The notes under the pieces were generated by a model. It was not told where the DNA came from and did no database searches. It saw nothing but the letters and a program-made list of their open reading frames with translations. From a bacterium (lineage in GTDB: Bacteria > CLD3 > SB21), in contig WBUR01000004.1 of the NCBI GenBank assembly GCA_008933615.1, positions 62,001 through 126,000 on the forward strand: DNA of 64,000 nt, written 5' to 3'. Each line of letters begins with the position of its first letter. The stretch's first letter is position 1. A program made the translations under genes and the position numbers. Positions 1 to 64,000 of the stretch are shown here, one piece after another.

Positions 1-74
1 TTGGCATAAGCGCCTCCCTGTTTCTCTTGCGGGAAATTAATTTGAATTTCCTGAATCTTTTTTTCTTCGGCCAT
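1..74 (-). CDS. DUF3467 family protein, N-terminal fragment (cut by window edge)
   Basis: An ATG at 74 opens a minus-strand frame that runs off the left edge after 24 complete codons. The visible start reads MAEEKKIQEIQINFP and continues through a GGAYA stretch. This matches the usual opening of DUF3467 proteins, small cytoplasmic proteins of about 100 residues with unknown function, which normally follow with a segment on SPSEFVLDF. It lies 52 bases downstream of the decarboxylase gene on the same strand and could share its transcript. The family call rests on the first 24 residues only. Confidence 0.6.
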   Translation of the reverse strand, partial: MAEEKKIQEIQINFPQEKQGGAYA

Positions 75-126
75 TCTGACGTATCCTTTGTATTATATTA
101 TTTGAATTTTTTGCAAAATGTGCATA

Positions 127-1392
127 TTAAATTATACAGTGGTCAATATATTCTTGGGGTTCAATTCGTCTCCGAACGAGGACTGCCTTGCGATCACGAA
201 TCATTACCTCTGCGGGAATCGGATGACTGAGGAAGTACGGCATGGATTCCGAAAATCCATATGCGCCCGCGTTAAAAAACGCGATGGTGTCCCCTACTTC
301 AATATCGGGCAGTTTTACATCCATCCCTATACAATCCAAGCTGGTGCACAATGGACCTTCAACACGGTATATGTTTGCAGGTTCATGGTCAAATTTATTG
401 GAAACCCGCACCGGGTGATTCTGGTGAATTAAAGCCGGGCGCAGAAAATTATTAATCCCTGCATCCGTTATGACAAATCTAACGCCTCGTGAGGTTTTGA
501 CATCTACCACATTTGTCAACAGCACGCCGCACTCGCCCGAAAGATAACGTCCGGGTTCCACGATCCAGCGCACCGTACTCAGCGATGAAATTTCTTTATG
601 CAGATCGCTAAACTCTCGCCCCAATGCTATGACGTCAAGTTCTTTCTCGCCTTCGGCATACGGTATTCCCAGTCCTCCGCCAATATCGATATACTCAAGC
701 GATAGATTTTTATGATCCATGATATCACATGCGAGCCGTAGAATATTTTTGGTATTAGCTGCGAGCTGTTTATAATCCAACACCTGGGCGGCATTAAAAA
801 CGTGAATCCCCACAACGATGACGTTTTCAAGCTTCCTTACGCGATCAATGACGTCGAAAATCTGGTTCTCGTCAATCCCGAATTTTTTGGCCTGAGTCCC
901 GCCTATCATTTTGATAGATTCCTTAATCGCATAATCGGTATTGACGCGCAGTCCGATCTTTATCTTCTTATTCTCTTTCTTTGCGGCGGAGTTTATTCTA
1001 ATTATCTCATTTTCTGATTCACAGTTAAACGAGTAAATTCCAAGTTGTATTGCCAATACAATCTCATCGTCGGATTTCCCCGGCCCGGTAAAAACAACGC
1101 GCGCTCCATCGATGGCCAATTTTTTTATGGCTGTCAATTCACCTATAGACGCCACGTCAAACCCGCATCCGAGCTCGGCGAGTATTCTGATAACGGCTAA
1201 ATTCGGATTGCTCTTCATTGCATAAAAAATGTGTACATGCGGTGGCATCGCTTCGCGCAATCGCTGAAATTTGGCACGAATAATCTCCGAGTCATAGACG
1301 TACAGCGGCGTCTTATATAGACGTGTCATCTCTTCAAAATCCATTCCGCCGATCTGAAGCCGTGATGTATTGCGTTTAAAATATTCCAGCAT
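127..1392 (-). CDS. Type III PLP-dependent decarboxylase (alanine racemase-like fold; LysA/exosortase-associated group)
   Basis: The 421-residue protein has the two-domain layout of fold-type III PLP decarboxylases: an N-terminal TIM barrel with the cofactor lysine in YAMKSN, a glycine-rich phosphate-binding segment (IGGGLG), EPGRY, and a C-terminal beta-barrel with a CTSLD motif and a GAYG turn. The family decarboxylates amino acids such as diaminopimelate or ornithine. The HxGSQ motif of classical diaminopimelate decarboxylase is replaced here by HVFNAAQ, so LysA is not the best name. Relatives with altered motifs at this point act in secondary metabolism or accompany exosortase systems. 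The substrate is unknown. It follows the SRPBCC protein gene after 2 bases and is probably cotranscribed with it. Family is confident, substrate is not. Confidence 0.8.
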   Translation of the reverse strand: MLEYFKRNTSRLQIGGMDFEEMTRLYKTPLYVYDSEIIRAKFQRLREAMPPHVHIFYAMKSNPNLAVIRILAELGCGFDVASIGELTAIKKLAIDGARVVFTGPGKSDDEIVLAIQLGIYSFNCESENEIIRINSAAKKENKKIKIGLRVNTDYAIKESIKMIGGTQAKKFGIDENQIFDVIDRVRKLENVIVVGIHVFNAAQVLDYKQLAANTKNILRLACDIMDHKNLSLEYIDIGGGLGIPYAEGEKELDVIALGREFSDLHKEISSLSTVRWIVEPGRYLSGECGVLLTNVVDVKTSRGVRFVITDAGINNFLRPALIHQNHPVRVSNKFDHEPANIYRVEGPLCTSLDCIGMDVKLPDIEVGDTIAFFNAGAYGFSESMPYFLSHPIPAEVMIRDRKAVLVRRRIEPQEYIDHCII

Positions 1393-1394
1393 GA

Positions 1395-1961
1395 TTATTG
1401 AGACTGCTCACAGAGTTTTTTTAAGTTTTCCAGACTGCTTACATTTAGTTTATTCATTCCGATCCTGACACTGAGCACCTTGATGCCGCCCAACAATCCG
1501 CTGAAAGTAAATTTTTCTTTTATGGTAACTTTGGTGTTGTTCTTATCCAATTCAAATAAAAGCACCTCCGGCTCCATTCCGTTCAATGGCCCTCCGGAAA
1601 CTTTATATACTATGCGCGACGGAGAATCTGCTTTCACAAAACCCACATTCATTTTCAGCAATTGGGTGGCATCGCGCACCCCGGCCAGCATTGTGTCCAC
1701 GTTGACGCCCGGGATCTGAACCTGCAAATTGATGTCTTTAGGAATATCAAAATTATCAAAAGAAATACCCCCCATCATAGCGATCACGTGCCATCGCCGG
1801 AGATTCTGAGCCTCGGCGAAAATAGCCTCCCGGGACACCCGAACATCTATACCGGTTTCGCTGTTATATTCTTTCGGCAGAAAAAAAATAATGACGACAA
1901 GCGCTGCGATCATGAAAACGACAAATAAGATCAGATTTTTAATCCATCTAAATAAGAACAT
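1395..1961 (-). CDS. Membrane-anchored SRPBCC (polyketide cyclase-like) domain protein
   Basis: The 188-residue product begins with one hydrophobic segment (about residues 10-29, rich in V, I, L and F) that would anchor it in the inner membrane. The rest resembles the START/SRPBCC lipid-binding fold often annotated as polyketide cyclase/dehydrase: an opening strand around IDVRVSREAIF and late paired strands around KVTIKEKFTF. Such proteins bind hydrophobic ligands in a deep cavity and often have no known reaction. It is the first gene of a minus-strand set with the PLP decarboxylase and the DUF3467 gene, and is divergent from ppk1 across about 230 bases. The fold assignment is by overall pattern only. 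Confidence 0.6.
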   Translation of the reverse strand: MFLFRWIKNLILFVVFMIAALVVIIFFLPKEYNSETGIDVRVSREAIFAEAQNLRRWHVIAMMGGISFDNFDIPKDINLQVQIPGVNVDTMLAGVRDATQLLKMNVGFVKADSPSRIVYKVSGGPLNGMEPEVLLFELDKNNTKVTIKEKFTFSGLLGGIKVLSVRIGMNKLNVSSLENLKKLCEQSQ

Positions 1962-2113
1962 GATTCATTTCCTTTGCAGAAAGAAAAACGTACGTTGTCC
2001 TGAGAATAATATTCGGCGAAACCACTAAAAGAAATAATTTATTTGTTTTTTCCCTAGTCTGATGCGCGTCAAAAAATATCACTCTAAGCCTTGAAAAACA
2101 AGCCATTTCTTAC

Positions 2114-2142
2114 TTGAAATACGATATAAAATTGATTACTTT
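2114..2142 (+). promoter_or_regulatory. Predicted sigma-70-type promoter of ppk1
   Basis: TTGAAA at 2114-2119 and TACTTT at 2137-2142 are separated by exactly 17 bases, about 48 bases ahead of the GTG start of ppk1. The same TTGAnn-17-TAnnTT pattern precedes several other genes and both tRNAs in this window. The rest of the 1962-2189 gap shows no other clear feature. Confidence 0.4.
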
Positions 2143-2189
2143 TTCAAACTAATTGTTTTGAAATCAAATCATTAACCTCGAGCCGTATT

Positions 2190-4337
2190 GTGATTGCCTC
2201 CAAATCTACCGACACGATTGTCGAGCAAATTCTTGATAAAACAGACGGTGAAAAAGAAACCGGATTACCGAGCCCTAAGACTTTTGATAAGCCGGAGAAT
2301 TTTAACAACCGCGAACTGAGTTGGCTCGAATTTAACCGGCGCGTACTCGAGGAGGCCCAAGACCCTACCGTACCGTTGCTGGAACGAATTAAATTTCTTT
2401 CCATTTTCAGCACTAATTTGGATGAATTCTTTATGGTGCGTGTGGCGGGCGTGCGGCGTCAGATTGATGCAAATGTGTTAAGCAAAGGCCCCGACGGTTT
2501 GCTCCCCCGGGAGGTCATGGAAGCTATGTCACGACGAATCCATGAACTGACGGAAATTCAACATGATTATTTTTTTGACACGTTGCTGCCATTGCTCAAC
2601 AAAGAAAATGTATTTATTCTGAAGCCGGATCAGCTTAACAACGATCAATTGATTTTTGCAGACGATTATTTCAAACATACGGTAATGTCCATCCTGACGC
2701 CATTGGCTATCGATCCCAGTCATCCTTTTCCGCATCTGACCAACCGAACCCTGTGTCTCATTGCGGAAATGAGATCGTTAGTCGAGAGCAAGCTTCCAAA
2801 AACAAATTTAGCCATTATTCCAATTTCAGTTTCAGTTATTCCCCGGTTTGTGCGCCTGCCCTCGCCTGAAGGGTCTTATCAGTTCATCCCGCTTGAGGAC
2901 CTGATACGGGTATGCATTCATGAATTATTCAAAGGCTACGAGGTATTCAACTGTTATGCGATTCGCGTGATACGTGATTCCGATCTGCAATATGACGAGG
3001 ATCCATCCGAGGATCTTATCAAGACCATTTCCGAAACTCTTCGAAATCGCAGAAAAGGCGCCGCAGTTCGATTGCAGTTTGAAAGGAATATATCAGAACC
3101 GGTACTGAAAAACTTGATTCAGGAATTAGATGTAGAGCCAGAAGATCTGTATCCGACCCGTGGATTCATAAGTTTCTCCGAACTGATGGTTATCTACAGT
3201 CAACTCGATATTCCGCATCTCAAGGACCCCGTATTCGTTCCGCGATTGGTTTCGGAATTCGAAACCGGAACGGATATGTTCAGCGTGATCCGAAACAGCG
3301 ACGTGCTCATTCACCATCCGTATCAAAGTTTTAATTACGTCACGCGTTTTTTGCAGGAAGCGGCTGAAGATCCTCATGTATTAGCGATCAAAATGACGTT
3401 ATACCGTATCGCCGCTAATTCGCCGATTGCTCAAGCGCTTCAACTCGCCGCAGAACGAGGTAAACAAGTTGCCGTTCTAGTTGAACTAAAAGCGCGTTTC
3501 GATGAAGAAGCAAATATTCAATGGGCGCGTAAGCTCGAAGATGCCGGCGCGCATGTGATTTACGGGATGTCCGGCTTGAAAACGCACTGCAAAGTTTGCA
3601 TGATTGTGCGCCAGGAAAAGAACAAGATCCGCCGATATTGTCATCTCGGAACCGGTAATTACAATGATCGTACGTCGCAGATTTACGGCGATATGGGGCT
3701 TTTCACGGCGCATCCACGGTTTGGCGAAGATTTGTCTAATTTATTTAACGTACTTACGGGTTATTCCACGCCTCCGAAATTTCACCGCATTAAGATTGCG
3801 CCTACGGAATTGCGTGAGACGTTTATCTCGCGTATTCGGCGCGAGATCGCTAATGCCAGGGAAGGGAAGCCGGCATTGATTATTGCCAAGATGAACGCGT
3901 TGGTGGACAAGCAGATCATTTTGGAGTTATACCGCGCAAGCCAGGCGGGCGTTTCGATTAAATGTATTATACGAGGCATTTGTTGTTTAAAACCGGGCGT
4001 GAAAGGGCTCAGCGACAATATCGAAGTCATCAGCATTATTGACCGGTTTTTGGAACATGCACGTATTTTCTATTTTCAGAATAATGACCAGCCGGAATAT
4101 TTCCTTGCCAGTTCTGACTGGATGCCACGTAATCTGAATCAACGGATCGAAGTACTTTTCCCAATTAAAGAACCGAAGTACCAGCAGTACATCTGGAATA
4201 TTCTGCAGATTCAGCTGTCCGATAATGTCAAAGCCAGAAAATTTCTGTCTGAAGGAACTACCATTCGGGTCAAAAACGATAAGAAAAAGAACCGCTCGCA
4301 GATTGCTTTATATGAAATGCACGGTAAACTCAATTAA
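2190..4337 (+). CDS. ppk1: Polyphosphate kinase 1
   Basis: PPK1 reversibly transfers the gamma phosphate of ATP to polyphosphate and supports stress survival and phosphate storage. The 715-residue length is typical. The N-terminal domain contains NNRELSWLEFNRRVLEEA, a family signature. The two phospholipase-D-like HKD sites are visible: THCK with His466, the expected autophosphorylated residue, followed by YCHLGTGNYN, and the second His at about 623 in EHARIF. The C-terminal part carries the family segment SSDWMPRNLNQRIEVLFPI. The frame opens with GTG at 2190; I see no strong ribosome site, but the conserved region begins soon after, so a later start is unlikely. It is a single plus-strand gene between minus-strand operons, and its stop overlaps the convergent pmbA stop by 4 bases. 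Confidence 0.95.
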   Translation: MIASKSTDTIVEQILDKTDGEKETGLPSPKTFDKPENFNNRELSWLEFNRRVLEEAQDPTVPLLERIKFLSIFSTNLDEFFMVRVAGVRRQIDANVLSKGPDGLLPREVMEAMSRRIHELTEIQHDYFFDTLLPLLNKENVFILKPDQLNNDQLIFADDYFKHTVMSILTPLAIDPSHPFPHLTNRTLCLIAEMRSLVESKLPKTNLAIIPISVSVIPRFVRLPSPEGSYQFIPLEDLIRVCIHELFKGYEVFNCYAIRVIRDSDLQYDEDPSEDLIKTISETLRNRRKGAAVRLQFERNISEPVLKNLIQELDVEPEDLYPTRGFISFSELMVIYSQLDIPHLKDPVFVPRLVSEFETGTDMFSVIRNSDVLIHHPYQSFNYVTRFLQEAAEDPHVLAIKMTLYRIAANSPIAQALQLAAERGKQVAVLVELKARFDEEANIQWARKLEDAGAHVIYGMSGLKTHCKVCMIVRQEKNKIRRYCHLGTGNYNDRTSQIYGDMGLFTAHPRFGEDLSNLFNVLTGYSTPPKFHRIKIAPTELRETFISRIRREIANAREGKPALIIAKMNALVDKQIILELYRASQAGVSIKCIIRGICCLKPGVKGLSDNIEVISIIDRFLEHARIFYFQNNDQPEYFLASSDWMPRNLNQRIEVLFPIKEPKYQQYIWNILQIQLSDNVKARKFLSEGTTIRVKNDKKKNRSQIALYEMHGKLN

Positions 4338-5674
4338 TTTCCACTGATCGTCATGTCTGCGATCTTCAAGGTTGGACATGCCATAGGACCGCGAAACTCC
4401 AGATCATTTCCAACTGACATAATATTTTTCAGCATATCTTTCATGTTAGACGCCACCACGACTTCATGAACCGGGTATACCGGTGATCCATTATCAATCC
4501 ACAGCCCTGACGCTCCGTATGAAAAAACTCCGCTGACCGGATCAAATCCGAATCCCATGAGTTTTGTAATTAACAAGCCTCGTCCGGTTTTTTGAATAAT
4601 TTCTTCGGGCGTTTGAGTGCCTTTTTCAATAAATAAATTATTTACTCCGATCGTGATCTCCGAATCATACCTTCGATGGGCATGCCCTGTTGACTCTGTA
4701 CCGGCTCTCAGCGCAGCTTTCGTATCATACATGAATTTCTTTAATACGCCATTTTCCACAATTACCTGTCGTGAGGTAGGGACCCCTTCCCCGTCGAAGG
4801 GTCGTGAGCCGAGCTTGCCTCGTAACGATCCGTCATCAATGATAGTTAAAAAATCCGGAGCGATTTGTTTTTCTATCTCATCTTTCAAAAATGATAATTC
4901 ACGGTTGACGTTATCGCCATTTATCAATGAAAAAAAAGACGATAGAAATGTAACCCCGCAGGGCGGTTCAAAAATTACGTCGGCTTGGGTAGTTTGAATT
5001 TTTCTTGCGCCTAATAATCGGACGGTTCGCTCTACCGCTATGGCGGCTATTTTATCCGTAGAATCCAGTTTATCGAAAAATCGACTATAACTATACCAGG
5101 TTTCGTTTGTCCGAACGCCGCCCCAGGCTGCTACCGGCGAAACCGATATCCGCGACAACGTCATGGAATACGAACCTGAACTACCTTTTGAATTAAGAAC
5201 GTGAATAGATGAAGTCGTGTTAGTAAAACCGGCTCCCTCGGTGTGTGTGATCCGAGCATCATTCTCATACACTTTTTGTTCAAGCGATTTTGCCAATAAA
5301 ATCTTTTGATCAGGGCTCATATCCTGCACATGAGGATCAAAAAGTTCAAGGTCGTCGCATGGGGACAGAACCGCGCGCGGCAGAACGTTATTTTCATCTG
5401 CATCGGACAAATCAGCCAATGAGCAAGCGGAGTCTATGGTGGATTCAAGGGCGGGTTTTGAGAAATCGGTTGTAAATGAAAATCCGGTCTTGTTTCCGAG
5501 AAACACTCGCAATCCTAGCCCTTTGAAAGAGGATTGTTTCAGGCTTTCAATTGAGTCGTTGCGGACATGAACTGAGAACTCTTCGCCGTTTTCAATATAC
5601 ACTTCGGCGTGGCCGGCGCCACGTATCCGGGACCATCGCAAGACTTTTTCGGCTAGAGATAAATAATCACTCAA
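4334..5674 (-). CDS. pmbA: TldE/PmbA-like metalloprotease subunit
   Basis: The 446-residue protein matches the TldD/PmbA family along its length: an N-terminal GHAEVYIENGEEFSV stretch, a central substrate-groove domain, and a C-terminal GHAHRRYDSEITIGVNN segment typical of the TldE (PmbA) branch. TldD and TldE form a heterodimeric protease that degrades unfolded peptides and processes some modified peptides; TldD supplies the zinc site HExxxH. I see no such motif here, which fits TldE. No tldD is in the window, so the partner must be elsewhere if it exists. The gene is last in the minus-strand gpsA-HP-ispG-HIT-rsgA-pmbA series, with a 4-base overlap with the rsgA stop that suggests coupling. 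Confidence 0.88.
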   Translation of the reverse strand: MSDYLSLAEKVLRWSRIRGAGHAEVYIENGEEFSVHVRNDSIESLKQSSFKGLGLRVFLGNKTGFSFTTDFSKPALESTIDSACSLADLSDADENNVLPRAVLSPCDDLELFDPHVQDMSPDQKILLAKSLEQKVYENDARITHTEGAGFTNTTSSIHVLNSKGSSGSYSMTLSRISVSPVAAWGGVRTNETWYSYSRFFDKLDSTDKIAAIAVERTVRLLGARKIQTTQADVIFEPPCGVTFLSSFFSLINGDNVNRELSFLKDEIEKQIAPDFLTIIDDGSLRGKLGSRPFDGEGVPTSRQVIVENGVLKKFMYDTKAALRAGTESTGHAHRRYDSEITIGVNNLFIEKGTQTPEEIIQKTGRGLLITKLMGFGFDPVSGVFSYGASGLWIDNGSPVYPVHEVVVASNMKDMLKNIMSVGNDLEFRGPMACPTLKIADMTISGN

Positions 5675-6942
5675 GCAGTAATATTTTCTATAATTCGCAG
5701 GTAATTTTGATAACGGTCTTCTGATATATCCCCATTTTTAACTGCGTCGATAACTTTACATCCGGCTTCATCGATATGATTGCATTCCAAAGAAGCACAC
5801 TGCAGGTTATAATTCCTAAAATCCCTAAAATATTTTTTCAGGTCCTTCGGCGCAATACCGCCCGGTTCATATTCTCTTACGCCGGGAGTGTCGATTACAA
5901 ATCCGCCGCCGTCTATTTTACTGAAGACAGTTTTTTGCGTTTCAACATAATCATCATCGGAAATGGCCTTGAAGTCTTCCGGCTCCGATGGAATCATCGT
6001 TTTTTGCGGCCGGGTCAGTAATTGAAACAGCGTCGTTTTCCCTACGCCGGTGTGGCCGGTGAAAACAGTCGTCTTGTTTTTTAACATCATCCGGATTTCC
6101 TGAAGGCTTGATTCTAAAGCCGATGAAGTATATACGATACGATAACCCATTCGTTTATACACATCCATTTGCTCGAGAAACATATTGTCCTCCGCCAGAT
6201 CAATTTTGGAACAACAGATAACAGGCTTGAATCCTCTTTTTTCACATACCGCTAAGTGGGTGTCAAGCCAATCGGTTCTCAGAACCGGTTCTTTCACGGA
6301 GGTAACTAGAAATATCTGATTTACATTGGCGGCCTGAATTGATTCCCGGCCTTTAGACGACGGACCGGCTGCATAATTTTGCCGCGGTTCATATTTATCG
6401 ATCAATCCCCTGCCATCTGCACGAAGGGTAATTCGCACGCGGTCACCGATATATATAGGGCCTTGTCGCTGGACAGATTCCTGCACAGCGCAAAGATAAT
6501 CTTTATTTTCTGCGGTCACAGTATATTCTGATTTCTCGATTGACGAAACAAAACCATTCAGCGTTTTTACTTTGAATGTCGCCTGCGGCTGCACATGAGA
6601 TTGTAAGGGTCTGGACGCCGATTGGTTTTTTCCGGCGTCAGAATTTTTTTGATGCTTAAACTCGGAACTCTTGTTCCTGTTTTGATCAGACCCTTTTGAT
6701 TTATCTTTTTTAAATTTTCGATTTTTAAACCGGTCATGGTTCTGATGATTTGTTTGGGCCTGTACGTTTTTAGGTTGAATTTTATTTGGTTGGGCGTTAT
6801 TGACCTGAACATTTTTTAAGTGAACGGCATCGGACTGATTTTTCGGCGGCTCAGGCTTTTTTTGTTGGCCTGAATTCTGTGAAATTTTCAGTTTATCGTT
6901 CAGTTCATCAAGATACTTTTGTGCCCAGTTATTATCGGACAT
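5671..6942 (-). CDS. rsgA: Ribosome small-subunit GTPase RsgA with long K/N/Q-rich N-terminal extension
   Basis: RsgA is a circularly permuted GTPase that checks late 30S subunit maturation. From about residue 125 the protein has the OB-fold (with YIGDRVRI), the permuted GTPase with G4-like CCSKIDLAED before the P-loop GHTGVGKT at about 296-303, then DTPGVREYE, and the C-terminal zinc motif with CASLECNH and a later GC. The 423 residues exceed the usual 290-350 because of roughly 120 N-terminal residues of low complexity, rich in K, N, Q and S with repeated NVQ/QPNK-like units. This part is probably disordered and may bind RNA. The gene starts 9 bases after the HIT gene ends and overlaps pmbA by 4 bases. 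Confidence 0.93.
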   Translation of the reverse strand: MSDNNWAQKYLDELNDKLKISQNSGQQKKPEPPKNQSDAVHLKNVQVNNAQPNKIQPKNVQAQTNHQNHDRFKNRKFKKDKSKGSDQNRNKSSEFKHQKNSDAGKNQSASRPLQSHVQPQATFKVKTLNGFVSSIEKSEYTVTAENKDYLCAVQESVQRQGPIYIGDRVRITLRADGRGLIDKYEPRQNYAAGPSSKGRESIQAANVNQIFLVTSVKEPVLRTDWLDTHLAVCEKRGFKPVICCSKIDLAEDNMFLEQMDVYKRMGYRIVYTSSALESSLQEIRMMLKNKTTVFTGHTGVGKTTLFQLLTRPQKTMIPSEPEDFKAISDDDYVETQKTVFSKIDGGGFVIDTPGVREYEPGGIAPKDLKKYFRDFRNYNLQCASLECNHIDEAGCKVIDAVKNGDISEDRYQNYLRIIENITA

Positions 6943-6951
6943 TCACACTCC

Positions 6952-7464
6952 TTATTTCAATTTTTCAAATTCGGTAAACAGCCGGTCGTACGTTGCAGAA
7001 ATATATTCCGGCATGACTTTAACGTCTCCGATCACCGGCATAAAATTAGTGTCCCCATTCCAGCGAGGCACGATATGCATATGCACATGATCATCGATGC
7101 CGGCGCCGGCCGTGCGGCCAAGATTCACGCCTAAATTAAATCCTTCCGGTTTCATACATTCACGCAGAGCGGTAATACTTTTTTGCGTGGTCTGCATAAA
7201 ATCCAGCAACGTCTCCGGAGGCAGTGAATTGAGATCGGGCGCATGCTGATAGGGCACCACCATAAGATGGCCGTTGTTGTAAGGATACAAATTCATCATG
7301 ACAAAATTATGCGTAGACCGAAAAAGAATCAAATTTTCTTTATCTGTATCGTCTTGCGGCTTGAAACAGAAAATACAGCCCTCGCCTTCGCTTTTATCCG
7401 CCGCCTTAATGTAACGCATGCGCCATGGCGCCCATAATTGAGTTGGCACAACTTTCTCCGTCAA
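6952..7464 (-). CDS. HIT family nucleotide hydrolase/phosphorylase
   Basis: The protein has the histidine triad HVHMHIVPRW near its C-terminus and an N-terminal GCIFC pair typical of the zinc-containing branch. WAPWRMRYI near the start is characteristic of HIT proteins related to diadenosine tetraphosphate (Ap4A) phosphorylases and hydrolases. The family cleaves the alpha-phosphate of dinucleoside polyphosphates or nucleotide adducts through a covalent histidine intermediate. The 170-residue length is normal for this branch. It lies between ispG (18 bases) and rsgA (9 bases) in a compact operon. The exact substrate cannot be read from the sequence. Confidence 0.9.
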   Translation of the reverse strand: MTEKVVPTQLWAPWRMRYIKAADKSEGEGCIFCFKPQDDTDKENLILFRSTHNFVMMNLYPYNNGHLMVVPYQHAPDLNSLPPETLLDFMQTTQKSITALRECMKPEGFNLGVNLGRTAGAGIDDHVHMHIVPRWNGDTNFMPVIGDVKVMPEYISATYDRLFTEFEKLK

Positions 7465-7482
7465 TTAGTGAATAATAACAAA

Positions 7483-9567
7483 TCATTTCGTGTCATTCCA
7501 CATCCCCTCGCTTTTAATCAGTTCAATCAGACGTTGATCTGCGGCCGCCATGTCAATATTACGTTCAACCAACTCTTTTCCAACGTAGAGATTGATCTTT
7601 CCGGCGCTTGAGCCAACATAACCAAAATCGGCGTCGGCCATCTCACCTGGCCCATTGACAATACAACCCATGATCGCAATTTTGACGCCTTTAAGATGTG
7701 CAGTCTTGGATTTGATTCGAGCCGTCACTTCCTGCAGGTCAAATAGCGTGCGCCCGCAGGAGGGACATGAGATAAATTCAGTTTTGGATATGCGCAGGCG
7801 CGCTGCCTGAAGTATATTATAATTGAGCCGTATCAGGTCGTCCGCTTCCATGTCAGGATCTTCAATATAAATGCAGTCGCCTATTCCGTCACAAAGAAGC
7901 GATCCCAATTGGATGGAAGCCTCAAATAATGTCGGTATTCCTTTCTTTGCAGAATAGTGAATCTTAATCGGCGACTTAAGATCAGCGGCATGAAGTTTTG
8001 CTGCCAGAATACGGTTAGCATAGATCGTATCGTCGCATGGCATTGAAACTGAACAGTTACTGAAATCCTCATCGGAACACACCCGCATATATTCGACGGC
8101 CTCATCTGCAACTGTCATTATCTGACTGAGAGATGGGTGTGAGTCGAGAGATGCTGCTTCGAGATGCAATGCCTTTTTCTCAAAAACTTTCAATAAATTT
8201 ATTATGTCAATAATTTCCGATCGAACGTTTTCTCCAGGCGTGTAGTGTAATATGTCGCAATGTAAAATTGAACTCTTTGCAATATCTAAGTCCTTTTTAA
8301 TCTGCGCAGAAATTGCAACCGGAATATGGTGATTTTGAATCAGTGAATATAAATTCTGAAGCGATTCTACATCATTCAAACTTTTGATTTCGACACGCAC
8401 GATTTCGGCTCGCACTGCATCCGCTATCCCGGCTTTAGACATGTTTTTAACGGCGGTGAATGCTTTTTCCGTATGGGATATAGACATCGGCAGCGGAAGT
8501 TCTACGCGCACATGATGAACACCCCCCAAATTGAACAGGGGCAGTTCCACCGTTTGCGACCATCGTCGGCCGTATTGAAATGGGCCGCGCGCTTCACAAA
8601 TATCCGGATCGTCAGTATGGTTAAAAGACGGCTTTTCATTATAGCTGTTATATTTTCCTGCAATGGCGCGCGCTGCTGGAATTTCAAAAACAGAGTTTTC
8701 GGTTAATGATACACGAATCGTATCGCCTAAACCGTCTTCGAGTAATGCGCCAATTCCAATGGCAGACTTGATGCGCCCGTCTTCGCCGTCACCGGCTTCC
8801 GTCACACCAAGGTGAAAAGGGTAATCCATTTTGAGTTCATCCATCCGCGATGCCAGCAACCGATACGTAGCGATCATGACCTGCACGTTAGACGATTTCA
8901 TGGAGAGAATTATGTTTTTGTAATCGTATCTTTCGCAAATAGAAACAAATTCCAGGGCCGATTCCACCATTCCCAACGGCGTGTCGCCGTAACGGTTCAT
9001 AATACGATCTGACAAAGAACCGTGATTGGTGCCAATTCGCATTGCAATGCCGTATTCCTTGCATCGCAAAACCAGAGGCCTGAAAGTTTCTTCGATACGA
9101 TCAAGTTCTTTTTCGTAGTCATGATCCGAGTAATCAACCACAGCAAACTTTTTCTTGTCGGCATAATTGCCGGGATTGATACGCACTTTTTCGACGAATT
9201 CAGCTGCCTTCATTGCTGCATTCGGAGTAAAATGAATATCAGCAACCAACGGGACTCTGATTTTCTGCTGATTTAGCGCATCACGGATGTTTTTGAGGTT
9301 TTCGGCATCTCGAATGGACGGAGCCGTAATGCGCACAATCTCACACCCCGCTTCATACAGTTCGATCACTTGCCTCACCGTCCCGGCCGTATCCATAGTG
9401 TCCGTTGTGGTCATCGATTGGATGCGAATCGGGTTAGTTCCGCCGATACCAATGTCGCCGACCATAACTTCCCGTGTTCTGCGACGGGCATAAGAGAACA
9501 CGGTTTCGCAATATTTGGATTTTCGCTGTGATTGAACGATAAGGGGATTAGAAACTAATACTTCCAT
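7483..9567 (-). CDS. ispG: 4-hydroxy-3-methylbut-2-enyl diphosphate synthase, long form (GcpE/IspG)
   Basis: IspG catalyses the penultimate step of the non-mevalonate isoprenoid pathway, reducing methylerythritol cyclodiphosphate with a [4Fe-4S] cluster. The N-terminal TIM barrel opens with IRIQSMTTTDTMD and contains VADIHFTP and RINPGN. The C-terminal cluster domain shows CPSC (Cys about 600 and 603), then GCIVNGPGE with the third Cys about 634 and the conserved Glu. At 694 residues it is the long form, with an extra middle domain between barrel and cluster domain, as known from Bacteroidetes, Chlorobi, Chlamydiae and plants; the short proteobacterial form is near 370. This is a useful lineage clue. 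It sits third in the gpsA operon. Confidence 0.96.
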   Translation of the reverse strand: MEVLVSNPLIVQSQRKSKYCETVFSYARRRTREVMVGDIGIGGTNPIRIQSMTTTDTMDTAGTVRQVIELYEAGCEIVRITAPSIRDAENLKNIRDALNQQKIRVPLVADIHFTPNAAMKAAEFVEKVRINPGNYADKKKFAVVDYSDHDYEKELDRIEETFRPLVLRCKEYGIAMRIGTNHGSLSDRIMNRYGDTPLGMVESALEFVSICERYDYKNIILSMKSSNVQVMIATYRLLASRMDELKMDYPFHLGVTEAGDGEDGRIKSAIGIGALLEDGLGDTIRVSLTENSVFEIPAARAIAGKYNSYNEKPSFNHTDDPDICEARGPFQYGRRWSQTVELPLFNLGGVHHVRVELPLPMSISHTEKAFTAVKNMSKAGIADAVRAEIVRVEIKSLNDVESLQNLYSLIQNHHIPVAISAQIKKDLDIAKSSILHCDILHYTPGENVRSEIIDIINLLKVFEKKALHLEAASLDSHPSLSQIMTVADEAVEYMRVCSDEDFSNCSVSMPCDDTIYANRILAAKLHAADLKSPIKIHYSAKKGIPTLFEASIQLGSLLCDGIGDCIYIEDPDMEADDLIRLNYNILQAARLRISKTEFISCPSCGRTLFDLQEVTARIKSKTAHLKGVKIAIMGCIVNGPGEMADADFGYVGSSAGKINLYVGKELVERNIDMAAADQRLIELIKSEGMWNDTK

Positions 9568-9587
9568 GCAGTTATTTGAATTGCTTC

Positions 9588-10340
9588 TTAGTTATGGTAA
9601 ATACCGATGCGTAATATTCCGTTCTCAATTTTCTTTATTACCTTTTCCAGATTTTCATCTTCAGCGTTTTCCGGAACGGTTAATGCCAGTATACACGGCT
9701 CCGTTTTGGCGTCTTTATCGACGATTTTTCTTGCGTGCACATTCAGCCTCCCTTGTCCGATAATGATGGGGCGGCACATGGGATCGCTTTCATAATTTTG
9801 CGCAACGGCAACATTCATCGCCTGGATCACATTTCGTAAAGAGTCTCCATCTAATATCCGCGATCCGACAGTGATTTTCGGTTTTCGTTCAACGTTATAT
9901 ATTCCTGCAGCGGCATAATTGTGCGAATTAATATGATACATCATAAGCATCAGTAATCCGTCCGCATCCTGGTCTGCACGCTGTTTACGACGATCAAAAA
10001 ACTGGCGTATGACCTCAATCTGACCTTTCAGTTTATTTCCCGCGCAAACTGGATGAGAAACAAAACAGGAACGTCCTCGACACGTATCAAGCGGTTCCCC
10101 GCACAATTGGCTTCGCCAATAATCCGTGGTTGACATCATCCTTTTGATGATGGATTCCCTAGTCAACGCATTTCCCTGTTCGTCTCTTCCGACGTATAAT
10201 GCCGCATCCCAAAGAAATTCTTGAATATCTGAAAGCTCATACGTGCTTGCTTTATTAATGATCTCGTCAAACGCTTCTTTATTATAAACATTCTTGATAA
10301 GGTCCACTTTGAACTCACGGCTCAGATTGTCTTGCGGCAT
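9588..10340 (-). CDS. Conserved-looking protein of unknown function with a Cys cluster
   Basis: I do not recognise this 250-residue soluble protein. It has no signal peptide or membrane segment. A cluster of four cysteines at about residues 78-98 (in LCGEP, DTCRGRSC and PVCAG) and a later MCRP and EPCI could bind metal or an Fe-S centre. The start is chosen at 10340 because AAAGGGGG ends five bases before that ATG; two earlier in-frame starts at 10358 and 10397 would put the gene closer to or into gpsA. It sits between gpsA (22 bases) and ispG (20 bases), so it is probably cotranscribed with phospholipid and isoprenoid precursor genes, but no function follows from that. Confidence 0.75.
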   Translation of the reverse strand: MPQDNLSREFKVDLIKNVYNKEAFDEIINKASTYELSDIQEFLWDAALYVGRDEQGNALTRESIIKRMMSTTDYWRSQLCGEPLDTCRGRSCFVSHPVCAGNKLKGQIEVIRQFFDRRKQRADQDADGLLMLMMYHINSHNYAAAGIYNVERKPKITVGSRILDGDSLRNVIQAMNVAVAQNYESDPMCRPIIIGQGRLNVHARKIVDKDAKTEPCILALTVPENAEDENLEKVIKKIENGILRIGIYHN

Positions 10341-10362
10341 ATTCCCCCTTTCGGGCATTAGT

Positions 10363-11382
10363 CTATTGTAACCCGGAATTTTCTGATTTAGATTCACGCG
10401 TCATCAGATCATGAACAGCTTTTTTTGGCGACTTACCTTCAAAGATAACCAGATAAATCTGTTCGATAATCGGCATTTCGACGCCATATTTTTTCGATAA
10501 CGCAAACGCAGCTTTTGCAGTTTTGACGCCCTCGGCGATCATCTTCATGGATGTCAGTACTTCGTCTAAAGTCTTTCCTTGCCCCAACTGGATTCCGACA
10601 CTTCGGTTTCTGCTCAAGTCCCCCGTGCAGGTGAGTACAAGATCACCCATACCCGATAATCCTAAAAAAGTCATTTCATTCGCGCCCATTTTTTTCCCAA
10701 GCCTGAGAATTTCAGCCATACCTCTAGTGATCAAGGCTGCTCTCGTATTGTGACCGTACCCTAGTCCATCGCTGATTCCTGCCGCTATCGCGATGACATT
10801 TTTCAAGGCGCTGGCTAGTTCCAATCCTACAATGTCCTCTGAGGTATAAACACGAAAGCGCTCATTGGCAAGAATGGATTGACAATATCTGGCGGTTTCA
10901 AAGCTTTTGGAGGCTACAGTCACTGCGGTCGGTAAACCAATCGCCACTTCCCTTGCAAAACTGGGCCCTGATAAGACAGCCAATTGATTGTGATTAGTCG
11001 GGGGCAGAATTTCTAAAAGCAATTCCGACATCGTCAGTAATGTATCGTTTTCAATTCCTTTGGTGCAATTCAAAAAAATAGTGTCGCTATCCGAGAATTG
11101 AACGGCCTGTTGCATTACAGAACGGGTGGCGTGCGACGGATTGACCTGCAATACAAGTTTCTTTCCACCGACGGTATCCTTGAGCGAGGTGGTTGCCAAA
11201 ATATTCTGTGGAAGCGTGATTCCCGGTAAGTAAGTCGTGTTCTCCCGCATACTGTTAACCGCATCCACCACATTATTTTCATAAGCCCACAGAGTCACGG
11301 GATGACCGTTCTTCGCAAGATGAATTGCCATAGCTGTCCCAAAACTGCCGGCACCAATAATACCAATGTTGATTTTTAACAT
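10363..11382 (-). CDS. gpsA: NAD(P)-dependent glycerol-3-phosphate dehydrogenase
   Basis: GpsA reduces dihydroxyacetone phosphate to sn-glycerol 3-phosphate, the backbone for phospholipids. The Rossmann motif GIIGAGSFGTAMA opens the protein, followed by the family motifs NCTKGIE, LSGPSFAREVA, the catalytic lysine segment LKNVIAIAAG, and LSGMGDLVLTC. The ATG at 11382 is chosen: GAGGA lies seven bases upstream, the Rossmann strand begins within the first residues, and the 339-residue product is the normal size, whereas the longest frame would add 24 unrelated residues. It is the first gene of the six-gene operon and is preceded by a good promoter. Confidence 0.96.
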   Translation of the reverse strand: MLKINIGIIGAGSFGTAMAIHLAKNGHPVTLWAYENNVVDAVNSMRENTTYLPGITLPQNILATTSLKDTVGGKKLVLQVNPSHATRSVMQQAVQFSDSDTIFLNCTKGIENDTLLTMSELLLEILPPTNHNQLAVLSGPSFAREVAIGLPTAVTVASKSFETARYCQSILANERFRVYTSEDIVGLELASALKNVIAIAAGISDGLGYGHNTRAALITRGMAEILRLGKKMGANEMTFLGLSGMGDLVLTCTGDLSRNRSVGIQLGQGKTLDEVLTSMKMIAEGVKTAKAAFALSKKYGVEMPIIEQIYLVIFEGKSPKKAVHDLMTRESKSENSGLQ

Positions 11383-11410
11383 ATCAGTCCTCAAACCGTT
11401 TGAGACTCTA

Positions 11411-11439
11411 AATATAGAGATTAATACTTTTTTTAGCAA
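11411..11439 (-). promoter_or_regulatory. Predicted promoter of the gpsA operon
   Basis: Read on the minus strand, TTGCTA (11439-11434) and TATATT (11416-11411) are 17 bases apart and the start codon of gpsA follows 28 bases later. The -10 region lies inside a short dyad, CTCTA-n4-TAGAG. The pattern agrees with the other predicted promoters here. Confidence 0.45.
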
Positions 11440-11523
11440 GCAAATATCTCTCAATCTGCGGCGATGTAATTACTATGTAATATTTATAAATAAATTTCAA
11501 GCCAATGCGTAATTTCACTTGAA

Positions 11524-11558
11524 TTTTGTTGGAAAGCTGACTAAGTTTTCCAACAAAA
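11524..11558 (+). other. Leader hairpin directly before the ribosome site of the amidase-like gene
   Basis: A perfect 12-base inverted repeat, TTTTGTTGGAAA at 11524-11535 and its complement at 11547-11558, can be extended inward by G-U, C-G and U-A pairs to leave a loop of about five bases. The AAGGAG ribosome site begins two bases after the second arm. There is no downstream T-run, so it is not a typical terminator. It could control translation or mark the end of an unseen transcript. Confidence 0.5.
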
Positions 11559-11575
11559 AAAAGGAGTACCTGTTC

Positions 11576-12133
11576 ATGCGAATCTTTCTTGAAGCCGGCG
11601 CCGGTTTTAACAAGGGCAAAGATGTATATGGGCGTGAAATCATAGGTTCCGCAGATAGTGAAGCCATTGTAAAAAGTTGCGCAGCATTTCTTTCTTTACA
11701 AAAGGAAATCCGGGAGCGGGACATTGAGGTACTGCAGACTAAAGACGCCGTAGAACGGCTCGAAGATATAAACGCAGATGATCTGCTTGTATCAGTTCAC
11801 GTCAACTTTTATCGCGACCCGTCCGGAGAGGGTTTACGTGGGTTTTATAGAAGCTCACGTAAACATAATTCTGAAAAATGCAAAGCATTGGCCATAACGG
11901 TTACAAAAGGATTACACGACCATATCGATTTGTATTATCATGGAGTTTTTAATGAGCAGCGTAATGGCTCATCTGCATTGGAGTCCGTTGTTCAATCCAG
12001 AGGGCTGGGTGCACTCGTAGAGGTCGGCTTCAGTGACGGAAATAAAGACATGATTAATAATGCGATGCTTTCCAAAAACATAGGCGATGGGATCGGTATA
12101 GGAATAATCCGACATCTGAGCGCTTTACACTAG
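11576..12133 (+). CDS. Divergent N-acetylmuramoyl-L-alanine amidase-like protein (Amidase_3), probably altered active site
   Basis: The 185-residue protein resembles the Amidase_3 fold in layout: an opening strand, a middle DLLVSVHVNF that corresponds to the SIHxN zinc-histidine motif, a segment equivalent to G-x-R-GFY, and a late LVEVGFSDG resembling the catalytic VELGFxSN. The first zinc histidine of the GHGG motif is missing; the protein reads EAGAGFNKG there. It has no signal peptide, so it would be cytoplasmic or released by lysis. It may be catalytically altered or bind peptidoglycan without cutting. The start at 11576 follows AAGGAG with a nine-base gap. The in-frame upstream extension to 11519 would be read through the leader hairpin and is unlikely. 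Confidence 0.6.
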   Translation: MRIFLEAGAGFNKGKDVYGREIIGSADSEAIVKSCAAFLSLQKEIRERDIEVLQTKDAVERLEDINADDLLVSVHVNFYRDPSGEGLRGFYRSSRKHNSEKCKALAITVTKGLHDHIDLYYHGVFNEQRNGSSALESVVQSRGLGALVEVGFSDGNKDMINNAMLSKNIGDGIGIGIIRHLSALH

Positions 12134-12230
12134 AAATTCGACCAACTCAAGACGACCGATTTATTGGTTTTGAGTATAATTTGTTGTTAAGCGAGGGCGC
12201 ATATCTATATATTTATTTTGTAAAAACACC

Positions 12231-12259
12231 TTGACAAAGCATATTCAATTTGTTATTTT
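12231..12259 (+). promoter_or_regulatory. Predicted promoter of the outer-membrane protein-glnB unit
   Basis: TTGACA at 12231-12236 and TATTTT at 12254-12259 are separated by 17 bases. The ATG of the barrel protein lies 117 bases beyond, leaving a long untranslated leader in which I see no clear riboswitch. glnB follows the barrel gene after 20 bases and probably depends on this promoter. Confidence 0.5.
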
Positions 12260-12376
12260 ATTTAACATTAAGAAAATTTCATTATTGAAACCATCCCATC
12301 AAGTTTGAGGTTATGTTCTATATCAAACTTTAAGAACGGCCTTAGCGTAAGATTTAAGATTTTAATCGGAGGAATT

Positions 12377-13600
12377 ATGGTTGTGGCAAATTTACAAAAG
12401 TTTTCATTAAGTTGTCTTATTCTGTTTCTGATTGGCGCAGTAAATACGGCACCTTTGTCAGCGCAGATAGGAAATGGATTGGGCACTGGAAAATTTGGTA
12501 CGTTTAATACGTATTCGGCATTTGCGATGGAACCGGGGTTTCTCACCATGTCAAATCAGGGAAGGATTTTTGCAAGCACCGGACAAAGCGGGAACTTCGC
12601 AACTACGGTAAAAAACGTCAACCTGTATCACGCGTCAAATAACTTCACGTTCGTTTACGGTTTTATGGATCACTTTGACGCATTGGTCTCCATTGCAACA
12701 TATCAAGACTTGAATATACGACGTTTGGGATCAAAACAGGCTACGACACCGGGTGACTTATACGTGACTGTCCGGGGTGGTTCATTTGAAGTTATGGACG
12801 GCAAGATCGGATTGGGCGCGGCCATTTCATCGCGCATACCAACCGGTGGCCAAAATAACGTACCTTTTGAAGTTTACAAGAGCCGAAATGCAGAGTTTGG
12901 ATTACTAACTATGGCATCTTTGTATGGCAATCCTTACTACAAAGATCAGGCTTATTTGATCAATTTTAATTTGGGTTTTTGGTATTACAACGATAACGGA
13001 ACTGTGGTAAGCCCGATCAAAAATGCAACAACCAGTAGCCTGACCGAAAGCAATGTCAATTCAACAAGTCTACAATACGGATTTGGAGTCCTATTCCCGT
13101 TAAATAAAGTTCAACTGATGCTTGATGCGTACGGCATCTCTTATCTGACAAAGCCGGTTAAACACGCGTACAGTCGTGAATCATTTACGTATGTGACCCC
13201 GGGTTTGAAATACAATTTGCGATCATGGGTCAATTTTGGAGTTTACGTTGATATTCTAATGACTGGAAAAACAGATAAAACCTATTATCCGCTTGACCAA
13301 TCAACAGGAGTCACAAAACCTGGCGAAATTCGTGATCGTAATACTGGAGCAATAATAACAAAAGGTGCACCTAATTACAACAGTTGGCGATTAGGATTCA
13401 ACCTAGGCTTCAATATTCTACCTGTGGGATTTTCTTCCGCTCCAACGGAACAACGTCGAAAAAGATTGCTTGACCGCTTAGTTGAAGAAGAGCGCGGCGC
13501 ACAGAAAGCCGCAAATCAGCTGGATAAATTGAAGTCCGTTCGACTGAATGCCGAAAAGGAACTTGAGAAAATTAAGCTGGAACTCGAAGGCGGGCAATAA
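12377..13600 (+). CDS. Predicted outer-membrane beta-barrel protein with C-terminal coiled coil
   Basis: The 407-residue product has a signal peptide (hydrophobic core about residues 9-24, cut probably after LSAQ). It continues with alternating short hydrophobic and polar strands rich in G, Y, N and T, as in outer-membrane beta-barrels. The last 50 residues are different: charged, K/E/R/L-rich and likely a coiled coil. I do not recognise a named family. The ATG at 12377 is chosen because GGAGG ends four bases before it and the signal peptide follows; the upstream in-frame extension lacks these. It is 20 bases ahead of glnB, so nitrogen status and this barrel may be linked, possibly as a solute channel or sensor, but this is conjecture. 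Confidence 0.75.
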   Translation: MVVANLQKFSLSCLILFLIGAVNTAPLSAQIGNGLGTGKFGTFNTYSAFAMEPGFLTMSNQGRIFASTGQSGNFATTVKNVNLYHASNNFTFVYGFMDHFDALVSIATYQDLNIRRLGSKQATTPGDLYVTVRGGSFEVMDGKIGLGAAISSRIPTGGQNNVPFEVYKSRNAEFGLLTMASLYGNPYYKDQAYLINFNLGFWYYNDNGTVVSPIKNATTSSLTESNVNSTSLQYGFGVLFPLNKVQLMLDAYGISYLTKPVKHAYSRESFTYVTPGLKYNLRSWVNFGVYVDILMTGKTDKTYYPLDQSTGVTKPGEIRDRNTGAIITKGAPNYNSWRLGFNLGFNILPVGFSSAPTEQRRKRLLDRLVEEERGAQKAANQLDKLKSVRLNAEKELEKIKLELEGGQ

Positions 13601-13620
13601 TTTGTTATTCCTGAAGATGA

Positions 13621-13959
<339 letters not shown>

Positions 13960-14030
13960 CTTTTCTATCAAGCGTAGAAAAGGTCGATCCAAACATAGTT
14001 CAGGCTTAAAGTTTTTTTCATAGGAATTTT

Positions 14031-14061
14031 AGCCCCTTTCCGATACAGGAAAGGGGCTTTT
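14031..14061 (+). terminator. Rho-independent terminator after glnB
   Basis: AGCCCCTTTCC at 14031-14041 pairs perfectly with GGAAAGGGGCT at 14048-14058 around a six-base loop, followed by TTTAGTTTTT. It lies 71 bases after the glnB stop and 56 bases before the glnA start. Confidence 0.9.
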
Positions 14062-14116
14062 AGTTTTTACACTAAACTAAACATACATATTTACTTAACA
14101 AAAAGGAGAACCCCGC

Positions 14117-15538
14117 ATGTCCAGTGAAGCGATCAAGAAAGTGTTGGAGTTTGCAAAAAAGAAAGAGGTCAAAGTTGTTGACTTCAAATTCGTAGACTTT
14201 ATTGGTATATGGCAGCATTTTACCGTACCTATGGATGAACTCACCGACGACGTATTTGAAAACGGATTAGGTTTTGACGGATCCAGCATACGGGGTTGGA
14301 AGGCCATTCATGAAAGCGATATGATCATAATTCCCGATCCAAGCACAGCATTTATTGATCCTTTTCAAACACCCACAACCCTCAGTTTGACAGGAGACAT
14401 CCATGAACCTCTAACCAAAGAGCGTTTTGTCCGTTGTCCTCGCGGTATTGCAGTAGCTGCGGAAAATTTTTTAAAATCGACCGGCATAGCGGACACTGCT
14501 TTTTTCGGGCCGGAAGCGGAATTTTTCATTTTCGATGACGCACGCTTCGACCAGGGACAAAATTTTGGCTTCTATTATCTGGATTCGGTAGAGGGAATTT
14601 GGAACCGTGGGCGCGACGAACATCCTAACCTTGCTTACAAGACGCGCAATAAAGAGGGTTATTTTCCCGTTCCGCCAACCGATCGTTTTCAAAACATACG
14701 AAACGAAATGATGATGGTGATGGAGGAATGCGGAATCAAAATCGAACGCCAGCACCATGAAGTTGCCACAGGCGGTCAAGCCGAAATCGATTATAGGTTT
14801 GATGCGTTAAAAGCGAGCGCGGATAAGCTGCTGCTTTTCAAATACATCGTAAAGAACGTTGCATTCAAACACGGGAAAACGGCAACCTTCATGCCGAAGC
14901 CGATTTTCGGAGATAATGGAAGCGGCATGCACGTTCACATGAGTTTATGGAAAAACGGACAGCCGCTTTTCGCAGGAAATCAATACGCAGGCCTTAGCGA
15001 AATGGCTCTTTATTTCATCGGGGGCATACTCAAACACACAAAAGCATTGAACGCATTGGCAAATCCGACTACGAATTCCTATAAACGCCTGACGCCCGGA
15101 TTTGAAGCGCCGGTAAATCTTGCCTATTCACAGAGTAACCGCAGCGCTGCTGTTCGAATTCCAATGTATTCGTCCAGCCCAAAAGCCAAACGAGTCGAAT
15201 ACCGATGCCCGGATCCGTCGTGTAACCCGTATCTGGCATTTGCGGCTATGTTGATGGCGGGAATTGACGGTATTCAAAATAAAATTCATCCGGGCGATCC
15301 TTTGGACAAAAACATTTACGATCTTGAGCCGGAAGAATTGGCGAAAGTTCCATCCACCTGCGCCTCGCTTGACGAAGCCCTGATCTCGCTTGAAAATGAC
15401 CATGAATTCTTACTTAAAGGCGAAGTGTTTTCGACTGACGTGATCGATACATGGATCCAATATAAACGCGAACAGGAAGTGAATGCGCTGCGCTTGCGGC
15501 CGCATCCATATGAGTTTGCACTTTACTTTGATATTTAA
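14117..15538 (+). CDS. glnA: Type I glutamine synthetase, adenylylatable (beta) form
   Basis: Glutamine synthetase makes glutamine from glutamate, ammonia and ATP as a dodecamer. The 473 residues include the N-terminal [18 protein letters not shown], the Asp latch segment [13 protein letters not shown], the metal ligands in FGPEAEFF, the [13 protein letters not shown] motif, the ATP-binding region [16 protein letters not shown], and the glutamate-binding NRSAAVRIP. The sequence [11 protein letters not shown] carries Tyr401, the position adenylylated in GSI-beta enzymes, so an adenylyltransferase (GlnE) acting with PII is expected. The ATG at 14117 follows AAGGAG. It is adjacent to glnB, a common arrangement for the nitrogen pair. 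A folded RNA element and a terminator follow it. Confidence 0.97.
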
Positions 15539-15548
15539 TATCTCAAAC

Positions 15549-15610
15549 AGAACTGCAAATCTTTGTGCCTGAGGCGCATCAGCCTTCGGCTGAAAAGATT
15601 TGGCAGTTCT
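15549..15610 (+). other. Three-way-junction RNA element or palindromic repeat after glnA
   Basis: AGAACTGC-AAATCTTT (15549-15564) pairs with AAAGATTT-g-GCAGTTCT (15594-15610), 16 base pairs with one bulged G. The enclosed bases are used almost completely by two hairpins: GTGCC-TGA-GGCGC (15565-15577) and TCAGCC-TTC-GGCTGA (15579-15593), with one unpaired A between them. The fold is seen in the sequence; its role is not known. It could be a REP-like palindrome, a 3'-UTR structure that stabilises glnA mRNA, or a small RNA ended by the terminator that follows ten bases later. Confidence 0.6.
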
Positions 15611-15619
15611 ACTAACTTC

Positions 15620-15659
15620 AAGGCTGAAGGGTCGTTCCTCAGCCTTTTTTATTTTTTTG
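15620..15659 (+). terminator. Rho-independent terminator of glnA
   Basis: AAGGCTGA at 15620-15627 pairs with TCAGCCTT at 15639-15646, followed by a T-rich run to 15659. The same TCAGCCTT octamer occurs at 15579-15586 inside the preceding RNA element, so the first terminator arm has an alternative partner upstream. Confidence 0.8.
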
Positions 15660-15692
15660 TAGTCAAATCTCCGAGGTGGCCGCAACTATTTT

Positions 15693-15721
15693 TTGACTTT
15701 GGCTGAATATTTTGATATTTT
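15693..15721 (+). promoter_or_regulatory. Predicted promoter of prfB
   Basis: TTGACT at 15693-15698 and TATTTT at 15716-15721 have a 17-base spacer and lie 37 bases before the prfB start. It is downstream of the glnA terminator, which suggests prfB is transcribed on its own. Confidence 0.45.
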
Positions 15722-15757
15722 CAGGCGCTTAAAAGACCACATAACCAAGAAATAAAA

Positions 15758-16868
15758 ATGATCGAAATCTCCGACATTACCGCTCGACTCGAACAAGCCC
15801 GCGAAAAACTCTCCGACCTTCGGAGGTTTCTTTGACCTCGCTCAAAGAGAGCAAAAGATCTCCAATTTAGAAGCGCAGACTACCGTCCCCGATTTCTGGA
15901 ATAATAATCAGCGAGCGCAACAGATCATGCAGGATATTTCCATCGAAAAAAACTGGGTTGACGGGTGGAAAAAACTCGACACGCAGTGCGAAGATCTGCA
16001 CATGCTTCTTGAGATCGCTGAAGAAGAAAACGATGAAGCCACGCTAAAGTCCATTGACTTGGAGCTCATTGAACTCGGCAAGGAATTGGCTAATCTGGAA
16101 TTACGCGCCTATTTTACAAATCCGGAAGACACCAAAACCGCTGTATTGACCATTCATCCAGGAGCGGGCGGGACTGAATCTCAGGATTGGGCGGAGATGC
16201 TGATGCGTATGTATCAGCGCTGGGCATCAAACCGGGGAATGGGCGTACGGATTCTTGACATACTTGACGGGGAGGGCGCCGGTATAAAGAGCGTAACCAT
16301 GGAAATAACCGGTGAATTCGCTTACGGCTTGCTAAAATGCGAAAGCGGCGTACATCGTTTGGTGAGAATATCACCGTTTGATTCTAACGCGCGTAGACAC
16401 ACGTCTTTCGCTTCCGTATTCGCTATGCCGGAAATGGATGAAATTGAAACAAAGATCGAAATCAACCCGTCGGACCTCCGGGTTGACACATACCGCTCCG
16501 GTGGAAAAGGCGGACAGAATGTCAACAAAGTTGAAACAGCCGTGCGATTCACCCATATTCCAACGGGCATCGTCGTGGCGTGTCAGAGCGAAAGATCTCA
16601 ATTCAAGAACCGTGAAATAGCCATGAAACTGTTGATCTCAAAAATATATCTGCTGCAGAAAAAAAATGAGCAGGATAAATTGGATAAAATCGAGGCTACC
16701 AAAATGGATATTGCATGGGGAAATCAAATTCGTTCCTATGTACTGCACCCGTACAATCTCGTCAAAGATCACAGGACGGACGTAGAAACGAGCAATACGC
16801 AAGCGGTTCTGGGCGGTGATATTGACATGTTCATCGAAGCCTGTTTAAAAAATAAAATAGTTCAATAA
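15758..16868 (+). CDS. prfB: Peptide chain release factor 2 with programmed +1 frameshift
   Basis: RF2 ends translation at UAA and UGA. The gene is in two frames: zero-frame codons 1-25 run from ATG 15758 to an in-frame TGA at 15833-15835, and the remainder continues in the +1 frame to 16868. The shift site is the classical arrangement, with GGAGG at 15822-15826, three bases, CTT, then TGA followed by C. After the shift come the release-factor domains: [16 protein letters not shown], the stop-codon-reading SPF tripeptide in VRISPFDSN, and the GGQ loop in [15 protein letters not shown], which triggers peptide release. Low RF2 favours the shift, giving autoregulation. The combined product is about 369 residues, a normal RF2 size. 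argS follows after 23 bases. Confidence 0.96.
15822..15836 (+). promoter_or_regulatory. RF2 programmed frameshift signal
   Basis: The mRNA reads a Shine-Dalgarno-like GGAGG, then TTT, the slippery CTT codon, and TGA followed by C. This is the arrangement known from the E. coli prfB gene, including the stop at codon 26. Slow decoding of UGA at low RF2 lets tRNA-Leu slip forward one base. Confidence 0.95.
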
Positions 16869-16891
16869 GCCCCTGCGGAGATTTTTTTTAA

Positions 16892-18589
16892 ATGAAAACG
16901 TATCTTTCTGACCAACTAAAAAACGCTTTAACTTCTCTTTCGATTACCTTCGACGGCGACATTATTTTCACCCGTACAAAGGACGTGAAGTTCGGGCATC
17001 TGGCAACCAACATCGCCATGATGTTGGCAAAGGAACAAAATATCAATCCACGTGAACTGGCTCAACAAATTGTTTCTAATTTGAAGTTGAACCCTGAATT
17101 AGTAACTAAAGCGGAAATAGCCGGAGGCGGCTTCATCAATTTTTTTTACAATCCGAATTACCTTTACACTCAACTGGGCATCATTCAAAAAAATATCGAT
17201 CAATTTGGTGCGCATACTTTTGGTCTGTCTAAAAAAGTGAATGTTGAGTTTGTCAGCGCCAACCCCACGGGTCCACTGAGCATAGGACACGGAAGGCAGG
17301 CCGTTCTCGGCGACGTGATTGCAAGAATTCTGTCCAATGCCGGTTATCTTGTCACCCGCGAGTACTATTTTAATAACGCCGGTGTGCAAATGAAAAAACT
17401 CGGTGAGTCCGTACGTATACGTTACCTGGAGCTGTTGGGTGCTACTATTGAATTTCCGGAAAAGCATTATGAAGGCGAATATATCAGAGACATTGCTCAG
17501 GCCATATTAAATGAACACAAAGACTCATGGAAGAATTTCGATTTTGTCCCGTTCAAAAGCGTTGCGGAGGAAATTCTTTTTGACGAAATTAAGAAAGTTC
17601 TCAAACGCCTTAATATTGAATTTGATGTATACTTCAACGAAGATACTCTTTACAAAAACGGAAATATTGAAAAGCTCGTAACGGCTTTTAAGAAAAAACA
17701 ATTAACGTATGAAAAAGATGGGGCGCTCTGGCTTAAGACGTCAACTTTTGACTATGAACACGGCTCCAAAGCAGAAAATGATAAGGTCATATTAAAATCC
17801 ACAGGCGAGCCGACGTATCGCTTGCCTGATATGGCGTATCATGTGACGAAGTTTGAGCGCGGTTTTGATTTTATTATTGATATTTTTGGAGCAGACCATA
17901 TTGCAGAATATCCTGATGTTTTAGCCGGCCTCAAAGCGCTTGGATACGAAACGTCCCATGTACGTGTCTTGATTCACCAATTTGTAACTTTGCTTAAAGA
18001 AGGCGAGATTCTTAAAATGTCCAAACGCAAAGCAAATTACGTGACGATTGATGAATTGCTTGATACGCTGGGTTCTGATGTGTTTCGTTATTTTCTTATT
18101 ATGCGGGGACACAATTCTCATTTGAATTTTGACCTAGAGCTTGCCACAAAAGCAACGATGGAAAACCCGGTTTTCTATGTTCAGAATGCGCACGCAAGGA
18201 TTTGCTCGATAGAAAGCAAGGCCTCGTCGAAGGGATTCAATCCGTCTGAAACCGTGCAGGCAAATCTGACGTTGCTTTCTGCGCAAGAAGAAAAAGACAT
18301 TATTCAAAAGCTGCTTGAATTTCCAGATCTAACGCATCGGCTGGCGCTGGTATTGGAAGTGCATCCTCTGACCACCTATTTGGAAGAATTAGCCGGGCTT
18401 TATCACCGCTATCAGACGGCAGGAAAAAAGAATGATGCTCTTCGTGTGATAACTTCTAATCATGACCTGACGCTCGCTCGCCTTGCATTGTGTCAGGCCA
18501 CAAAAGCAGTTATCGCCAAGGGGCTCCATATTCTGGGTGTATCAGCTCCCGCATTCATGACACGAGAAGAGGAAATTGATACGCTTTGA
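16892..18589 (+). CDS. argS: Arginyl-tRNA synthetase
   Basis: ArgS charges tRNA-Arg. The 565-residue protein has the N-terminal additional domain and then the class I catalytic motifs: FVSANPTGPLSIGHGRQ contains the HIGH-type sequence, and KMSKRKAN is the KMSKS-type loop. The C-terminal anticodon-binding helical domain ends in the usual way, with HHxYxxx-like YHRYQTAGK and LGVSAPAFM, which resembles the typical LG(V/I)xxPxxM ending. The length is standard. It is the second gene after prfB with a 23-base gap and is likely cotranscribed with it. Confidence 0.96.
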   Translation: MKTYLSDQLKNALTSLSITFDGDIIFTRTKDVKFGHLATNIAMMLAKEQNINPRELAQQIVSNLKLNPELVTKAEIAGGGFINFFYNPNYLYTQLGIIQKNIDQFGAHTFGLSKKVNVEFVSANPTGPLSIGHGRQAVLGDVIARILSNAGYLVTREYYFNNAGVQMKKLGESVRIRYLELLGATIEFPEKHYEGEYIRDIAQAILNEHKDSWKNFDFVPFKSVAEEILFDEIKKVLKRLNIEFDVYFNEDTLYKNGNIEKLVTAFKKKQLTYEKDGALWLKTSTFDYEHGSKAENDKVILKSTGEPTYRLPDMAYHVTKFERGFDFIIDIFGADHIAEYPDVLAGLKALGYETSHVRVLIHQFVTLLKEGEILKMSKRKANYVTIDELLDTLGSDVFRYFLIMRGHNSHLNFDLELATKATMENPVFYVQNAHARICSIESKASSKGFNPSETVQANLTLLSAQEEKDIIQKLLEFPDLTHRLALVLEVHPLTTYLEELAGLYHRYQTAGKKNDALRVITSNHDLTLARLALCQATKAVIAKGLHILGVSAPAFMTREEEIDTL

Positions 18590-18595
18590 AAAACG

Positions 18596-18625
18596 TTGAC
18601 TTTTAGGACGGTGTTGTATTACATT
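18596..18625 (+). promoter_or_regulatory. Possible promoter of the PfkB kinase-EIIA pair
   Basis: TTGACT at 18596-18601 and TACATT at 18620-18625 are 18 bases apart, a weaker match than the other promoters. The TTG start of the kinase lies 45 bases downstream. Confidence 0.3.
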
Positions 18626-18669
18626 GCACGCCGATTTAAAAAACTGTTTTATTTAATTCCGGAGGAAAA

Positions 18670-19578
18670 TTGTCAATTTTAGTTGTAGGCTCGGTTGCAC
18701 TTGACTCAGTGGAGACCCCATACGGTAAAGTAGATGACGCGGTGGGCGGATCAGCCACGTATTTCAGCGCATCGGCAAGCTATTTTTCACCGGTCAACCT
18801 GGTTGCGGTAGTGGGCAATGATTATCCAATGCATGAGATAGAATTCCTAAAATCACGCAACGTTGATTTTGCAGGGTTACAAGTCGAACCGGGTGAAACC
18901 TTTCGCTGGGCAGGGCGATATAATTACGATCTCAACCAGCGCGACACGATTTATACGCATCTCAATGTCTTCCAAAATTTCAAACCGGTCATCCCGGATA
19001 AATACAAGGACGCCCAATTTGTTTTCTTAGGCAATATCGCGCCTGAATTGCAGCTCAGTGTATTGGAACAGGTTCACAAGCCGAAAATGGTCGCCCTGGA
19101 TACGATGAATTTCTGGATAGAAGGCAGTCAAAAGGCATTGCGAAAAGTGTTGGAAAAAGTAGATGTTTTTATCATCAATGACGCCGAGGCAAGGCAATTA
19201 GCGCATCAGACCAATTTGGTCAAAGCGGCTAAAATTATTTTTGAAATGGGCCCGAAAATTATCGTTATTAAAAAAGGCGAATACGGCGCGGCCATCGTGA
19301 CTAAAGAATCACATTTTGTTGTTCCAGCTTACCCTCTCGAAGAAGTATTTGATCCAACCGGCGCCGGAGATACTTTTGCCGGTGGATTTGTCGGCTACCT
19401 CGCTAAAACTAACGAACTAAACGAAGCAAATCTGAAAAGAGCCGTTGTGTACGGAAGCGCCATGGCTTCGTTTTGCGTACAGGACTTTAGCATCAACGCC
19501 CTGAAACAATTGACGCCTGAACAAATACATGAACGTGTTTTAGCATTTAAGTCTCTTAGCCATTTTGACGAAAATTAA
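18670..19578 (+). CDS. PfkB (ribokinase) family kinase
   Basis: The 302-residue protein has the ribokinase-fold signatures: the N-terminal GSVALDSVETP and VGGSATYFSASAS for substrate binding, and the C-terminal FDPTGAGDTFAGGFVGY with the catalytic Asp and anion hole. The family phosphorylates sugars or nucleosides with ATP; which one cannot be told here. The start is TTG at 18670, supported by GGAGG five bases upstream and by the conserved first strand ILVVGS beginning at residue 3. The PTS EIIA-like gene follows after 11 bases, so the pair might link sugar or nucleoside phosphorylation to PTS-type control. Confidence 0.88.
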   Translation: MSILVVGSVALDSVETPYGKVDDAVGGSATYFSASASYFSPVNLVAVVGNDYPMHEIEFLKSRNVDFAGLQVEPGETFRWAGRYNYDLNQRDTIYTHLNVFQNFKPVIPDKYKDAQFVFLGNIAPELQLSVLEQVHKPKMVALDTMNFWIEGSQKALRKVLEKVDVFIINDAEARQLAHQTNLVKAAKIIFEMGPKIIVIKKGEYGAAIVTKESHFVVPAYPLEEVFDPTGAGDTFAGGFVGYLAKTNELNEANLKRAVVYGSAMASFCVQDFSINALKQLTPEQIHERVLAFKSLSHFDEN

Positions 19579-19589
19579 AGGATAGTTTA

Positions 19590-20057
19590 ATGAAACTTGG
19601 CGAAGCTCTAAACGAAAAATTGATCAAGATCCCGCTCCAAAAATTTGAGAAAAAGGAGATTATTACGGAAATGATCGACGTGCTTACCGCATCCGGAAAA
19701 ATCATGGACCGTGAAAAGGTATTGCAGGCCGTGTTGGAACGGGAACAAATGATGAGTACCGGTATCGGTAATTCTGTTGCTATCCCTCACGGAAAATCGC
19801 AGGGCGTACAGGAATTAGTTGTTGCGCTTGGCATTACTCCGCAGGATGTTAATTTTGACGCCTTGGACGGCAAACCTGTGCGTATTGTCTTTATGCTGGT
19901 CGGGCCGGAAAAATCATCCAGCGTTCATATCAAAATGCTGTCCCGTATTTCCCGCCTTTTGAATCAATCCGCTTTCAGAAAAAAACTCATTGATTCCAAG
20001 TCCGGAGCGGACGTCATGCAGATCATTATTGATGAAGAAAAATTACTGGAAGGATAG
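19590..20057 (+). CDS. PTS EIIA domain protein, PtsN/fructose type
   Basis: The 155 residues form a single EIIA domain of the mannitol/fructose class. The phosphorylated histidine is in VAIPHGKS, preceded by EREQMMSTGIGN, both typical of the family. Free-standing EIIA proteins of this type (PtsN, EIIA-Ntr) are usually regulators of nitrogen, potassium or envelope metabolism rather than sugar carriers. No EIIB or EIIC lies nearby, which supports a regulatory role. It ends exactly next to the convergent yhbY gene with no gap. Confidence 0.88.
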   Translation: MKLGEALNEKLIKIPLQKFEKKEIITEMIDVLTASGKIMDREKVLQAVLEREQMMSTGIGNSVAIPHGKSQGVQELVVALGITPQDVNFDALDGKPVRIVFMLVGPEKSSSVHIKMLSRISRLLNQSAFRKKLIDSKSGADVMQIIIDEEKLLEG

Positions 20058-20351
20058 TCAAGGAAGCTCGATCTTTGGATTATCGCGATTGGGTTTAAAA
20101 AATAATAACGTCCTGCCGATAATCTGAACCAGAACAGCATTCGTCCCCCGTTCAATCTTCACAGCCACGTCTTCTTTTATTTCCTCACAACCGTCTTGAA
20201 TTTTTATTTTTATCAATTCTTTCGTATTAAATGCGTTGTTAACAGATACAAAAGTATTATCCGACACGCCGGATTTCCCGACTGAAACCGTAGATTTTAT
20301 TTTGTTCCCGAGCCCTTGTAAATATTTTTTTTGTTTTCCTGTTAACTCCAA
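20058..20351 (-). CDS. yhbY: YhbY family RNA-binding protein (CRM domain)
   Basis: The 97-residue protein is a single CRM domain, a fold of IF3-C type that binds RNA. It starts LTGKQKKYLQGLGNKI, has the conserved VGKSGVS loop in place of the GxxG loop, and ends with a strand around VLVQIIGRTLLFFK. Bacterial YhbY associates with precursors of the 50S ribosomal subunit and helps assembly. The size is normal. It is upstream of no other gene in its direction except across the convergent junction with the EIIA gene, and may share a transcript with the membrane-protein gene 10 bases upstream. Confidence 0.92.
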   Translation of the reverse strand: MELTGKQKKYLQGLGNKIKSTVSVGKSGVSDNTFVSVNNAFNTKELIKIKIQDGCEEIKEDVAVKIERGTNAVLVQIIGRTLLFFKPNRDNPKIELP

Positions 20352-20361
20352 AATACATCCT

Positions 20362-20934
20362 CTATGTTATTCTGCGGCCTTTAATAATGGCTATTGCGAC
20401 AAGTATAAGGCCGGCGACAACAAATGTCAATGGCCAATATAACTTCGTCCACATAATAAGTTCATAGGGCATCATAAAAAAAGTCTGCGACATATAAACG
20501 CCGCCAAATACGAGCAAAAACAAACCGGCTACGAGCGAAAACCACCGTTTAAGATTAACTATAAAATTGGCTAAAGACATCCCTCCGGCGATCAACAGGT
20601 ACATCGGCCAAAGCTCGCGCATACGAAAATCGCCGACGTTATCGAGATACACATGAAAACACCCAATAAGCAAGAAAGTACCGCCCCAAAAAAGATTATA
20701 TTTCTTGAGAACTACAGTTCTGGCCAATAAAAATAACCCAAAAATGATAAATCCGAATCGTTCGATTTCCGCCCAGCGGATCAGATGCGCATTCCACAAA
20801 AGCCAAACCGTTCCAAGTCCGATAAGCCATAACCCAAGCATCAAATATTTATGTGGGTTTTTCTCTCGAACGATCATTCCGGCATTTTCGGATTGAATAT
20901 TTTCTGAGGCAGAATTCGTTACATTTGTTTCCAT
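20362..20934 (-). CDS. Integral membrane protein of LiaF/PspC-associated type
   Basis: The 190-residue protein has a hydrophilic N-terminus of about 28 residues and then five or six hydrophobic segments, the first around LMLGLWLIGLGTVWLLW. Short paired helices with G and W rich turns resemble the LiaI/LiaF-like transmembrane region often found next to PspC genes. A function in sensing membrane stress is suggested only by the neighbour: the PspC-domain gene lies 12 bases upstream on the same strand. No enzyme motif is seen. Confidence 0.6.
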   Translation of the reverse strand: METNVTNSASENIQSENAGMIVREKNPHKYLMLGLWLIGLGTVWLLWNAHLIRWAEIERFGFIIFGLFLLARTVVLKKYNLFWGGTFLLIGCFHVYLDNVGDFRMRELWPMYLLIAGGMSLANFIVNLKRWFSLVAGLFLLVFGGVYMSQTFFMMPYELIMWTKLYWPLTFVVAGLILVAIAIIKGRRIT

Positions 20935-20946
20935 AGCGTTTTTCCT

Positions 20947-21654
20947 TTAGGGATTAACTGTTTTGGATCCGAAAATCCTATTGTTACTTTCATCCGATGT
21001 TAAAATCGCAATAAGTAGGTACGCGAGGATTCCTATCGGAAATGTGAGGAAAGTCAATACAACCCATAGGATGCGTATAATAGATACATCCATGTGCGAG
21101 TAATTGGCTAACCCTGAGCAGACACCCCATATTTTCTTGTCATGTGAGTTTCTTTTGAATTCAGATGACGCACCGGCTTCCTTTACATTATCTTCAAAAG
21201 TTCTTAACTTGGATCGGGAGGCGATCAGGAATATACCGACGGCAATCAGTGCAACGGGAACCACAAAATCCCAGTCAAAATGACGCCAGAATCGCCTAAA
21301 CTCGAAAATGTTCAGAACGTCCAAAAACAGGACTCCGCCAAGAAGAATCAATACAATACCCCAGAATAAGCTATAATTGACATTTCTTTTGTTTTGAATA
21401 TCGTGAGCTTCTTGTTCAGATAAATTGTGAGCCGGCGAATGGTCAGGATTTGCAGGAACAAGAATCATGGCTGTAATATAGGCAACAATACCTGTGCCGC
21501 CAAAAAAGCCAAAGAGCACAAATAGTACGCGCACGAGAGCGGAACTCATTCCAAAATATTCCGCTAGTCCGCCGCAAACGCCGTCAATCATCTTATCGTG
21601 CCGCGATTTAAATAGTTTGTGCGGCATTTCAGTCCGGTTGGTATTTTCTTCCAT
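20947..21654 (-). CDS. Protein with two PspC domains
   Basis: The 235-residue membrane protein contains two copies of the PspC domain. The first, about residues 12-75, reads KMIDGVCGGLAEYFG followed by a hydrophobic hairpin; the second, about 170-225, reads KIWGVCSGLANY followed by another. Two further membrane segments lie between them. PspC proteins sense or respond to damage of the inner membrane in the phage-shock response. With the LiaF-like gene just downstream it forms a likely two-gene envelope-stress unit. No PspA or regulator is in the window. Confidence 0.85.
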   Translation of the reverse strand: MEENTNRTEMPHKLFKSRHDKMIDGVCGGLAEYFGMSSALVRVLFVLFGFFGGTGIVAYITAMILVPANPDHSPAHNLSEQEAHDIQNKRNVNYSLFWGIVLILLGGVLFLDVLNIFEFRRFWRHFDWDFVVPVALIAVGIFLIASRSKLRTFEDNVKEAGASSEFKRNSHDKKIWGVCSGLANYSHMDVSIIRILWVVLTFLTFPIGILAYLLIAILTSDESNNRIFGSKTVNP

Positions 21655-21814
21655 GTTCTTTCTTCCTTTCTACATGTTGGATAATTGAACGATATATATT
21701 AAAAATTGTTGCATGCTTCTATTCGAAAATGACGAAGTTTTTTTAGAAAATACTTTTTCGGTTACACAATATCATGTATATTGCGGTCGCTTAAACAAAC
21801 AAAAAGGAGAGAAT

Positions 21815-22285
21815 ATGTCTACGACTATTGTTTTAGAAACTACGCAAGGAACTATTGAGGTCAAACTCATGCCGGAGATCGCTCCAAAGGCCAGCGAAAA
21901 TTTTGAGAAGCTGGTTGAAAAAGGGTATTACGATGGAATTATTTTTCATCGGGTCATCAAAAATTTTATGATACAAGGCGGTGACCCCACTGGAACAGGA
22001 CGCGGCGGACAATCGGTTTGGGGGAAACCCTTCGAGGATGAATTCAGTCCGTCGGCTACTTTTAATCGCCAAGGCTTATTTGCAATGGCCAATGCGGGAC
22101 CAAAAACCAACGGAAGCCAATTTTTTATCACAACGGCACCGGCGACCTGGCTAAATAACAAACATACTATCTTCGGTGAAGTGGTCGCAGGTTATGATGT
22201 CGTGCAAAAAATTGAGAACGTAAAAACCAATGCATCTGACGGTCCGTTGGAACAACAAAAGATAATCAAAGCTTATAAAAAGTAA
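21815..22285 (+). CDS. Peptidyl-prolyl cis-trans isomerase, cyclophilin type
   Basis: The 156-residue protein is a single cyclophilin domain that isomerises X-Pro bonds. Visible family segments are FHRVIKNFMIQGGDPTGTGRGG, shortened here to FHRVIKNFMIQGGDP, then GLFAMANAGPKTNGSQFFIT and the WLNNKHTIFGEV region. The catalytic Arg is in FHRV. There is no signal peptide, so it is cytoplasmic. The ATG at 21815 follows AAGGAG; the longer in-frame extension from 21713 has no such support. trhO begins four bases after its stop. Confidence 0.95.
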   Translation: MSTTIVLETTQGTIEVKLMPEIAPKASENFEKLVEKGYYDGIIFHRVIKNFMIQGGDPTGTGRGGQSVWGKPFEDEFSPSATFNRQGLFAMANAGPKTNGSQFFITTAPATWLNNKHTIFGEVVAGYDVVQKIENVKTNASDGPLEQQKIIKAYKK

Positions 22286-22289
22286 TTTT

Positions 22290-23183
22290 ATGAGCACGTA
22301 CCGTATTCTATTGTATTATAAATTTGTTAAAATCGAAAATCCGGATGTTTTTGCACGGGAACATTTGGATTTTTGCAATTCATTAAAACTCCTGGGACGA
22401 ATTATTGTTGCTCCCGAAGGCATCAACGGAACTTTATCCGGCACGATACAGCAAACCGATGCGTACATCGCCCTGATGCGCCATGACCATCGTTTTGCAG
22501 ATATGGAATTCAAAATCGATGGATCGGAGGGTCACGTTTTTAAAAAACTTTCGGTAAAAGCGCGCAAAGAAATTGTTACTTTTGGTTTGGACACGATCGA
22601 CCCAAACGACCTAACCGGAAAATATATAGAGCCAAAGGAATTTTACCTGGCCATGCAGGAACCGGAAGCAATCATCATTGACGCCCGCAATGATTACGAA
22701 TACGACATAGGGCATTTCCAAAAAGCTATTCGCCCAAATGTTGAGGCTTTTAAAGAATTTCCGGAGTGGGTCAGGAAGAATTTAAGTGAACTGAAAGATA
22801 AGAAAATCTTGACCTATTGTACTGGTGGAATTCGCTGTGAAAAATTTTCCGGATTTCTTTTAAAGGAAGGATTCAAAGACGTGTGCCAGCTTCACGGCGG
22901 AATTGTTAATTACTCCAAAGATCCCGACGTTAGAGGCCGGCTATTTGACGGGAAGTGTTATGTGTTTGACGAACGCATGGCCGTTCGTGCTAATTTCACA
23001 GCAGAAGAAAAATTAATTTCAAAATGTTATTACTGCAGCACCATTACAGACCGATTTGTTAATTGCGCTCACCTCGACTGCCATGTCCGCTTTTTTTTGT
23101 GTGAATCATGTGAAAAAACGCACCGCCGCTCGTGTTCAAAGGCCTGTGAAGATGCTGAGCACCATGAATACGTTGGGTTATAA
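22290..23183 (+). CDS. trhO: tRNA uridine-34 hydroxylase TrhO (rhodanese family, YceA)
   Basis: TrhO makes 5-hydroxyuridine at wobble position 34 of tRNA, using oxygen. The protein has the N-terminal acylphosphatase-like domain with VAPEGINGTLSG and a rhodanese domain with IDARNDYEYDIGHF and the active-site loop YCTGGIRCEKFS, whose first Cys is residue 177. The C-terminus holds a cysteine-rich stretch with CYYC, CAHLDC, CESC and SCSKAC, expected for the family. The 297-residue length is normal. An oxygen-dependent enzyme suggests at least some exposure to oxygen, although an oxygen-independent alternative (TrhP) exists elsewhere. It follows cyclophilin after four bases. Confidence 0.93.
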   Translation: MSTYRILLYYKFVKIENPDVFAREHLDFCNSLKLLGRIIVAPEGINGTLSGTIQQTDAYIALMRHDHRFADMEFKIDGSEGHVFKKLSVKARKEIVTFGLDTIDPNDLTGKYIEPKEFYLAMQEPEAIIIDARNDYEYDIGHFQKAIRPNVEAFKEFPEWVRKNLSELKDKKILTYCTGGIRCEKFSGFLLKEGFKDVCQLHGGIVNYSKDPDVRGRLFDGKCYVFDERMAVRANFTAEEKLISKCYYCSTITDRFVNCAHLDCHVRFFLCESCEKTHRRSCSKACEDAEHHEYVGL

Positions 23184-23248
23184 GATCGCCCAGGCAACTT
23201 TTCAACTCCGCTCTCGTAGGTAGCCTAGTTCCGTTAATTCAAAATCAT

Positions 23249-24223
23249 ATGAACAAATTAATCACAACGTTGTATCTATTTCTATTGGTTGCAGGATATT
23301 CCTGTGATAGCGCCAAGATAAGTGAACCTGAATGGCAAAACCCATTGCAACAATTAAAGGTTTATTCCATTTTGGAAGTTGGCGACTATATTTGGATTGG
23401 AACAGATTATGGACTCGTACGTTTTGACAAATCCAATACCGATACGACTCTTTACGATACGCAAAATTCAGGATTACCTCACAATCATGCTATAACGCTT
23501 GCTGCAGACGATAGTCAATGCATATGGATTGGAGCCGGAAACAGCGCTTTAGTCAGATTTGATGGAGTACATTGGAGTGTTTTTGATATGGAAAATTCAG
23601 GTATTCCAAGTAATACAATTTCCGACATCGCCATTGACACGCAAGGGAACATGTGGATTGGAACCTCTGATGGCGTCGCCTTTTTTGACGGTGAGAATTT
23701 TACAAACTACAACACCGACAATTCACAATTACCATCCAATACGGTAACATCAGTTGCCTTAACAAAAAGTGGAAAGTTATGGGTTGGAACTTGGGGTAAT
23801 GGTGTTGGCGTCTACCATGCATCGAAATGGACGGTTTATAATACAACTAACACGGTAATGCAAAGCCCTTATATATTCGATATTGCGGTTGATAAAGACG
23901 ATCGTATATGGATTGGTGAAGGCGGAGGATTAAACCTGGTCAGCGGTACATCCTGGAAAAATTACAACACATTAAATTCCGGCCTTCCAAATAGTGATGT
24001 AACGAATCTAGCATTTGATAGAAATGGACATGTCTGGCTTGGAACTTATGAAGGGGGCATTGCTGATTTTGATGGAAAGCGTTGGACGGTTTATGATATG
24101 GCTAATACCCTATTGCCGTCGAATCAAATCACAGCAATACTAGTTGATCAGCAAAACAATAAATGGATCGGTACCCGCTTTGGTCTATTTTTATTCAATG
24201 AACACGGTATTCGGCTTCAATAA
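23249..24223 (+). CDS. Secreted seven-bladed two-component-propeller (Reg_prop) protein
   Basis: After a hydrophobic signal segment ending in GYSC (a weak lipobox, so lipoprotein status is uncertain) the 324-residue protein contains seven repeats about 43 residues apart. Each has a core like (I/V)W(I/L)GTxxGLxRFDG followed by W-VYN-NS-LPSN. Such repeats form one closed beta-propeller, the type normally found as sensor domain of hybrid two-component kinases in Bacteroidetes. Here it stands alone without kinase or membrane helix, so it is probably a periplasmic or surface binding protein. It is a single plus-strand gene 24 bases from the convergent nitronate monooxygenase stop. Confidence 0.8.
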   Translation: MNKLITTLYLFLLVAGYSCDSAKISEPEWQNPLQQLKVYSILEVGDYIWIGTDYGLVRFDKSNTDTTLYDTQNSGLPHNHAITLAADDSQCIWIGAGNSALVRFDGVHWSVFDMENSGIPSNTISDIAIDTQGNMWIGTSDGVAFFDGENFTNYNTDNSQLPSNTVTSVALTKSGKLWVGTWGNGVGVYHASKWTVYNTTNTVMQSPYIFDIAVDKDDRIWIGEGGGLNLVSGTSWKNYNTLNSGLPNSDVTNLAFDRNGHVWLGTYEGGIADFDGKRWTVYDMANTLLPSNQITAILVDQQNNKWIGTRFGLFLFNEHGIRLQ

Positions 24224-24246
24224 CGACTTAATCCACTTTCGGCAAT

Positions 24247-25236
24247 TCAACTGTTAGTCAACAATGCCTTTCTCACAAAATCTTGAATAATTTTTTCTGT
24301 TTTTTCTATGGAATGGATTCCGTGCACACTTTTGCCAGCCTGATAATAATCTTTCGATGACATTTTTCCGTTCAGAGAAGATTTTTTTAGTTGCCGAAGT
24401 GAACGTAACGCATAGATCAGGCGCATAATTTTTTTTAGCTGCCGGTGCTTCAACAAAGTTCGCGCTAACCACCCCGCTTTAATTCCAACCCTATCAACGT
24501 ATTCCGTACGTATCACCGACAAAGGAACGCCCGTAACGCGTTCCGTGTGAACAATATCGTCCTCATCCGCGTTAATAATGGCTTTCTTATAATCGGCGTG
24601 AGCCGTACATTCTTCCGAGGCAATAAATCGCGTTGCCATCATCACGCCGGAATATCCCATGTTCAAAGCTTCCACAAAATCATTTTCGTCGCCTATACCG
24701 CCGCCACAGATCACTGGAAGTCCCAGATCGCGAATTTCGTCCAACAGCCTTCGCAGATCATGATTGCCCGCATGACCGCCGGCACGGTCATTTACCGCGA
24801 TGAGACCATCCACACCGGCTTCAACTGCCTTCAGTGCCCATTTTCGTTCTGTCACCTTGTGATAGACGACACCCCCTACCGCATGCGCTTTTTCAACAAT
24901 CCATTTTGGATTTCCCAGGGACGTGTCAAAAAAACGAATTCCCTCTTCGATTCCAATATCAATCCATTTCCGCATACGGTCTTCGTATATCTTTGACGAT
25001 TTTTCAACCGTTGCATTCAGAGCAAGCGGCTTTTTTGTTAATCGTCTTATATACCGAAGACCTTCCAAATAATCGTAACCGTGCACGTACGTCAATGACA
25101 GAGGCTGAATAATACCCAATCCGCCGGCTTCGGAAACGGCGGCAACGAGTGCGGGGTTACTGCACGGGTACATGGCTCCGCACATAATGGGAAACTGCAC
25201 ACCGGCCTGTTTTGTAAAAATAGTATCGATAGCCAT
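24247..25236 (-). CDS. Nitronate monooxygenase family flavoprotein
   Basis: The 329-residue protein has the FMN-binding TIM barrel of the nitronate monooxygenase (2-nitropropane dioxygenase) group, also related to FabK. Motifs are PIMCGAMYPCSNPALVAAVS at the start (quoted in part), the catalytic-histidine region GGHAGNHD, and the phosphate-binding VICGGGIGDENDFVEAL followed by GVMMATRF. The last 60 residues form a family-atypical tail rich in K, R and L. The family oxidises alkyl nitronates, but many members have other roles. It lies 9 bases after the hotdog gene on the same strand, so the two may act together, for example in fatty-acid related metabolism. Confidence 0.85.
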   Translation of the reverse strand: MAIDTIFTKQAGVQFPIMCGAMYPCSNPALVAAVSEAGGLGIIQPLSLTYVHGYDYLEGLRYIRRLTKKPLALNATVEKSSKIYEDRMRKWIDIGIEEGIRFFDTSLGNPKWIVEKAHAVGGVVYHKVTERKWALKAVEAGVDGLIAVNDRAGGHAGNHDLRRLLDEIRDLGLPVICGGGIGDENDFVEALNMGYSGVMMATRFIASEECTAHADYKKAIINADEDDIVHTERVTGVPLSVIRTEYVDRVGIKAGWLARTLLKHRQLKKIMRLIYALRSLRQLKKSSLNGKMSSKDYYQAGKSVHGIHSIEKTEKIIQDFVRKALLTNS

Positions 25237-25245
25237 AATTTCATC

Positions 25246-25734
25246 CTATCTAGAATCAGTTTTAATCGGGCCAATCAGCGTCAGAAGTTTTCCGTTGACC
25301 ACGACATCGCCCTCGGAATCTTTAATTGTCACGTAGACTGAAAACTCCTGTTTCTGATTATTTGAGACTATCGGCGCCTGGCACTCGCCCGTCAAGGTGC
25401 CTCGGGCTTTTTTTAAATAGTCGATAGAAATATTTTTAACAATAAAACGCGCATCTTCCGGCATGCCGCACACGAGCGCCAGATTACCGGTGTATTCGGC
25501 CAAATTGGCAAGCGCTACTGCATGAACCGAATTCAGATGATTTCTTACCTTCCTCCGGTCGCGCAGGCAGACCTTTGCATATCCTGGCCTTAATTCCTGA
25601 ACATGCGCCGACATACTTCCCGTGTACGGGATATAAAGTTTTATCATTAGATCAAATATGCGTTTACCAAATGGAATCTTGTTTAGGGCATCCCATCGAC
25701 GCTGAATATCGTTTTTATTTCTGTGTTCCGGCAT
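25246..25734 (-). CDS. DUF4442/PaaI-like hotdog-fold thioesterase
   Basis: The 162-residue protein has a hotdog-fold pattern close to the DUF4442 group of the PaaI thioesterase superfamily. The stretch NHLNSVHAVALANLAEYTG corresponds to the long central helix that carries the active-site residues, followed by the strands FIVKNISIDYLKKARG and an ending on VVVNGKLL. Such enzymes hydrolyse acyl-CoA thioesters or bind acyl chains. No signal peptide is visible. The stop is 9 bases ahead of the nitronate monooxygenase start, which indicates cotranscription. The exact substrate is unknown. Confidence 0.75.
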   Translation of the reverse strand: MPEHRNKNDIQRRWDALNKIPFGKRIFDLMIKLYIPYTGSMSAHVQELRPGYAKVCLRDRRKVRNHLNSVHAVALANLAEYTGNLALVCGMPEDARFIVKNISIDYLKKARGTLTGECQAPIVSNNQKQEFSVYVTIKDSEGDVVVNGKLLTLIGPIKTDSR

Positions 25735-25823
25735 AAGGTGTACCTTGATTTAAATTTGGCATGGCCTACATTCAAATACAATTAGTTCATTTATTTTTGA
25801 ACTTTCAAGAGAATAAAATTCAA

Positions 25824-25852
25824 TTGATTTGCTAACGAATATGAATTATGTT
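25824..25852 (+). promoter_or_regulatory. Predicted promoter of the amidase-deacetylase gene
   Basis: TTGATT at 25824-25829 and TATGTT at 25847-25852 are exactly 17 bases apart. A start site near 25860 would precede both candidate start codons (TTG 25873, ATG 25903), so the promoter does not decide between them. Confidence 0.4.
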
Positions 25853-25872
25853 TAACGAAATTTTTGTAAAAA

Positions 25873-27531
25873 TTGAGATTAACAAAATTGCTAACAATCA
25901 AGATGCTCCAACCCTCTTCTACAATTAGTCGTTTATCGAACAATTATGGTATTAAAAAAACAGCCATTGCAATGCTTGCCATATCGGTATGCATAACGAG
26001 TGCGGTTAATCCGCTCGAAGCGTACGGCCATTTGATGCAATTAGATCAGGATAGCCTACGGATTACTCAGGATAGCGTTAAAACACAAGTCGGAGTGGAC
26101 ACGAATAATATGGTCACTGGAGCCATTCAGGATATCTTACTTGAAGCACGTAGAACTATTCGCCGCGGTGTTCAACTGCCGAATAAATTCATTAATGACC
26201 ATTACGTCATCGTTTTAGATCCAGGACACGGCGGAACAAAATACGTTGATAAAGGATTTTCGGCAACGCTGGACGGCATCGAATATTTTGAAAAAGATAT
26301 TGTGTGGGAATACGCACAATTAATCGAGAAAAAATTGATCAGTGAGGGTTATCAAGGCATCAAATTAACAAAAACGGCAGCCAACGATTCCTCGCTTTCT
26401 ATTCACACTCGCGCCGCGCGCGCGCGAAAGTTCGGTACCGATGTAAATAAAAAGGTGTTATTTGTCAGCTTGCATTGGAATAATTTTGAACATCCGTCCG
26501 TTCACGGAACTGAGCTATACATTAAGGAAGACCATAATTACCGCAGCAGAAAACTTGCGGAATTTATTCGCGGAACGCTCGGTCAGATCATGCAGATGCA
26601 CGGTCAGGGTCAAAACATCACCGGCATTATCGAACGTGACTACAAAGTACTGCGGGAAATGGATACGGGCGTCCTGATTGAATTGGGTTTTGCCAGTAAT
26701 GAAGCCGACCTAAAAAAAATGCTTAAAAATAAGAATGAGATCGCCGGCGCTATCGTTCAGGGTATTGATGCATTTGCTTATTACCTTCAGTCTTTAGATG
26801 CTAAAGATCAAAAGGAAGATGACCCGCAGAAATTAGCAGAAGATAAAAAGCTGGCTTCACTGCCGAGCATTCCTTTCGGCTGGTCCTGGCGTAAACAGGA
26901 TATTTCGCAACCTATCAGAGACCTGCTTAACCAATATCACGCAATCTATGAAAATACGGAACCGGGTAAGAATATGTATCTCACATTCGATTGCGGATAC
27001 GAAAACGGATACACTCCCAAAATTCTCGATATTTTGAAATCAAACGAAGTTAAGGCCGCTTTTTTTATTACTGGAGGATATCTGAAGCAGGCTCCGGAAG
27101 TCGTGGAACGAATGATCAAGGATGGCCATATTATTGGAAATCATTCGGCTAATCACCTGAGTCAACCGCAGTTATCCGCCCGGGATGCTAAAAATGAAAT
27201 TCTAGGACTGGAACGTGATTTTTTTGATTTGTTTGAGAAAAAAATGATCTACTTCCGTCCGCCGAGCGGTGAATTCAGCCGCCGCAGCCTCGCCGTTGCT
27301 TCATCTTTAGGCTACAGAACTATATTCTGGAGCCTGGCCTATGACGATTGGGACACGAATCTTCAACGCGGAAAAGAATTTGCTTACAACAAAATAGTAA
27401 AAGGCGCCCGTGACGGCGTCATTGTGCTTATGCATGCGGTATCCAAAGATAATGCCGAGGCAATGGATTCCATAATCAAGGATCTCAGAAAACAAGGCTA
27501 CGAATTCAAAACGCTCGATGACATAAAATAA
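25873..27531 (+). CDS. Two-domain MurNAc-L-Ala amidase (CwlD-like) / PdaA-like peptidoglycan deacetylase
   Basis: The protein (552 residues from TTG 25873, or 542 from ATG 25903; neither has a good ribosome site) begins with a hydrophobic export signal. The Amidase_3 domain (about 115-310) is complete: VLDPGHGG with zinc His119, EYFEKDI with the Glu ligand, VSLHWN with the second His, and VLIELGFASNEADL with the catalytic Glu. After a charged linker the NodB-type domain (about 365-552) closely resembles PdaA: MYLTFDCGYENGYTPKIL, GNHSANH zinc histidines, FRPPSGEFS, and VIVLMHAVSKDNAEA. Known PdaA has Asn where Cys374 stands here. In spore formers CwlD removes the peptide and PdaA deacetylates MurNAc, allowing muramic delta-lactam to form. 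Both steps in one exported protein is the inference here; no spore genes are seen. Confidence 0.88.
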   Translation: MRLTKLLTIKMLQPSSTISRLSNNYGIKKTAIAMLAISVCITSAVNPLEAYGHLMQLDQDSLRITQDSVKTQVGVDTNNMVTGAIQDILLEARRTIRRGVQLPNKFINDHYVIVLDPGHGGTKYVDKGFSATLDGIEYFEKDIVWEYAQLIEKKLISEGYQGIKLTKTAANDSSLSIHTRAARARKFGTDVNKKVLFVSLHWNNFEHPSVHGTELYIKEDHNYRSRKLAEFIRGTLGQIMQMHGQGQNITGIIERDYKVLREMDTGVLIELGFASNEADLKKMLKNKNEIAGAIVQGIDAFAYYLQSLDAKDQKEDDPQKLAEDKKLASLPSIPFGWSWRKQDISQPIRDLLNQYHAIYENTEPGKNMYLTFDCGYENGYTPKILDILKSNEVKAAFFITGGYLKQAPEVVERMIKDGHIIGNHSANHLSQPQLSARDAKNEILGLERDFFDLFEKKMIYFRPPSGEFSRRSLAVASSLGYRTIFWSLAYDDWDTNLQRGKEFAYNKIVKGARDGVIVLMHAVSKDNAEAMDSIIKDLRKQGYEFKTLDDIK

Positions 27532-27702
27532 CTGCGTTGCCAGTCCTTTTTAAAATACTTACATCTGTGCAGTGCGCTCAAATTTTTTTTACCGGCCTGA
27601 ATTATGCAGCCTCATTACTCTTTGTTTTTTTCGTTGGCAAAAAAGTAATTTCTTTACTACCTTTTTGCTGTTGTAACTGCTTATGCAAAAAGGGTTTCCA
27701 TA

Positions 27703-28446
27703 TTGAGCACCGATAGAGTCAGTTCAGAATCTTCCTACCTGCCTTCGCCGTTCGAAAAGAAAAAATACGTGCAGAATATGTTCGACAAGGTCGCCTCACG
27801 TTATGATTTTCTGAATCATTTCCTTAGTTTGGGCATTGATTTTTATTGGCGTCATCAGGCGCTAAAGCTGATCAATTTTAATATGAACCCGCGCCTTCTT
27901 GACCTTGCTACCGGTACCGGTGATATCGCCGTCATGGCGGTAAAACGCGGCGCCCGAAAAGTTGTTGGAGTTGATTTATCGTTCAACATGCTTAGGGTTG
28001 GGAATAAAAAAATAATAAAAAAAGATGTGGCAGATTCTATTGCCATGGTGTGCGGCGAAGGAGAAAATTTACCCCTTCCAAACGAATCAATGGATGCAGC
28101 TACGATAGCGTTTGGTATCCGCAACGTGGAAGATATTCAAAAAACATTGAATGAAATGGCGCGTGTGCTGACCAATTCCGGAGTGATAGTCGTTCTTGAG
28201 TTTTCAAAGCCTACATGGCCGGTCATTAAGCAACTGTATCAATTCTATTTCTTGTATGTATTGCCCCGCATTGGGTCGATGATCTCATCGGATAAGGAGG
28301 CTTACCATTATTTACCTCATTCCGTGTTGAATTTTCCGGAGCGCGGCGATTTCGTAAATGTAATGAAACAATCCGGATTTACAGACGTGCGTGTATTTGA
28401 TATGTCATTCGGTATCGTTACGGCTTATTGCGGAATCAAACTGTAG
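27703..28446 (+). CDS. menG: Demethylmenaquinone methyltransferase (MenG/UbiE)
   Basis: The enzyme adds the final C-methyl group in menaquinone (or ubiquinone) synthesis using S-adenosylmethionine. The 247 residues show the family signatures FDKVASRYDFLNHFLSLG, the SAM-binding LLDLATGTGDIAVMA, and IAFGIRNVEDIQKTL, and the later SMISSDKEAYHYLPHSV. The start is TTG at 27703 with AAAGGG upstream at a rather long spacing. In an FCB-type bacterium the substrate is most probably demethylmenaquinone. The 170 bases before it show no clear promoter. Confidence 0.94.
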   Translation: MSTDRVSSESSYLPSPFEKKKYVQNMFDKVASRYDFLNHFLSLGIDFYWRHQALKLINFNMNPRLLDLATGTGDIAVMAVKRGARKVVGVDLSFNMLRVGNKKIIKKDVADSIAMVCGEGENLPLPNESMDAATIAFGIRNVEDIQKTLNEMARVLTNSGVIVVLEFSKPTWPVIKQLYQFYFLYVLPRIGSMISSDKEAYHYLPHSVLNFPERGDFVNVMKQSGFTDVRVFDMSFGIVTAYCGIKL

Positions 28447-28533
28447 CTTCAAAAAGAGAAAATTAAAAATTTGCAGTTATCTCTGTTTTACATGAATTCA
28501 TCTGCCTTAGAATAATTAAATGGGAAATGTTTT

Positions 28534-29163
28534 ATGTCACTTATTACAAAGAACGTGTCGGCATTTTTGAATGAATTAGCCTCCCCTTCCCCGGCTCCGG
28601 GCGGCGGCAGCGTGTCCGCATTGGCGGGTGCGTTGGCAACAGCTTTGATTGCTATGGTGAGTCATTTGACGATCGGTAAGAAAAAATACGCAGCGGTTGA
28701 AAATGATATAAAATCGACACTCGATCATTCTGAAAAATTAAGATCCAAATTAACCGCACTCATCGACAAAGACACCGACGCGTTTAATCTGGTCATGAGC
28801 GCATTTGCCATGCCCAAAGAAACGGACGAACAGAAAACGGCGCGTACATCCGCCATTGAATCGGCCACCAAAGAAGCTACGATGGTTCCACTTGACGTGA
28901 TGAACGTGTGCCGCGAGGCGGTTGATCTTAGCGACTATGTGGCCCACAACGGCAACACCAATGCTCTCAGCGATGCGGGCGTCGCCGCACTTTTGCTTCG
29001 CGCAGGATGCCGTGGAGCCTACTATAATGTAAAAATTAATCTAACCTCGCTTAAAGATACAGGCTTCATCGAAAAAATAAGACTCGAAGCCGCAACGATC
29101 ATGGATGAAGTTGACACAAAAACTAAAGCGGTCATTGACCACGTCGAATCCCACTTAGCCTGA
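28534..29163 (+). CDS. Cyclodeaminase/cyclohydrolase family protein (FTCD C-terminal domain, FchA-like)
   Basis: The 209-residue helical protein matches the formiminotetrahydrofolate cyclodeaminase C-terminal family. The signature PSPAPGGGSVSALAGALATA near the N-terminus is typical, followed by KLTALIDKDTDAFNLVMSAF and the ending helices with AATIMDEV. The family converts formimino- or methenyl-tetrahydrofolate in one-carbon metabolism and can act in glycine or histidine degradation and the Wood-Ljungdahl branch. The size fits a single domain. The microprotein gene starts 2 bases after its stop. Confidence 0.9.
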   Translation: MSLITKNVSAFLNELASPSPAPGGGSVSALAGALATALIAMVSHLTIGKKKYAAVENDIKSTLDHSEKLRSKLTALIDKDTDAFNLVMSAFAMPKETDEQKTARTSAIESATKEATMVPLDVMNVCREAVDLSDYVAHNGNTNALSDAGVAALLLRAGCRGAYYNVKINLTSLKDTGFIEKIRLEAATIMDEVDTKTKAVIDHVESHLA

Positions 29164-29165
29164 AT

Positions 29166-29309
29166 ATGACTTCTGATATTCTTAACATAGTGGCCATCTT
29201 TTTTGGGCTAATTATTTTTACATATATGATTTATATCAGCCGCCGTCAGAAGAAGAAGCTGGGCGATCGTAAGGACAAGATTAAAAACGAGTGGAGAGAC
29301 CGGTTGTAA
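29166..29309 (+). CDS. Single-pass membrane microprotein coupled to the RsbU-like phosphatase gene
   Basis: A 47-codon frame from ATG 29166 encodes a short polar start, one hydrophobic helix of about 19 residues (around IVAIFFGLIIFTYMIYI) and a very basic tail (RRQKKK onward) that would sit in the cytoplasm. The stop codon TAA overlaps the ATG of the downstream phosphatase as TAATG, and the upstream cyclodeaminase ends two bases before it. The tight packing and the ordinary topology of a small membrane protein make it a credible gene, perhaps a membrane partner of the phosphatase. No family is recognised. Confidence 0.65.
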   Translation: MTSDILNIVAIFFGLIIFTYMIYISRRQKKKLGDRKDKIKNEWRDRL

Positions 29310-31075
29310 TGGACGATTTCGAAAAAAGAGAACACGATAAACAAGCATTGATCAAAGGCGAAGTTCAGGATGACGTCGACCGGAAACTGCTTGAGCTCTC
29401 TGCATTGTTTGAAATAAGCCAGTTATTGAACTCGTCGCTCAATTTGACCTCGATCGTGGACAATATCCTCTTGTCCCCGATGGGGAGAATGATGATCAAT
29501 AAAGGGATTTTTCTTCTGCATCGCGGCGACGACCAATATGAAATATTCACACTCAAAGGCCTTGCACGCGACTTAATCGGAAAAAAAATCGCACTTTCCG
29601 AACTCCCGCTTAAACCCTTTCTCATCGAAGAATTAAAAGACAGTCAATATCCGTGGCTTTCGTTTTTTACACAGTTTGATATCAAATTATTCGTTCCGAT
29701 CATGCTGCGCAACGACGTTCTGGGACTCGTGGCATTCGGTAAAAAACTTATCGGCAAAAATTATATTGAGAGCGAAATCGAATTTCTGTCCTCTATCGCG
29801 AATATCGCCGCAACCAGTATTCAGAACGGTATTGTTTTTGAAGAACTAAGATCAGTCAATGCCCGGCTGGATAAAAAAATCCAGGAACTTAACACACTTT
29901 TTGACATCGGGAAGGAACTCAACGCAACTCTTGAATCAGGAAAGATTGCGCGCTTGTTATCCTACGGCCTGATGGGTGAAATGATGTTAAATAAATTTGT
30001 GATCTTCGTGCGCCGCCATGACACCGTGCAAACATTAGAAAAAAGATCTTTTCCCAATATGGATATTGGAGAGACTTCGTTGGAACTTTTGTTTAAGATA
30101 ACTCAACCCTATACCCTTGAAGATGCCGAGACAAATAAGTTAAACTCCGAATTGTCAGGGCATGATGTCATGGCAGTCGTGCCTATGCTTTCGCAGGATC
30201 GCACGAAAGGAATTCTGCTATTAGGACAACGAATTTCAAAAAAAACGTACACTAAAGAAGAACTGGATTTTCTTTATACACTTGGAAACCAGGCTATGAT
30301 CTCGCTTGAAAATGCCTGGCTATTCGAAGATTCATTGGAAAGAAAACGTCTGGAGGAGGAACTTCTTGTAGCGCGGAATATCCAGATCGGCCTATTGCCT
30401 GAGTTTTTCCCCGACCTGGAAACATTCGAAGTTTATGGCGTTAATATTTCCTCAAAGCAGGTCGGTGGCGATTATTTTGATGTCATCAAAGTCGATGCGG
30501 AAAATTATATTGTCGCTATCGCCGACGTGTCAGGAAAAGGCATTCCCGCCTCCTTATTGATGAGTAATGTACAGGCCAGTTTGCTTGCGCTCAGCACTGA
30601 AGTCAAGGCGTTCGATCAACTGGTAGCGAAAGTGAATAATATTATTCATGCCAATACGACGTCGGATAAATTCATCACTTTTTTCGGCGGTATTCTGAAT
30701 ATCAAGGATCGAACATTTACTTACGTTAATGCCGGCCACAATCCGCCTTATTGGGTCAAGGCAGATAGATCTTTGCAAACACTGGACAAGGGCGGCCTTC
30801 TGCTGGGGCTTATGCCGGATGTGCCTTATGAATTCGAAACGATCCGTCTTCAGCCGAATGAAAAAATCGTGATGTTCACCGACGGCGTTACAGAGGCCAT
30901 GAACGAAAAAGAGGAACAATTCGAAGAACCACGCCTGGAAAAATTACTTCAAACCCATTCCGGCCTGTCCGCAAAAGAATGCACGGAATTCATCGCGCAG
31001 GCTGTCAAAGATTTCGAAGGCAATGCTCCCCAATCCGACGATATTACCGTTGTTGTGATCAAAACGCTGAAATAG
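29309..31075 (+). CDS. RsbU/SpoIIE-type PP2C serine phosphatase with two GAF domains
   Basis: The protein of about 588 residues has two successive GAF-type sensor domains (about 25-190 and 200-345), separated by a short coiled coil, and a C-terminal PP2C phosphatase (about 370-588). In the phosphatase, GGDYFDV, VAIADVSGKGIPASLLMSN, YVNAGHNPPY, FTDGVTEAMN and NAPQSDDITVVVI carry the metal-binding aspartates. Such enzymes dephosphorylate anti-sigma antagonist proteins in partner-switching pathways. No STAS or anti-sigma gene is adjacent, so the target is unknown. The ATG at 29309 overlaps the microprotein stop; a GTG at 29291 is an alternative start. Confidence 0.88.
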   Translation: MDDFEKREHDKQALIKGEVQDDVDRKLLELSALFEISQLLNSSLNLTSIVDNILLSPMGRMMINKGIFLLHRGDDQYEIFTLKGLARDLIGKKIALSELPLKPFLIEELKDSQYPWLSFFTQFDIKLFVPIMLRNDVLGLVAFGKKLIGKNYIESEIEFLSSIANIAATSIQNGIVFEELRSVNARLDKKIQELNTLFDIGKELNATLESGKIARLLSYGLMGEMMLNKFVIFVRRHDTVQTLEKRSFPNMDIGETSLELLFKITQPYTLEDAETNKLNSELSGHDVMAVVPMLSQDRTKGILLLGQRISKKTYTKEELDFLYTLGNQAMISLENAWLFEDSLERKRLEEELLVARNIQIGLLPEFFPDLETFEVYGVNISSKQVGGDYFDVIKVDAENYIVAIADVSGKGIPASLLMSNVQASLLALSTEVKAFDQLVAKVNNIIHANTTSDKFITFFGGILNIKDRTFTYVNAGHNPPYWVKADRSLQTLDKGGLLLGLMPDVPYEFETIRLQPNEKIVMFTDGVTEAMNEKEEQFEEPRLEKLLQTHSGLSAKECTEFIAQAVKDFEGNAPQSDDITVVVIKTLK

Positions 31076-31078
31076 AAA

Positions 31079-31099
31079 AAGGGAACTTTTTGTTCCCTT
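31079..31099 (+). terminator. Probable terminator after the phosphatase gene
   Basis: AAGGGAAC pairs with GTTCCCTT around a five-T loop. The downstream run is only partly T-rich. It lies 3 bases after the phosphatase stop and might also end tRNA-Leu transcription from the opposite strand. Confidence 0.55.
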
Positions 31100-31133
31100 C
31101 TTAATTTCACTAATATAAAATCATAATTCTTTG

Positions 31134-31216
31134 TGCCGAAGAGGGGAGTTGAACCCCTACGCCCTTGCGGGCACTAGTACCTGAAACTAGCGTGTCTGCC
31201 ATTTCACCACCTCGGC
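31134..31216 (-). tRNA. tRNA-Leu (anticodon CAG)
   Basis: Read on the minus strand, the 83-base gene folds as a leucine tRNA. The acceptor arms GCCGAGG and CTTCGGC pair with one G-U. The D-loop contains TGAAATGGCAGAC, the anticodon stem CTAGT/ACTAG encloses TTCAGGT with anticodon CAG, the long variable arm is GCCC-GCAA-GGGC, and the T arm AGGGG-TTCAACT-CCCCT is perfect. The CCA end is not encoded. Confidence 0.96.
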
Positions 31217-31238
31217 AGGTATTTAAAGAAGCGCTTGC

Positions 31239-31267
31239 AAGATAGAGAAAAAATAATGAAGTTTCAA
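31239..31267 (-). promoter_or_regulatory. Predicted promoter of tRNA-Leu
   Basis: On the minus strand TTGAAA (31267-31262) and TATCTT (31244-31239) are 17 bases apart, with the mature tRNA beginning 22 bases downstream. This is a good spacing for a tRNA leader and matches the other promoters in the window. Confidence 0.6.
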
Positions 31268-31348
31268 TACTCTTTTTATGAAAAATATATAGTTCGAAAA
31301 ACAAGGCAGATATAATTTATTTGTTTATAAAGCATTCAGGAGTTCTTC

Positions 31349-31804
31349 ATGCTAAAGTCAACCTTTTGTTTTATATGTCTTATTTCTTTGTCACTTCGCT
31401 CCTTATCTGCTCAAGACCACGGGTTTGGACTTGGTATCATTGTTGGCGATCCGACCGGTATTAATGGGAAATTGTGGATGTCGCCAAACACTGCCTTTGA
31501 TGCCGCAGCCGCATGGGACTTGGGAAAGAACGGTGGCATACAGGTGCATGGAGATTTTTTGATTCACAAATACAATTTGATTACTGTTCAGTCGGGAAAA
31601 CTCCCTGTCTATTTTGGCATGGGTGGGCTCATCGGGCTTCACGACAAAAAAGCTATAGGCATGCGAGGACCGGTAGGCCTGGATTACTTGTTTGCAACCG
31701 CTCCCGTTGATATTTTTATCGAGTTAGTTCCGGTTTTTGTTCTCATTCCGAAAACCGATTTCACATTTAATGGCGCAATCGGTGTCCGTTATTTTTTTAA
31801 ATAA
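31349..31804 (+). CDS. Small predicted outer-membrane beta-barrel protein
   Basis: The 151-residue protein has a signal peptide (hydrophobic residues about 5-20, cut probably after LSAQ). The mature part has about eight short strands of alternating pattern with motifs such as GLGIIVGDPTGINGKLW, WDLGKNGGIQVHGDF and a final IGVRYFF ending in an aromatic residue before a lysine. This is the expected shape of a small eight-stranded barrel. No specific family name can be given with certainty. It lies 11 bases before the acyltransferase gene and probably opens the envelope cluster that runs to 36905. Confidence 0.7.
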   Translation: MLKSTFCFICLISLSLRSLSAQDHGFGLGIIVGDPTGINGKLWMSPNTAFDAAAAWDLGKNGGIQVHGDFLIHKYNLITVQSGKLPVYFGMGGLIGLHDKKAIGMRGPVGLDYLFATAPVDIFIELVPVFVLIPKTDFTFNGAIGVRYFFK

Positions 31805-31815
31805 GATAGGTATTT

Positions 31816-33216
31816 ATGAACTTCAAACCTGAACCAAAGCCCTTTCTCTACCGATTCATCCGTCTTATCGGTAAGATTGTGATGGCCATTTTTTTCAGGA
31901 AAATTGAAATACGGCACGCCGAAAATATCCCCAATTTAGGGCCTATAGTGTTTGTTGCCAATCATCCAAATTCGATCATGGATGCCTTCGTTATCGGGGT
32001 AGCAATCAAGCGTAAAGTTAATTACATAGGCCACTCAGGACTGTTTAAACATCCGCTGGCGAATAGATTTCTCCGAAGCTGCGGCGTTATTCCCGTCGTT
32101 CGAAAAGGCGAGCATTCGGACAAACTTCAGGACAATACGGCTTCCTTCGATGCGTGTTACCAGGCGCTCGAAGAAGGACAAACTATCGGCATATTTCCGG
32201 AAGGCACGAGCGACATGCTCCGGCAGGTTAAGAAGGTCAAAACCGGCGCCGCGCGCATTATCCTGGAAACGGAAGCGCGAAACAATTATCAATTGGGCGT
32301 CAAAGTTATTCCGATCGGATTACATTTTTTTTCGCGAAGCCGGTTTCGAAGCCGTGTGCTGGTAAATATCGGTAAACCAATTGATCTTAGTTCATACAGC
32401 AATCTCAATCTGAATAATCCTACGGAGGCCGTTCAGCAGCTTACTAACGAAATTCAAAACCAACTTGAGCAGATCACGGTTAATCTGCAGCATATTGAAC
32501 TGGACGATCTCGTTCGTGATGTAGAACTCATATTCAAAGAGGAGCTTATTGGCGATGCCTCTCTCATTCCTCCGCATTTATCGGATAACGTAGAAGAATT
32601 TATTATAACTCAGCGTATAGCCGAATGCGTAGATTATTACTACAAACGTGAGCCCGGCCGTGTTCAGGCCATGCAGGACCGCATTTCAGCCTATAAACGA
32701 AAACTCATGAGGTTAAATCTGCGCGATGCGATGCTTCAGGAAAAAACCGTTTTCTCCAAGATTCTCGCAGGAAGCGCCAGGAAGTTTATATTAGCGCTGC
32801 TGGGCTTACCGATAGCACTATATGGAATAGTTAACAATTTTGTTCCTCACGGTATTGCCATTTACGCGGCAAAAAAATTTCTGCATGAGCGCACGAAGAT
32901 TCTGAGCGCGTTGTTATTTGCCGGTGGGCCTGCATTCTTATTCTTTTATACGATCCAGACGTTTACCGTGTTTTATTTTCTTGGAACCTCTTGGGCTGTG
33001 GCGTATTTTACAAGCCTTCCGACCTCCGGATTATTTGCCCTGGCTTATACGCAGGATCTCAGGGAAGAACAGGAACTTATAAGCTTTTCATTTGTCTTAT
33101 TTACTAATCGCCGGTTGATCAACAAAATGCGACGTGAACGCCGCATTTTGATTAATGAGATGAATACGGTGAAAACCGAATACGTTGCAATCATACAAGG
33201 CCAAAAAAAGCCATGA
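31816..33216 (+). CDS. PlsC-like glycerolipid acyltransferase with extra C-terminal membrane region
   Basis: The 466-residue protein carries the 1-acyl-glycerol-3-phosphate acyltransferase domain at about 20-230, with the catalytic NHPNSIMD motif and the substrate-binding FPEGTS motif; these transfer acyl chains to lysophosphatidic acid or similar. Beyond the domain is a helical region and a C-terminal membrane segment set around residues 320-420, longer than the standard enzyme of about 250 residues. It overlaps the polysaccharide deacetylase start by 4 bases (ATGA), so they are translationally coupled. It may acylate glycerophospholipids or another envelope lipid. Confidence 0.88.
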   Translation: MNFKPEPKPFLYRFIRLIGKIVMAIFFRKIEIRHAENIPNLGPIVFVANHPNSIMDAFVIGVAIKRKVNYIGHSGLFKHPLANRFLRSCGVIPVVRKGEHSDKLQDNTASFDACYQALEEGQTIGIFPEGTSDMLRQVKKVKTGAARIILETEARNNYQLGVKVIPIGLHFFSRSRFRSRVLVNIGKPIDLSSYSNLNLNNPTEAVQQLTNEIQNQLEQITVNLQHIELDDLVRDVELIFKEELIGDASLIPPHLSDNVEEFIITQRIAECVDYYYKREPGRVQAMQDRISAYKRKLMRLNLRDAMLQEKTVFSKILAGSARKFILALLGLPIALYGIVNNFVPHGIAIYAAKKFLHERTKILSALLFAGGPAFLFFYTIQTFTVFYFLGTSWAVAYFTSLPTSGLFALAYTQDLREEQELISFSFVLFTNRRLINKMRRERRILINEMNTVKTEYVAIIQGQKKP

Positions 33217-33977
33217 GCATCCGTTCGCGATTCCATAATTTTTTTGATGGCGGACTTATTCAATCTACGCTAAGCGACATGAGTTATAAAGCCTCTATTG
33301 AACGATTGGGACGTTTGCTCATCAAGCGTGTTGTGTGGAGAAATCACACGGACGAAAAAAGAATCGCGCTGACTTTTGATGACGGGCCGCACCCTCTTTA
33401 CACAACGCAAATATTAGCGATTCTAAGAGAATATTCTGTTCAAGCCACTTTTTTTCTTATCGGTAAGCATCTGTCTAATCACCCCAACTTAGCTCAGTCT
33501 ATAGTTGATTCCGGTCATGAAATAGCGAACCACACTTATTCACACCAACTTTTGGTGCGGTTATCTAACGATGAAATTAAGCGTGAAATTCAAAGTACGC
33601 ATGAGCTACTTTCCGGGCTTAATGGACAGAATCCCCGATTTCTTAGGCCGCCGATGGGCCTCTTTTCCAAACGGGTATTGGATGTAATAGAAGAATCCGG
33701 GTATCGAACTGTTGTCGGTGACGTTTATCCGCGGGATCCGCATCGCCCGGGTAAAGACAAAATCGTAAAAAGAATTCTTTCGCGCACTCAGGCCGGATCT
33801 ATTATCATATTACATGACGGAGGCAATACGGAAGTAGTCGACCGTAGTCAAACCGTCGACGCGCTTAAAGAAATTATACCCACGCTGAAACAAAGAGGAT
33901 TTGAATTCGTAACGCTGTCCGAAATGTTTAAAATATCTCTAGAATCCAACAATACGAAGAATAATAAACTGGGCTAA
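33213..33977 (+). CDS. Polysaccharide deacetylase (NodB domain)
   Basis: The 254-residue protein has the complete NodB motifs: LTFDDGPHP with both metal-binding aspartates (unlike the DC pair of the PdaA-like protein at 26989), HTYSH with two zinc histidines, RPPMGLFS, and the C-terminal IIILHDGG. These enzymes remove N-acetyl groups from peptidoglycan, chitin-like or other carbohydrate polymers. There is no clear N-terminal signal peptide, only a short charged segment, so it may be cytoplasmic or anchored in complex. Its start overlaps the acyltransferase stop, and the M1 peptidase gene follows after 12 bases. Confidence 0.9.
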   Translation: MSIRSRFHNFFDGGLIQSTLSDMSYKASIERLGRLLIKRVVWRNHTDEKRIALTFDDGPHPLYTTQILAILREYSVQATFFLIGKHLSNHPNLAQSIVDSGHEIANHTYSHQLLVRLSNDEIKREIQSTHELLSGLNGQNPRFLRPPMGLFSKRVLDVIEESGYRTVVGDVYPRDPHRPGKDKIVKRILSRTQAGSIIILHDGGNTEVVDRSQTVDALKEIIPTLKQRGFEFVTLSEMFKISLESNNTKNNKLG

Positions 33978-33989
33978 ACGGAGATTTTT

Positions 33990-36014
33990 ATGGTAAAAAC
34001 ATGCTCTTTATTTATGATGATATTCGCAGCCGGAACAACGGCTTTTTCTCAAACTAGGATATTTGATAAACCACTTAGTCCGCGTATCGCAAATTACGAG
34101 ATGAAAGCGCGATTATTTCCGGAAACTAAGATCGTGGATGCGTCCTATGTTCTGAATTGGTGGAATGCATCAAATGATACCATTCGAGAATTACAATTTC
34201 ATCTATATCTGAATGCATTCAAAAATGAGAAATCTACATTTATACGCGAAAGCGGCGGACATCACCGATCCGGCGAAATCAAGCTGGAAAAAGAGGATTG
34301 GGGATTTATCGACGTATTGTCGCTGAAAATGCTTGACGGTGAAGACCTTACACCTAAGATCGAATTCATTCATCCCGATGATGACAATGCCGACGACCAA
34401 ACGGTGATCCGAATTCCCTTATCAAATCCGATTTTACCGTCACAAAGTATTCAGATCGTATGTGAATTTCGATCGAAGCTGCCGCGTGTCTATGCGCGAA
34501 CCGGATTCAGCGACGAGAAGGACGATTTTTTTCTGATCGGTCAATGGTTTCCAAAAATCGGCGTTTGGAGAAACGGCGCCTGGAATTGTCACCAATTTCA
34601 CTCACAAACCGAATTCTTTGCCGACTTCGGAGTGTACGATATGGAGCTGACCGTTCCGAAACAGTATGTAGTCGGAGCCAATGCCGTGCTTGTTGGAAAG
34701 AAGGAAACGGACCGTTTATCGGTTTATACGTTCCATCAGGAAGATGTGATCGATGCCGTTTGGACCGCCTCATCTAAATTCACAGAAATAAGGCAAAAAG
34801 TAAAAATCGCTTCGACAGGACGTGAAGTCGAGGTAACCTATCTTCTGGCGCCAGGGCGTGAGGTGTATAAAGACAGGTATTTCAATGCTTCCACAGCCAT
34901 GTTCAATTATTTTGACGAGTGGTTCGGCACATATCCCTATCCCAATCTTACTATAGTAGATCCACCTGTGGGAGAGGGTATGACGGCCGGCGGTATGGAA
35001 TACCCCACGCTGGTCACTACAGGAAGTTTTTTTGGCAGCGCGCGAACAAACGATTTCATCGGGCTTAACATTCTGGAAATTGTGACCTTTCATGAGTTTG
35101 CGCATAACTATTTTCAGAGCTTGGTTGCCAATAATGAATTTGAAGAGCCCTGGCTCGACGAAGGGTTCACGACTTATGCCGAGCATCGAGCATTGGAACG
35201 ATATGAAAAAGAAGGAAAAATTTCCGGCGGATACGGTAATATTTTTGGTCTGAACTTTTCATCCATCGCCTACCATAGGATGAGTTATCTTCCGAGACCT
35301 AAGAACGGCATCGTCGGAGAGAAAGCATGGAAGATTCCGGAAAACTTTTATCAAACGGCTGCGTACAGCAAGCCGGTTCTGCTGCTCACAACTTTGCAAA
35401 ATTATCTCGGTGAAGCGACTATGAATAAGGTTATGCGCGCCTATTTTGAGCGCTGGAAATTCAGGCATCCGCAGACCAAAGATTTTATTGCCGTAGTTAA
35501 TGAAGTGAGCGGCCAGGATCTTAATTGGTATTTTGACCAATTTGTGTATACCAATAAGACGATCGATTTTGAAGTAAGTGGTCTTCGCGTTTTTGAGATC
35601 AATGATCAAATGGGTTGGTTTGGAGACAGTGAAGAGAAAATATTTGTTGAAGATCAAAAAGAGAGCAAAAACGACAGTACGAAAACCAATTCTGAAAAGA
35701 TGTATCGTTCCGTTATTTTTGTGAGAAATAACGGCGAGGCGTTTTTCCCGACAACTATATTAATACGATTTGCCAACGGCGATTCCATCGTTGAAAAGTG
35801 GGATGGGAAAGACAGCCCTAAACAGTTTACGTATGATAAGAACACGAAAGCCGTTTCAGCATGTGTCGATCCTGATAGAATCAACGTTTTAGATCTTAAA
35901 CTGACTAATAATACAAAAGTTGTCGAGCCAGAATTGACCGGTATTAGCCGTTATACAGTGCGGTTTCTTTTTTGGCTTCAAAGTATGTTTCAAACTTTAA
36001 TTATGATTGTTTAA
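33990..36014 (+). CDS. Secreted M1 family metallopeptidase (gluzincin)
   Basis: The 674-residue protein begins with a signal peptide cut after about AFSQ. It has an N-terminal beta domain, then the M1 exopeptidase motif GGMEYP (GAMEN-like) and the zinc site HEFAH with His368, Glu369 and His372, and Glu391 18 residues further (HExxH-x18-E). The catalytic domain is followed by helical and beta domains, and it ends with a hydrophobic segment that could anchor the protein. M1 peptidases of this branch cleave peptides in the periplasm or at the surface. It sits in the envelope cluster, 12 bases after the deacetylase and 12 before the membrane protein. Confidence 0.92.
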   Translation: MVKTCSLFMMIFAAGTTAFSQTRIFDKPLSPRIANYEMKARLFPETKIVDASYVLNWWNASNDTIRELQFHLYLNAFKNEKSTFIRESGGHHRSGEIKLEKEDWGFIDVLSLKMLDGEDLTPKIEFIHPDDDNADDQTVIRIPLSNPILPSQSIQIVCEFRSKLPRVYARTGFSDEKDDFFLIGQWFPKIGVWRNGAWNCHQFHSQTEFFADFGVYDMELTVPKQYVVGANAVLVGKKETDRLSVYTFHQEDVIDAVWTASSKFTEIRQKVKIASTGREVEVTYLLAPGREVYKDRYFNASTAMFNYFDEWFGTYPYPNLTIVDPPVGEGMTAGGMEYPTLVTTGSFFGSARTNDFIGLNILEIVTFHEFAHNYFQSLVANNEFEEPWLDEGFTTYAEHRALERYEKEGKISGGYGNIFGLNFSSIAYHRMSYLPRPKNGIVGEKAWKIPENFYQTAAYSKPVLLLTTLQNYLGEATMNKVMRAYFERWKFRHPQTKDFIAVVNEVSGQDLNWYFDQFVYTNKTIDFEVSGLRVFEINDQMGWFGDSEEKIFVEDQKESKNDSTKTNSEKMYRSVIFVRNNGEAFFPTTILIRFANGDSIVEKWDGKDSPKQFTYDKNTKAVSACVDPDRINVLDLKLTNNTKVVEPELTGISRYTVRFLFWLQSMFQTLIMIV

Positions 36015-36026
36015 ACGGAGAGTACC

Positions 36027-36905
36027 ATGATATTCAGCATTTTTGCCCGATCGCTTAAGATCACACTGCAACAAAAAAAGATGATGGGCCTATTGTGGGC
36101 ACTTTCGATTATATTTGCTTTTCCGGTGTTTTGGACACTTCACCGCAGTTTAAATTCTTTTTTCGGAGGTCGGCAGGTTGCCTCAGAATGGCTGCATCAA
36201 TTTAACATTTCTTATCTTCTTGAGATGATTAATGATTTCCCCACTATCATACCAACAACAAACGCGCTATTTTTTGGTTCAGCACTGCTGTTTCTGCTTG
36301 TGACGATCTTCTTAACCGGAGGCATTATTGGTAAGCTCATTCAGACCGTTTCCGAAAACTCGTCGGATCAAGAAAGTTTTCTGACTTCATTCTTTGGTTT
36401 TAGCGGTAAATTCTTTTTCAGGATTTTCCGTGTATTTCTCTGGACACTATTGCTCAGCCTTGTTTCGTTCGCTTTTATGATGATCGGCGGTTACGCAGTA
36501 CTTATTACTGCAGCTTTGATAGCCGTTTGGATCATGACTTCCGATATTACAAAGATCCGCTTGATTTCAGAGAATTCCGGAGCGGTAACAAAAACGTATT
36601 TTTCATCTTTTATTTGGGTTATGAAGAATGTTCCGTCTGTTGCCTTAGTTTATCTTATTAATTTTATCATGCTTGTTTTGGCGTTCGCATTATACAAACT
36701 TGCAGACAACGCACTGATAGCGAACGGAATATTGAAAATTTTTCTGATAGTCATCATACACCAAATGTTTGTTTTCTTCCGCGGCGCTATACGTATTCAG
36801 ATGTTCAGCAGCGCAATCTTCTTATGGAACGCGAAATGGAAGGCGGCGTCGGTGGTTTCAAATCCATCGGAAAATTTATTAGACGAACAAACTCAGTCAG
36901 CGTAA
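36027..36905 (+). CDS. Integral membrane protein of unknown function
   Basis: The 292-residue protein has about six hydrophobic segments: around 20-40, 80-100, 135-150, 150-170, 200-225 and 240-255. It opens with a short helix containing two basic patches and ends in a soluble acidic tail of about 30 residues. I recognise no enzyme or transport motif. It follows the M1 peptidase after 12 bases and closes the envelope cluster. A role in export or membrane organisation of the neighbouring proteins is possible but not shown. Confidence 0.7.
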   Translation: MIFSIFARSLKITLQQKKMMGLLWALSIIFAFPVFWTLHRSLNSFFGGRQVASEWLHQFNISYLLEMINDFPTIIPTTNALFFGSALLFLLVTIFLTGGIIGKLIQTVSENSSDQESFLTSFFGFSGKFFFRIFRVFLWTLLLSLVSFAFMMIGGYAVLITAALIAVWIMTSDITKIRLISENSGAVTKTYFSSFIWVMKNVPSVALVYLINFIMLVLAFALYKLADNALIANGILKIFLIVIIHQMFVFFRGAIRIQMFSSAIFLWNAKWKAASVVSNPSENLLDEQTQSA

Positions 36906-36957
36906 TTTCATAACCGTTGTTGGAAATTGAATTCTGGAAAGGTCTTTGTATTTTTTC

Positions 36958-37001
36958 AATCTTGATTAAATAGTACACTTTAATCTTGACTAAATAGTAT
37001 A
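36958..37001 (+). promoter_or_regulatory. Tandem operator-like repeat upstream of the SUF operon
   Basis: Two copies of a 20-base unit, AATCTTGAyTAAATAGTAyA, begin at 36958 and 36982. They match at 18 of 20 positions and are 24 bases apart. The core of the second copy, GACTAAATAGTA, contains ACTA-AA-TAGT, a short inverted repeat that resembles the GACT-n-AGTC core of IscR-type sites. It is therefore a candidate target of the Rrf2 regulator encoded at 45446. Confidence 0.55.
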
Positions 37002-37014
37002 GATTGATTACTTT
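36986..37014 (+). promoter_or_regulatory. Predicted promoter of the SUF operon
   Basis: TTGACT at 36986-36991 lies inside the second operator copy and is 17 bases from TACTTT at 37009-37014. The sufB ATG follows 48 bases later. The overlap of operator and -35 suggests repression by blocking polymerase. Confidence 0.55.
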
Positions 37015-37062
37015 AGTTTCAGTTAGAAAATTTAATGACTAAAATGTCCGTAGGGAGTTTTT

Positions 37063-38517
37063 ATGAATACAGAAGTTAGCACAATTGAAGAAATAGCTAA
37101 CAAAGAGTATAAATACGGCTTTGTGACCGATATCGAATCCGATTCAGCGCCCAAGGGCCTCAACGAAGATACGGTCCGATTTATCTCCGCAAAGAAAAAT
37201 GAACCTCCATTTCTCCTTGAATGGCGATTAAAAGCATTTCGACATTGGCTCAAGTTACTTGAGGAAGGCGAGCCCGATTGGCAGAATCTTCATTTTCCAA
37301 AGATTGATTACCAGGACATTATCTATTACTCAGCTCCCAAAAAGAAAAAAGAATTAAAAAGCCTGGATGAAGTTGACCCGGAAATTTTGAAGATGTACGA
37401 TAAACTCGGCATCCCTATCCGCGAACGTGAAATTATGAGTGGCGTTGCGGTAGATGCCGTTTTCGACAGCGTGTCCGTGGCAACCACGTACAAATCAAAA
37501 CTAAAAGAGCTCGGCATTATTTTTTGCTCGTTTTCTGAGGCGGTTCATGAACATCCGGATCTTATTCAAAAATATCTCGGTTCGGTAGTTCCGACAACCG
37601 ACAATTTTTTTGCAGCGCTTAATTCCGCAGTCTTTAGCGACGGATCTTTCTGTTATATCCCAAAAGGCGTGCGTTGCCCGATGGAGTTGTCTACCTATTT
37701 CCGTATCAACGCGGCGAATACAGGCCAATTCGAGCGAACTTTGATTATCGCCGAAGAAGGCGCGTATGTCAGTTATCTCGAAGGCTGCACCGCCCCGATG
37801 CGTGATGAAAACCAGCTTCATGCCGCAGTGGTGGAGCTCGTAGCTCTGGACAACGCGCAGATCAAATACTCGACGATTCAGAACTGGTATCCGGGCGATA
37901 AAGAAGGCAAAGGCGGCATCTATAATTTTGTTACCAAACGCGGCAAATGCGCCGGTGTAAATTCCAAGATCTCATGGACGCAGGTCGAAACAGGCTCTGC
38001 GATAACTTGGAAATACCCAAGCTGTATCCTGATGGGCGACAATTCGGTTGGCGAATTCTACTCAGTTGCGCTGACCAATCACTTTCAACAGGCTGACACC
38101 GGAACAAAGATGATTCACATTGGAAAGAATACCAAAAGCACTATTGTCTCTAAAGGTATTTCCGCCGGACGAGGGCAAAACACCTATCGAGGCCTCGTCA
38201 AAATCATGAAAGGCGCCGAAGGGGCCCGTAATTTCTCACAATGCGACTCCATGCTGCTCGGCGACAAATGCGGCGCACATACCTTCCCTTACATTGAAAT
38301 CAAAAACAATACATCGCAGGTGGAACATGAAGCATCGACATCGAAAATAGGTGAAGACCAAATTTTCTACTGCAATCAGCGCGGCATCTCCACTGAAGAC
38401 GCGATCAATATGATCGTCAACGGGTTTTGTAAAGAGGTTTTTAAAGAACTGCCGATGGAGTTTGCTGTCGAAGCTCAGAAATTACTCGGCGTAAGTTTGG
38501 AAGGAAGCGTGGGATGA
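37063..38517 (+). CDS. sufB: Fe-S cluster assembly scaffold SufB
   Basis: SufB is the scaffold of the SufBCD complex on which new Fe-S clusters are built. The 484-residue length and the segments [21 protein letters not shown], shortened here to [49 protein letters not shown] and [19 protein letters not shown] are diagnostic. The C-terminal [12 protein letters not shown] is conserved. It opens the SUF operon after the tandem operator. Its stop TGA overlaps the start of the first LRR-like gene (ATGATGA), placing that gene inside the operon. Confidence 0.97.
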
Positions 38518-39929
38518 TGAAAACGATGTCTATGATGTTACTTTTAATCATTCAGACAAACAGCCTTACGTGGGGACAAACCAATACAACCCCGTATCGA
38601 CTGAATACATTAACCGACAAATCAGACACAATCAGACATTTATATCTTGACGACCAACTTGATATTTCAAATTTTTTCAAGTTGTATGTAACGCATTCCC
38701 CCAAAATGGAACTTTCCGGAATACGCGTCATAGATTGCAAGACCGATTCTAATTTCAAGAATCTTTTGGATTTATTAAGAAGTCAATCTGGTTCTCTCGA
38801 AACTGTATATTTCGGAGGAAGTGAAGAAAAATTGGGGCCTGATGAATTCTTAAAAGTTATCGAAAACTTAAATACGGGTCACATAAAAAAGTTCTTTTGG
38901 ATAAATCAAAAAACTCTGACAATAAATTCTAAACTGGCTGATGCAAGAGTTAAGAAAAAGGAAGATCTACGTAATCTCGAAATTATTAACCGAATAAAGA
39001 ACTGCAAAGAATTTTTGAATAACTTGGAATCACTGTCTTTGAAAAACACACCGTTCAACATGTCTGCAAGTTTTCTAACCAAGACAGATTGGCCTAAATT
39101 AAATCATTTGGAATTAAGCGGTACCGGCATTTCTTCAACATTCCTTGATTCATTGATGTTACATAAAGATTCATTTCAGGAATTAAGTTCATTGAATATG
39201 GATTATGTAGAACTGGACCCGGTTTCAGTTAAAAATGGAGCATTCAAAAACCTTAAGGAATTTTCATGTTTTGTACCTGATGCCAATGAGACGGATAGCA
39301 AGAACTTATTCTCAAATTCTGGAACAGATTTTTTTAAGAACATTGAGCGAATACATGTTCCTGTTGTCGTGATTAATAGTACACCATATAGCTCCAAAGA
39401 TATTACTTCAGATTTTGCATTCAAATTTTCCTTTAAAAAAAAAATGGGAGGAAATAATATTGTTGATTCAACTACGTTTTTTAACAAAATGCTGAATCTC
39501 AAAAACCCTGGCTATTTTTTTTGCTCCACAGATCAGTCTAAAATAAAAACATCTTCGATTGTAGCGAGAGCTTTTTCGCTTGAAACTCATTTTTTTTCAA
39601 AGACTGCCGACATAGATAGCTTTATAATTTCATATCCTAACAAAGATAAACTAAGTGTATTATTGGCCAGCCCATTGTTCGGAGAGCAAGAAGTAGTGAA
39701 TCATGCAGAGATTCTATCATCATTGCGAACCGGAGATGTTTTTCTTGTAAACACACGTATTCGGCCGGATCAACTATTAACAGTACGAGATCATTTAGAC
39801 ACCAGGGTTCATCGTATTACGATCCAATACCCATCTGAAAACCCTGCATGGTGGAACAATCCCTTTTTACAACAATATAATCTACATCAATTGAATATCC
39901 CAAAGTTTAATGTGCCAAAATTTAAATAA
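38514..39929 (+). CDS. Secreted LRR-like protein inserted in the SUF operon (copy 1)
   Basis: The 471-residue protein has a signal peptide (about residues 1-21, cut near TWGQ) and then irregular leucine-rich repeats of the type LxSLxLKNTPxxxxxxF, [19 protein letters not shown], and [13 protein letters not shown]. The rest is rich in K, N, S and F without enzyme motifs. It starts 4 bases before the sufB stop, so translation is coupled to sufB. The base composition and many A/T-rich codons look different from the suf genes around it. It is followed 19 bases later by a second, related gene. Function unknown; an LRR suggests protein binding outside the cytoplasm. Confidence 0.75.
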
Positions 39930-39948
39930 GAATTCAGGACAAAAAACA

Positions 39949-41208
39949 ATGAAGAGACTACTCTTTTATTTTTTATTACTAGGAATCATCCTTGGGCCAC
40001 CAAACTTGATGGCACAATCATTTATTTCAGTTTATTCCAACAAAGATTTTCCAAGCCTTAAAGTAAATACTGACCCTCTAGAAGTGGTATTCGTTGAACA
40101 TACATTTAATAAAAAATCACTTGAATGGTTGTCCCAAGCTGAGTTTCGTGGTCGAATTTCATCTGTTGTTTTCGATCATTGTGACCTGTCAACTTCTGCA
40201 TTCCAAGAATTCTCAGATTTGTTTAAACAGGGACAACTCAAAAAGCTCTCTTTCTATGGAATTAAATCTGCGATGTCACCGAAATTTGACCACTTCGCTG
40301 ATCAGTTGGAAATTTTAACCATTGTTGATTGTGGGTTCGGAAAGTCTTTTTATAAAAATTTTACACAGGAAAATACAAAACAATTAAAAGAACTTACAAT
40401 CTCAAACTCTCTCATATGGAAGGAATATGTTGAGATTATTAGATCCTGGAAAATTGGGCCGCATATACAAAGCCTTGATTTGAGCCACAACTCCCTTTCT
40501 AACGAGATCTTGACTATTTTATGTGATGAAGAAATGCCCGAACTAAAAATCGTTAAGTTAAACGGCTTAAATCTGGTAATTTCGGATAATCCGAAGAAAT
40601 ATTCGAAGCAATTCCCCGCTTTGATTTCATCCTTTAATTTAAACTTTAATGTCCCTTGGGAGCGAATGCCCAAATTGAAACACCTTGAGATGAGTTTTAT
40701 TGCAGAATTGAGCGAATCTCTAACTAAGGTGTATGATGATGCCCGATGGGAGAATTTTGATGTCTTTATCGGACCTTTGCCAAAAGAAGAAATTATTACA
40801 AAACCATTATCAGGTATGACTTACGATCTAAAAAAATACCAAAATAAAATAGATGTATATGACAAAATCTACCAACATATTTTTTCTCGTCCGATAAAGT
40901 CTCGTTATATGTCTGTGTCTTTCAATTCTGCAAAGAGATTAGACTTTTTCCTTCACTCTCCACAGGCACAATTTACCAGTAACTTAATTTTGGCTGGGTT
41001 TTTTTGGGGCGAAATTGATATTCAAGCGGTTCTGGACATGAATTTATTGCCCTCGCTAAAGACTGTGGAACTTAAGAACGCATCATTAACTCAAAGTGAA
41101 GCAATGAATTTGATACGAAGATACCCACAGTATGAATTCAATATAGATATATCATCCGGTTTAAGGAATGATGGAATTCAATATTGGCCCATCATTATTC
41201 AAGATTAA
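39949..41208 (+). CDS. Secreted LRR-like protein inserted in the SUF operon (copy 2)
   Basis: The 419-residue product starts with a signal peptide (KRLLFYFLLLGIILG, cut after about LMAQ). It then shows leucine-rich repeat spacing, such as LEILTIVDCGF, LKELTISNSLI, IQSLDLSHNSLS and LKHLEMSFIAEL. The C-terminal part reuses this pattern in ILAGFFWGEIDIQAVLDM and LKTVELKNASLT. It resembles copy 1 in layout, with signal, LRRs and a similar size, and may be a diverged duplicate. The ATG at 39949 is chosen because the signal peptide follows directly and AGGA lies upstream. sufC starts 19 bases after its stop. Confidence 0.75.
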   Translation: MKRLLFYFLLLGIILGPPNLMAQSFISVYSNKDFPSLKVNTDPLEVVFVEHTFNKKSLEWLSQAEFRGRISSVVFDHCDLSTSAFQEFSDLFKQGQLKKLSFYGIKSAMSPKFDHFADQLEILTIVDCGFGKSFYKNFTQENTKQLKELTISNSLIWKEYVEIIRSWKIGPHIQSLDLSHNSLSNEILTILCDEEMPELKIVKLNGLNLVISDNPKKYSKQFPALISSFNLNFNVPWERMPKLKHLEMSFIAELSESLTKVYDDARWENFDVFIGPLPKEEIITKPLSGMTYDLKKYQNKIDVYDKIYQHIFSRPIKSRYMSVSFNSAKRLDFFLHSPQAQFTSNLILAGFFWGEIDIQAVLDMNLLPSLKTVELKNASLTQSEAMNLIRRYPQYEFNIDISSGLRNDGIQYWPIIIQD

Positions 41209-41227
41209 AACCAAAGGAACATTTCAA

Positions 41228-41986
41228 ATGTTAGAAATTAAAAACCTTCATGCGTCCGTTAACGGAAACGAGATACTGCACGGCGTCAATTTAAAGGTTA
41301 ACGCGGGTGAAATTCACGCCATCATGGGCCCCAACGGTTCCGGCAAAAGCACGCTGGCGCAAATTCTAGCCGGACGGGAAGACTACCGTATTACCGAAGG
41401 TGAAGTGACTTATAACGGTAAGAGCCTTTTGGAAATGTCTCCGGAAGACCGCGCGGCGGAAGGCGTCTTTTTAGCGTTTCAATATCCGGTTGAAATTCCA
41501 GGCGTTAATAACACGTATTTCCTGAAAACGGCTTTGAATGCGATCCGCAAATACCGCGGAGAAGAGCCCCTTGACGCAATGGATTTTCTGACGCTGGTAA
41601 AACAAAAAATGAAATTGGTTGAAATGGATGAAGACCTTCTCAAACGGCCGGTGAATGAAGGGTTTTCCGGCGGCGAAAAAAAACGAAATGAAATTTTTCA
41701 AATGGCCGTATTGAATCCCAAGTTGTCCATATTGGATGAAACCGATTCCGGGCTTGATATCGACGCGCTGAAGATCGTATCCCACGGCGTTAATAAACTG
41801 CGTTCCAAAGACAATGCCGCAATTGTCGTGACCCATTATCAGCGCTTGTTGAATTATATCATACCGGATTTTGTTCATGTTCTCGTCGACGGGCAAATTG
41901 TCAAATCGGGCGGAAAAGAACTCGCTCTGCAACTGGAAGAAAAAGGTTATGACTGGACTCGGGAAACCGAAGGAGCATCGGTATAA
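41228..41986 (+). CDS. sufC: SUF ATPase SufC
   Basis: SufC is the ABC-type ATPase of the SufBCD scaffold complex. The 252 residues contain the Walker A GPNGSGKST, the Q-loop FLAFQYPVEIPG, the SufC-type signature NEGFSGGEKKRNEI, and the Walker B LSILDETDSGLD with the D-loop. The C-terminal VTHYQRLLNYI is characteristic of SufC. The ATG at 41228 is chosen because AAAGGAAC precedes it; the longer in-frame extension starting at 41168 lies within the preceding LRR gene. SufD begins at the last base of the stop region with a 1-base overlap. Confidence 0.97.
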   Translation: MLEIKNLHASVNGNEILHGVNLKVNAGEIHAIMGPNGSGKSTLAQILAGREDYRITEGEVTYNGKSLLEMSPEDRAAEGVFLAFQYPVEIPGVNNTYFLKTALNAIRKYRGEEPLDAMDFLTLVKQKMKLVEMDEDLLKRPVNEGFSGGEKKRNEIFQMAVLNPKLSILDETDSGLDIDALKIVSHGVNKLRSKDNAAIVVTHYQRLLNYIIPDFVHVLVDGQIVKSGGKELALQLEEKGYDWTRETEGASV

Positions 41987-43305
41987 TGGCAGCGATCACA
42001 AATAATAAGGAGTGGTACCAAAAACAGTTTCGCTCATTTGAAGAAAGCCTGAACGGCCAGAAATCCCTGCCGATTCATGATTTCAGGAAACTGGCATTTG
42101 ACCAGTTTATGGCCTTGGATTTTCCCAATTCAAAAAACGAGGATTGGAAATATACGAATATTGAGCCCATACTGAATAGCGCCTTTGAATCATCGTCAGG
42201 TAACGATGTAAGCAAGATTACATCGGAAGTCATTGAGCCGTTTTTGATTGCGGATATGGCGGTGCAATTGATTTTTGTCGACGGACAATTTTCTCAGGCA
42301 TTGTCTAAAACAGGTGTTATACCAAAAGGAATAACAATTACGCGTTTGTCCGACGCTTTGTCTGCGCATGCTGACAAAATTCAAACCAGAATACAAGACA
42401 GGCTTAAAACAAACAAGAATATTTTTACCGCTTTGAATTCCGCATTTATAATGAATGGCGTTTATATTGAAATTGGAGACCATGCGGCTTTGGAAAAACC
42501 TATTTATATTCTACACTTATCGGCATCCGATAATAAGCCATACCTCAACCAGCCGTATCATCTTATTACAACCGGGAAAAACTCTCAGGTATCGATCGTC
42601 GAAAACTCTGCAAGCTTGGTAGATGGATCTGTTTTTACGAATAGTTTCACGGATATCGCTGTCGGCGCCGATGCAAGAGTTGAGTATGTTAAGATACAAC
42701 AGGAAAGCACTAAAACATTTCATATTGGTTCAACCGAAATTCACCAAGACCGTAATAGCCGCTTTACTCACAGGCTGATTACCTCCGGCGGAGCGCTTGT
42801 TCGTAATGTCATACAGGTTCACTTGGATGATGAAGGTATTGAAAGTACATTGGACGGAGTCTATTTGGCCCATGGCACGCAGCATGTTGATAATCGTACG
42901 ATTATTCATCACGCTAAGCCCAATTGCAACAGCCACGAGCTCTATAAAGGCATTCTGGACGGCAAGTCAAGCGGCGTTTTTAACGGCAAGATCATTGTTC
43001 ATCCCGATGCGCAAAAAACGGACGCCAAGCAGTCCAATAAGAATATTTTGTTATCTCAGGATGCCGTCATGAATACAAAACCGCAGTTGGAGATTTTTGC
43101 AGATGATGTTAAGTGTACACACGGTGCGACGATTGGGCGCCTGGAAGAAGAATCGTTATTTTACTTACGGTCGCGCGGCATTGGAAAAGAACAAGCAAAA
43201 AATATGCTGACATACGCATTTGCAGGAGAAATTGTCAGCCGGATCGGCCACGAACCAACCAGAACTTATTTGGACGGCCTGTTATTAGATCGTCTGGAAC
43301 ATTAG
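41986..43305 (+). CDS. sufD: Fe-S cluster assembly protein SufD
   Basis: SufD is the second scaffold subunit, a paralogue of SufB. The 439-residue protein has NSKNEDWKYTNIEPIL near the start, the beta-helix core with SIVENSASLV, and the conserved C-terminal segments VDNRTIIHHAKPNCNSHELYKG (quoted in part as HHAKPNCNSHELYKG), FNGKIIVHPDAQKTDAKQ and LEIFADDVKCTHGATIG. The length is normal. It overlaps sufC by one base and precedes sufS by 11 bases. Together with sufB and sufC this gives the full SufBCD set. Confidence 0.96.
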   Translation: MAAITNNKEWYQKQFRSFEESLNGQKSLPIHDFRKLAFDQFMALDFPNSKNEDWKYTNIEPILNSAFESSSGNDVSKITSEVIEPFLIADMAVQLIFVDGQFSQALSKTGVIPKGITITRLSDALSAHADKIQTRIQDRLKTNKNIFTALNSAFIMNGVYIEIGDHAALEKPIYILHLSASDNKPYLNQPYHLITTGKNSQVSIVENSASLVDGSVFTNSFTDIAVGADARVEYVKIQQESTKTFHIGSTEIHQDRNSRFTHRLITSGGALVRNVIQVHLDDEGIESTLDGVYLAHGTQHVDNRTIIHHAKPNCNSHELYKGILDGKSSGVFNGKIIVHPDAQKTDAKQSNKNILLSQDAVMNTKPQLEIFADDVKCTHGATIGRLEEESLFYLRSRGIGKEQAKNMLTYAFAGEIVSRIGHEPTRTYLDGLLLDRLEH

Positions 43306-43316
43306 CACAAACCTCT

Positions 43317-44576
43317 ATGAGCGTCGCACAAAAAATAATACCTGTTAGTGTCAGTTCGCCGCTGGATGTTGAAAGGATCCGCCAGGACTTTCCCATTCTG
43401 ACGGAACGTATCCACGGTAAACCGCTTATCTACCTTGATAACGCCGCCACGACGCAAAAGCCTTTATTTGTCATTGATGCCGTACATCATTATTACCGCG
43501 CCCAAAACGCCAATATTCACCGTGGAACCCATTACCTCAGCCAGGTAGCGACTTTCGAATATGAAAAAGCGCGCGGCAAGATCCGCCAGTTCATCAATGC
43601 CAAAGATAATAAAGAAATTATATTTGTTCGCGGCACCACTGAAGCTATCAACCTCGTGTCCAGCGCCTACGGGCGAAAATTTATCCGCGCGGGTGATGAA
43701 ATCATTATCTCCGCCATGGAACATCACTCGAATATTGTACCGTGGCAGATTTTATGCGAACAAACCGGCGCAGTTCTCCGCGTCATACCGATGAACCAGA
43801 GCGGCGAATTAATCATGGAAGAATATGTCAAACTTCTGAACGAAAAGACAAAATTGGTATCTGTTGTTCATATCTCAAACGCTCTCGGAACGGTAAATCC
43901 AGTTAAAGAAATCATTCGCCTTGCTCATGAGCGCAATATTCCGGTCATGCTTGATGCGGCTCAATCCATTCCACATGCGCCGGTTGACGTTAGGGATTTA
44001 GACTGTGATTTTCTTGTTTTTTCCGGCCATAAAATGTACGGCCCTACCGGCGTGGGCGTTCTCTACGGCAAGCAGCAATTATTGGAAAGCATGCCGCCAT
44101 ATCATGGCGGTGGAGATATGATCCGTACCGTGAGTTTTGAGAAAACCACGTATGCTGAATTGCCGAATAAATTTGAAGCGGGTACGCCTAACATAGCCGG
44201 AGGTATCGGACTCGGCGCTGCCGTAGATTACATCAATCGCATCGGCATTCACAAAATCGCGGAGTATGAAACTGAACTGATGGCGTATGCAACGGAAAAG
44301 TTGTCCGCGATAAACAAATTAAAAATTATCGGTACGGCAAAAGAAAAGGCCGGCGCGATCTCTTTTGTGATGGAGAATGTGCATCCCCACGATGCCGGCA
44401 CCTTATTGGATCTGGAAGGTATCGCTATCCGAACAGGCCATCATTGTGCACAACCCGTCATGCAGTTTTACGGCATTCCCGCCACATCCCGCGCGTCCTT
44501 ATCGTTCTATAATACCAAAGAGGATGTTGATGCGCTCGTTAAAGGCCTGCACAAGGTCATGGAGGTATTCAAGTAA
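43317..44576 (+). CDS. sufS: Cysteine desulfurase SufS
   Basis: SufS takes sulfur from cysteine with PLP and passes it as persulfide to SufU or SufE. Diagnostic features are YLDNAATTQKP, the PLP-binding lysine in FSGHKMYGPTGVG, HGGGDMIRTV, FEAGTPN, and the active-site cysteine in RTGHHCAQPVM. The ATG at 43317 follows sufD by 11 bases; the upstream in-frame extension reads through the end of sufD and is not used. The 419 residues are typical. It overlaps the start of sufU by one base. Confidence 0.97.
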   Translation: MSVAQKIIPVSVSSPLDVERIRQDFPILTERIHGKPLIYLDNAATTQKPLFVIDAVHHYYRAQNANIHRGTHYLSQVATFEYEKARGKIRQFINAKDNKEIIFVRGTTEAINLVSSAYGRKFIRAGDEIIISAMEHHSNIVPWQILCEQTGAVLRVIPMNQSGELIMEEYVKLLNEKTKLVSVVHISNALGTVNPVKEIIRLAHERNIPVMLDAAQSIPHAPVDVRDLDCDFLVFSGHKMYGPTGVGVLYGKQQLLESMPPYHGGGDMIRTVSFEKTTYAELPNKFEAGTPNIAGGIGLGAAVDYINRIGIHKIAEYETELMAYATEKLSAINKLKIIGTAKEKAGAISFVMENVHPHDAGTLLDLEGIAIRTGHHCAQPVMQFYGIPATSRASLSFYNTKEDVDALVKGLHKVMEVFK

Positions 44577-45028
44577 TGTCGAACACAAACGAACTTTATC
44601 AGGAGATCATTCTTGATCACAATAAGAACCCGCGTAATTACCACAAGATTGAAAACCCTACCTGTTCACAAGAAGGGTTCAATCCCTTGTGCGGAGATCA
44701 TCTGCATTTGTATTTGAAATTAGAGGACGGGTTCATCAGAGATATCAGTTTTGAAGGAAACGGATGCGCCATTTCAAAATCATCCGCATCTTTAATGACC
44801 TCCGTATTAAAAGGGAAAACCGTCAAAGAGGCGGATGAATTATTTGAAAAATTTCATAAGCTGGTCACTTCCCCGATGGATGAGGAACAGCAAATTGAGG
44901 AATTAGGAAAATTAGCCGTATTTTCGGGAGTACGGGAATTTCCTGCGCGCGTCAAATGCGCAAGCCTCGCATGGCATACTTTAAGGGCAGCGCTTGATAA
45001 TAAAGATAAGATCGTTACGACGGAGTAG
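44576..45028 (+). CDS. sufU: Zinc-dependent sulfurtransferase/scaffold SufU (NifU-like)
   Basis: SufU accepts sulfur from SufS and delivers it to SufBCD. The 150 residues carry LYQEIILDHNKNPRNY, the zinc/sulfur-transfer cysteines in NPLCGDHL (Cys and Asp), GNGCAISKSS, and a third in RVKCASLAWHTL. The SufU-specific insertion between the second and third cysteines (about residues 80-110) is present. It sits between sufS (1-base overlap) and sufT, as in Firmicutes and many FCB operons with the SufS-SufU pair. Confidence 0.96.
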   Translation: MSNTNELYQEIILDHNKNPRNYHKIENPTCSQEGFNPLCGDHLHLYLKLEDGFIRDISFEGNGCAISKSSASLMTSVLKGKTVKEADELFEKFHKLVTSPMDEEQQIEELGKLAVFSGVREFPARVKCASLAWHTLRAALDNKDKIVTTE

Positions 45029-45034
45029 AAAATT

Positions 45035-45358
45035 ATGGATAAAGAAACGACATACAGCGGAATGGAGTTACAGGTCATCGAAGTTTTGAAGACATGTTTC
45101 GATCCTGAGATTCCCGTCAATATTTATGAACTGGGTTTAATTTACGAAGTTAAGGTCGATGAGAAGGGGTTTGCACATGTTAAGATGACGTTGACTTCGC
45201 CTATGTGCCCCGTCGCGGAGTCTCTCCCCCCGGAAGTGGAAAATAAGATACAATACGTTCCGGGTATCACGGACGTAAAAGTTGAGGTCGTGTGGGAGCC
45301 AACGTGGAATCCTTCGATGATGTCGGATGTCGCGCGCCTGGAATTGGGTATGATGTAG
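45035..45358 (+). CDS. sufT: SufT-like MIP18/DUF59 protein
   Basis: The 107-residue protein is a single DUF59 (MIP18) domain. It has the signature CFDPEIPVNIYELGLIYEV, then VKMTLTSPMCPVAESLP with the conserved cysteine, VTDVKVEVVWEPTW-like strand ending in WNPSMMSDVARLELG. SufT helps mature Fe-S proteins under demand, downstream of the SUF scaffold. It is 6 bases after sufU. The operon is likely to end at the inverted repeat that follows. Confidence 0.94.
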   Translation: MDKETTYSGMELQVIEVLKTCFDPEIPVNIYELGLIYEVKVDEKGFAHVKMTLTSPMCPVAESLPPEVENKIQYVPGITDVKVEVVWEPTWNPSMMSDVARLELGMM

Positions 45359-45365
45359 CTTGCAG

Positions 45366-45394
45366 CAGAATTCAGAATATTCTTCTGAATTCTG
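45366..45394 (+). promoter_or_regulatory. Inverted repeat between sufT and rrf2 (operator or terminator)
   Basis: CAGAATTCAGAA at 45366-45377 pairs perfectly with TTCTGAATTCTG at 45383-45394 around a five-base loop. The trailing TTTCC is a poor T-run for termination, so an operator for the nearby Rrf2 regulator is also possible. It does not resemble the tandem repeat ahead of sufB. Confidence 0.5.
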
Positions 45395-45445
45395 TTTCCT
45401 GTATTCTTATGAGAAAATTCTTTAACAATTAAAGTAGCGAAAAGT

Positions 45446-45913
45446 ATGAAATTCAGCACGCAAGAAGAATACGGTTTACGTTGCTTAATACAAATAGCCC
45501 GCCATCATGCGTCCGGTGGTTTGACCATTCCTCAGATCAGTCAGGCGGAAGGATTGAGCGAAGCGAATGCCGCAAAATTGTTGCGCGTCTTGCGCATCGG
45601 TGGATTTGTAGACAGTTCTCGCGGCCATGAAGGCGGTTACACCTTATCACGTCCAGCCGATCAAATTCACGTTGGCGAAGTATTAGCTGTGCTGGGCGGT
45701 AGGCTTTATGAATCTGATTTTTGCGAGAAACATACCGGATTTGAAAAAATGTGTACACACAACACCAGTTGTTCCGTGCGGTCATTATGGCAAACAGTAC
45801 AAATCGCAGTTGATAAAGTTTTGAACAAGATTACTGTGCAGGATATGCTTGGGTCGGAGCAAGCGTTTCAAAGTCAAATCAGCATTCCGATACTTCAATC
45901 TCTTGATGTTTAA
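45446..45913 (+). CDS. Rrf2-family transcriptional regulator, likely Fe-S sensing
   Basis: The 155-residue protein is a winged-helix Rrf2 member, related to IscR and SufR. It has the N-terminal MKFSTQEEYGLRCLIQIA, the helix-turn-helix around IPQISQAEGLSEANAAKLLRVL, and the wing GFVDSSRGHEGGYTLSRP. Three cysteines in FCEKHTGFEKMCTHNTSC are spaced as in cluster-binding family members, so it probably senses a [2Fe-2S] or [4Fe-4S] cluster. It lies next to the SUF operon, which makes it the likely regulator of the tandem site upstream of sufB. Confidence 0.9.
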   Translation: MKFSTQEEYGLRCLIQIARHHASGGLTIPQISQAEGLSEANAAKLLRVLRIGGFVDSSRGHEGGYTLSRPADQIHVGEVLAVLGGRLYESDFCEKHTGFEKMCTHNTSCSVRSLWQTVQIAVDKVLNKITVQDMLGSEQAFQSQISIPILQSLDV

Positions 45914-45921
45914 GTCACCTG

Positions 45922-46017
45922 TCATTTCACGCTTGGCATGACCGTCCGGGAAAGCAAACTCCAAACAAACAAAACTAATCCACCCAGCAAGCTGCCTTTG
46001 AATAGTGATTTGCTCAT
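45922..46017 (-). CDS. 31-residue membrane microprotein downstream of nhaA
   Basis: A minus-strand frame from ATG 46017 to TGA at 45924-45922 encodes 31 residues: a charged MSKSLFKG start, then a hydrophobic helix (around LLGGLVLFVWSLLS) and a short basic end. The ribosome site AAGGAAA lies about five bases upstream. It is 37 bases downstream of the nhaA stop on the same strand. Its start resembles the N-terminus of larger single-helix membrane proteins, so it may be a complete microprotein or the stub of one. Confidence is moderate because of its size. Confidence 0.45.
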   Translation of the reverse strand: MSKSLFKGSLLGGLVLFVWSLLSRTVMPSVK

Positions 46018-46053
46018 TGCATTTCCTTGTTATCTGTGATTGGGTTAATGTAT

Positions 46054-47235
46054 CTAGTTAGGCTCCATACTTTTTGTTCTGCGCAAAATCACAAATCCGG
46101 CAAGGCCTGAAGCAACGGAAGCGATCAATATGGAAATTTTGGCAATGGTTTGATATTCGGGCTGCCGAAATGAGAGGAGAGCTATGAAAATAGACATCGT
46201 AAATCCGATGCCGGACAAAAGCCCTGCCCCGACTATGTGTCTCCAGTTGGCGTTCTCAGGCAGTATCGAAATGCGCGTTAAGACTAAAATCCACGAGAAT
46301 ATCAAAACACCTACTGGTTTTCCTATCGCAAGTCCAAAAAGAATACCCATGGATAACGGCGAGCCAAGGCCATCCATCGAATGGCTTTCTAATATCACCC
46401 CGGTATTTGCCAAAGCAAAAATTGGCATTATAAAATAGTTAACCGGCTTGTGTAGCAAGTGTTCAAGTTCTTCCAGCAGGGATTCGCCGGTATTTCCCGT
46501 AGCTGGAATTGCAAAGGCGGCTAACACACCGGAAACCGTTGCATGAACCCCTGACTTGTAAACAAAATACCATAAGAATGCTCCCGCAACCAGATAGGCC
46601 CACTGATTCCTCACGCCCGCCCTGTTGAGAACAAGGAGCACTAAAAACACAATACCGGATAGGAATACATTCGTCCAAAGAACCTGGCTTGTATAAAAAA
46701 TAGCGATGACAATAATAGCGCCGAGATCATCGGCAATCGCCAGCGCAGCAAGAAAAACCCTAAGCGAGTTTGGAACCCGGTTGCCAAGCAGGGATAATAT
46801 CCCCAACGCAAATGCGATATCGGTTGCCATAGGAATCGCCCACCCGCGTGCGGTTTCTTCACCGTCATTTAACAAATAAAAGATCGTTGCCGGGATGGCC
46901 ATACCGCCCAAAGCAGCCGATATTGGCAGAGATGATTTCTGAAAAGAGGACAGTTCACCCTTGATGACTTCCCGTTTAATTTCCAATCCGACAAGAAAGA
47001 AAAACACCGTCATTAACCCGTCATTGATCCAATGCTCTATGGATTTCTTTAGAACAAAATCGTCGAATACGATTCCCATTCGGTGTTTAAGTACTCCAAA
47101 ATATAAATCTTGAAGCGGTGAATTCGCCATAATTAACGCGATGACCACACAGCCCAACAAAATAATACCGCCGCTCTTTTCTGAATCAAGAAATTCCTTA
47201 AATGAATTGTCTGAACTTTCTGTTGGGCTATTCAT
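46054..47235 (-). CDS. nhaA: Na+/H+ antiporter NhaA
   Basis: NhaA exchanges external protons for internal sodium and controls pH and salt tolerance. The 393-residue protein has many hydrophobic segments, the signature WINDGLMTVFFFLVGLEIKRE, and the ion-binding aspartate pair in IADDLGAIIVIAIF. GIGFTMSIFIALLSF in the C-terminal third is a further family mark. The length is standard. The start is 13 bases after the alpha/beta hydrolase gene ends, suggesting cotranscription in the minus direction. Confidence 0.97.
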   Translation of the reverse strand: MNSPTESSDNSFKEFLDSEKSGGIILLGCVVIALIMANSPLQDLYFGVLKHRMGIVFDDFVLKKSIEHWINDGLMTVFFFLVGLEIKREVIKGELSSFQKSSLPISAALGGMAIPATIFYLLNDGEETARGWAIPMATDIAFALGILSLLGNRVPNSLRVFLAALAIADDLGAIIVIAIFYTSQVLWTNVFLSGIVFLVLLVLNRAGVRNQWAYLVAGAFLWYFVYKSGVHATVSGVLAAFAIPATGNTGESLLEELEHLLHKPVNYFIMPIFALANTGVILESHSMDGLGSPLSMGILFGLAIGKPVGVLIFSWILVLTRISILPENANWRHIVGAGLLSGIGFTMSIFIALLSFRQPEYQTIAKISILIASVASGLAGFVILRRTKSMEPN

Positions 47236-47248
47236 AATAACACTCCTC

Positions 47249-48220
47249 TTATGAGTCCAAATCTGATTCTAAGAATTCAACCATTCTTCGTTCCGACCAA
47301 TAGATTCCGTTATGGCCGAAGCTGATAAATCCTACATGCCCGCCGGATGTAGGTATTTCAAGAAAAAAATTCGGGTTACCATTTGCCTCGTTTATAGGAT
47401 AACAAGGCGGAGCAAAAAACGGGTCATTCTTTGCGCTTACAAGTAACGTGGGTACGGCAATATTTGGAATAAATGGCTTACAGCTGCATTTCGCCCAATA
47501 TTCCTCAGCGTCTCTAAAACCATTCATCGGCGCCGTATATCGATCATCAAATTGACGAAATGTTTTTATTTTATCATATCCATCATCATCCAGTTGGCCT
47601 GGAAATATTTCCATTTTAGCTTTAATTTTTTCGTGCAACATTTTCAGAAATCGCTTCATATAAATTCTGCAATCGGGCGCCTCCATGCGAATAGCTCCTG
47701 CCTTGAGATCGCATAGAACGGAATAACAAACCGCCTTTTTAATTATCGGATGAATTTGTTTTCCCCGTTCACCCAGATACTTCAGAATAACATTGCCGCC
47801 AAGGCTAAAACCGATCAACACCATTTCATCATATTTATTTTGCCGAATAATATGTTGCACAACGCATTCCACATCTTCGGAAATTCCGCTGTGATAGGAT
47901 CTGGCTTGTTTATTCGGCTCGCCGCTGCAGCTGCGAAAATTTACCGCAAGCGCATCACGCCCGCTGTCGTTCAGCGCCTTGGCCATTCCGCGTATATAAT
48001 GCCTGTCCGTGCTGCCTTCCAAACCATGGCAAAGAATTCCGACCGATTTGGAGCCTATTCTCGACCAGTCAATATCGAGAAAGTCATCGTCAGGCGTGGC
48101 GATGCGCTCCCGCAAGTAATGAATACCATTTACTTTTCTAAATAGTGACGGAAATATTGTCTGGATATGCGTATTTCCAAAAAACGGAGGCGCTACGTAA
48201 TCTGACCAAATAATAGGCAT
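47249..48220 (-). CDS. YheT-family alpha/beta hydrolase
   Basis: The 323-residue protein is an alpha/beta hydrolase of the YheT/EMB8 group. It has the opening PPFFGNTHIQTIFPSLFRK, the oxyanion region GILCHGLEGSTD, the nucleophile Ser in IGFSLGGN, the Asp in SAKNDPFF, and the His in SGGHVGF. Known relatives act on lipids or esters, but no substrate is proven for YheT proteins. It ends 13 bases before the nhaA start and is probably cotranscribed with it. Confidence 0.85.
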   Translation of the reverse strand: MPIIWSDYVAPPFFGNTHIQTIFPSLFRKVNGIHYLRERIATPDDDFLDIDWSRIGSKSVGILCHGLEGSTDRHYIRGMAKALNDSGRDALAVNFRSCSGEPNKQARSYHSGISEDVECVVQHIIRQNKYDEMVLIGFSLGGNVILKYLGERGKQIHPIIKKAVCYSVLCDLKAGAIRMEAPDCRIYMKRFLKMLHEKIKAKMEIFPGQLDDDGYDKIKTFRQFDDRYTAPMNGFRDAEEYWAKCSCKPFIPNIAVPTLLVSAKNDPFFAPPCYPINEANGNPNFFLEIPTSGGHVGFISFGHNGIYWSERRMVEFLESDLDS

Positions 48221-48325
48221 TAATTCTTACGTTTGGTTGAATACAAACATCCGGTTTGCAATTCTAACGCCACCGTTATGTTATGTATATTTTGTCGGTT
48301 TGATAAATCGTACAGCGGCGAAAGT

Positions 48326-49048
48326 CTATCTTATCAATGCCTTCAATCGCTTGCCTCGCCTCCACCCGTGAATGGCAAGTGTCGGTCCAATCAATCCGTA
48401 GGTCATGCCGGCCAGAAAACCGCTGATAAAAGTACTTTCAAAACAAGCCAGCAGTATCGATACAATGGCAATTAACATCAGTAGAATACAGGATTGTATT
48501 GCAGATTTTGTCATGAATACTTCAACCACATTAAGCTCCAGAGATTCACGCAAACGATAAGCATGCCAATGCAACGCGCCGAATATCATAAAAATTAAAA
48601 AGAACCCGGAACCGTAGATCAACATCATGGTTCCAACTTCGGAAGCGCCCACCACATGGTGTCCTGCCATATTTGGAAAAAGGAGGCCGTTGATCACGTA
48701 GGAAAAAACAAACTTCAGGGGAAATACATAGAACAGCACAACAAATAGAAGAAACGCGTTGAGCGTCAGCGTAAAAATGTCGGACAGTCCGTAACGCCTG
48801 AAGAATTTATAATGTGAGTACCATATCCAAATAAGTATGGTAAAACAAAGCCCAAATGCAAAAAAACCGCGCATCGTATCGAATAATTGTGAAAAAGTTT
48901 TTGGCACTTCCAATGAAACCACGATCAGGGTTATTGCAAATGCGAAAACAGCATCGCTGAATCCTTCGATCCGCGTTACTTCTTTCCCGCGCCATCTGAA
49001 ATTAATTTCCGATCCGATTCCCTTCCTGCTCCAATTTTCTCTTATCAT
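48326..49048 (-). CDS. TMEM175-like (DUF1211) membrane channel family protein
   Basis: The 240-residue protein has five or six hydrophobic segments. The first contains RIEGFSDAVFAFAITLI, the signature of the TMEM175/DUF1211 family, which forms potassium-selective channels with a hydrophobic pore. Bacterial members are tetramers of one six-helix unit, which fits this length. Known proteins were shown to conduct potassium, but this one is untested. It lies seven bases downstream of the Nudix gene on the same strand and 105 bases upstream of the hydrolase gene. Confidence 0.82.
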   Translation of the reverse strand: MIRENWSRKGIGSEINFRWRGKEVTRIEGFSDAVFAFAITLIVVSLEVPKTFSQLFDTMRGFFAFGLCFTILIWIWYSHYKFFRRYGLSDIFTLTLNAFLLFVVLFYVFPLKFVFSYVINGLLFPNMAGHHVVGASEVGTMMLIYGSGFFLIFMIFGALHWHAYRLRESLELNVVEVFMTKSAIQSCILLMLIAIVSILLACFESTFISGFLAGMTYGLIGPTLAIHGWRRGKRLKALIR

Positions 49049-49055
49049 CTTAACC

Positions 49056-49595
49056 TCACTTTAAACAAGTTTTCTTTATCATACGCATTATTGAGGCTTC
49101 GCTTGTGTAATCTTGCACTTTATTTAGCGGTATCCACTGAACATCGTGAGATTCGTGAGTTACTTTTACCGTGCCTCGCATATCCGCCTCAAGTATGAAA
49201 CGGATATCGTAATGTAAATGCAAAGGATCACTTTTAAATGGTGGAATTTCATGAATATCAATGTCGAATATGTCTTTCGATACCGGAACAAAGACATCGA
49301 GGCCGGACTCCTCCTGCGCTTCACGAATCGCAACGCGCAAAACATCCGGATCCCCGTCCGCATGTCCTCCCAATTGAAGCCACTTATGTAACTTCCGATG
49401 ATGCGTCAGCAGTACGTGCGTACGATCCGCATTGACGATCCAGGCTGCGGCGGTGATATGTCCTGTTTGTAAATGTCGTTCCAAACAATTCGCATGCGTC
49501 TTAACAAATTGTGTCGTCGCATTTAATATTTTTTTTTCTTCGTCATTAGACGCACGATAGGAGGCTAATTTTTCCAGGAGAAATTGGCGGTGCAT
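49056..49595 (-). CDS. Nudix hydrolase
   Basis: The 179-residue protein has a Nudix box, LGGHADGDPDVLRVAIREAQEESGL, here given in part as VAIREAQEESGL. The REAQEESG part is exact; the leading G-x5-E position carries D instead of E. The family hydrolyses nucleoside diphosphates linked to another moiety. The N-terminal 45 residues are a helical extension, and a TVKVTHESHDVQWI segment follows the box. The substrate cannot be told. It precedes the TMEM175-like gene on the same strand with a seven-base gap. Confidence 0.85.
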   Translation of the reverse strand: MHRQFLLEKLASYRASNDEEKKILNATTQFVKTHANCLERHLQTGHITAAAWIVNADRTHVLLTHHRKLHKWLQLGGHADGDPDVLRVAIREAQEESGLDVFVPVSKDIFDIDIHEIPPFKSDPLHLHYDIRFILEADMRGTVKVTHESHDVQWIPLNKVQDYTSEASIMRMIKKTCLK

Positions 49596-49638
49596 TGAAA
49601 TTTCACAAATGAGTAAAAATAAGCTGACGGGACGAAAT

Positions 49639-51024
49639 CTATTTTTTGGTTGATAAGGCGGGCTGCATGATCGGGAAAAATAATTTGAACGAAGAACCCT
49701 TCCCTACTTCACTCTCAACCGTTATCTTGCCGTTGTGTTTTTTAATGATTTCTTGTGTGATAGGTAAACCCAAGCCGGTGCCTTCATGCGCGTCTTTTGT
49801 TGTAAAACCGGTAACAAAAATCTTGTCAAGATTTTCTTTGGAAATGCCCATCCCATTGTCCGCAATGTCTACAACCACGTCGTCGCCTTCAATGTAAGTG
49901 TTGATTTGAACTTTAACGTCGTTCGATCGCGATTGCGCGGCGTTGTTGATGATATTGATCATCACCTGGGAAATAGGACCGGGAAGGCCCATAACATTGG
50001 GAATTGTGCCGAATTTTTTGACAAATTCAACATTGTGCTTGAATTTTGAATGTAACAAAGACAATGCGCGTTCAATCTGAGCATGCAAATCCGTCTTAAC
50101 AAACTCGGCATCATCCAACCTTGAAAATCCGCGCAAGTCTTCAATGATATCCGTTACCAGGTCACAGGAATGATTAATAATAGTCACGGCGGACTCGAAT
50201 TCCTGCATTAACTCTTCAACATCGGATCTTTCCGAAAAGGACTTTCTTAGATCTTCCGCTGAAAGCTTCCCGCTAACCACTTCCTGAACTTCAGTCAGAA
50301 TCTCTTTGACGTCATTCCACTCAAATGTCAGTAGTTTCGTAGAATTGTTAATGTTATTGATCGGGTTCCTAATCTCATGCGCAATGCTCCCCATAAGCTG
50401 CCCCAGCATGGACATTTTTTCGGAACGGATCAGATGTTCCTGAGCATCCTTCAGAGATTGATAAGTCTCCTTCAGCTCCGCGTGCGCTTTTTCAAGCTCT
50501 TTGCTTTTGAAATAGAAATCTACGCCACGTTTAATGCTGATTCGAAGGTCATCAGGCTCGAACGGTTTAGTAATGTATTGGAAAACGCGTCCTGCGTTGA
50601 TTGATTCAATCAGATCTTTTACGTCCGTATATCCGGTGAGAATGATTCGGATACAATCGGGTTTGATGCTGATGGAACGGTTAAGAAATTCCGTTCCGGA
50701 CATTACAGGCATGCGTTGGTCGGATACGATAAGCGAAATATTCTGATTCGCTTCCAGGATTTCAAGCGCGTCTTTCCCGCTGGATGCGGCATATACTATG
50801 TATTCATCGGCAAGAATTCGGCTAAGGACTTTAAGTACATTCTCTTCATCATCCACAATAAGTATTTCAACTTTATCGCTTTGCGGCAATACAGTCTCCT
50901 CCGTTACCGATTCATTGTCAGTCTGTGGAAGTCTTTTTAGTGACATGCTGAGATTAGGATAGTGTTGACCTTGATATGCGTATCGTATGAGAGTATACGG
51001 AATACGCCAATTTAAATCAAGCAT
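49639..51024 (-). CDS. Hybrid response-regulator/histidine kinase
   Basis: The order is REC receiver (about residues 50-170), coiled coil, HisKA dimerisation, HATPase. The receiver has VEILIVDDEENV, the phosphoacceptor Asp in LIVSDQRMP and ILTGYTDVKD. The kinase has the phosphorylated histidine in IAHEIRNPINN and ATP-binding motifs IINNAAQS, VVDIADNGMGI and GTGLGLPITQEI. There is no membrane segment, so it is a cytoplasmic receiver-kinase, likely fed by another kinase. Start choice: ATG at 51024 overlaps the upstream acyltransferase stop (ATGCTTGA) with GGAAAG before it; ATG at 50946 is an alternative. No cognate output protein is adjacent. Confidence 0.88.
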   Translation of the reverse strand: MLDLNWRIPYTLIRYAYQGQHYPNLSMSLKRLPQTDNESVTEETVLPQSDKVEILIVDDEENVLKVLSRILADEYIVYAASSGKDALEILEANQNISLIVSDQRMPVMSGTEFLNRSISIKPDCIRIILTGYTDVKDLIESINAGRVFQYITKPFEPDDLRISIKRGVDFYFKSKELEKAHAELKETYQSLKDAQEHLIRSEKMSMLGQLMGSIAHEIRNPINNINNSTKLLTFEWNDVKEILTEVQEVVSGKLSAEDLRKSFSERSDVEELMQEFESAVTIINHSCDLVTDIIEDLRGFSRLDDAEFVKTDLHAQIERALSLLHSKFKHNVEFVKKFGTIPNVMGLPGPISQVMINIINNAAQSRSNDVKVQINTYIEGDDVVVDIADNGMGISKENLDKIFVTGFTTKDAHEGTGLGLPITQEIIKKHNGKITVESEVGKGSSFKLFFPIMQPALSTKK

Positions 51025-51880
51025 GAACTTTCCAGCGCCTATGATGCCAAAGCCATTGTTCAGGATGCGCCGTAACGATTTTTTCAATTTCTGTCGTATA
51101 GGATTGAACTTGCCCGTCCATGGAAAGCGACGTATTTAGCTCGAACGCCTTGACCTCAAAACGGTGAAAATATTTGTTTTGCCTGACTGCAAAACAAACA
51201 AAAACAGGAACCTTAAATTTATTCGCAAGATATACGGGGCCTTCCGTAGCGAAGCACGGCTGTCCCAAAAAATTAACCGGAACAGTGTTGTCGCCAAAAT
51301 CCTGATCGGAAAGCAGGGCTATACAATATTTATCCTCAATAAGCCGTCTGAGTTTCATAATTTCATTTTCGTAAACTACGACCATGCCTGCTTTTTCTCT
51401 TTGGCGATTGATCAGCCGGTCGATTTTTTCATTTTGTTGATGTTTAACTATTACGGCTATTGGAATTCTTTTTTCAAATAAAATCTTTCCCATCAATTCC
51501 CAATTTCCGACATGCGCGGAAACGAAAATAGCGCCTGACAATATCCGATCGTAAAACCGGTCCGGAAGTATAAGTTCATAATCTCGATCCTGTTTTAGGT
51601 CTATCCGGTCCAATGCCAGAAGCTCAAAGAAAGTTCGCCCCAAATGTTTGTAGCTGTCTGAAACGAGTTGTGATGCTTTGTCTAATGTGATAGGCAGGCT
51701 GCTTCGAAGAATGTTTTCAACCGCTACTTTTTTACGAATTCCAATGTGTTCAAAAAAAAGTCCGGCTAAAGCTCCGGCGTCCGAAATTCGTCTGTAGGAA
51801 AGCAGACCCAGCATTAACTGCACAATCCATACAAACGAATATTCAAATGCCGAATTAATTTTGTTAAGAATCACAGACAC
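51017..51880 (-). CDS. LpxL/HtrB-family lysophospholipid/lipid A acyltransferase
   Basis: The 287-residue protein belongs to the LpxL/HtrB acyltransferases that add the late acyl chains to Kdo2-lipid A. It has one N-terminal membrane segment, the catalytic SAHVGNWEL (H-x4-E) motif, the second block LLSDQDFGDN, a substrate region FATEGPVYLANKFKV, and the ending HPEQWLWHHRRWK, all typical of the family. Its presence argues for lipopolysaccharide, that is a diderm envelope. It overlaps the hybrid kinase gene by 8 bases and lies 2 bases after rnhA. Confidence 0.9.
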   Translation of the reverse strand: MSVILNKINSAFEYSFVWIVQLMLGLLSYRRISDAGALAGLFFEHIGIRKKVAVENILRSSLPITLDKASQLVSDSYKHLGRTFFELLALDRIDLKQDRDYELILPDRFYDRILSGAIFVSAHVGNWELMGKILFEKRIPIAVIVKHQQNEKIDRLINRQREKAGMVVVYENEIMKLRRLIEDKYCIALLSDQDFGDNTVPVNFLGQPCFATEGPVYLANKFKVPVFVCFAVRQNKYFHRFEVKAFELNTSLSMDGQVQSYTTEIEKIVTAHPEQWLWHHRRWKVHA

Positions 51881-51882
51881 AT

Positions 51883-52338
51883 CTATTCCAGTGCGAGGTT
51901 GGCCAATTCATCTACGCGTTCATTATAATGAACTCCGGCATGTCCCTTTACCTTTGCAAAGGTCACGTCATGCCGGGCGCAGAGATTTAACAAGTTTTCC
52001 CACAATTCTCTGTTTTTTACCGGTTCTTTGGTTTTCGTTTTCCAGCCATTGCGCTGCCAATTCGTGATCCAGCGCTGCCGGAAAGCGTTCACAATATAGG
52101 CGCTGTCCGAGTACAAAGTTACCTTGCACGGCTGTTTCAAGCACTGCAAAGCCTCGATCACCGCGGTCAATTCCATCTGGTTATTGGTTGTTTGCATCTG
52201 AATTCCGGAAATTTCTTTTTTGACCTTGCCGTTCACATTTTCAAACAAAAGAACGGCTGCCCACGAACCTTTACCTGGATTGCCTTTGCAAGCACCGTCA
52301 GTATAAATGGTAACATGGGGTATGGCTGCAGTGGTCAT
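51883..52338 (-). CDS. rnhA: Ribonuclease HI
   Basis: RNase HI cuts the RNA strand of RNA-DNA hybrids. The 151 residues have IYTDGACKGNPGKGSW with the first catalytic Asp, MELTAVIEAL with the Glu, YSDSAYIVN with the second Asp, and the final Asp in NERVDELANLA. The length is normal. The stop is two bases before the start of the LpxL-type gene, so it heads a minus-strand set rnhA-acyltransferase-kinase. Confidence 0.96.
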   Translation of the reverse strand: MTTAAIPHVTIYTDGACKGNPGKGSWAAVLLFENVNGKVKKEISGIQMQTTNNQMELTAVIEALQCLKQPCKVTLYSDSAYIVNAFRQRWITNWQRNGWKTKTKEPVKNRELWENLLNLCARHDVTFAKVKGHAGVHYNERVDELANLALE

Positions 52339-52460
52339 AGGTAAGATCCTTGTACGATTAAAAACACGATCATTGAACCAACATAACTGAATCCTTCAAT
52401 ATTTTCAATAATGATTCTTTTTAGCTTGTTATAAGAGAACTCGTTTTATAAGTTCTGCGC

Positions 52461-53207
52461 ATGGAAAAGCGGCATAAATCCTTTGAAATTCTATCAGAAG
52501 ACGAGGATTATATTTTAATAAATAAATACGCAGGTACGCTAACTCTGCCTGACCGTTTTGATCCAGCCATCCCTAATCTGTATCATATCCTGAAAAGCAA
52601 GTATGGAGATGTGTTTATCGTTCACCGCATCGACCGGCAAACGAGCGGTGTGATCGCATTTGCAAAAAATGCAGTTGCGCATAAGGAACTTAACCTTCAG
52701 TTTGAAGGCCATCAGGTCCAAAAAAAATATTTGGTTCTTGTGCAGGGTGTGTTGAACGATGCGGAAGGTGTTATTGATCTTGCAATCGGTGAGAACTCCG
52801 GCAAGGCCGGAACTATGAGAATCGATACGGCTTATGGAAAAAAATCTGTCACGCAATACCGTGTCATTGAAAAATATTTGAATTATACTCTGGTCGAAGC
52901 AGTGCCTCTGTCCGGCAGAACCCATCAAATCCGTGTTCATTTCAAAGCCATAGGCCATCCTTTGGCGGTGGACGAATTGTATGGACATGCGGAAGGTATC
53001 AAGCTTTCCTCTATTAAAAAAACATATAAGATCAAGACCGGTGAAATTGAGAAGCCCTTAATCGCGCGATTAACCCTCCACGCAAAATCTCTTCGCTTTT
53101 ATCACTTTCGGCGGAAAGAGCAGGTCACTATAGAAGCACCCGTGCCGAAGGATTTTGACCGTACTATTAAACAGTTAAGGAAATTAAGCCCTCTTCCGGT
53201 TCTCTGA
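52461..53207 (+). CDS. RluA-family pseudouridine synthase
   Basis: The protein converts uridine to pseudouridine in rRNA or tRNA. The 248-residue length fits a catalytic domain without an S4 domain. It has YILINKYAGTLTLP, the catalytic Asp in VHRIDRQTSGVIAFA (HRID-x-x-TSG), KYLVLVQG, and the SGRTHQIRVHFKAIGHPLA motif. It is a single plus-strand gene. Its 3' end overlaps the convergent lipM-like gene by 41 bases, which is longer than usual. The modified site is unknown. Confidence 0.92.
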   Translation: MEKRHKSFEILSEDEDYILINKYAGTLTLPDRFDPAIPNLYHILKSKYGDVFIVHRIDRQTSGVIAFAKNAVAHKELNLQFEGHQVQKKYLVLVQGVLNDAEGVIDLAIGENSGKAGTMRIDTAYGKKSVTQYRVIEKYLNYTLVEAVPLSGRTHQIRVHFKAIGHPLAVDELYGHAEGIKLSSIKKTYKIKTGEIEKPLIARLTLHAKSLRFYHFRRKEQVTIEAPVPKDFDRTIKQLRKLSPLPVL

Positions 53208-53916
53208 AGATAATTCCGAACCGCTCCTCAAATGCCAGCTTAAGCTGTAATTTTAGTTCATCCAAATCTATACTTTTAATCTGTTCAATTTCTATCGTCT
53301 TGTCCTGCAACATCCGGGACATCCTTCTTTTTTCTGTGTCATCCAAATTCAGAAACTCTGTCAATTGCCGGTGATACGAACCTATCAGTATAGAGCCATG
53401 TTGCAGTACCGAACCGGCAAATCGCCTCTGAGCGCTTCCTACCAGTTTTTTCCCATTTACTTGTATTTCATATTTGGCCGAACTCGAAAAACATGCTGCA
53501 GACGACGGCTGTTTATACAACGCCTTAAAATCCGCCTGCACCGGCGCCACCTCCGCCGGAATTTCTAACTTTCGTAATCCTTGCACGAGCGCCTCACTGA
53601 TCTGACGATACGTTTCTTCAATGCTGCCTGAAATATCATCATTGAAAATGACGCTGTATGTCAATTCCTCTGCGTGCAGAATGGCCCGCCCTCCTGTCGG
53701 TCTATAGACCAAATCGACGCCTTCTTCTTCGCATTTTTTCGTATTTATTTCCACGATCTTTTGGTTTTTTCCAAGTGAAATACAGTAGGGATGCCACTGA
53801 AAAAAACGCAATACGGATGGGGCGCTGCCGTTAGCAACTTTTTCGGCAATGCTTTCGTCTAATAGCATGTTAAACTTGCCGGCATGTAATCCGGTGTCGA
53901 TGAAATTCCAGACCAT
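53167..53916 (-). CDS. lipM: Octanoyltransferase/lipoate-protein ligase family (LipM-like)
   Basis: The 249-residue protein is in the lipoate/biotin ligase fold. Motifs are VYRPTGGRAILHAEELTYSV and KKLVGSAQRRFAGSVLQHGSIL, typical of LplA and LipM. A cysteine in SSAACFSS, just before the AKYEIQVNGKK segment, corresponds to the catalytic cysteine of LipM octanoyltransferases, which move octanoate from acyl carrier protein to lipoate-dependent proteins; LplA ligases lack it. LipM is therefore preferred. The 3' end overlaps the convergent pseudouridine synthase gene by 41 bases. Confidence 0.8.
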   Translation of the reverse strand: MVWNFIDTGLHAGKFNMLLDESIAEKVANGSAPSVLRFFQWHPYCISLGKNQKIVEINTKKCEEEGVDLVYRPTGGRAILHAEELTYSVIFNDDISGSIEETYRQISEALVQGLRKLEIPAEVAPVQADFKALYKQPSSAACFSSSAKYEIQVNGKKLVGSAQRRFAGSVLQHGSILIGSYHRQLTEFLNLDDTEKRRMSRMLQDKTIEIEQIKSIDLDELKLQLKLAFEERFGIIFREPEEGLISLTV

Positions 53917-54065
53917 ATTTGAACCGTTTATTATAAAGATTTAACAAGAAATCACTTGCCTTGGGAATAAAAAGAATATACATTCTATAAGCTAAATGTA
54001 CTTAGCCGTTCGGTGTGATACAATATTTTATTTCACGCCTTCAAGAAAAATTCTATAAAGCCGGG

Positions 54066-54683
54066 ATGAAATCAATACCAAACATACTTACGGTTATCCG
54101 TATACTCATGACGCCGCTATTTGTTATCTGTCTATTGGAGGACGGGTGGCAATTGTACGCTGTACTTATTTTCGGCCTTGCGTCGCTCACGGATTGGTAT
54201 GACGGATATTTGGCCCGGCGCTACGGAATTACTTCGGACTGGGGAAAATTTCTCGATCCGCTCGCAGATAAGATCCTCGTATTATCGGCATTTTTTTCGT
54301 TTGTGTATCTTGGAATTGTAAAACTCTGGATGGTCATGGTCATTGTCATGCGCGATTTCATTGTAACGGGGCTTCGCTCCTATAATATGCGCAGAGGCAA
54401 GCCGATGATCACTAACCTTCTGGCAAAAACCAAGACATTTACTCAAATGACGATGATTATCGTGATACTGCTGTTTATTGCTTTAAAATCACTTCTCACG
54501 CAATTCGCCATGGATGTAGGAAGATATATTGAGAAAACCGTTTCTGTCATGCTCCATTACGAAATTATTTACGCGGGTATGTTGCTCGTAACCGTTTTGA
54601 CCGCCGTTTCAGGGCTGATTTATTTGTATCAAAATCGTGACAGTTTGCGCCGCTTGGCTTCGTTTGTGTTTAAGAATTCCTGA
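54066..54683 (+). CDS. pgsA: CDP-diacylglycerol-glycerol-3-phosphate phosphatidyltransferase
   Basis: PgsA makes phosphatidylglycerophosphate from CDP-diacylglycerol and glycerol 3-phosphate, the latter from GpsA. The CDP-alcohol phosphatidyltransferase motif DG-x2-AR-x8-G-x3-D-x3-D is complete in YDGYLARRYGITSDWGKFLDPLADK. Several membrane helices flank it. The ATG at 54066 is chosen since MKSIPNILTVIR is the usual N-terminus; an upstream GTG at 54015 would add 17 residues. Product about 205 residues. pgpA follows 41 bases later, an arrangement that fits consecutive pathway steps. Confidence 0.94.
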   Translation: MKSIPNILTVIRILMTPLFVICLLEDGWQLYAVLIFGLASLTDWYDGYLARRYGITSDWGKFLDPLADKILVLSAFFSFVYLGIVKLWMVMVIVMRDFIVTGLRSYNMRRGKPMITNLLAKTKTFTQMTMIIVILLFIALKSLLTQFAMDVGRYIEKTVSVMLHYEIIYAGMLLVTVLTAVSGLIYLYQNRDSLRRLASFVFKNS

Positions 54684-54724
54684 TCCACTCTTTTTAATGC
54701 CAACCTGATTGACATCACATCAAC

Positions 54725-55183
54725 ATGGATATTTTGCCTAAAATTTTGGCAACAGGATTAGGAACCGGATTTGCGCCTAAAGCGCCGGGAACCGCCGGAA
54801 GTATTCTCGCTATTATTCTCTATTATCTTTTTTTCCCGTCCACACCTTCTGTATTGATTCACTTTATTTTTTTTCTTATAATAGCCGCAGTTTTTTTGAC
54901 CGGGGTTTGGGCCAGCGGGCGGGTCGAATCTTATTACGGACACGATCCGGCCTGTGTGGTCATTGACGAAATGGTCGGAATGGGCATTACATTACTTCTG
55001 ATACCTAAAACAGTATATCTAATTTTTGCCGGATTTCTCTTGTTCCGGTTTTTTGATATCACAAAATGGCTGGGTGCGAATCGTATGCAACGACTCAAGG
55101 GCGGATGGGGTGTAATGATGGATGATGTCGTGGCGGGCGTATGGAGCAATCTTGTTTTGCAAGTAATAGTGTGGTTAGTATAA
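54725..55183 (+). CDS. pgpA: Phosphatidylglycerophosphatase A
   Basis: PgpA removes the phosphate from phosphatidylglycerophosphate, giving phosphatidylglycerol, right after PgsA. The 152-residue membrane protein has the N-terminal TGLGTGFAPKAPGTAGSI, the conserved DPACVVIDEMVGMGI, and LKGGWGVMMDDVVAGV with catalytic acidic residues. Three to four hydrophobic helices separate them. The size is normal. It is 41 bases after pgsA on the same strand. Confidence 0.95.
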   Translation: MDILPKILATGLGTGFAPKAPGTAGSILAIILYYLFFPSTPSVLIHFIFFLIIAAVFLTGVWASGRVESYYGHDPACVVIDEMVGMGITLLLIPKTVYLIFAGFLLFRFFDITKWLGANRMQRLKGGWGVMMDDVVAGVWSNLVLQVIVWLV

Positions 55184-55301
55184 ATTCCAAGAAGCAAAAA
55201 GCGCAAATCATCATGCAAAGTACCAGCGGCTACGAGGACGATTCATCCACCGCTGCAACTAGAGTTAATATACGTTACCAATATTTATTTTGGAGAAAAA
55301 A

Positions 55302-56363
55302 ATGAGTGTGCTTGTTGACAGGAAAACGCGGCTTGTGGTGCAGGGGATAACGGGGAAAGAGGGAACTTTTCATACGAGCCAAATGACGGCGTATGGAAAA
55401 TACGTCGTTGCAGGCGTTACGCCCGGTAAAGGCGGATTAAAATATAAGGGCAACGAAAAAGATAAGCTCAAGTATGAAGTGCCGATTTACAATTCCGTAG
55501 CCGATGCCGTCAAGCTATCCAGGGCAAATACTACTGTAATCTTTGTTCCACCGGCGTTTGCGGCTGACGCAATTATCGAAGCAGCGGAAGCGGGAATTAA
55601 AACTATCATTTGTATCACCGAAGGAATTCCGACGTCGGACATGGTTCGCGCTTACAACTATATAAAAGATAAAGACGTTCATCTCGTCGGTCCCAATTGT
55701 CCCGGGGTAATTTCACCCGGAAAGTGCAAAGTAGGAATCATGCCCGCATTCATCCACCGCCCCGGCAGGGTCGGTGTTATCTCGCGGTCCGGAACATTGA
55801 CTTATGAAGCCGTGGGACAATTAACCGCTCTTAAGATCGGTCAATCGACGTGCATCGGTATCGGCGGCGATCCCGTGATTGGAACGCGTTTCGTGGATGC
55901 TTTTAAATTATTTGCCGACGACCGTGATACGGACGGCATCGTGATGATCGGCGAGATCGGCGGAACGGCTGAAGAAGAGGCCGCCGCGTGGGTGAAGAAG
56001 AATTACAAGAAACCGGTAGTAGCGTTCATCGCAGGACAGACAGCGCCTCCCGGAAGGCGTATGGGACATGCAGGCGCAATCATCAGCGGCGGAAAGGGTA
56101 CTGCTGAAGAAAAAATGAAGGCGCTCAAAGCGGCCGGCATTACCGTTGTGAAAAGCCCCGCCGATATCGGCATTACCATGGCTGAGGCGCTTGGAATTAA
56201 AGTGAAGACAAAAAAAGTAGTTGCAAAGAAGGTTGAAAAGACAACTGAGAGGAAAGCGGCTAAGAAAACTTCCCAAAAAGATAAAAAGAAACAGAAAAAA
56301 GAAAAGAAGAGGGATAAGCCGAAACACAAGAAAAAGGACAAGAAGAAACATAAGAAGAGATAA
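55302..56363 (+). CDS. sucD: Succinyl-CoA ligase alpha subunit with a long lysine-rich tail
   Basis: SucD is the CoA-binding, phosphohistidine-carrying subunit of the TCA-cycle enzyme. The main part is ordinary: [42 protein letters not shown], and the active-site histidine in [18 protein letters not shown]. The family is about 290 residues; here the body ends near residue 299 and is followed by 54 residues of which 28 are lysine and 3 arginine, with K-rich runs to the end. The function of this tail is unknown. The ATG at 55302 follows GGAG. No sucC is adjacent. A terminator follows. Confidence 0.93.
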
Positions 56364-56368
56364 AATTT

Positions 56369-56398
56369 AAAAGCCCCGATTCTGTCGGGGCTTTTTTT
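56369..56398. terminator. Terminator between sucD and aroQ (likely bidirectional)
   Basis: AAAAGCCCCGA at 56369-56379 pairs with TCGGGGCTTTT at 56385-56395 around a five-base loop, with more T following on the plus strand. The A run on the left gives the aroQ transcript, which ends on the other strand, a T-run as well, so it can stop both convergent genes. Confidence 0.92.
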
Positions 56399-56419
56399 AC
56401 ACCATTACTTAAAATCGAG

Positions 56420-56857
56420 TTACTTTTTTTCGAGATGACGCAATAAAGCTGCAACTCCGAGATGGTAACTGTAACTTCCAAACCCTGATATCTGCCCGAT
56501 ACAAACGGGTGCTATCATGGAGTTCTTTCGAAAATCTTCCCGCGCGTGAATATTAGTTAAATGAACTTCTACCACAGGAATAGAAACTGCCGCAACTGCA
56601 TCCCTCAAGGCAATAGAATAATGGGTATACGCTCCTGGATTAAAGACGATCCCGCTATCCTTTTTTCTTGCGGCATGGATCAGGTTTACCAATTCACCCT
56701 CTACATTGGATTGCCTGAATTCAAACTGAATTTTACTAAATGCTTTCGTCAGTGTTTTCTCAATAACGGCTAACGTTTCTTTGCCGTAAGTTCCCGTCTC
56801 ACGTTCTCCAAGTAAATTGAGATTAGGCCCGTTTAGAATTAGAATTTTGATTGGCAT
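56420..56857 (-). CDS. aroQ: Type II 3-dehydroquinate dehydratase
   Basis: AroQ is the third step of the shikimate pathway, turning 3-dehydroquinate into 3-dehydroshikimate. The 145-residue protein has ILNGPNLNLLGERETGTYG with the catalytic Arg and Tyr, then QSNVEGELVNLIHAA, FNPGAYTHYSIALRDA, EVHLTNIHAREDFR and the final ISGFGSYSYHLGVAAL. The length is standard for the dodecameric type II enzyme. It is a single minus-strand gene facing sucD. Confidence 0.96.
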   Translation of the reverse strand: MPIKILILNGPNLNLLGERETGTYGKETLAVIEKTLTKAFSKIQFEFRQSNVEGELVNLIHAARKKDSGIVFNPGAYTHYSIALRDAVAAVSIPVVEVHLTNIHAREDFRKNSMIAPVCIGQISGFGSYSYHLGVAALLRHLEKK

Positions 56858-56933
56858 AAAATGATTTCATGTTTTTCACATTGTAGTAAAGCTGACGATG
56901 TTTAGCAACGGTTATTATTTTTGATCACAACAC

Positions 56934-56962
56934 TTGAATGAAGTCTCAAGCGGTAGTATCTT
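56934..56962 (+). promoter_or_regulatory. Predicted promoter of tRNA-Sec
   Basis: TTGAAT at 56934-56939 and TATCTT at 56957-56962 are 17 bases apart. TG follows, giving TATCTTTG, an exact match to the Bacteroidetes-type TAnnTTTG element. The tRNA starts 16 bases further. Confidence 0.55.
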
Positions 56963-56978
56963 TGGCCAGTCCATACTT

Positions 56979-57071
56979 GGGAGTATCCGGCTGCCTGGTG
57001 GCGCCCGCGGTCTTCAAAACCGTTGATCCGTCGAAAGGCGGAAGGTCGGGTTCGATTCCCACATACTCCCG
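56979..57071 (+). tRNA. selC: tRNA-Sec (anticodon TCA)
   Basis: The acceptor is eight base pairs, GGGAGTAT with ATACTCCC. The D arm with its four-base loop TGGT, the anticodon loop CTTCAAA carrying TCA between CGGT and ACCG, and the long variable arm TCCGTC-GAAA-GGCGGA are all as in bacterial tRNA-Sec. There are two flaws: a C-C mismatch in the D stem, and one extra C in the T stem that must bulge to pair GT-GGG with CCCAC. No CCA is encoded. It implies selenocysteine decoding by SelA, SelB and SelD, which lie outside this window. Confidence 0.88.
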
Positions 57072-57076
57072 CAAAT

Positions 57077-58231
57077 TCAATCCGCCGTACCAATTTGTAC
57101 AACCGTTTTATCGAACTTGGAATTAATCCCATCCACCGCTTTGAGCATTTGTTCGCGTTTGGCAGTATCTTCATCGAACAAATCCAGCGCCGCGTCCTCC
57201 TCACCAAACCGTGACAATCCTATGCCGATGAGGCGAATAGGCAATCCTCGGGTATCGGCTTTTGCCAGCAGTTGAAGCGCTTTTTTGTATATCACCGCCG
57301 GGTCGTGCGTCGGGCTTACGGTCACCTGGCGTGTGTGGTCCACCCAGTCCGAGTAACGCAATTTCAGGTGAACACATCGCGCTTTAATTTCTGAATGTCG
57401 TAAAATCTCTGACAGCTTCAACGTCATCTCGTGCAAGGTCTGATGTAAGAATTTCTTGTCGCGTGTGTCTTTGGCAAAAGTCTCTTCTGTAGAAATTTGC
57501 TTCTGTTCGCGCGTTACCGACAGTTCCTGCGAACCCTTACCCTGAGCGTATCCCTGAATATGCAGACCCCACATCCCGAGATTTTCCTCAACAAAATCCT
57601 GAGCCAGTTGTGCCAATTGCCCGCACGTTAGAATATTAAAACGGTGCAATTGCTTTAGCATCACCTCCCCCACACCCGGCAATACTTTTACATCGAGAGG
57701 CTCTAAAAAAACGGCTTCAGCGCCGAAATCAATTTCTTTGATTCCGTAAGGTTTGGCAAAATCACACGCAATCTTCGCCGTAACTTTGTTTGACGCGATC
57801 CCCATGGCGCTTGGCAAGCCAAATTGCTCCAGAATATTCTTTTGGATCTTTTCAGCAAAGGAAATAATACTTCCACCGAAAAGTTTTTCACACCCGGTCC
57901 AATCAATATAAAACTCGTCAATACTGGCCGGTTCAAATACCGGCGAGTACTTCTTCAGATAGGTGCGAACTTTGCGTGAATATTCTTCATAGGCATCATG
58001 ATGGCTGTCCACGCGGATCGCAATCGGACATTTCCGCTCTGCAATAGCTGTCGCCATACCTGCGCGTACACCGAACTTTCGAACTTCATACGAGGCGCAG
58101 GTCACGACGCCGCGATGTTCTGCCTTGCCCGCAACCATGATCGGCTTGCCGACCCATTCGGGATGCAGCAGTCTCTCCACGGAAACAAAAAAGGCGGTGA
58201 GATCTATGTGGGCGATGCGGACAGTTGGCAT
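57077..58231 (-). CDS. dinB: DNA polymerase IV (Y family)
   Basis: DinB is an error-prone polymerase that bypasses DNA lesions. The 384-residue protein shows HIDLTAFFVSVE with the first catalytic aspartate (family usually HIDMDAFF), YSPVFEPASIDEFYIDWTG with the SIDE motif, LPSAMGIASNKVTAKIA, and the little-finger domain from about 240. The C-terminus is standard without a clear clamp-binding motif that I can name. The stop lies only 5 bases from the 3' end of tRNA-Sec. A palindrome that may be an SOS operator lies ahead of the start. Confidence 0.92.
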   Translation of the reverse strand: MPTVRIAHIDLTAFFVSVERLLHPEWVGKPIMVAGKAEHRGVVTCASYEVRKFGVRAGMATAIAERKCPIAIRVDSHHDAYEEYSRKVRTYLKKYSPVFEPASIDEFYIDWTGCEKLFGGSIISFAEKIQKNILEQFGLPSAMGIASNKVTAKIACDFAKPYGIKEIDFGAEAVFLEPLDVKVLPGVGEVMLKQLHRFNILTCGQLAQLAQDFVEENLGMWGLHIQGYAQGKGSQELSVTREQKQISTEETFAKDTRDKKFLHQTLHEMTLKLSEILRHSEIKARCVHLKLRYSDWVDHTRQVTVSPTHDPAVIYKKALQLLAKADTRGLPIRLIGIGLSRFGEEDAALDLFDEDTAKREQMLKAVDGINSKFDKTVVQIGTAD

Positions 58232-58253
58232 AAATTTACTATAAAAGTATCAG

Positions 58254-58270
58254 ATTAGTTATGAACTAAT
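58254..58270. promoter_or_regulatory. Palindrome upstream of dinB, possible SOS (LexA) operator
   Basis: ATTAGTT-ATG-AACTAAT is a perfect 7-base inverted repeat with a three-base centre, 23 bases before the dinB ATG. On the minus strand TACTTT (58249-58244) between it and the gene fits the -10 of the other promoters, so the palindrome covers the spacer and -35 region, where a repressor would act. Confidence 0.4.
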
Positions 58271-58284
58271 ATATCTTATTTTCA

Positions 58285-58326
58285 TGAAAAAGAAAATCCC
58301 TTCGACCGTTAGTGTGTCGAAGGGAT
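58285..58326 (-). terminator. Terminator after the lipoprotein gene
   Basis: On the minus strand ATCCCTTCGAC (58326-58316) pairs with GTCGAAGGGAT (58306-58296) around a nine-base loop, followed by TTTTCTTTTTC. It lies 27 bases after the lipoprotein stop and would end the CsgG-like/outer-membrane/lipoprotein transcript. Confidence 0.88.
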
Positions 58327-58353
58327 CTAGCATTCATGTCAAAATTCTGGTCG

Positions 58354-59076
58354 CTAGTTATTAACCATATCCACGATCTCGCCTTCTGTTCGCAATGGCT
58401 GGTCCCAAGATTCAATCAATACCGACGGTTGGCCTGCGATGATCTTCGAAGTATTCAGGAATGTTACCGCCTGATTATTGGTTCCAGGAAAAGTGAAATG
58501 CGTACCCTGATCCCAATAAGCATAGGTCGATGTCCCGGTCCAGTAACCTCTCACTTGCGTATTAGAATAGGCGCGGTAATAACCGATGTTATACAAGACA
58601 TTATCAAAAGGAATGGAAATATTGTCCATCGTCTGATCAGTAAGGCCGTAATTTACATAAATCGGCGACAATACATGGGAACCGTTATTCCTCATCCTCA
58701 TAAAAAAATAACTGGACGTAAGAATAAGGTTGATCCTTTTGTATTCGAGCGTCGACACGTCAATATCGGGATAATTCCACGTTATTAAGAGTCCGATCTG
58801 AGTTCCACCGGATGTCTCGCCGGACGTTTCTGCGGTATATCCGAATGAACCCGGGTTTTCATTCAATGTAAAAATAACACTGTCGCCGGGCGCAATAACA
58901 TCGCTACCTTCTCCAGTCAGCGTCAATGCTATATCGGTGTAAAGGTTGTTTACGAAAATGATATCGAATTGTTTTGATGAACTTCCGCTTGTTTTGGAAG
59001 TACAGCCATTGATAGATAACAACGTGACAGCCAATACCCACACAACGGCTTTAAATTCTTTATTCAGTTGTAACAT
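58354..59076 (-). CDS. Predicted lipoprotein of unknown function
   Basis: The 240-residue product has a lipoprotein signal: a charged start, hydrophobic core and SINGC lipobox at about residues 21-25, followed by a Ser/Lys linker. The rest is beta-rich with strands such as DIIFVNNLYTDIALTLTGEG, shortened here to FVNNLYTDIALTL, and an aromatic region around YFFMRMRNNGSHVLSPIYVNYGL (quoted in part as MRMRNNGSHVL). GGAGGAAA stands directly ahead of the ATG. It is the last gene after the OmpP1-like protein on the minus strand. No family recognised. Confidence 0.75.
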   Translation of the reverse strand: MLQLNKEFKAVVWVLAVTLLSINGCTSKTSGSSSKQFDIIFVNNLYTDIALTLTGEGSDVIAPGDSVIFTLNENPGSFGYTAETSGETSGGTQIGLLITWNYPDIDVSTLEYKRINLILTSSYFFMRMRNNGSHVLSPIYVNYGLTDQTMDNISIPFDNVLYNIGYYRAYSNTQVRGYWTGTSTYAYWDQGTHFTFPGTNNQAVTFLNTSKIIAGQPSVLIESWDQPLRTEGEIVDMVNN

Positions 59077-59122
59077 TTTTTTCCTCCTAAAATAATATTA
59101 GGAATCAAGATCAGACTTATGG

Positions 59123-60313
59123 TCAAAAATAAATAATCGCTGAACTTGAAAAAATTATATATGAAAATTCTTGTTTGTCATCGGCGTTCAGATCTTTAGC
59201 CTCAAAAGCTCTTCGGGTAACAGCCAGATCAATTGCGAAACTTTTAAAAATAAGGCCTGATCCTACAGATATCGCCGTGCCGGTAACCTGGCTGCCTACA
59301 TCTCCGTTGCTTTTGATGTCTGCAAATAATGTCGGAACGGTCTTAAATCCTGCTCTCACGGGAATTACCCAGTTATCGGTTATAACCAAATATTCTGCCC
59401 CGACCCTGATCGGATTTAAATCTTTCTTACTTGAACTCAGATTAAATTCTCCTCCAGGATCACTTGGGTCATCTATTTGTTTTACTTTGCTTTTGCCAAA
59501 GGCTCTCAATTCATAATCAGCAGCCAGAGTCAAATTGTCACCAACGCGATAGGATACTCCAAAGCCCAGCATCATTGGAAACTCCCATGCCCATTTGTAT
59601 TTCGTAGTTTCACCTCCGTATTTCCACTTGTCAGTCATTTCAAATGGAGCGCGATAAGATACGCCTATCCGCATGGGCAGTTTGGCGCCTGTCTGTTCCA
59701 GATCGGCCAAAACACCTACTTGATAATTAAATCCGGAGAAATCGTCCTTGTATGAAAAGGAGTTAAGAGGATCAACATAATCATCGTATTTGTATTCGGA
59801 ACTTCCGGTCCACAAATTGAAGGAGGCGCCAACTGATAAAGCGGGCATGACCTGAAATGCAAGGCCCGGCGATATGGTATTGATTCCACCGGTTTGGTCT
59901 TCTTTGAAAACATCTTTGTCCTTCGTGTACAGAAAGTTGTCGATCTGATTCTGGTATGCAATGGCGACAGTAAATTTTTTATCCATAAGCTTCATTGGAT
60001 ATGCGATGCTGCCGAAGTTAAATGCCGGATGATTTGCAGAACTGGTGAGTTTATTACCGGGAGCTGTATACTTATAAGTATCAAATGATTGTCTAAAAAC
60101 AAATGACGCTTCCGGCCTTTCTAATTGAGTTAGTCCCGCCGGATTCCACGAAAGCGCGGTTGCATCATCTGCCAGGCCGATAAATGCGCCGCCCATGCCC
60201 TCTGCGCGTGCACCGGACCCGATGATATCCATAAATTTCAATTGGCCCCAAGCGCTGTTGGTGAGCGACATTAAGACAATCAAAATTGCTGCATAGAAAC
60301 CTTTCTTCATCAT
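59123..60313 (-). CDS. Outer-membrane protein of the UPF0164/PorV-like (FadL-type barrel) group
   Basis: The 396-residue protein has a signal peptide (about residues 4-22) and then the motif GARAEGMGGAFIGLADDATALSWNPAGLTQL, given here in part as MGGAFIGLADDATALSWNPAG, which marks UPF0164, PorV and related FadL-type barrels. The remaining 340 residues are alternating strands with Y, F and G that fit a 14-strand barrel. Start ATG at 60313 has GGAGG five bases before. It lies 57 bases after the CsgG-like gene. Homologues transport hydrophobic compounds or help type IX or other secretion, but the role here is open. Confidence 0.82.
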   Translation of the reverse strand: MMKKGFYAAILIVLMSLTNSAWGQLKFMDIIGSGARAEGMGGAFIGLADDATALSWNPAGLTQLERPEASFVFRQSFDTYKYTAPGNKLTSSANHPAFNFGSIAYPMKLMDKKFTVAIAYQNQIDNFLYTKDKDVFKEDQTGGINTISPGLAFQVMPALSVGASFNLWTGSSEYKYDDYVDPLNSFSYKDDFSGFNYQVGVLADLEQTGAKLPMRIGVSYRAPFEMTDKWKYGGETTKYKWAWEFPMMLGFGVSYRVGDNLTLAADYELRAFGKSKVKQIDDPSDPGGEFNLSSSKKDLNPIRVGAEYLVITDNWVIPVRAGFKTVPTLFADIKSNGDVGSQVTGTAISVGSGLIFKSFAIDLAVTRRAFEAKDLNADDKQEFSYIIFSSSAIIYF

Positions 60314-60370
60314 AGGCACCTCCTCGTATTATTTAATTGGACATTTAAGTTAATAAGATAAAACTCTCGA

Positions 60371-61942
60371 CTATTTCACGACCACTCTATCTCCAACTTT
60401 GAGATCTCCTTCCGCCTTTCCGACGATTTTGCTTACAGCCAATTTTTCCTGAACTTCGATAACAACCAATTCGCACAATTTAGTTACGCGTTTCCCCAAA
60501 ATTTCTTTCGTCACCGGGTGTTTGATCGGATCGCCTTCCCGGTACGCCACGCATTTCGACCCTTTACGAATACCGACCAACGTTCCAATATCGAGATAGA
60601 TTAGATCGGATTCGACGCTGACAATAAATCCTTCGACCAGCGGGAGATCGTTGTATACATTAATGGCCACTTTCTCTACCAATGACTCGACCATGTTCGT
60701 AGATGTCATGTCGCTCTTTTCTTCACGCGCCACAATGGTTTCGCTCGTTTCCGTGTCAATCAAACGCGCGCTGACCTTTGCAAAACCGGTTTCGACATTA
60801 ACACTTCCTAAGACGATCGCATCCGCACCGGCGATTTTACCGACTTTCACGGCGGCCTGCTCATCCACCATATCGGACATGCCGAAATTCTGTTCCTTGA
60901 TGACCTGATCTATTGCGCCGCGCTCTATAACGCGGAAACGGCGCATGTTTACAAGCTGTGTGATCATTTTTTCCGTGATCGACTCACCACCGTTACCTGC
61001 CTGCCCTTTCGTAGTGAACGGCAATACGGCAATCGACAATCGTGATCCGACCTGAGTCACTTTAGAGGGGTCGTAGGTCAATGCGCCCGCAAATAGGCCG
61101 CTCACATTTGGCGTCGATCTTTTTTCTGAAAGCATGCGCTTTTCCTTGTTCAGCTTTTCTTTGTCCTCTTCCAATTGTCTTTGTTGTGCCTCCAAGCTGA
61201 TCTGCTGGCTTATGAGTGCTCTGTCCTGTTCGGCTTTCTGCTGCGCCAGAATTTCCTTTTCTTTGTCAACCTTGTCCTTTTCTGCCTTTAGTCGTTTTTC
61301 TTCTTCAAGCAGCTTCTTCTTTTGTTCTTCGGATGTTTTTGTCTTTTTGTCCTCTTCAAGACGCTTTATTTCATCGGCTAACTGTTTTTCTTTTTCGAGT
61401 TTCTTTCGCTCCTGCTCTTTTTTCTGAATCTCAAGCCCTCGCTGCATTTCATCCAACACTGCTTTTTCTTGTTCCTTTTTCTTTAATTCTATATTGATCA
61501 ATTCCTCTTGAGCTTTGGTCTTTTTTTCTTCCGTTTCTTTTCGGGTCTGATAGTCGGCCAATATAAGATTACTGCCGGTAAGCTTGCCAAGATATTCCTG
61601 AGCGCGTTTAGTTTTATCGTAAGCGATCGAAAGATCCAATTCCTTTTTCGCATTTTCCGCGTCGCCGGCATTTAACAATGCAATTCCAAGTTCCCGATGA
61701 GGGTAATACTCTATGAAGCGTGTGCCGTACGTTCGTTTGTTTTTTTTGTCTTCGAATTCAATCGAAATAGCGGCTCTCAATTCTTCGATTGCTCTGTTCC
61801 AGTCTCCCTTCTCCATGTAATTGAGGCCCCGATCATAATAATTGTAAAATTTGTCCTGAGCGCTGGCGGTTCGATCGGCAAGTATCAAAAGAAGAGCCGT
61901 AAAAATAATACTCAAAAAAATCGAATGGGCGGTTGAGATCAT
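60371..61942 (-). CDS. CsgG-like protein with TPR and long coiled coil
   Basis: The 523-residue product has a signal peptide (cut near ASAQ), a short TPR region (about 35-120, with NYYDRGLNYMEKGDWNRAIEEL, cited in part as MEKGDWNRAIEEL), a strongly charged coiled coil (about 130-280, K/E/Q-rich), and a CsgG-type domain (about 300-450): IAVLPFTTKG, MITQLVNMRRFRVIERGAIDQVIKEQ and GADAIVLGSVNV. The last 75 residues form a beta-barrel-like domain with FVGVIRKG-type repeats. CsgG makes an outer-membrane export pore in curli; this protein has no lipobox. It is the first gene of the trio with an OmpP1-like protein and a lipoprotein. Confidence 0.85.
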   Translation of the reverse strand: MISTAHSIFLSIIFTALLLILADRTASAQDKFYNYYDRGLNYMEKGDWNRAIEELRAAISIEFEDKKNKRTYGTRFIEYYPHRELGIALLNAGDAENAKKELDLSIAYDKTKRAQEYLGKLTGSNLILADYQTRKETEEKKTKAQEELINIELKKKEQEKAVLDEMQRGLEIQKKEQERKKLEKEKQLADEIKRLEEDKKTKTSEEQKKKLLEEEKRLKAEKDKVDKEKEILAQQKAEQDRALISQQISLEAQQRQLEEDKEKLNKEKRMLSEKRSTPNVSGLFAGALTYDPSKVTQVGSRLSIAVLPFTTKGQAGNGGESITEKMITQLVNMRRFRVIERGAIDQVIKEQNFGMSDMVDEQAAVKVGKIAGADAIVLGSVNVETGFAKVSARLIDTETSETIVAREEKSDMTSTNMVESLVEKVAINVYNDLPLVEGFIVSVESDLIYLDIGTLVGIRKGSKCVAYREGDPIKHPVTKEILGKRVTKLCELVVIEVQEKLAVSKIVGKAEGDLKVGDRVVVK

Positions 61943-62074
61943 AGTAAATTCCGGATTTTGGTAATGTGCCTCAGAAAAGATCTCACTGAGGGCGAAGGAT
62001 TAATGCTGTAAATGTAAAACAACATGTTTAACATTTCAATAGATTTCTACATGAATTTGTATATTAAATCTTAC

Positions 62075-64000
62075 TTAAGGCATCCTGATTTCCACAATTG
62101 AATTAAAATCCGGTATCAAAACCTCAGGATCAAGCACGCCGCGTTGCAGTAAAATATTACCTTCTGGCCAATGCACTTGTAAATTTTTCGGGGTAATCGA
62201 TGAAATTTTGATTCTTCCTTTGAATGTACCGCCTTTGTTGCTTAGTGTAACTGCATCCCCGTTTTGTAAACGAAGATTTTCCGCATCTTCTGCGCTGATC
62301 AACACCGCGTCGCGTTCCGCGCCGGTCAATGGATCCTTGTTGTCTTGAACCATGCTGTTAAACTGCTTTCCCCGGCGCGTTGAAACCAGAAATTGATTTG
62401 GGCCCAGATTAAGTTCCTTTGGTTTAACCAACGTGAAATTGGCTTTATTGTTTGCCGTTGGAAATTTCCAGCCGTCGCAGAGCCTGATTCCGCCCCACTG
62501 CACATGATCGCCGCTTTTCTTCAGGTCTTGAATGCCGTCATACATCGGAATTATTCTTGCGATTTCATCTCGAATCTTCCATCCGGACTCAAAGTCAATG
62601 TGATTTTTTTGCTCGGGTAGTACATGTTCAGCCAGTTCCATCAAAATTTCCCATTCGCTCTTAGTTTCGCCGATATCATTTCCCTCGATCTGCGGGCTGA
62701 ATATGATCCGCCTTTCGGTCGTTGTTTCCGTTCCGCCGTCGCGCTGTTCGTACCGTGTCTTCGCCGGGAGCAGCAGCACCGCCTCATTAGGCTCCATCAA
62801 CATTTGATTGGTGAGAATAATGTCTTGATGAATTCGCAGCGGAATCTTATTTATCGCGTTCTTAACAAAAACAGGATCGGGCAATACCTCAAGAAAGTTT
62901 CCGCCAACCTGATAAAGTATGTCAATCTTGTTTTCTGAAGCGGCGTCGATCATTTCCACGGCAGTAAGTCCCCGCTGTTCCGGAACTTTGAAGCCGTATT
63001 TTTCTGATAATTCCGCTGCGCTTTCCGGAGTAACAAGTTTGCCACCCGGAAAAACCGTTGCATAAGCTCCAACTTCCGCGCCGCCCTGAACGCCGGAATG
63101 GCCGCGAATCGGCATCAAACCGCATCCTTCGCGTCCGACAAATCCCTTGGTTAGTCCAAGGTTGACGATAGCGCGAACGCTGTCGCTTCCGCAGGAATGC
63201 TGCGTAATGCCCATGCTCCATACCAAAACGGCTCTTTTTGCTTTATGCATCAGAGCGGCAAAATCTTTCATGCGGACACGTGAAAGGCCGGAATACTTTT
63301 CAAGGTTTTCCCACGATTCATTCTCCAGATAATTTTTCAGATCAGAAAAACCAGAGGAATAATTCTTGATAAAGTTGTTATCAAGCCAATTCTCTGCGAT
63401 CATCCATTTGATTACGCCATTGATAAAAGCGATGTCGCCGCCGGTATGAACGAGAAAAAATTCGTCCGTAATCTTGGTTCCGAATAATGCGCTTTCGGTT
63501 ACCGACGGAACCCAGTAATTCTCCATTCCGGGTTCGCGATAGGGGTTGACGCATACGACCTTCGTTCCGTTCTTCTTCGCATAATATAAATATTTCATCG
63601 TTACGGGCTGATCGTTCGCCGCATTGGATCCGAAGAAAACGATCAGATCGGTCTTGAACCAATCGGTATAACTGCACGTCGTCGCCGCCGCGCCAATCGT
63701 AGATTTCAGCGCAACCGTGCTCGGCGAATGACAGATGCGCGCTGAGTTATCGACGTTATTTGTCCCAAGAAACCGCGCCACTTTTTGCGCAACGTAGTAC
63801 ACTTCATTGGTAATACCGCGCGACGTAAGATAAAACGCAAGGCGTTTTGGATCGGTCACACGAATTTTCTCTGCAATATGCTCGTATGCTTGATTCCAGG
63901 AAATTCGCGCAAATCCCTGTTCACCTTTTTTGCGGATCATTGGGTACGGCAGACGTCCGAGTTCACGTAACTCCCTGTTGTCCATTCTTTTTAATCGTTC
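62075..64000 (-). CDS. Molybdopterin oxidoreductase of the formate dehydrogenase/YdeP group, N-terminus outside the window
   Basis: The frame stays open to the right edge, with residues ERLKRMDNRE preceding an internal methionine, so the annotated part (about 640 residues) lacks the family N-terminus. It has DNSARICHSPSTVALKSTIG, which aligns with the formate-dehydrogenase Sec/Cys-His motif ARVxHGP, with Cys at the molybdenum position followed by His. Later GCGLMPIRGHSGVQGGAEVGAY (in part GCGLMPIRGHSGVQGG) and LVSTRRGKQFNSMVQD are cofactor-domain segments, the latter in the C-terminal molydopterin domain. The substrate could be formate; an Fe-S N-terminus is not visible. Confidence 0.85.
   Translation of the reverse strand, partial: ERLKRMDNRELRELGRLPYPMIRKKGEQGFARISWNQAYEHIAEKIRVTDPKRLAFYLTSRGITNEVYYVAQKVARFLGTNNVDNSARICHSPSTVALKSTIGAAATTCSYTDWFKTDLIVFFGSNAANDQPVTMKYLYYAKKNGTKVVCVNPYREPGMENYWVPSVTESALFGTKITDEFFLVHTGGDIAFINGVIKWMIAENWLDNNFIKNYSSGFSDLKNYLENESWENLEKYSGLSRVRMKDFAALMHKAKRAVLVWSMGITQHSCGSDSVRAIVNLGLTKGFVGREGCGLMPIRGHSGVQGGAEVGAYATVFPGGKLVTPESAAELSEKYGFKVPEQRGLTAVEMIDAASENKIDILYQVGGNFLEVLPDPVFVKNAINKIPLRIHQDIILTNQMLMEPNEAVLLLPAKTRYEQRDGGTETTTERRIIFSPQIEGNDIGETKSEWEILMELAEHVLPEQKNHIDFESGWKIRDEIARIIPMYDGIQDLKKSGDHVQWGGIRLCDGWKFPTANNKANFTLVKPKELNLGPNQFLVSTRRGKQFNSMVQDNKDPLTGAERDAVLISAEDAENLRLQNGDAVTLSNKGGTFKGRIKISSITPKNLQVHWPEGNILLQRGVLDPEVLIPDFNSIVEIRMP

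Follow-up and report, generated by a model that had tools for sequence, protein, structure and literature searches.

Whether a single exported protein could carry out, outside of sporulation, the reactions that yield muramic delta-lactam is the question raised by a gene in the 64,000-nucleotide stretch of bacterial DNA analyzed here (the window), which encodes an amidase domain followed by a NodB-type deacetylase domain (Table 1). CwlD and PdaA suffice for delta-lactam formation, and PdaA is inactive until the peptide has been removed from MurNAc (PMC10116595). A limited literature search that included Gram-negative bacteria returned no report of delta-lactam outside spores, although this does not prove its absence. 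The evidence discussed below makes it fairly probable that the fusion is an exported periplasmic peptidoglycan enzyme that acts in two steps and probably forms the lactam as well.

Table 1. Features of the fusion gene, its neighborhood and other loci of the window (positions refer to the window).
Feature	Position	Strand	Remarks
Fused N-acetylmuramoyl-L-alanine amidase / PdaA-clade MurNAc deacetylase	25873..27531	+	552 aa from TTG; alternative ATG at 25903
Predicted N-terminal export signal	25903..26022	+	Read by eye: basic n-region, hydrophobic AIAMLAISVCITSAV core, then LEA
Amidase_3 domain	26209..26769	+	Residues 113-299; has neither the long AmiC-type insertion nor that of CwlD
Amidase residues	H119 26227-26229; E140 26290-26292; H201 26473-26475; E270 26680-26682	+	
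PdaA-clade CE4/NodB domain	26893..27525	+	Residues 341-551; assigned by profile scores and tree
CE4 residues	D373 (base) 26989-26991; C374 26992-26994; H424 27142-27144; H428 27154-27156; R462 27256-27258; H521 27433-27435	+	
DUF4442 gene	25246..25734	-	Divergent, upstream of the fusion; conserved neighbor in three genera
UbiE/MenG-type methyltransferase	27703..28446	+	Next downstream of the fusion; also in a second genus
GAF-SpoIIE/PP2C (RsbU-type) phosphatase	29291..31075	+	In three genera, follows the fusion at a distance of 2-3 genes
Separate CE4 deacetylase	33213-33977	+	5.7 kb downstream of the fusion
Second divergent Amidase_3-like protein	11519-12133	+	No evident signal peptide
LpxL-type lipid A acyltransferase	51017-51880	-	
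FadL-type outer-membrane protein	59123-60319	-	

The fusion ORF is uninterrupted and starts with TTG, the ATG at residue 11 being an equally plausible start, and the opposite strand of the same interval contains many stops. Pfam assigns residues 113-299 to Amidase_3 (E=2.6e-30; PF01520, 106 bits vs. a gathering threshold of 27) and residues 362-483 to Polysacc_deac_1 (E=1.6e-32), both well above the curated cut-offs. Within the amidase domain, H119 lies in DPGHGG, H201 in SLHWN and E270 in LIELGF. The N-terminal segment evolves fast, with a hydrophobic stretch retained among relatives, and judged by eye it reads as a signal peptide. The sequence-only reading had described one exported chain with a complete Amidase_3 site and a NodB domain, a description borne out by the open reading frame, the Pfam matches and the presence of the His/Glu/His/Glu set; likewise, the PdaA motifs that it had named, FDCGYENGYTPKIL, HSANH and VSKDNAEA, are all found in the protein. 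An AlphaFold2 model of the full-length fusion, based on a 5-row alignment, reached a mean pLDDT of 43.7, which is too low for structural claims.

The fusion is a stable trait of its lineage, a family of uncultured bacteria. Nine genomes of the phylum were sampled, seven from the host family and two from a sister family; the gene occurs in 7/7 of the former, which span four genera, with alignment identities of 50-91%, and is absent from 2/2 of the latter. In all seven cases both domains lie within one open frame of 533-567 codons, and H119, E140, H201 and E270, together with D373, H424, H428, R462 and H521, are invariant. Between congeneric genomes, dN/dS is 0.02-0.06 for the amidase and 0.04-0.08 for the NodB half, with 0.34-0.55 for the N-terminal part, and both domains are thus under strong purifying selection. 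Given its occurrence in seven genomes of four genera and the low dN/dS of both domains, the two-domain chain is not a product of chance or an assembly accident. In the host genome (3.77 Mb, 97 contigs) the gene is present as a single copy, and the remaining matches are to CE4 proteins only. In wider surveys, the seven were the only fusions among 290 genomes drawn from 261 genera across the domain, two small genomes of another family having a lone PdaA-clade protein, and of 399 genomes of one Bacillota phylum, 51 matched the PdaA half, always in frames of 261-362 codons and never as a fusion. Both surveys are samples rather than a census. In addition, an exact-peptide scan of 84,980 species, which is sensitive to close relatives only, recovered two fusions, both from the same genus, along with two PdaA-clade proteins that stand alone. 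The search for two-domain proteins that had been proposed for all genomes was run on samples of 290 and 399; it yielded only the seven fusions, whose genomic context was compared (see below).

Profile scores and phylogeny show that the NodB half truly belongs to the PdaA clade. Among NCBIfam models, the fusion scores 271 bits with TIGR02884 (spore_pdaA), 159 with PdaB, 110 with SwsB/YlxY (TIGR02873, cut-off 391.5) and 101 with PgdA. The equivalog cut-off of TIGR02884 lies at 298 bits, above the scores of all seven fusions (261-289), and for this reason the domain is named PdaA-clade rather than PdaA proper. In five comparison genomes, each PdaA scores 298-351 with this model and all other CE4 proteins ≤157; a clostridial PdaA-clade protein (L008) likewise falls under the cut-off at 242 bits, PdaA-clade proteins overall covering 242-351. 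Against solved structures, the best match of the NodB half is B. subtilis PdaA (212 bits), followed by 2j13 (191), which clusters with PdaA in the CE4 tree, and the next entry reaches only 111. In line with these scores, the CE4 tree (51 rows) nests the fusions among Bacillota PdaAs, beside L008, with a support of 89/100 for the PdaA clade, and topologies that place the fusion outside this clade are rejected (p-AU 0.028). Accordingly, the earlier claim that this half follows PdaA holds, and the test attached to it, a possible placement among general deacetylases, returned a grouping inside the PdaA clade. Because the domain nests among Bacillota PdaAs, an older transfer is possible, whereas a recent acquisition of the fusion was considered and is unsupported, since GC stays level along the locus and every sampled genome of the family has the gene.

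The catalytic residues agree with this placement. BsPdaA D73, H124, H128, R166 and H222 align with D373, H424, H428, R462 and H521 of the fusion, which thus has the base, metal ligands, motif-3 Arg and acid His of PdaA (B. subtilis O34928; PDB 1w1a/1w17/1ny1; TIGR02884) and also shares its GYENG, A-x-DW and H-x-[VIT]-S signatures. Unlike PdaA, it is linked to an amidase, resides in a diderm host that lacks Spo0A and SleB/CwlJ, and carries Cys at the Asn74 site. The last of these had been singled out as a difference from PdaA, but the site varies between Asn, Glu and Cys across the PdaA clade, L008 also having Cys, and Cys374 was rejected as a functional departure. In BsPdaA, the D73N substitution abolishes deacetylation but leaves cyclisation intact, and H222 is required for cyclisation (PMC10116595, PMC12444981). 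SwsB, a muramic delta-lactam cyclase with related CE4 chemistry on muramic acid, gains deacetylase activity once a Thr/Asp/Arg trio is restored (PMC12444981), which corresponds to T371/D373/R462 of the fusion. Whereas SwsB is a pure cyclase in which Asn replaces the base, this Asp-to-Asn change is absent here and the trio is kept, so the fusion, unlike SwsB, should also deacetylate. As all residues published for both reactions are retained, the NodB half is expected to deacetylate and to cyclise. As a separate observation, PdaA-clade proteins from genomes of 1.2-1.4 Mb in another family (L070, L071) have Glu at the N74 site, and L070 exceeds the TIGR02884 cut-off.

For the amidase half, a comparably close kinship with its spore counterpart is not supported. 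The label "CwlD-like" given by the sequence-only reading is not sustained at the level of family: with the CwlD model TIGR02883 the fusion scores 69.2 bits vs. a cut-off of 221.55, CwlD-clade members of the tree that were scanned scoring 194-272; the alignment shows no counterpart of the short CwlD stretch that precedes the R-x-x-x-[AI] motif; and the best Amidase_3 tree places this half outside the CwlD clade (98/89), although a forced grouping with CwlD is not firmly rejected (p-AU 0.069). It is 22-33% identical to each Amidase_3 group compared. Its tree partner (93/97) is a divergent clostridial amidase (L112; 168 bits with the CwlD model), encoded in a genome that also holds the PdaA best matching the NodB half, which might hint at a shared donor for both halves, although both are long branches. 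By these comparisons the amidase half is a divergent, generic Amidase_3 that would supply the amidase step, apparently without being orthologous to CwlD, so that it need not follow the every-other-residue pattern known from CwlD. The two still have in common the Amidase_3 family and the zinc site, and the amidase half would perform the same step as CwlD. Neither has the AmiC-type long insertion, which the AmiC-like amidase of the host (L050) contains at the position of the autoinhibitory helix in AmiA/B/C.

A complete and generic amidase half could also belong to an ordinary division amidase whose accessory NodB domain merely aids binding to glycan strands, yet the host genome encodes a separate AmiC-like amidase and other Amidase_3 proteins, and the CE4 active site is intact and under strong purifying selection, so that this explanation appears very unlikely. 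As regards these other proteins, L050, with its long internal insertion, and a SpoIID-domain protein (L149) are encoded within ~5 kb of each other (G000:C6 29687-34804). The second Amidase_3-like protein of the window has EAGAGF in place of DPGHGG and lacks the first zinc His while keeping the second His and the final Glu; it is conserved in the family (L063, L066-L069), with LISVGF at the final Glu site in L067, and is possibly a pseudo-amidase.

Both general claims made about the host are supported. The LpxL-type acyltransferase and the FadL-type outer-membrane protein encoded within the window mark it as a diderm, and no spore genes were visible in the two families searched, Spo0A (PF08769) and SleB/CwlJ (PF07486) each being found in 0/9 phylum genomes, with positive B. 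subtilis controls. The absence of these two families strongly suggests a non-sporulating host. A SpoIID-domain protein is present in 9/9 phylum genomes and, as these include the two sister-family genomes without the fusion, it is not specifically tied to the latter. Since no SleB/CwlJ hydrolase is found in the phylum, there is no known reader of a lactam mark.

In the proposed mechanism, the N-terminal zinc amidase would cut the stem peptide off MurNAc, after which the PdaA-type domain would deacetylate the bared MurNAc, with D373 as the base and the metal held by H424/H428, and the freed amine would probably close on the lactyl carboxylate, with H521 as the acid, to give muramic delta-lactam. 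Because PdaA requires a peptide-free substrate, linkage to an amidase would couple the steps, and because it acts only after peptide removal, the order amidase, deacetylase, cyclase would be built into the chain. Both hydrolytic activities and their coupling are likely, and lactam closure has slightly better than even prospects. In this regard, C. difficile PdaA1 is a fast deacetylase but a slow cyclase (PMC12444981), and hence a PdaA may leave mostly free muramic acid. The fusion could thus deacetylate denuded strands with hardly any cyclisation, the free muramic acid altering SPOR binding or shielding strands from lytic transglycosylases or lysozyme. Such an activity would be SddA-like in function, with SddA (E. 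coli YibQ) as the precedent for deacetylation of septal amidase products in a diderm (PMC12440217), and the lack of a SleB/CwlJ reader in the phylum would be in agreement with it. However, although SddA and, by prediction, the fusion both perform periplasmic deacetylation of amidase products in a diderm, SddA is specific for GlcNAc rather than MurNAc, is separate from the amidases and forms no lactam, whereas the fusion is amidase-linked and retains the PdaA-clade signature and H521, whose BsPdaA counterpart is needed for cyclisation. Deacetylation with hardly any cyclisation is therefore a minority possibility, though a serious one.

For the product of the favored two-step, lactam-forming reading, a use in marking or protecting denuded glycan strands, e.g., those of the septum or of a resting-cell wall, may be put forward as a rather doubtful proposal. 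A septal role is plausible because SddA shows that diderms modify the denuded septal strands made by amidases, and a resting-wall role is equally unproven. More broadly, it is conceivable, if somewhat short of an even prospect, that a diderm lineage without endospores uses one enzyme to make wall delta-lactam and thereby marks denuded strands for hydrolases, SPOR proteins or a resting-cell program, with a reader other than SleB/CwlJ. If this is true, muramic delta-lactam, or its deacetylated precursor, has a role outside spores, which a conserved single chain would make approachable via one gene. As an enzyme in which the steps would be naturally coupled, the fusion could also help in studying the direct formation of an amide from carboxylate and amine by PdaA.

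The genomic context bears on a different proposal, that of a secreted weapon or scavenging enzyme directed at foreign peptidoglycan instead of the cell's own wall. The export signal and the two peptidoglycan-active domains would fit such an enzyme; nevertheless, the gene is single copy in a conserved chromosomal context, with housekeeping neighbors (DUF4442, UbiE and FTCD_C) in several genera, no immunity-like neighbor, even GC and low dN/dS, all of which makes this proposal improbable. Between the fusion and the phosphatase lie UbiE and FTCD_C in two genera and one other gene in the third. The phosphatase might point to control by stress or development, a hint of little weight since the neighbors are otherwise housekeeping. 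Promoter or operon sites near the fusion were not clearly above shuffled sequence, and the gap downstream of it shows no unusual fold. Further downstream, the separate CE4 deacetylase, whose gene adjoins an acyltransferase-like gene, has an intact DD motif (TFDDG) and PdaB as its best model, at a score under the cut-off of that model. A CE4-like family of the lineage (L028, L029, L031, L032 and L033) has TFDACS where TFDDG would be expected.
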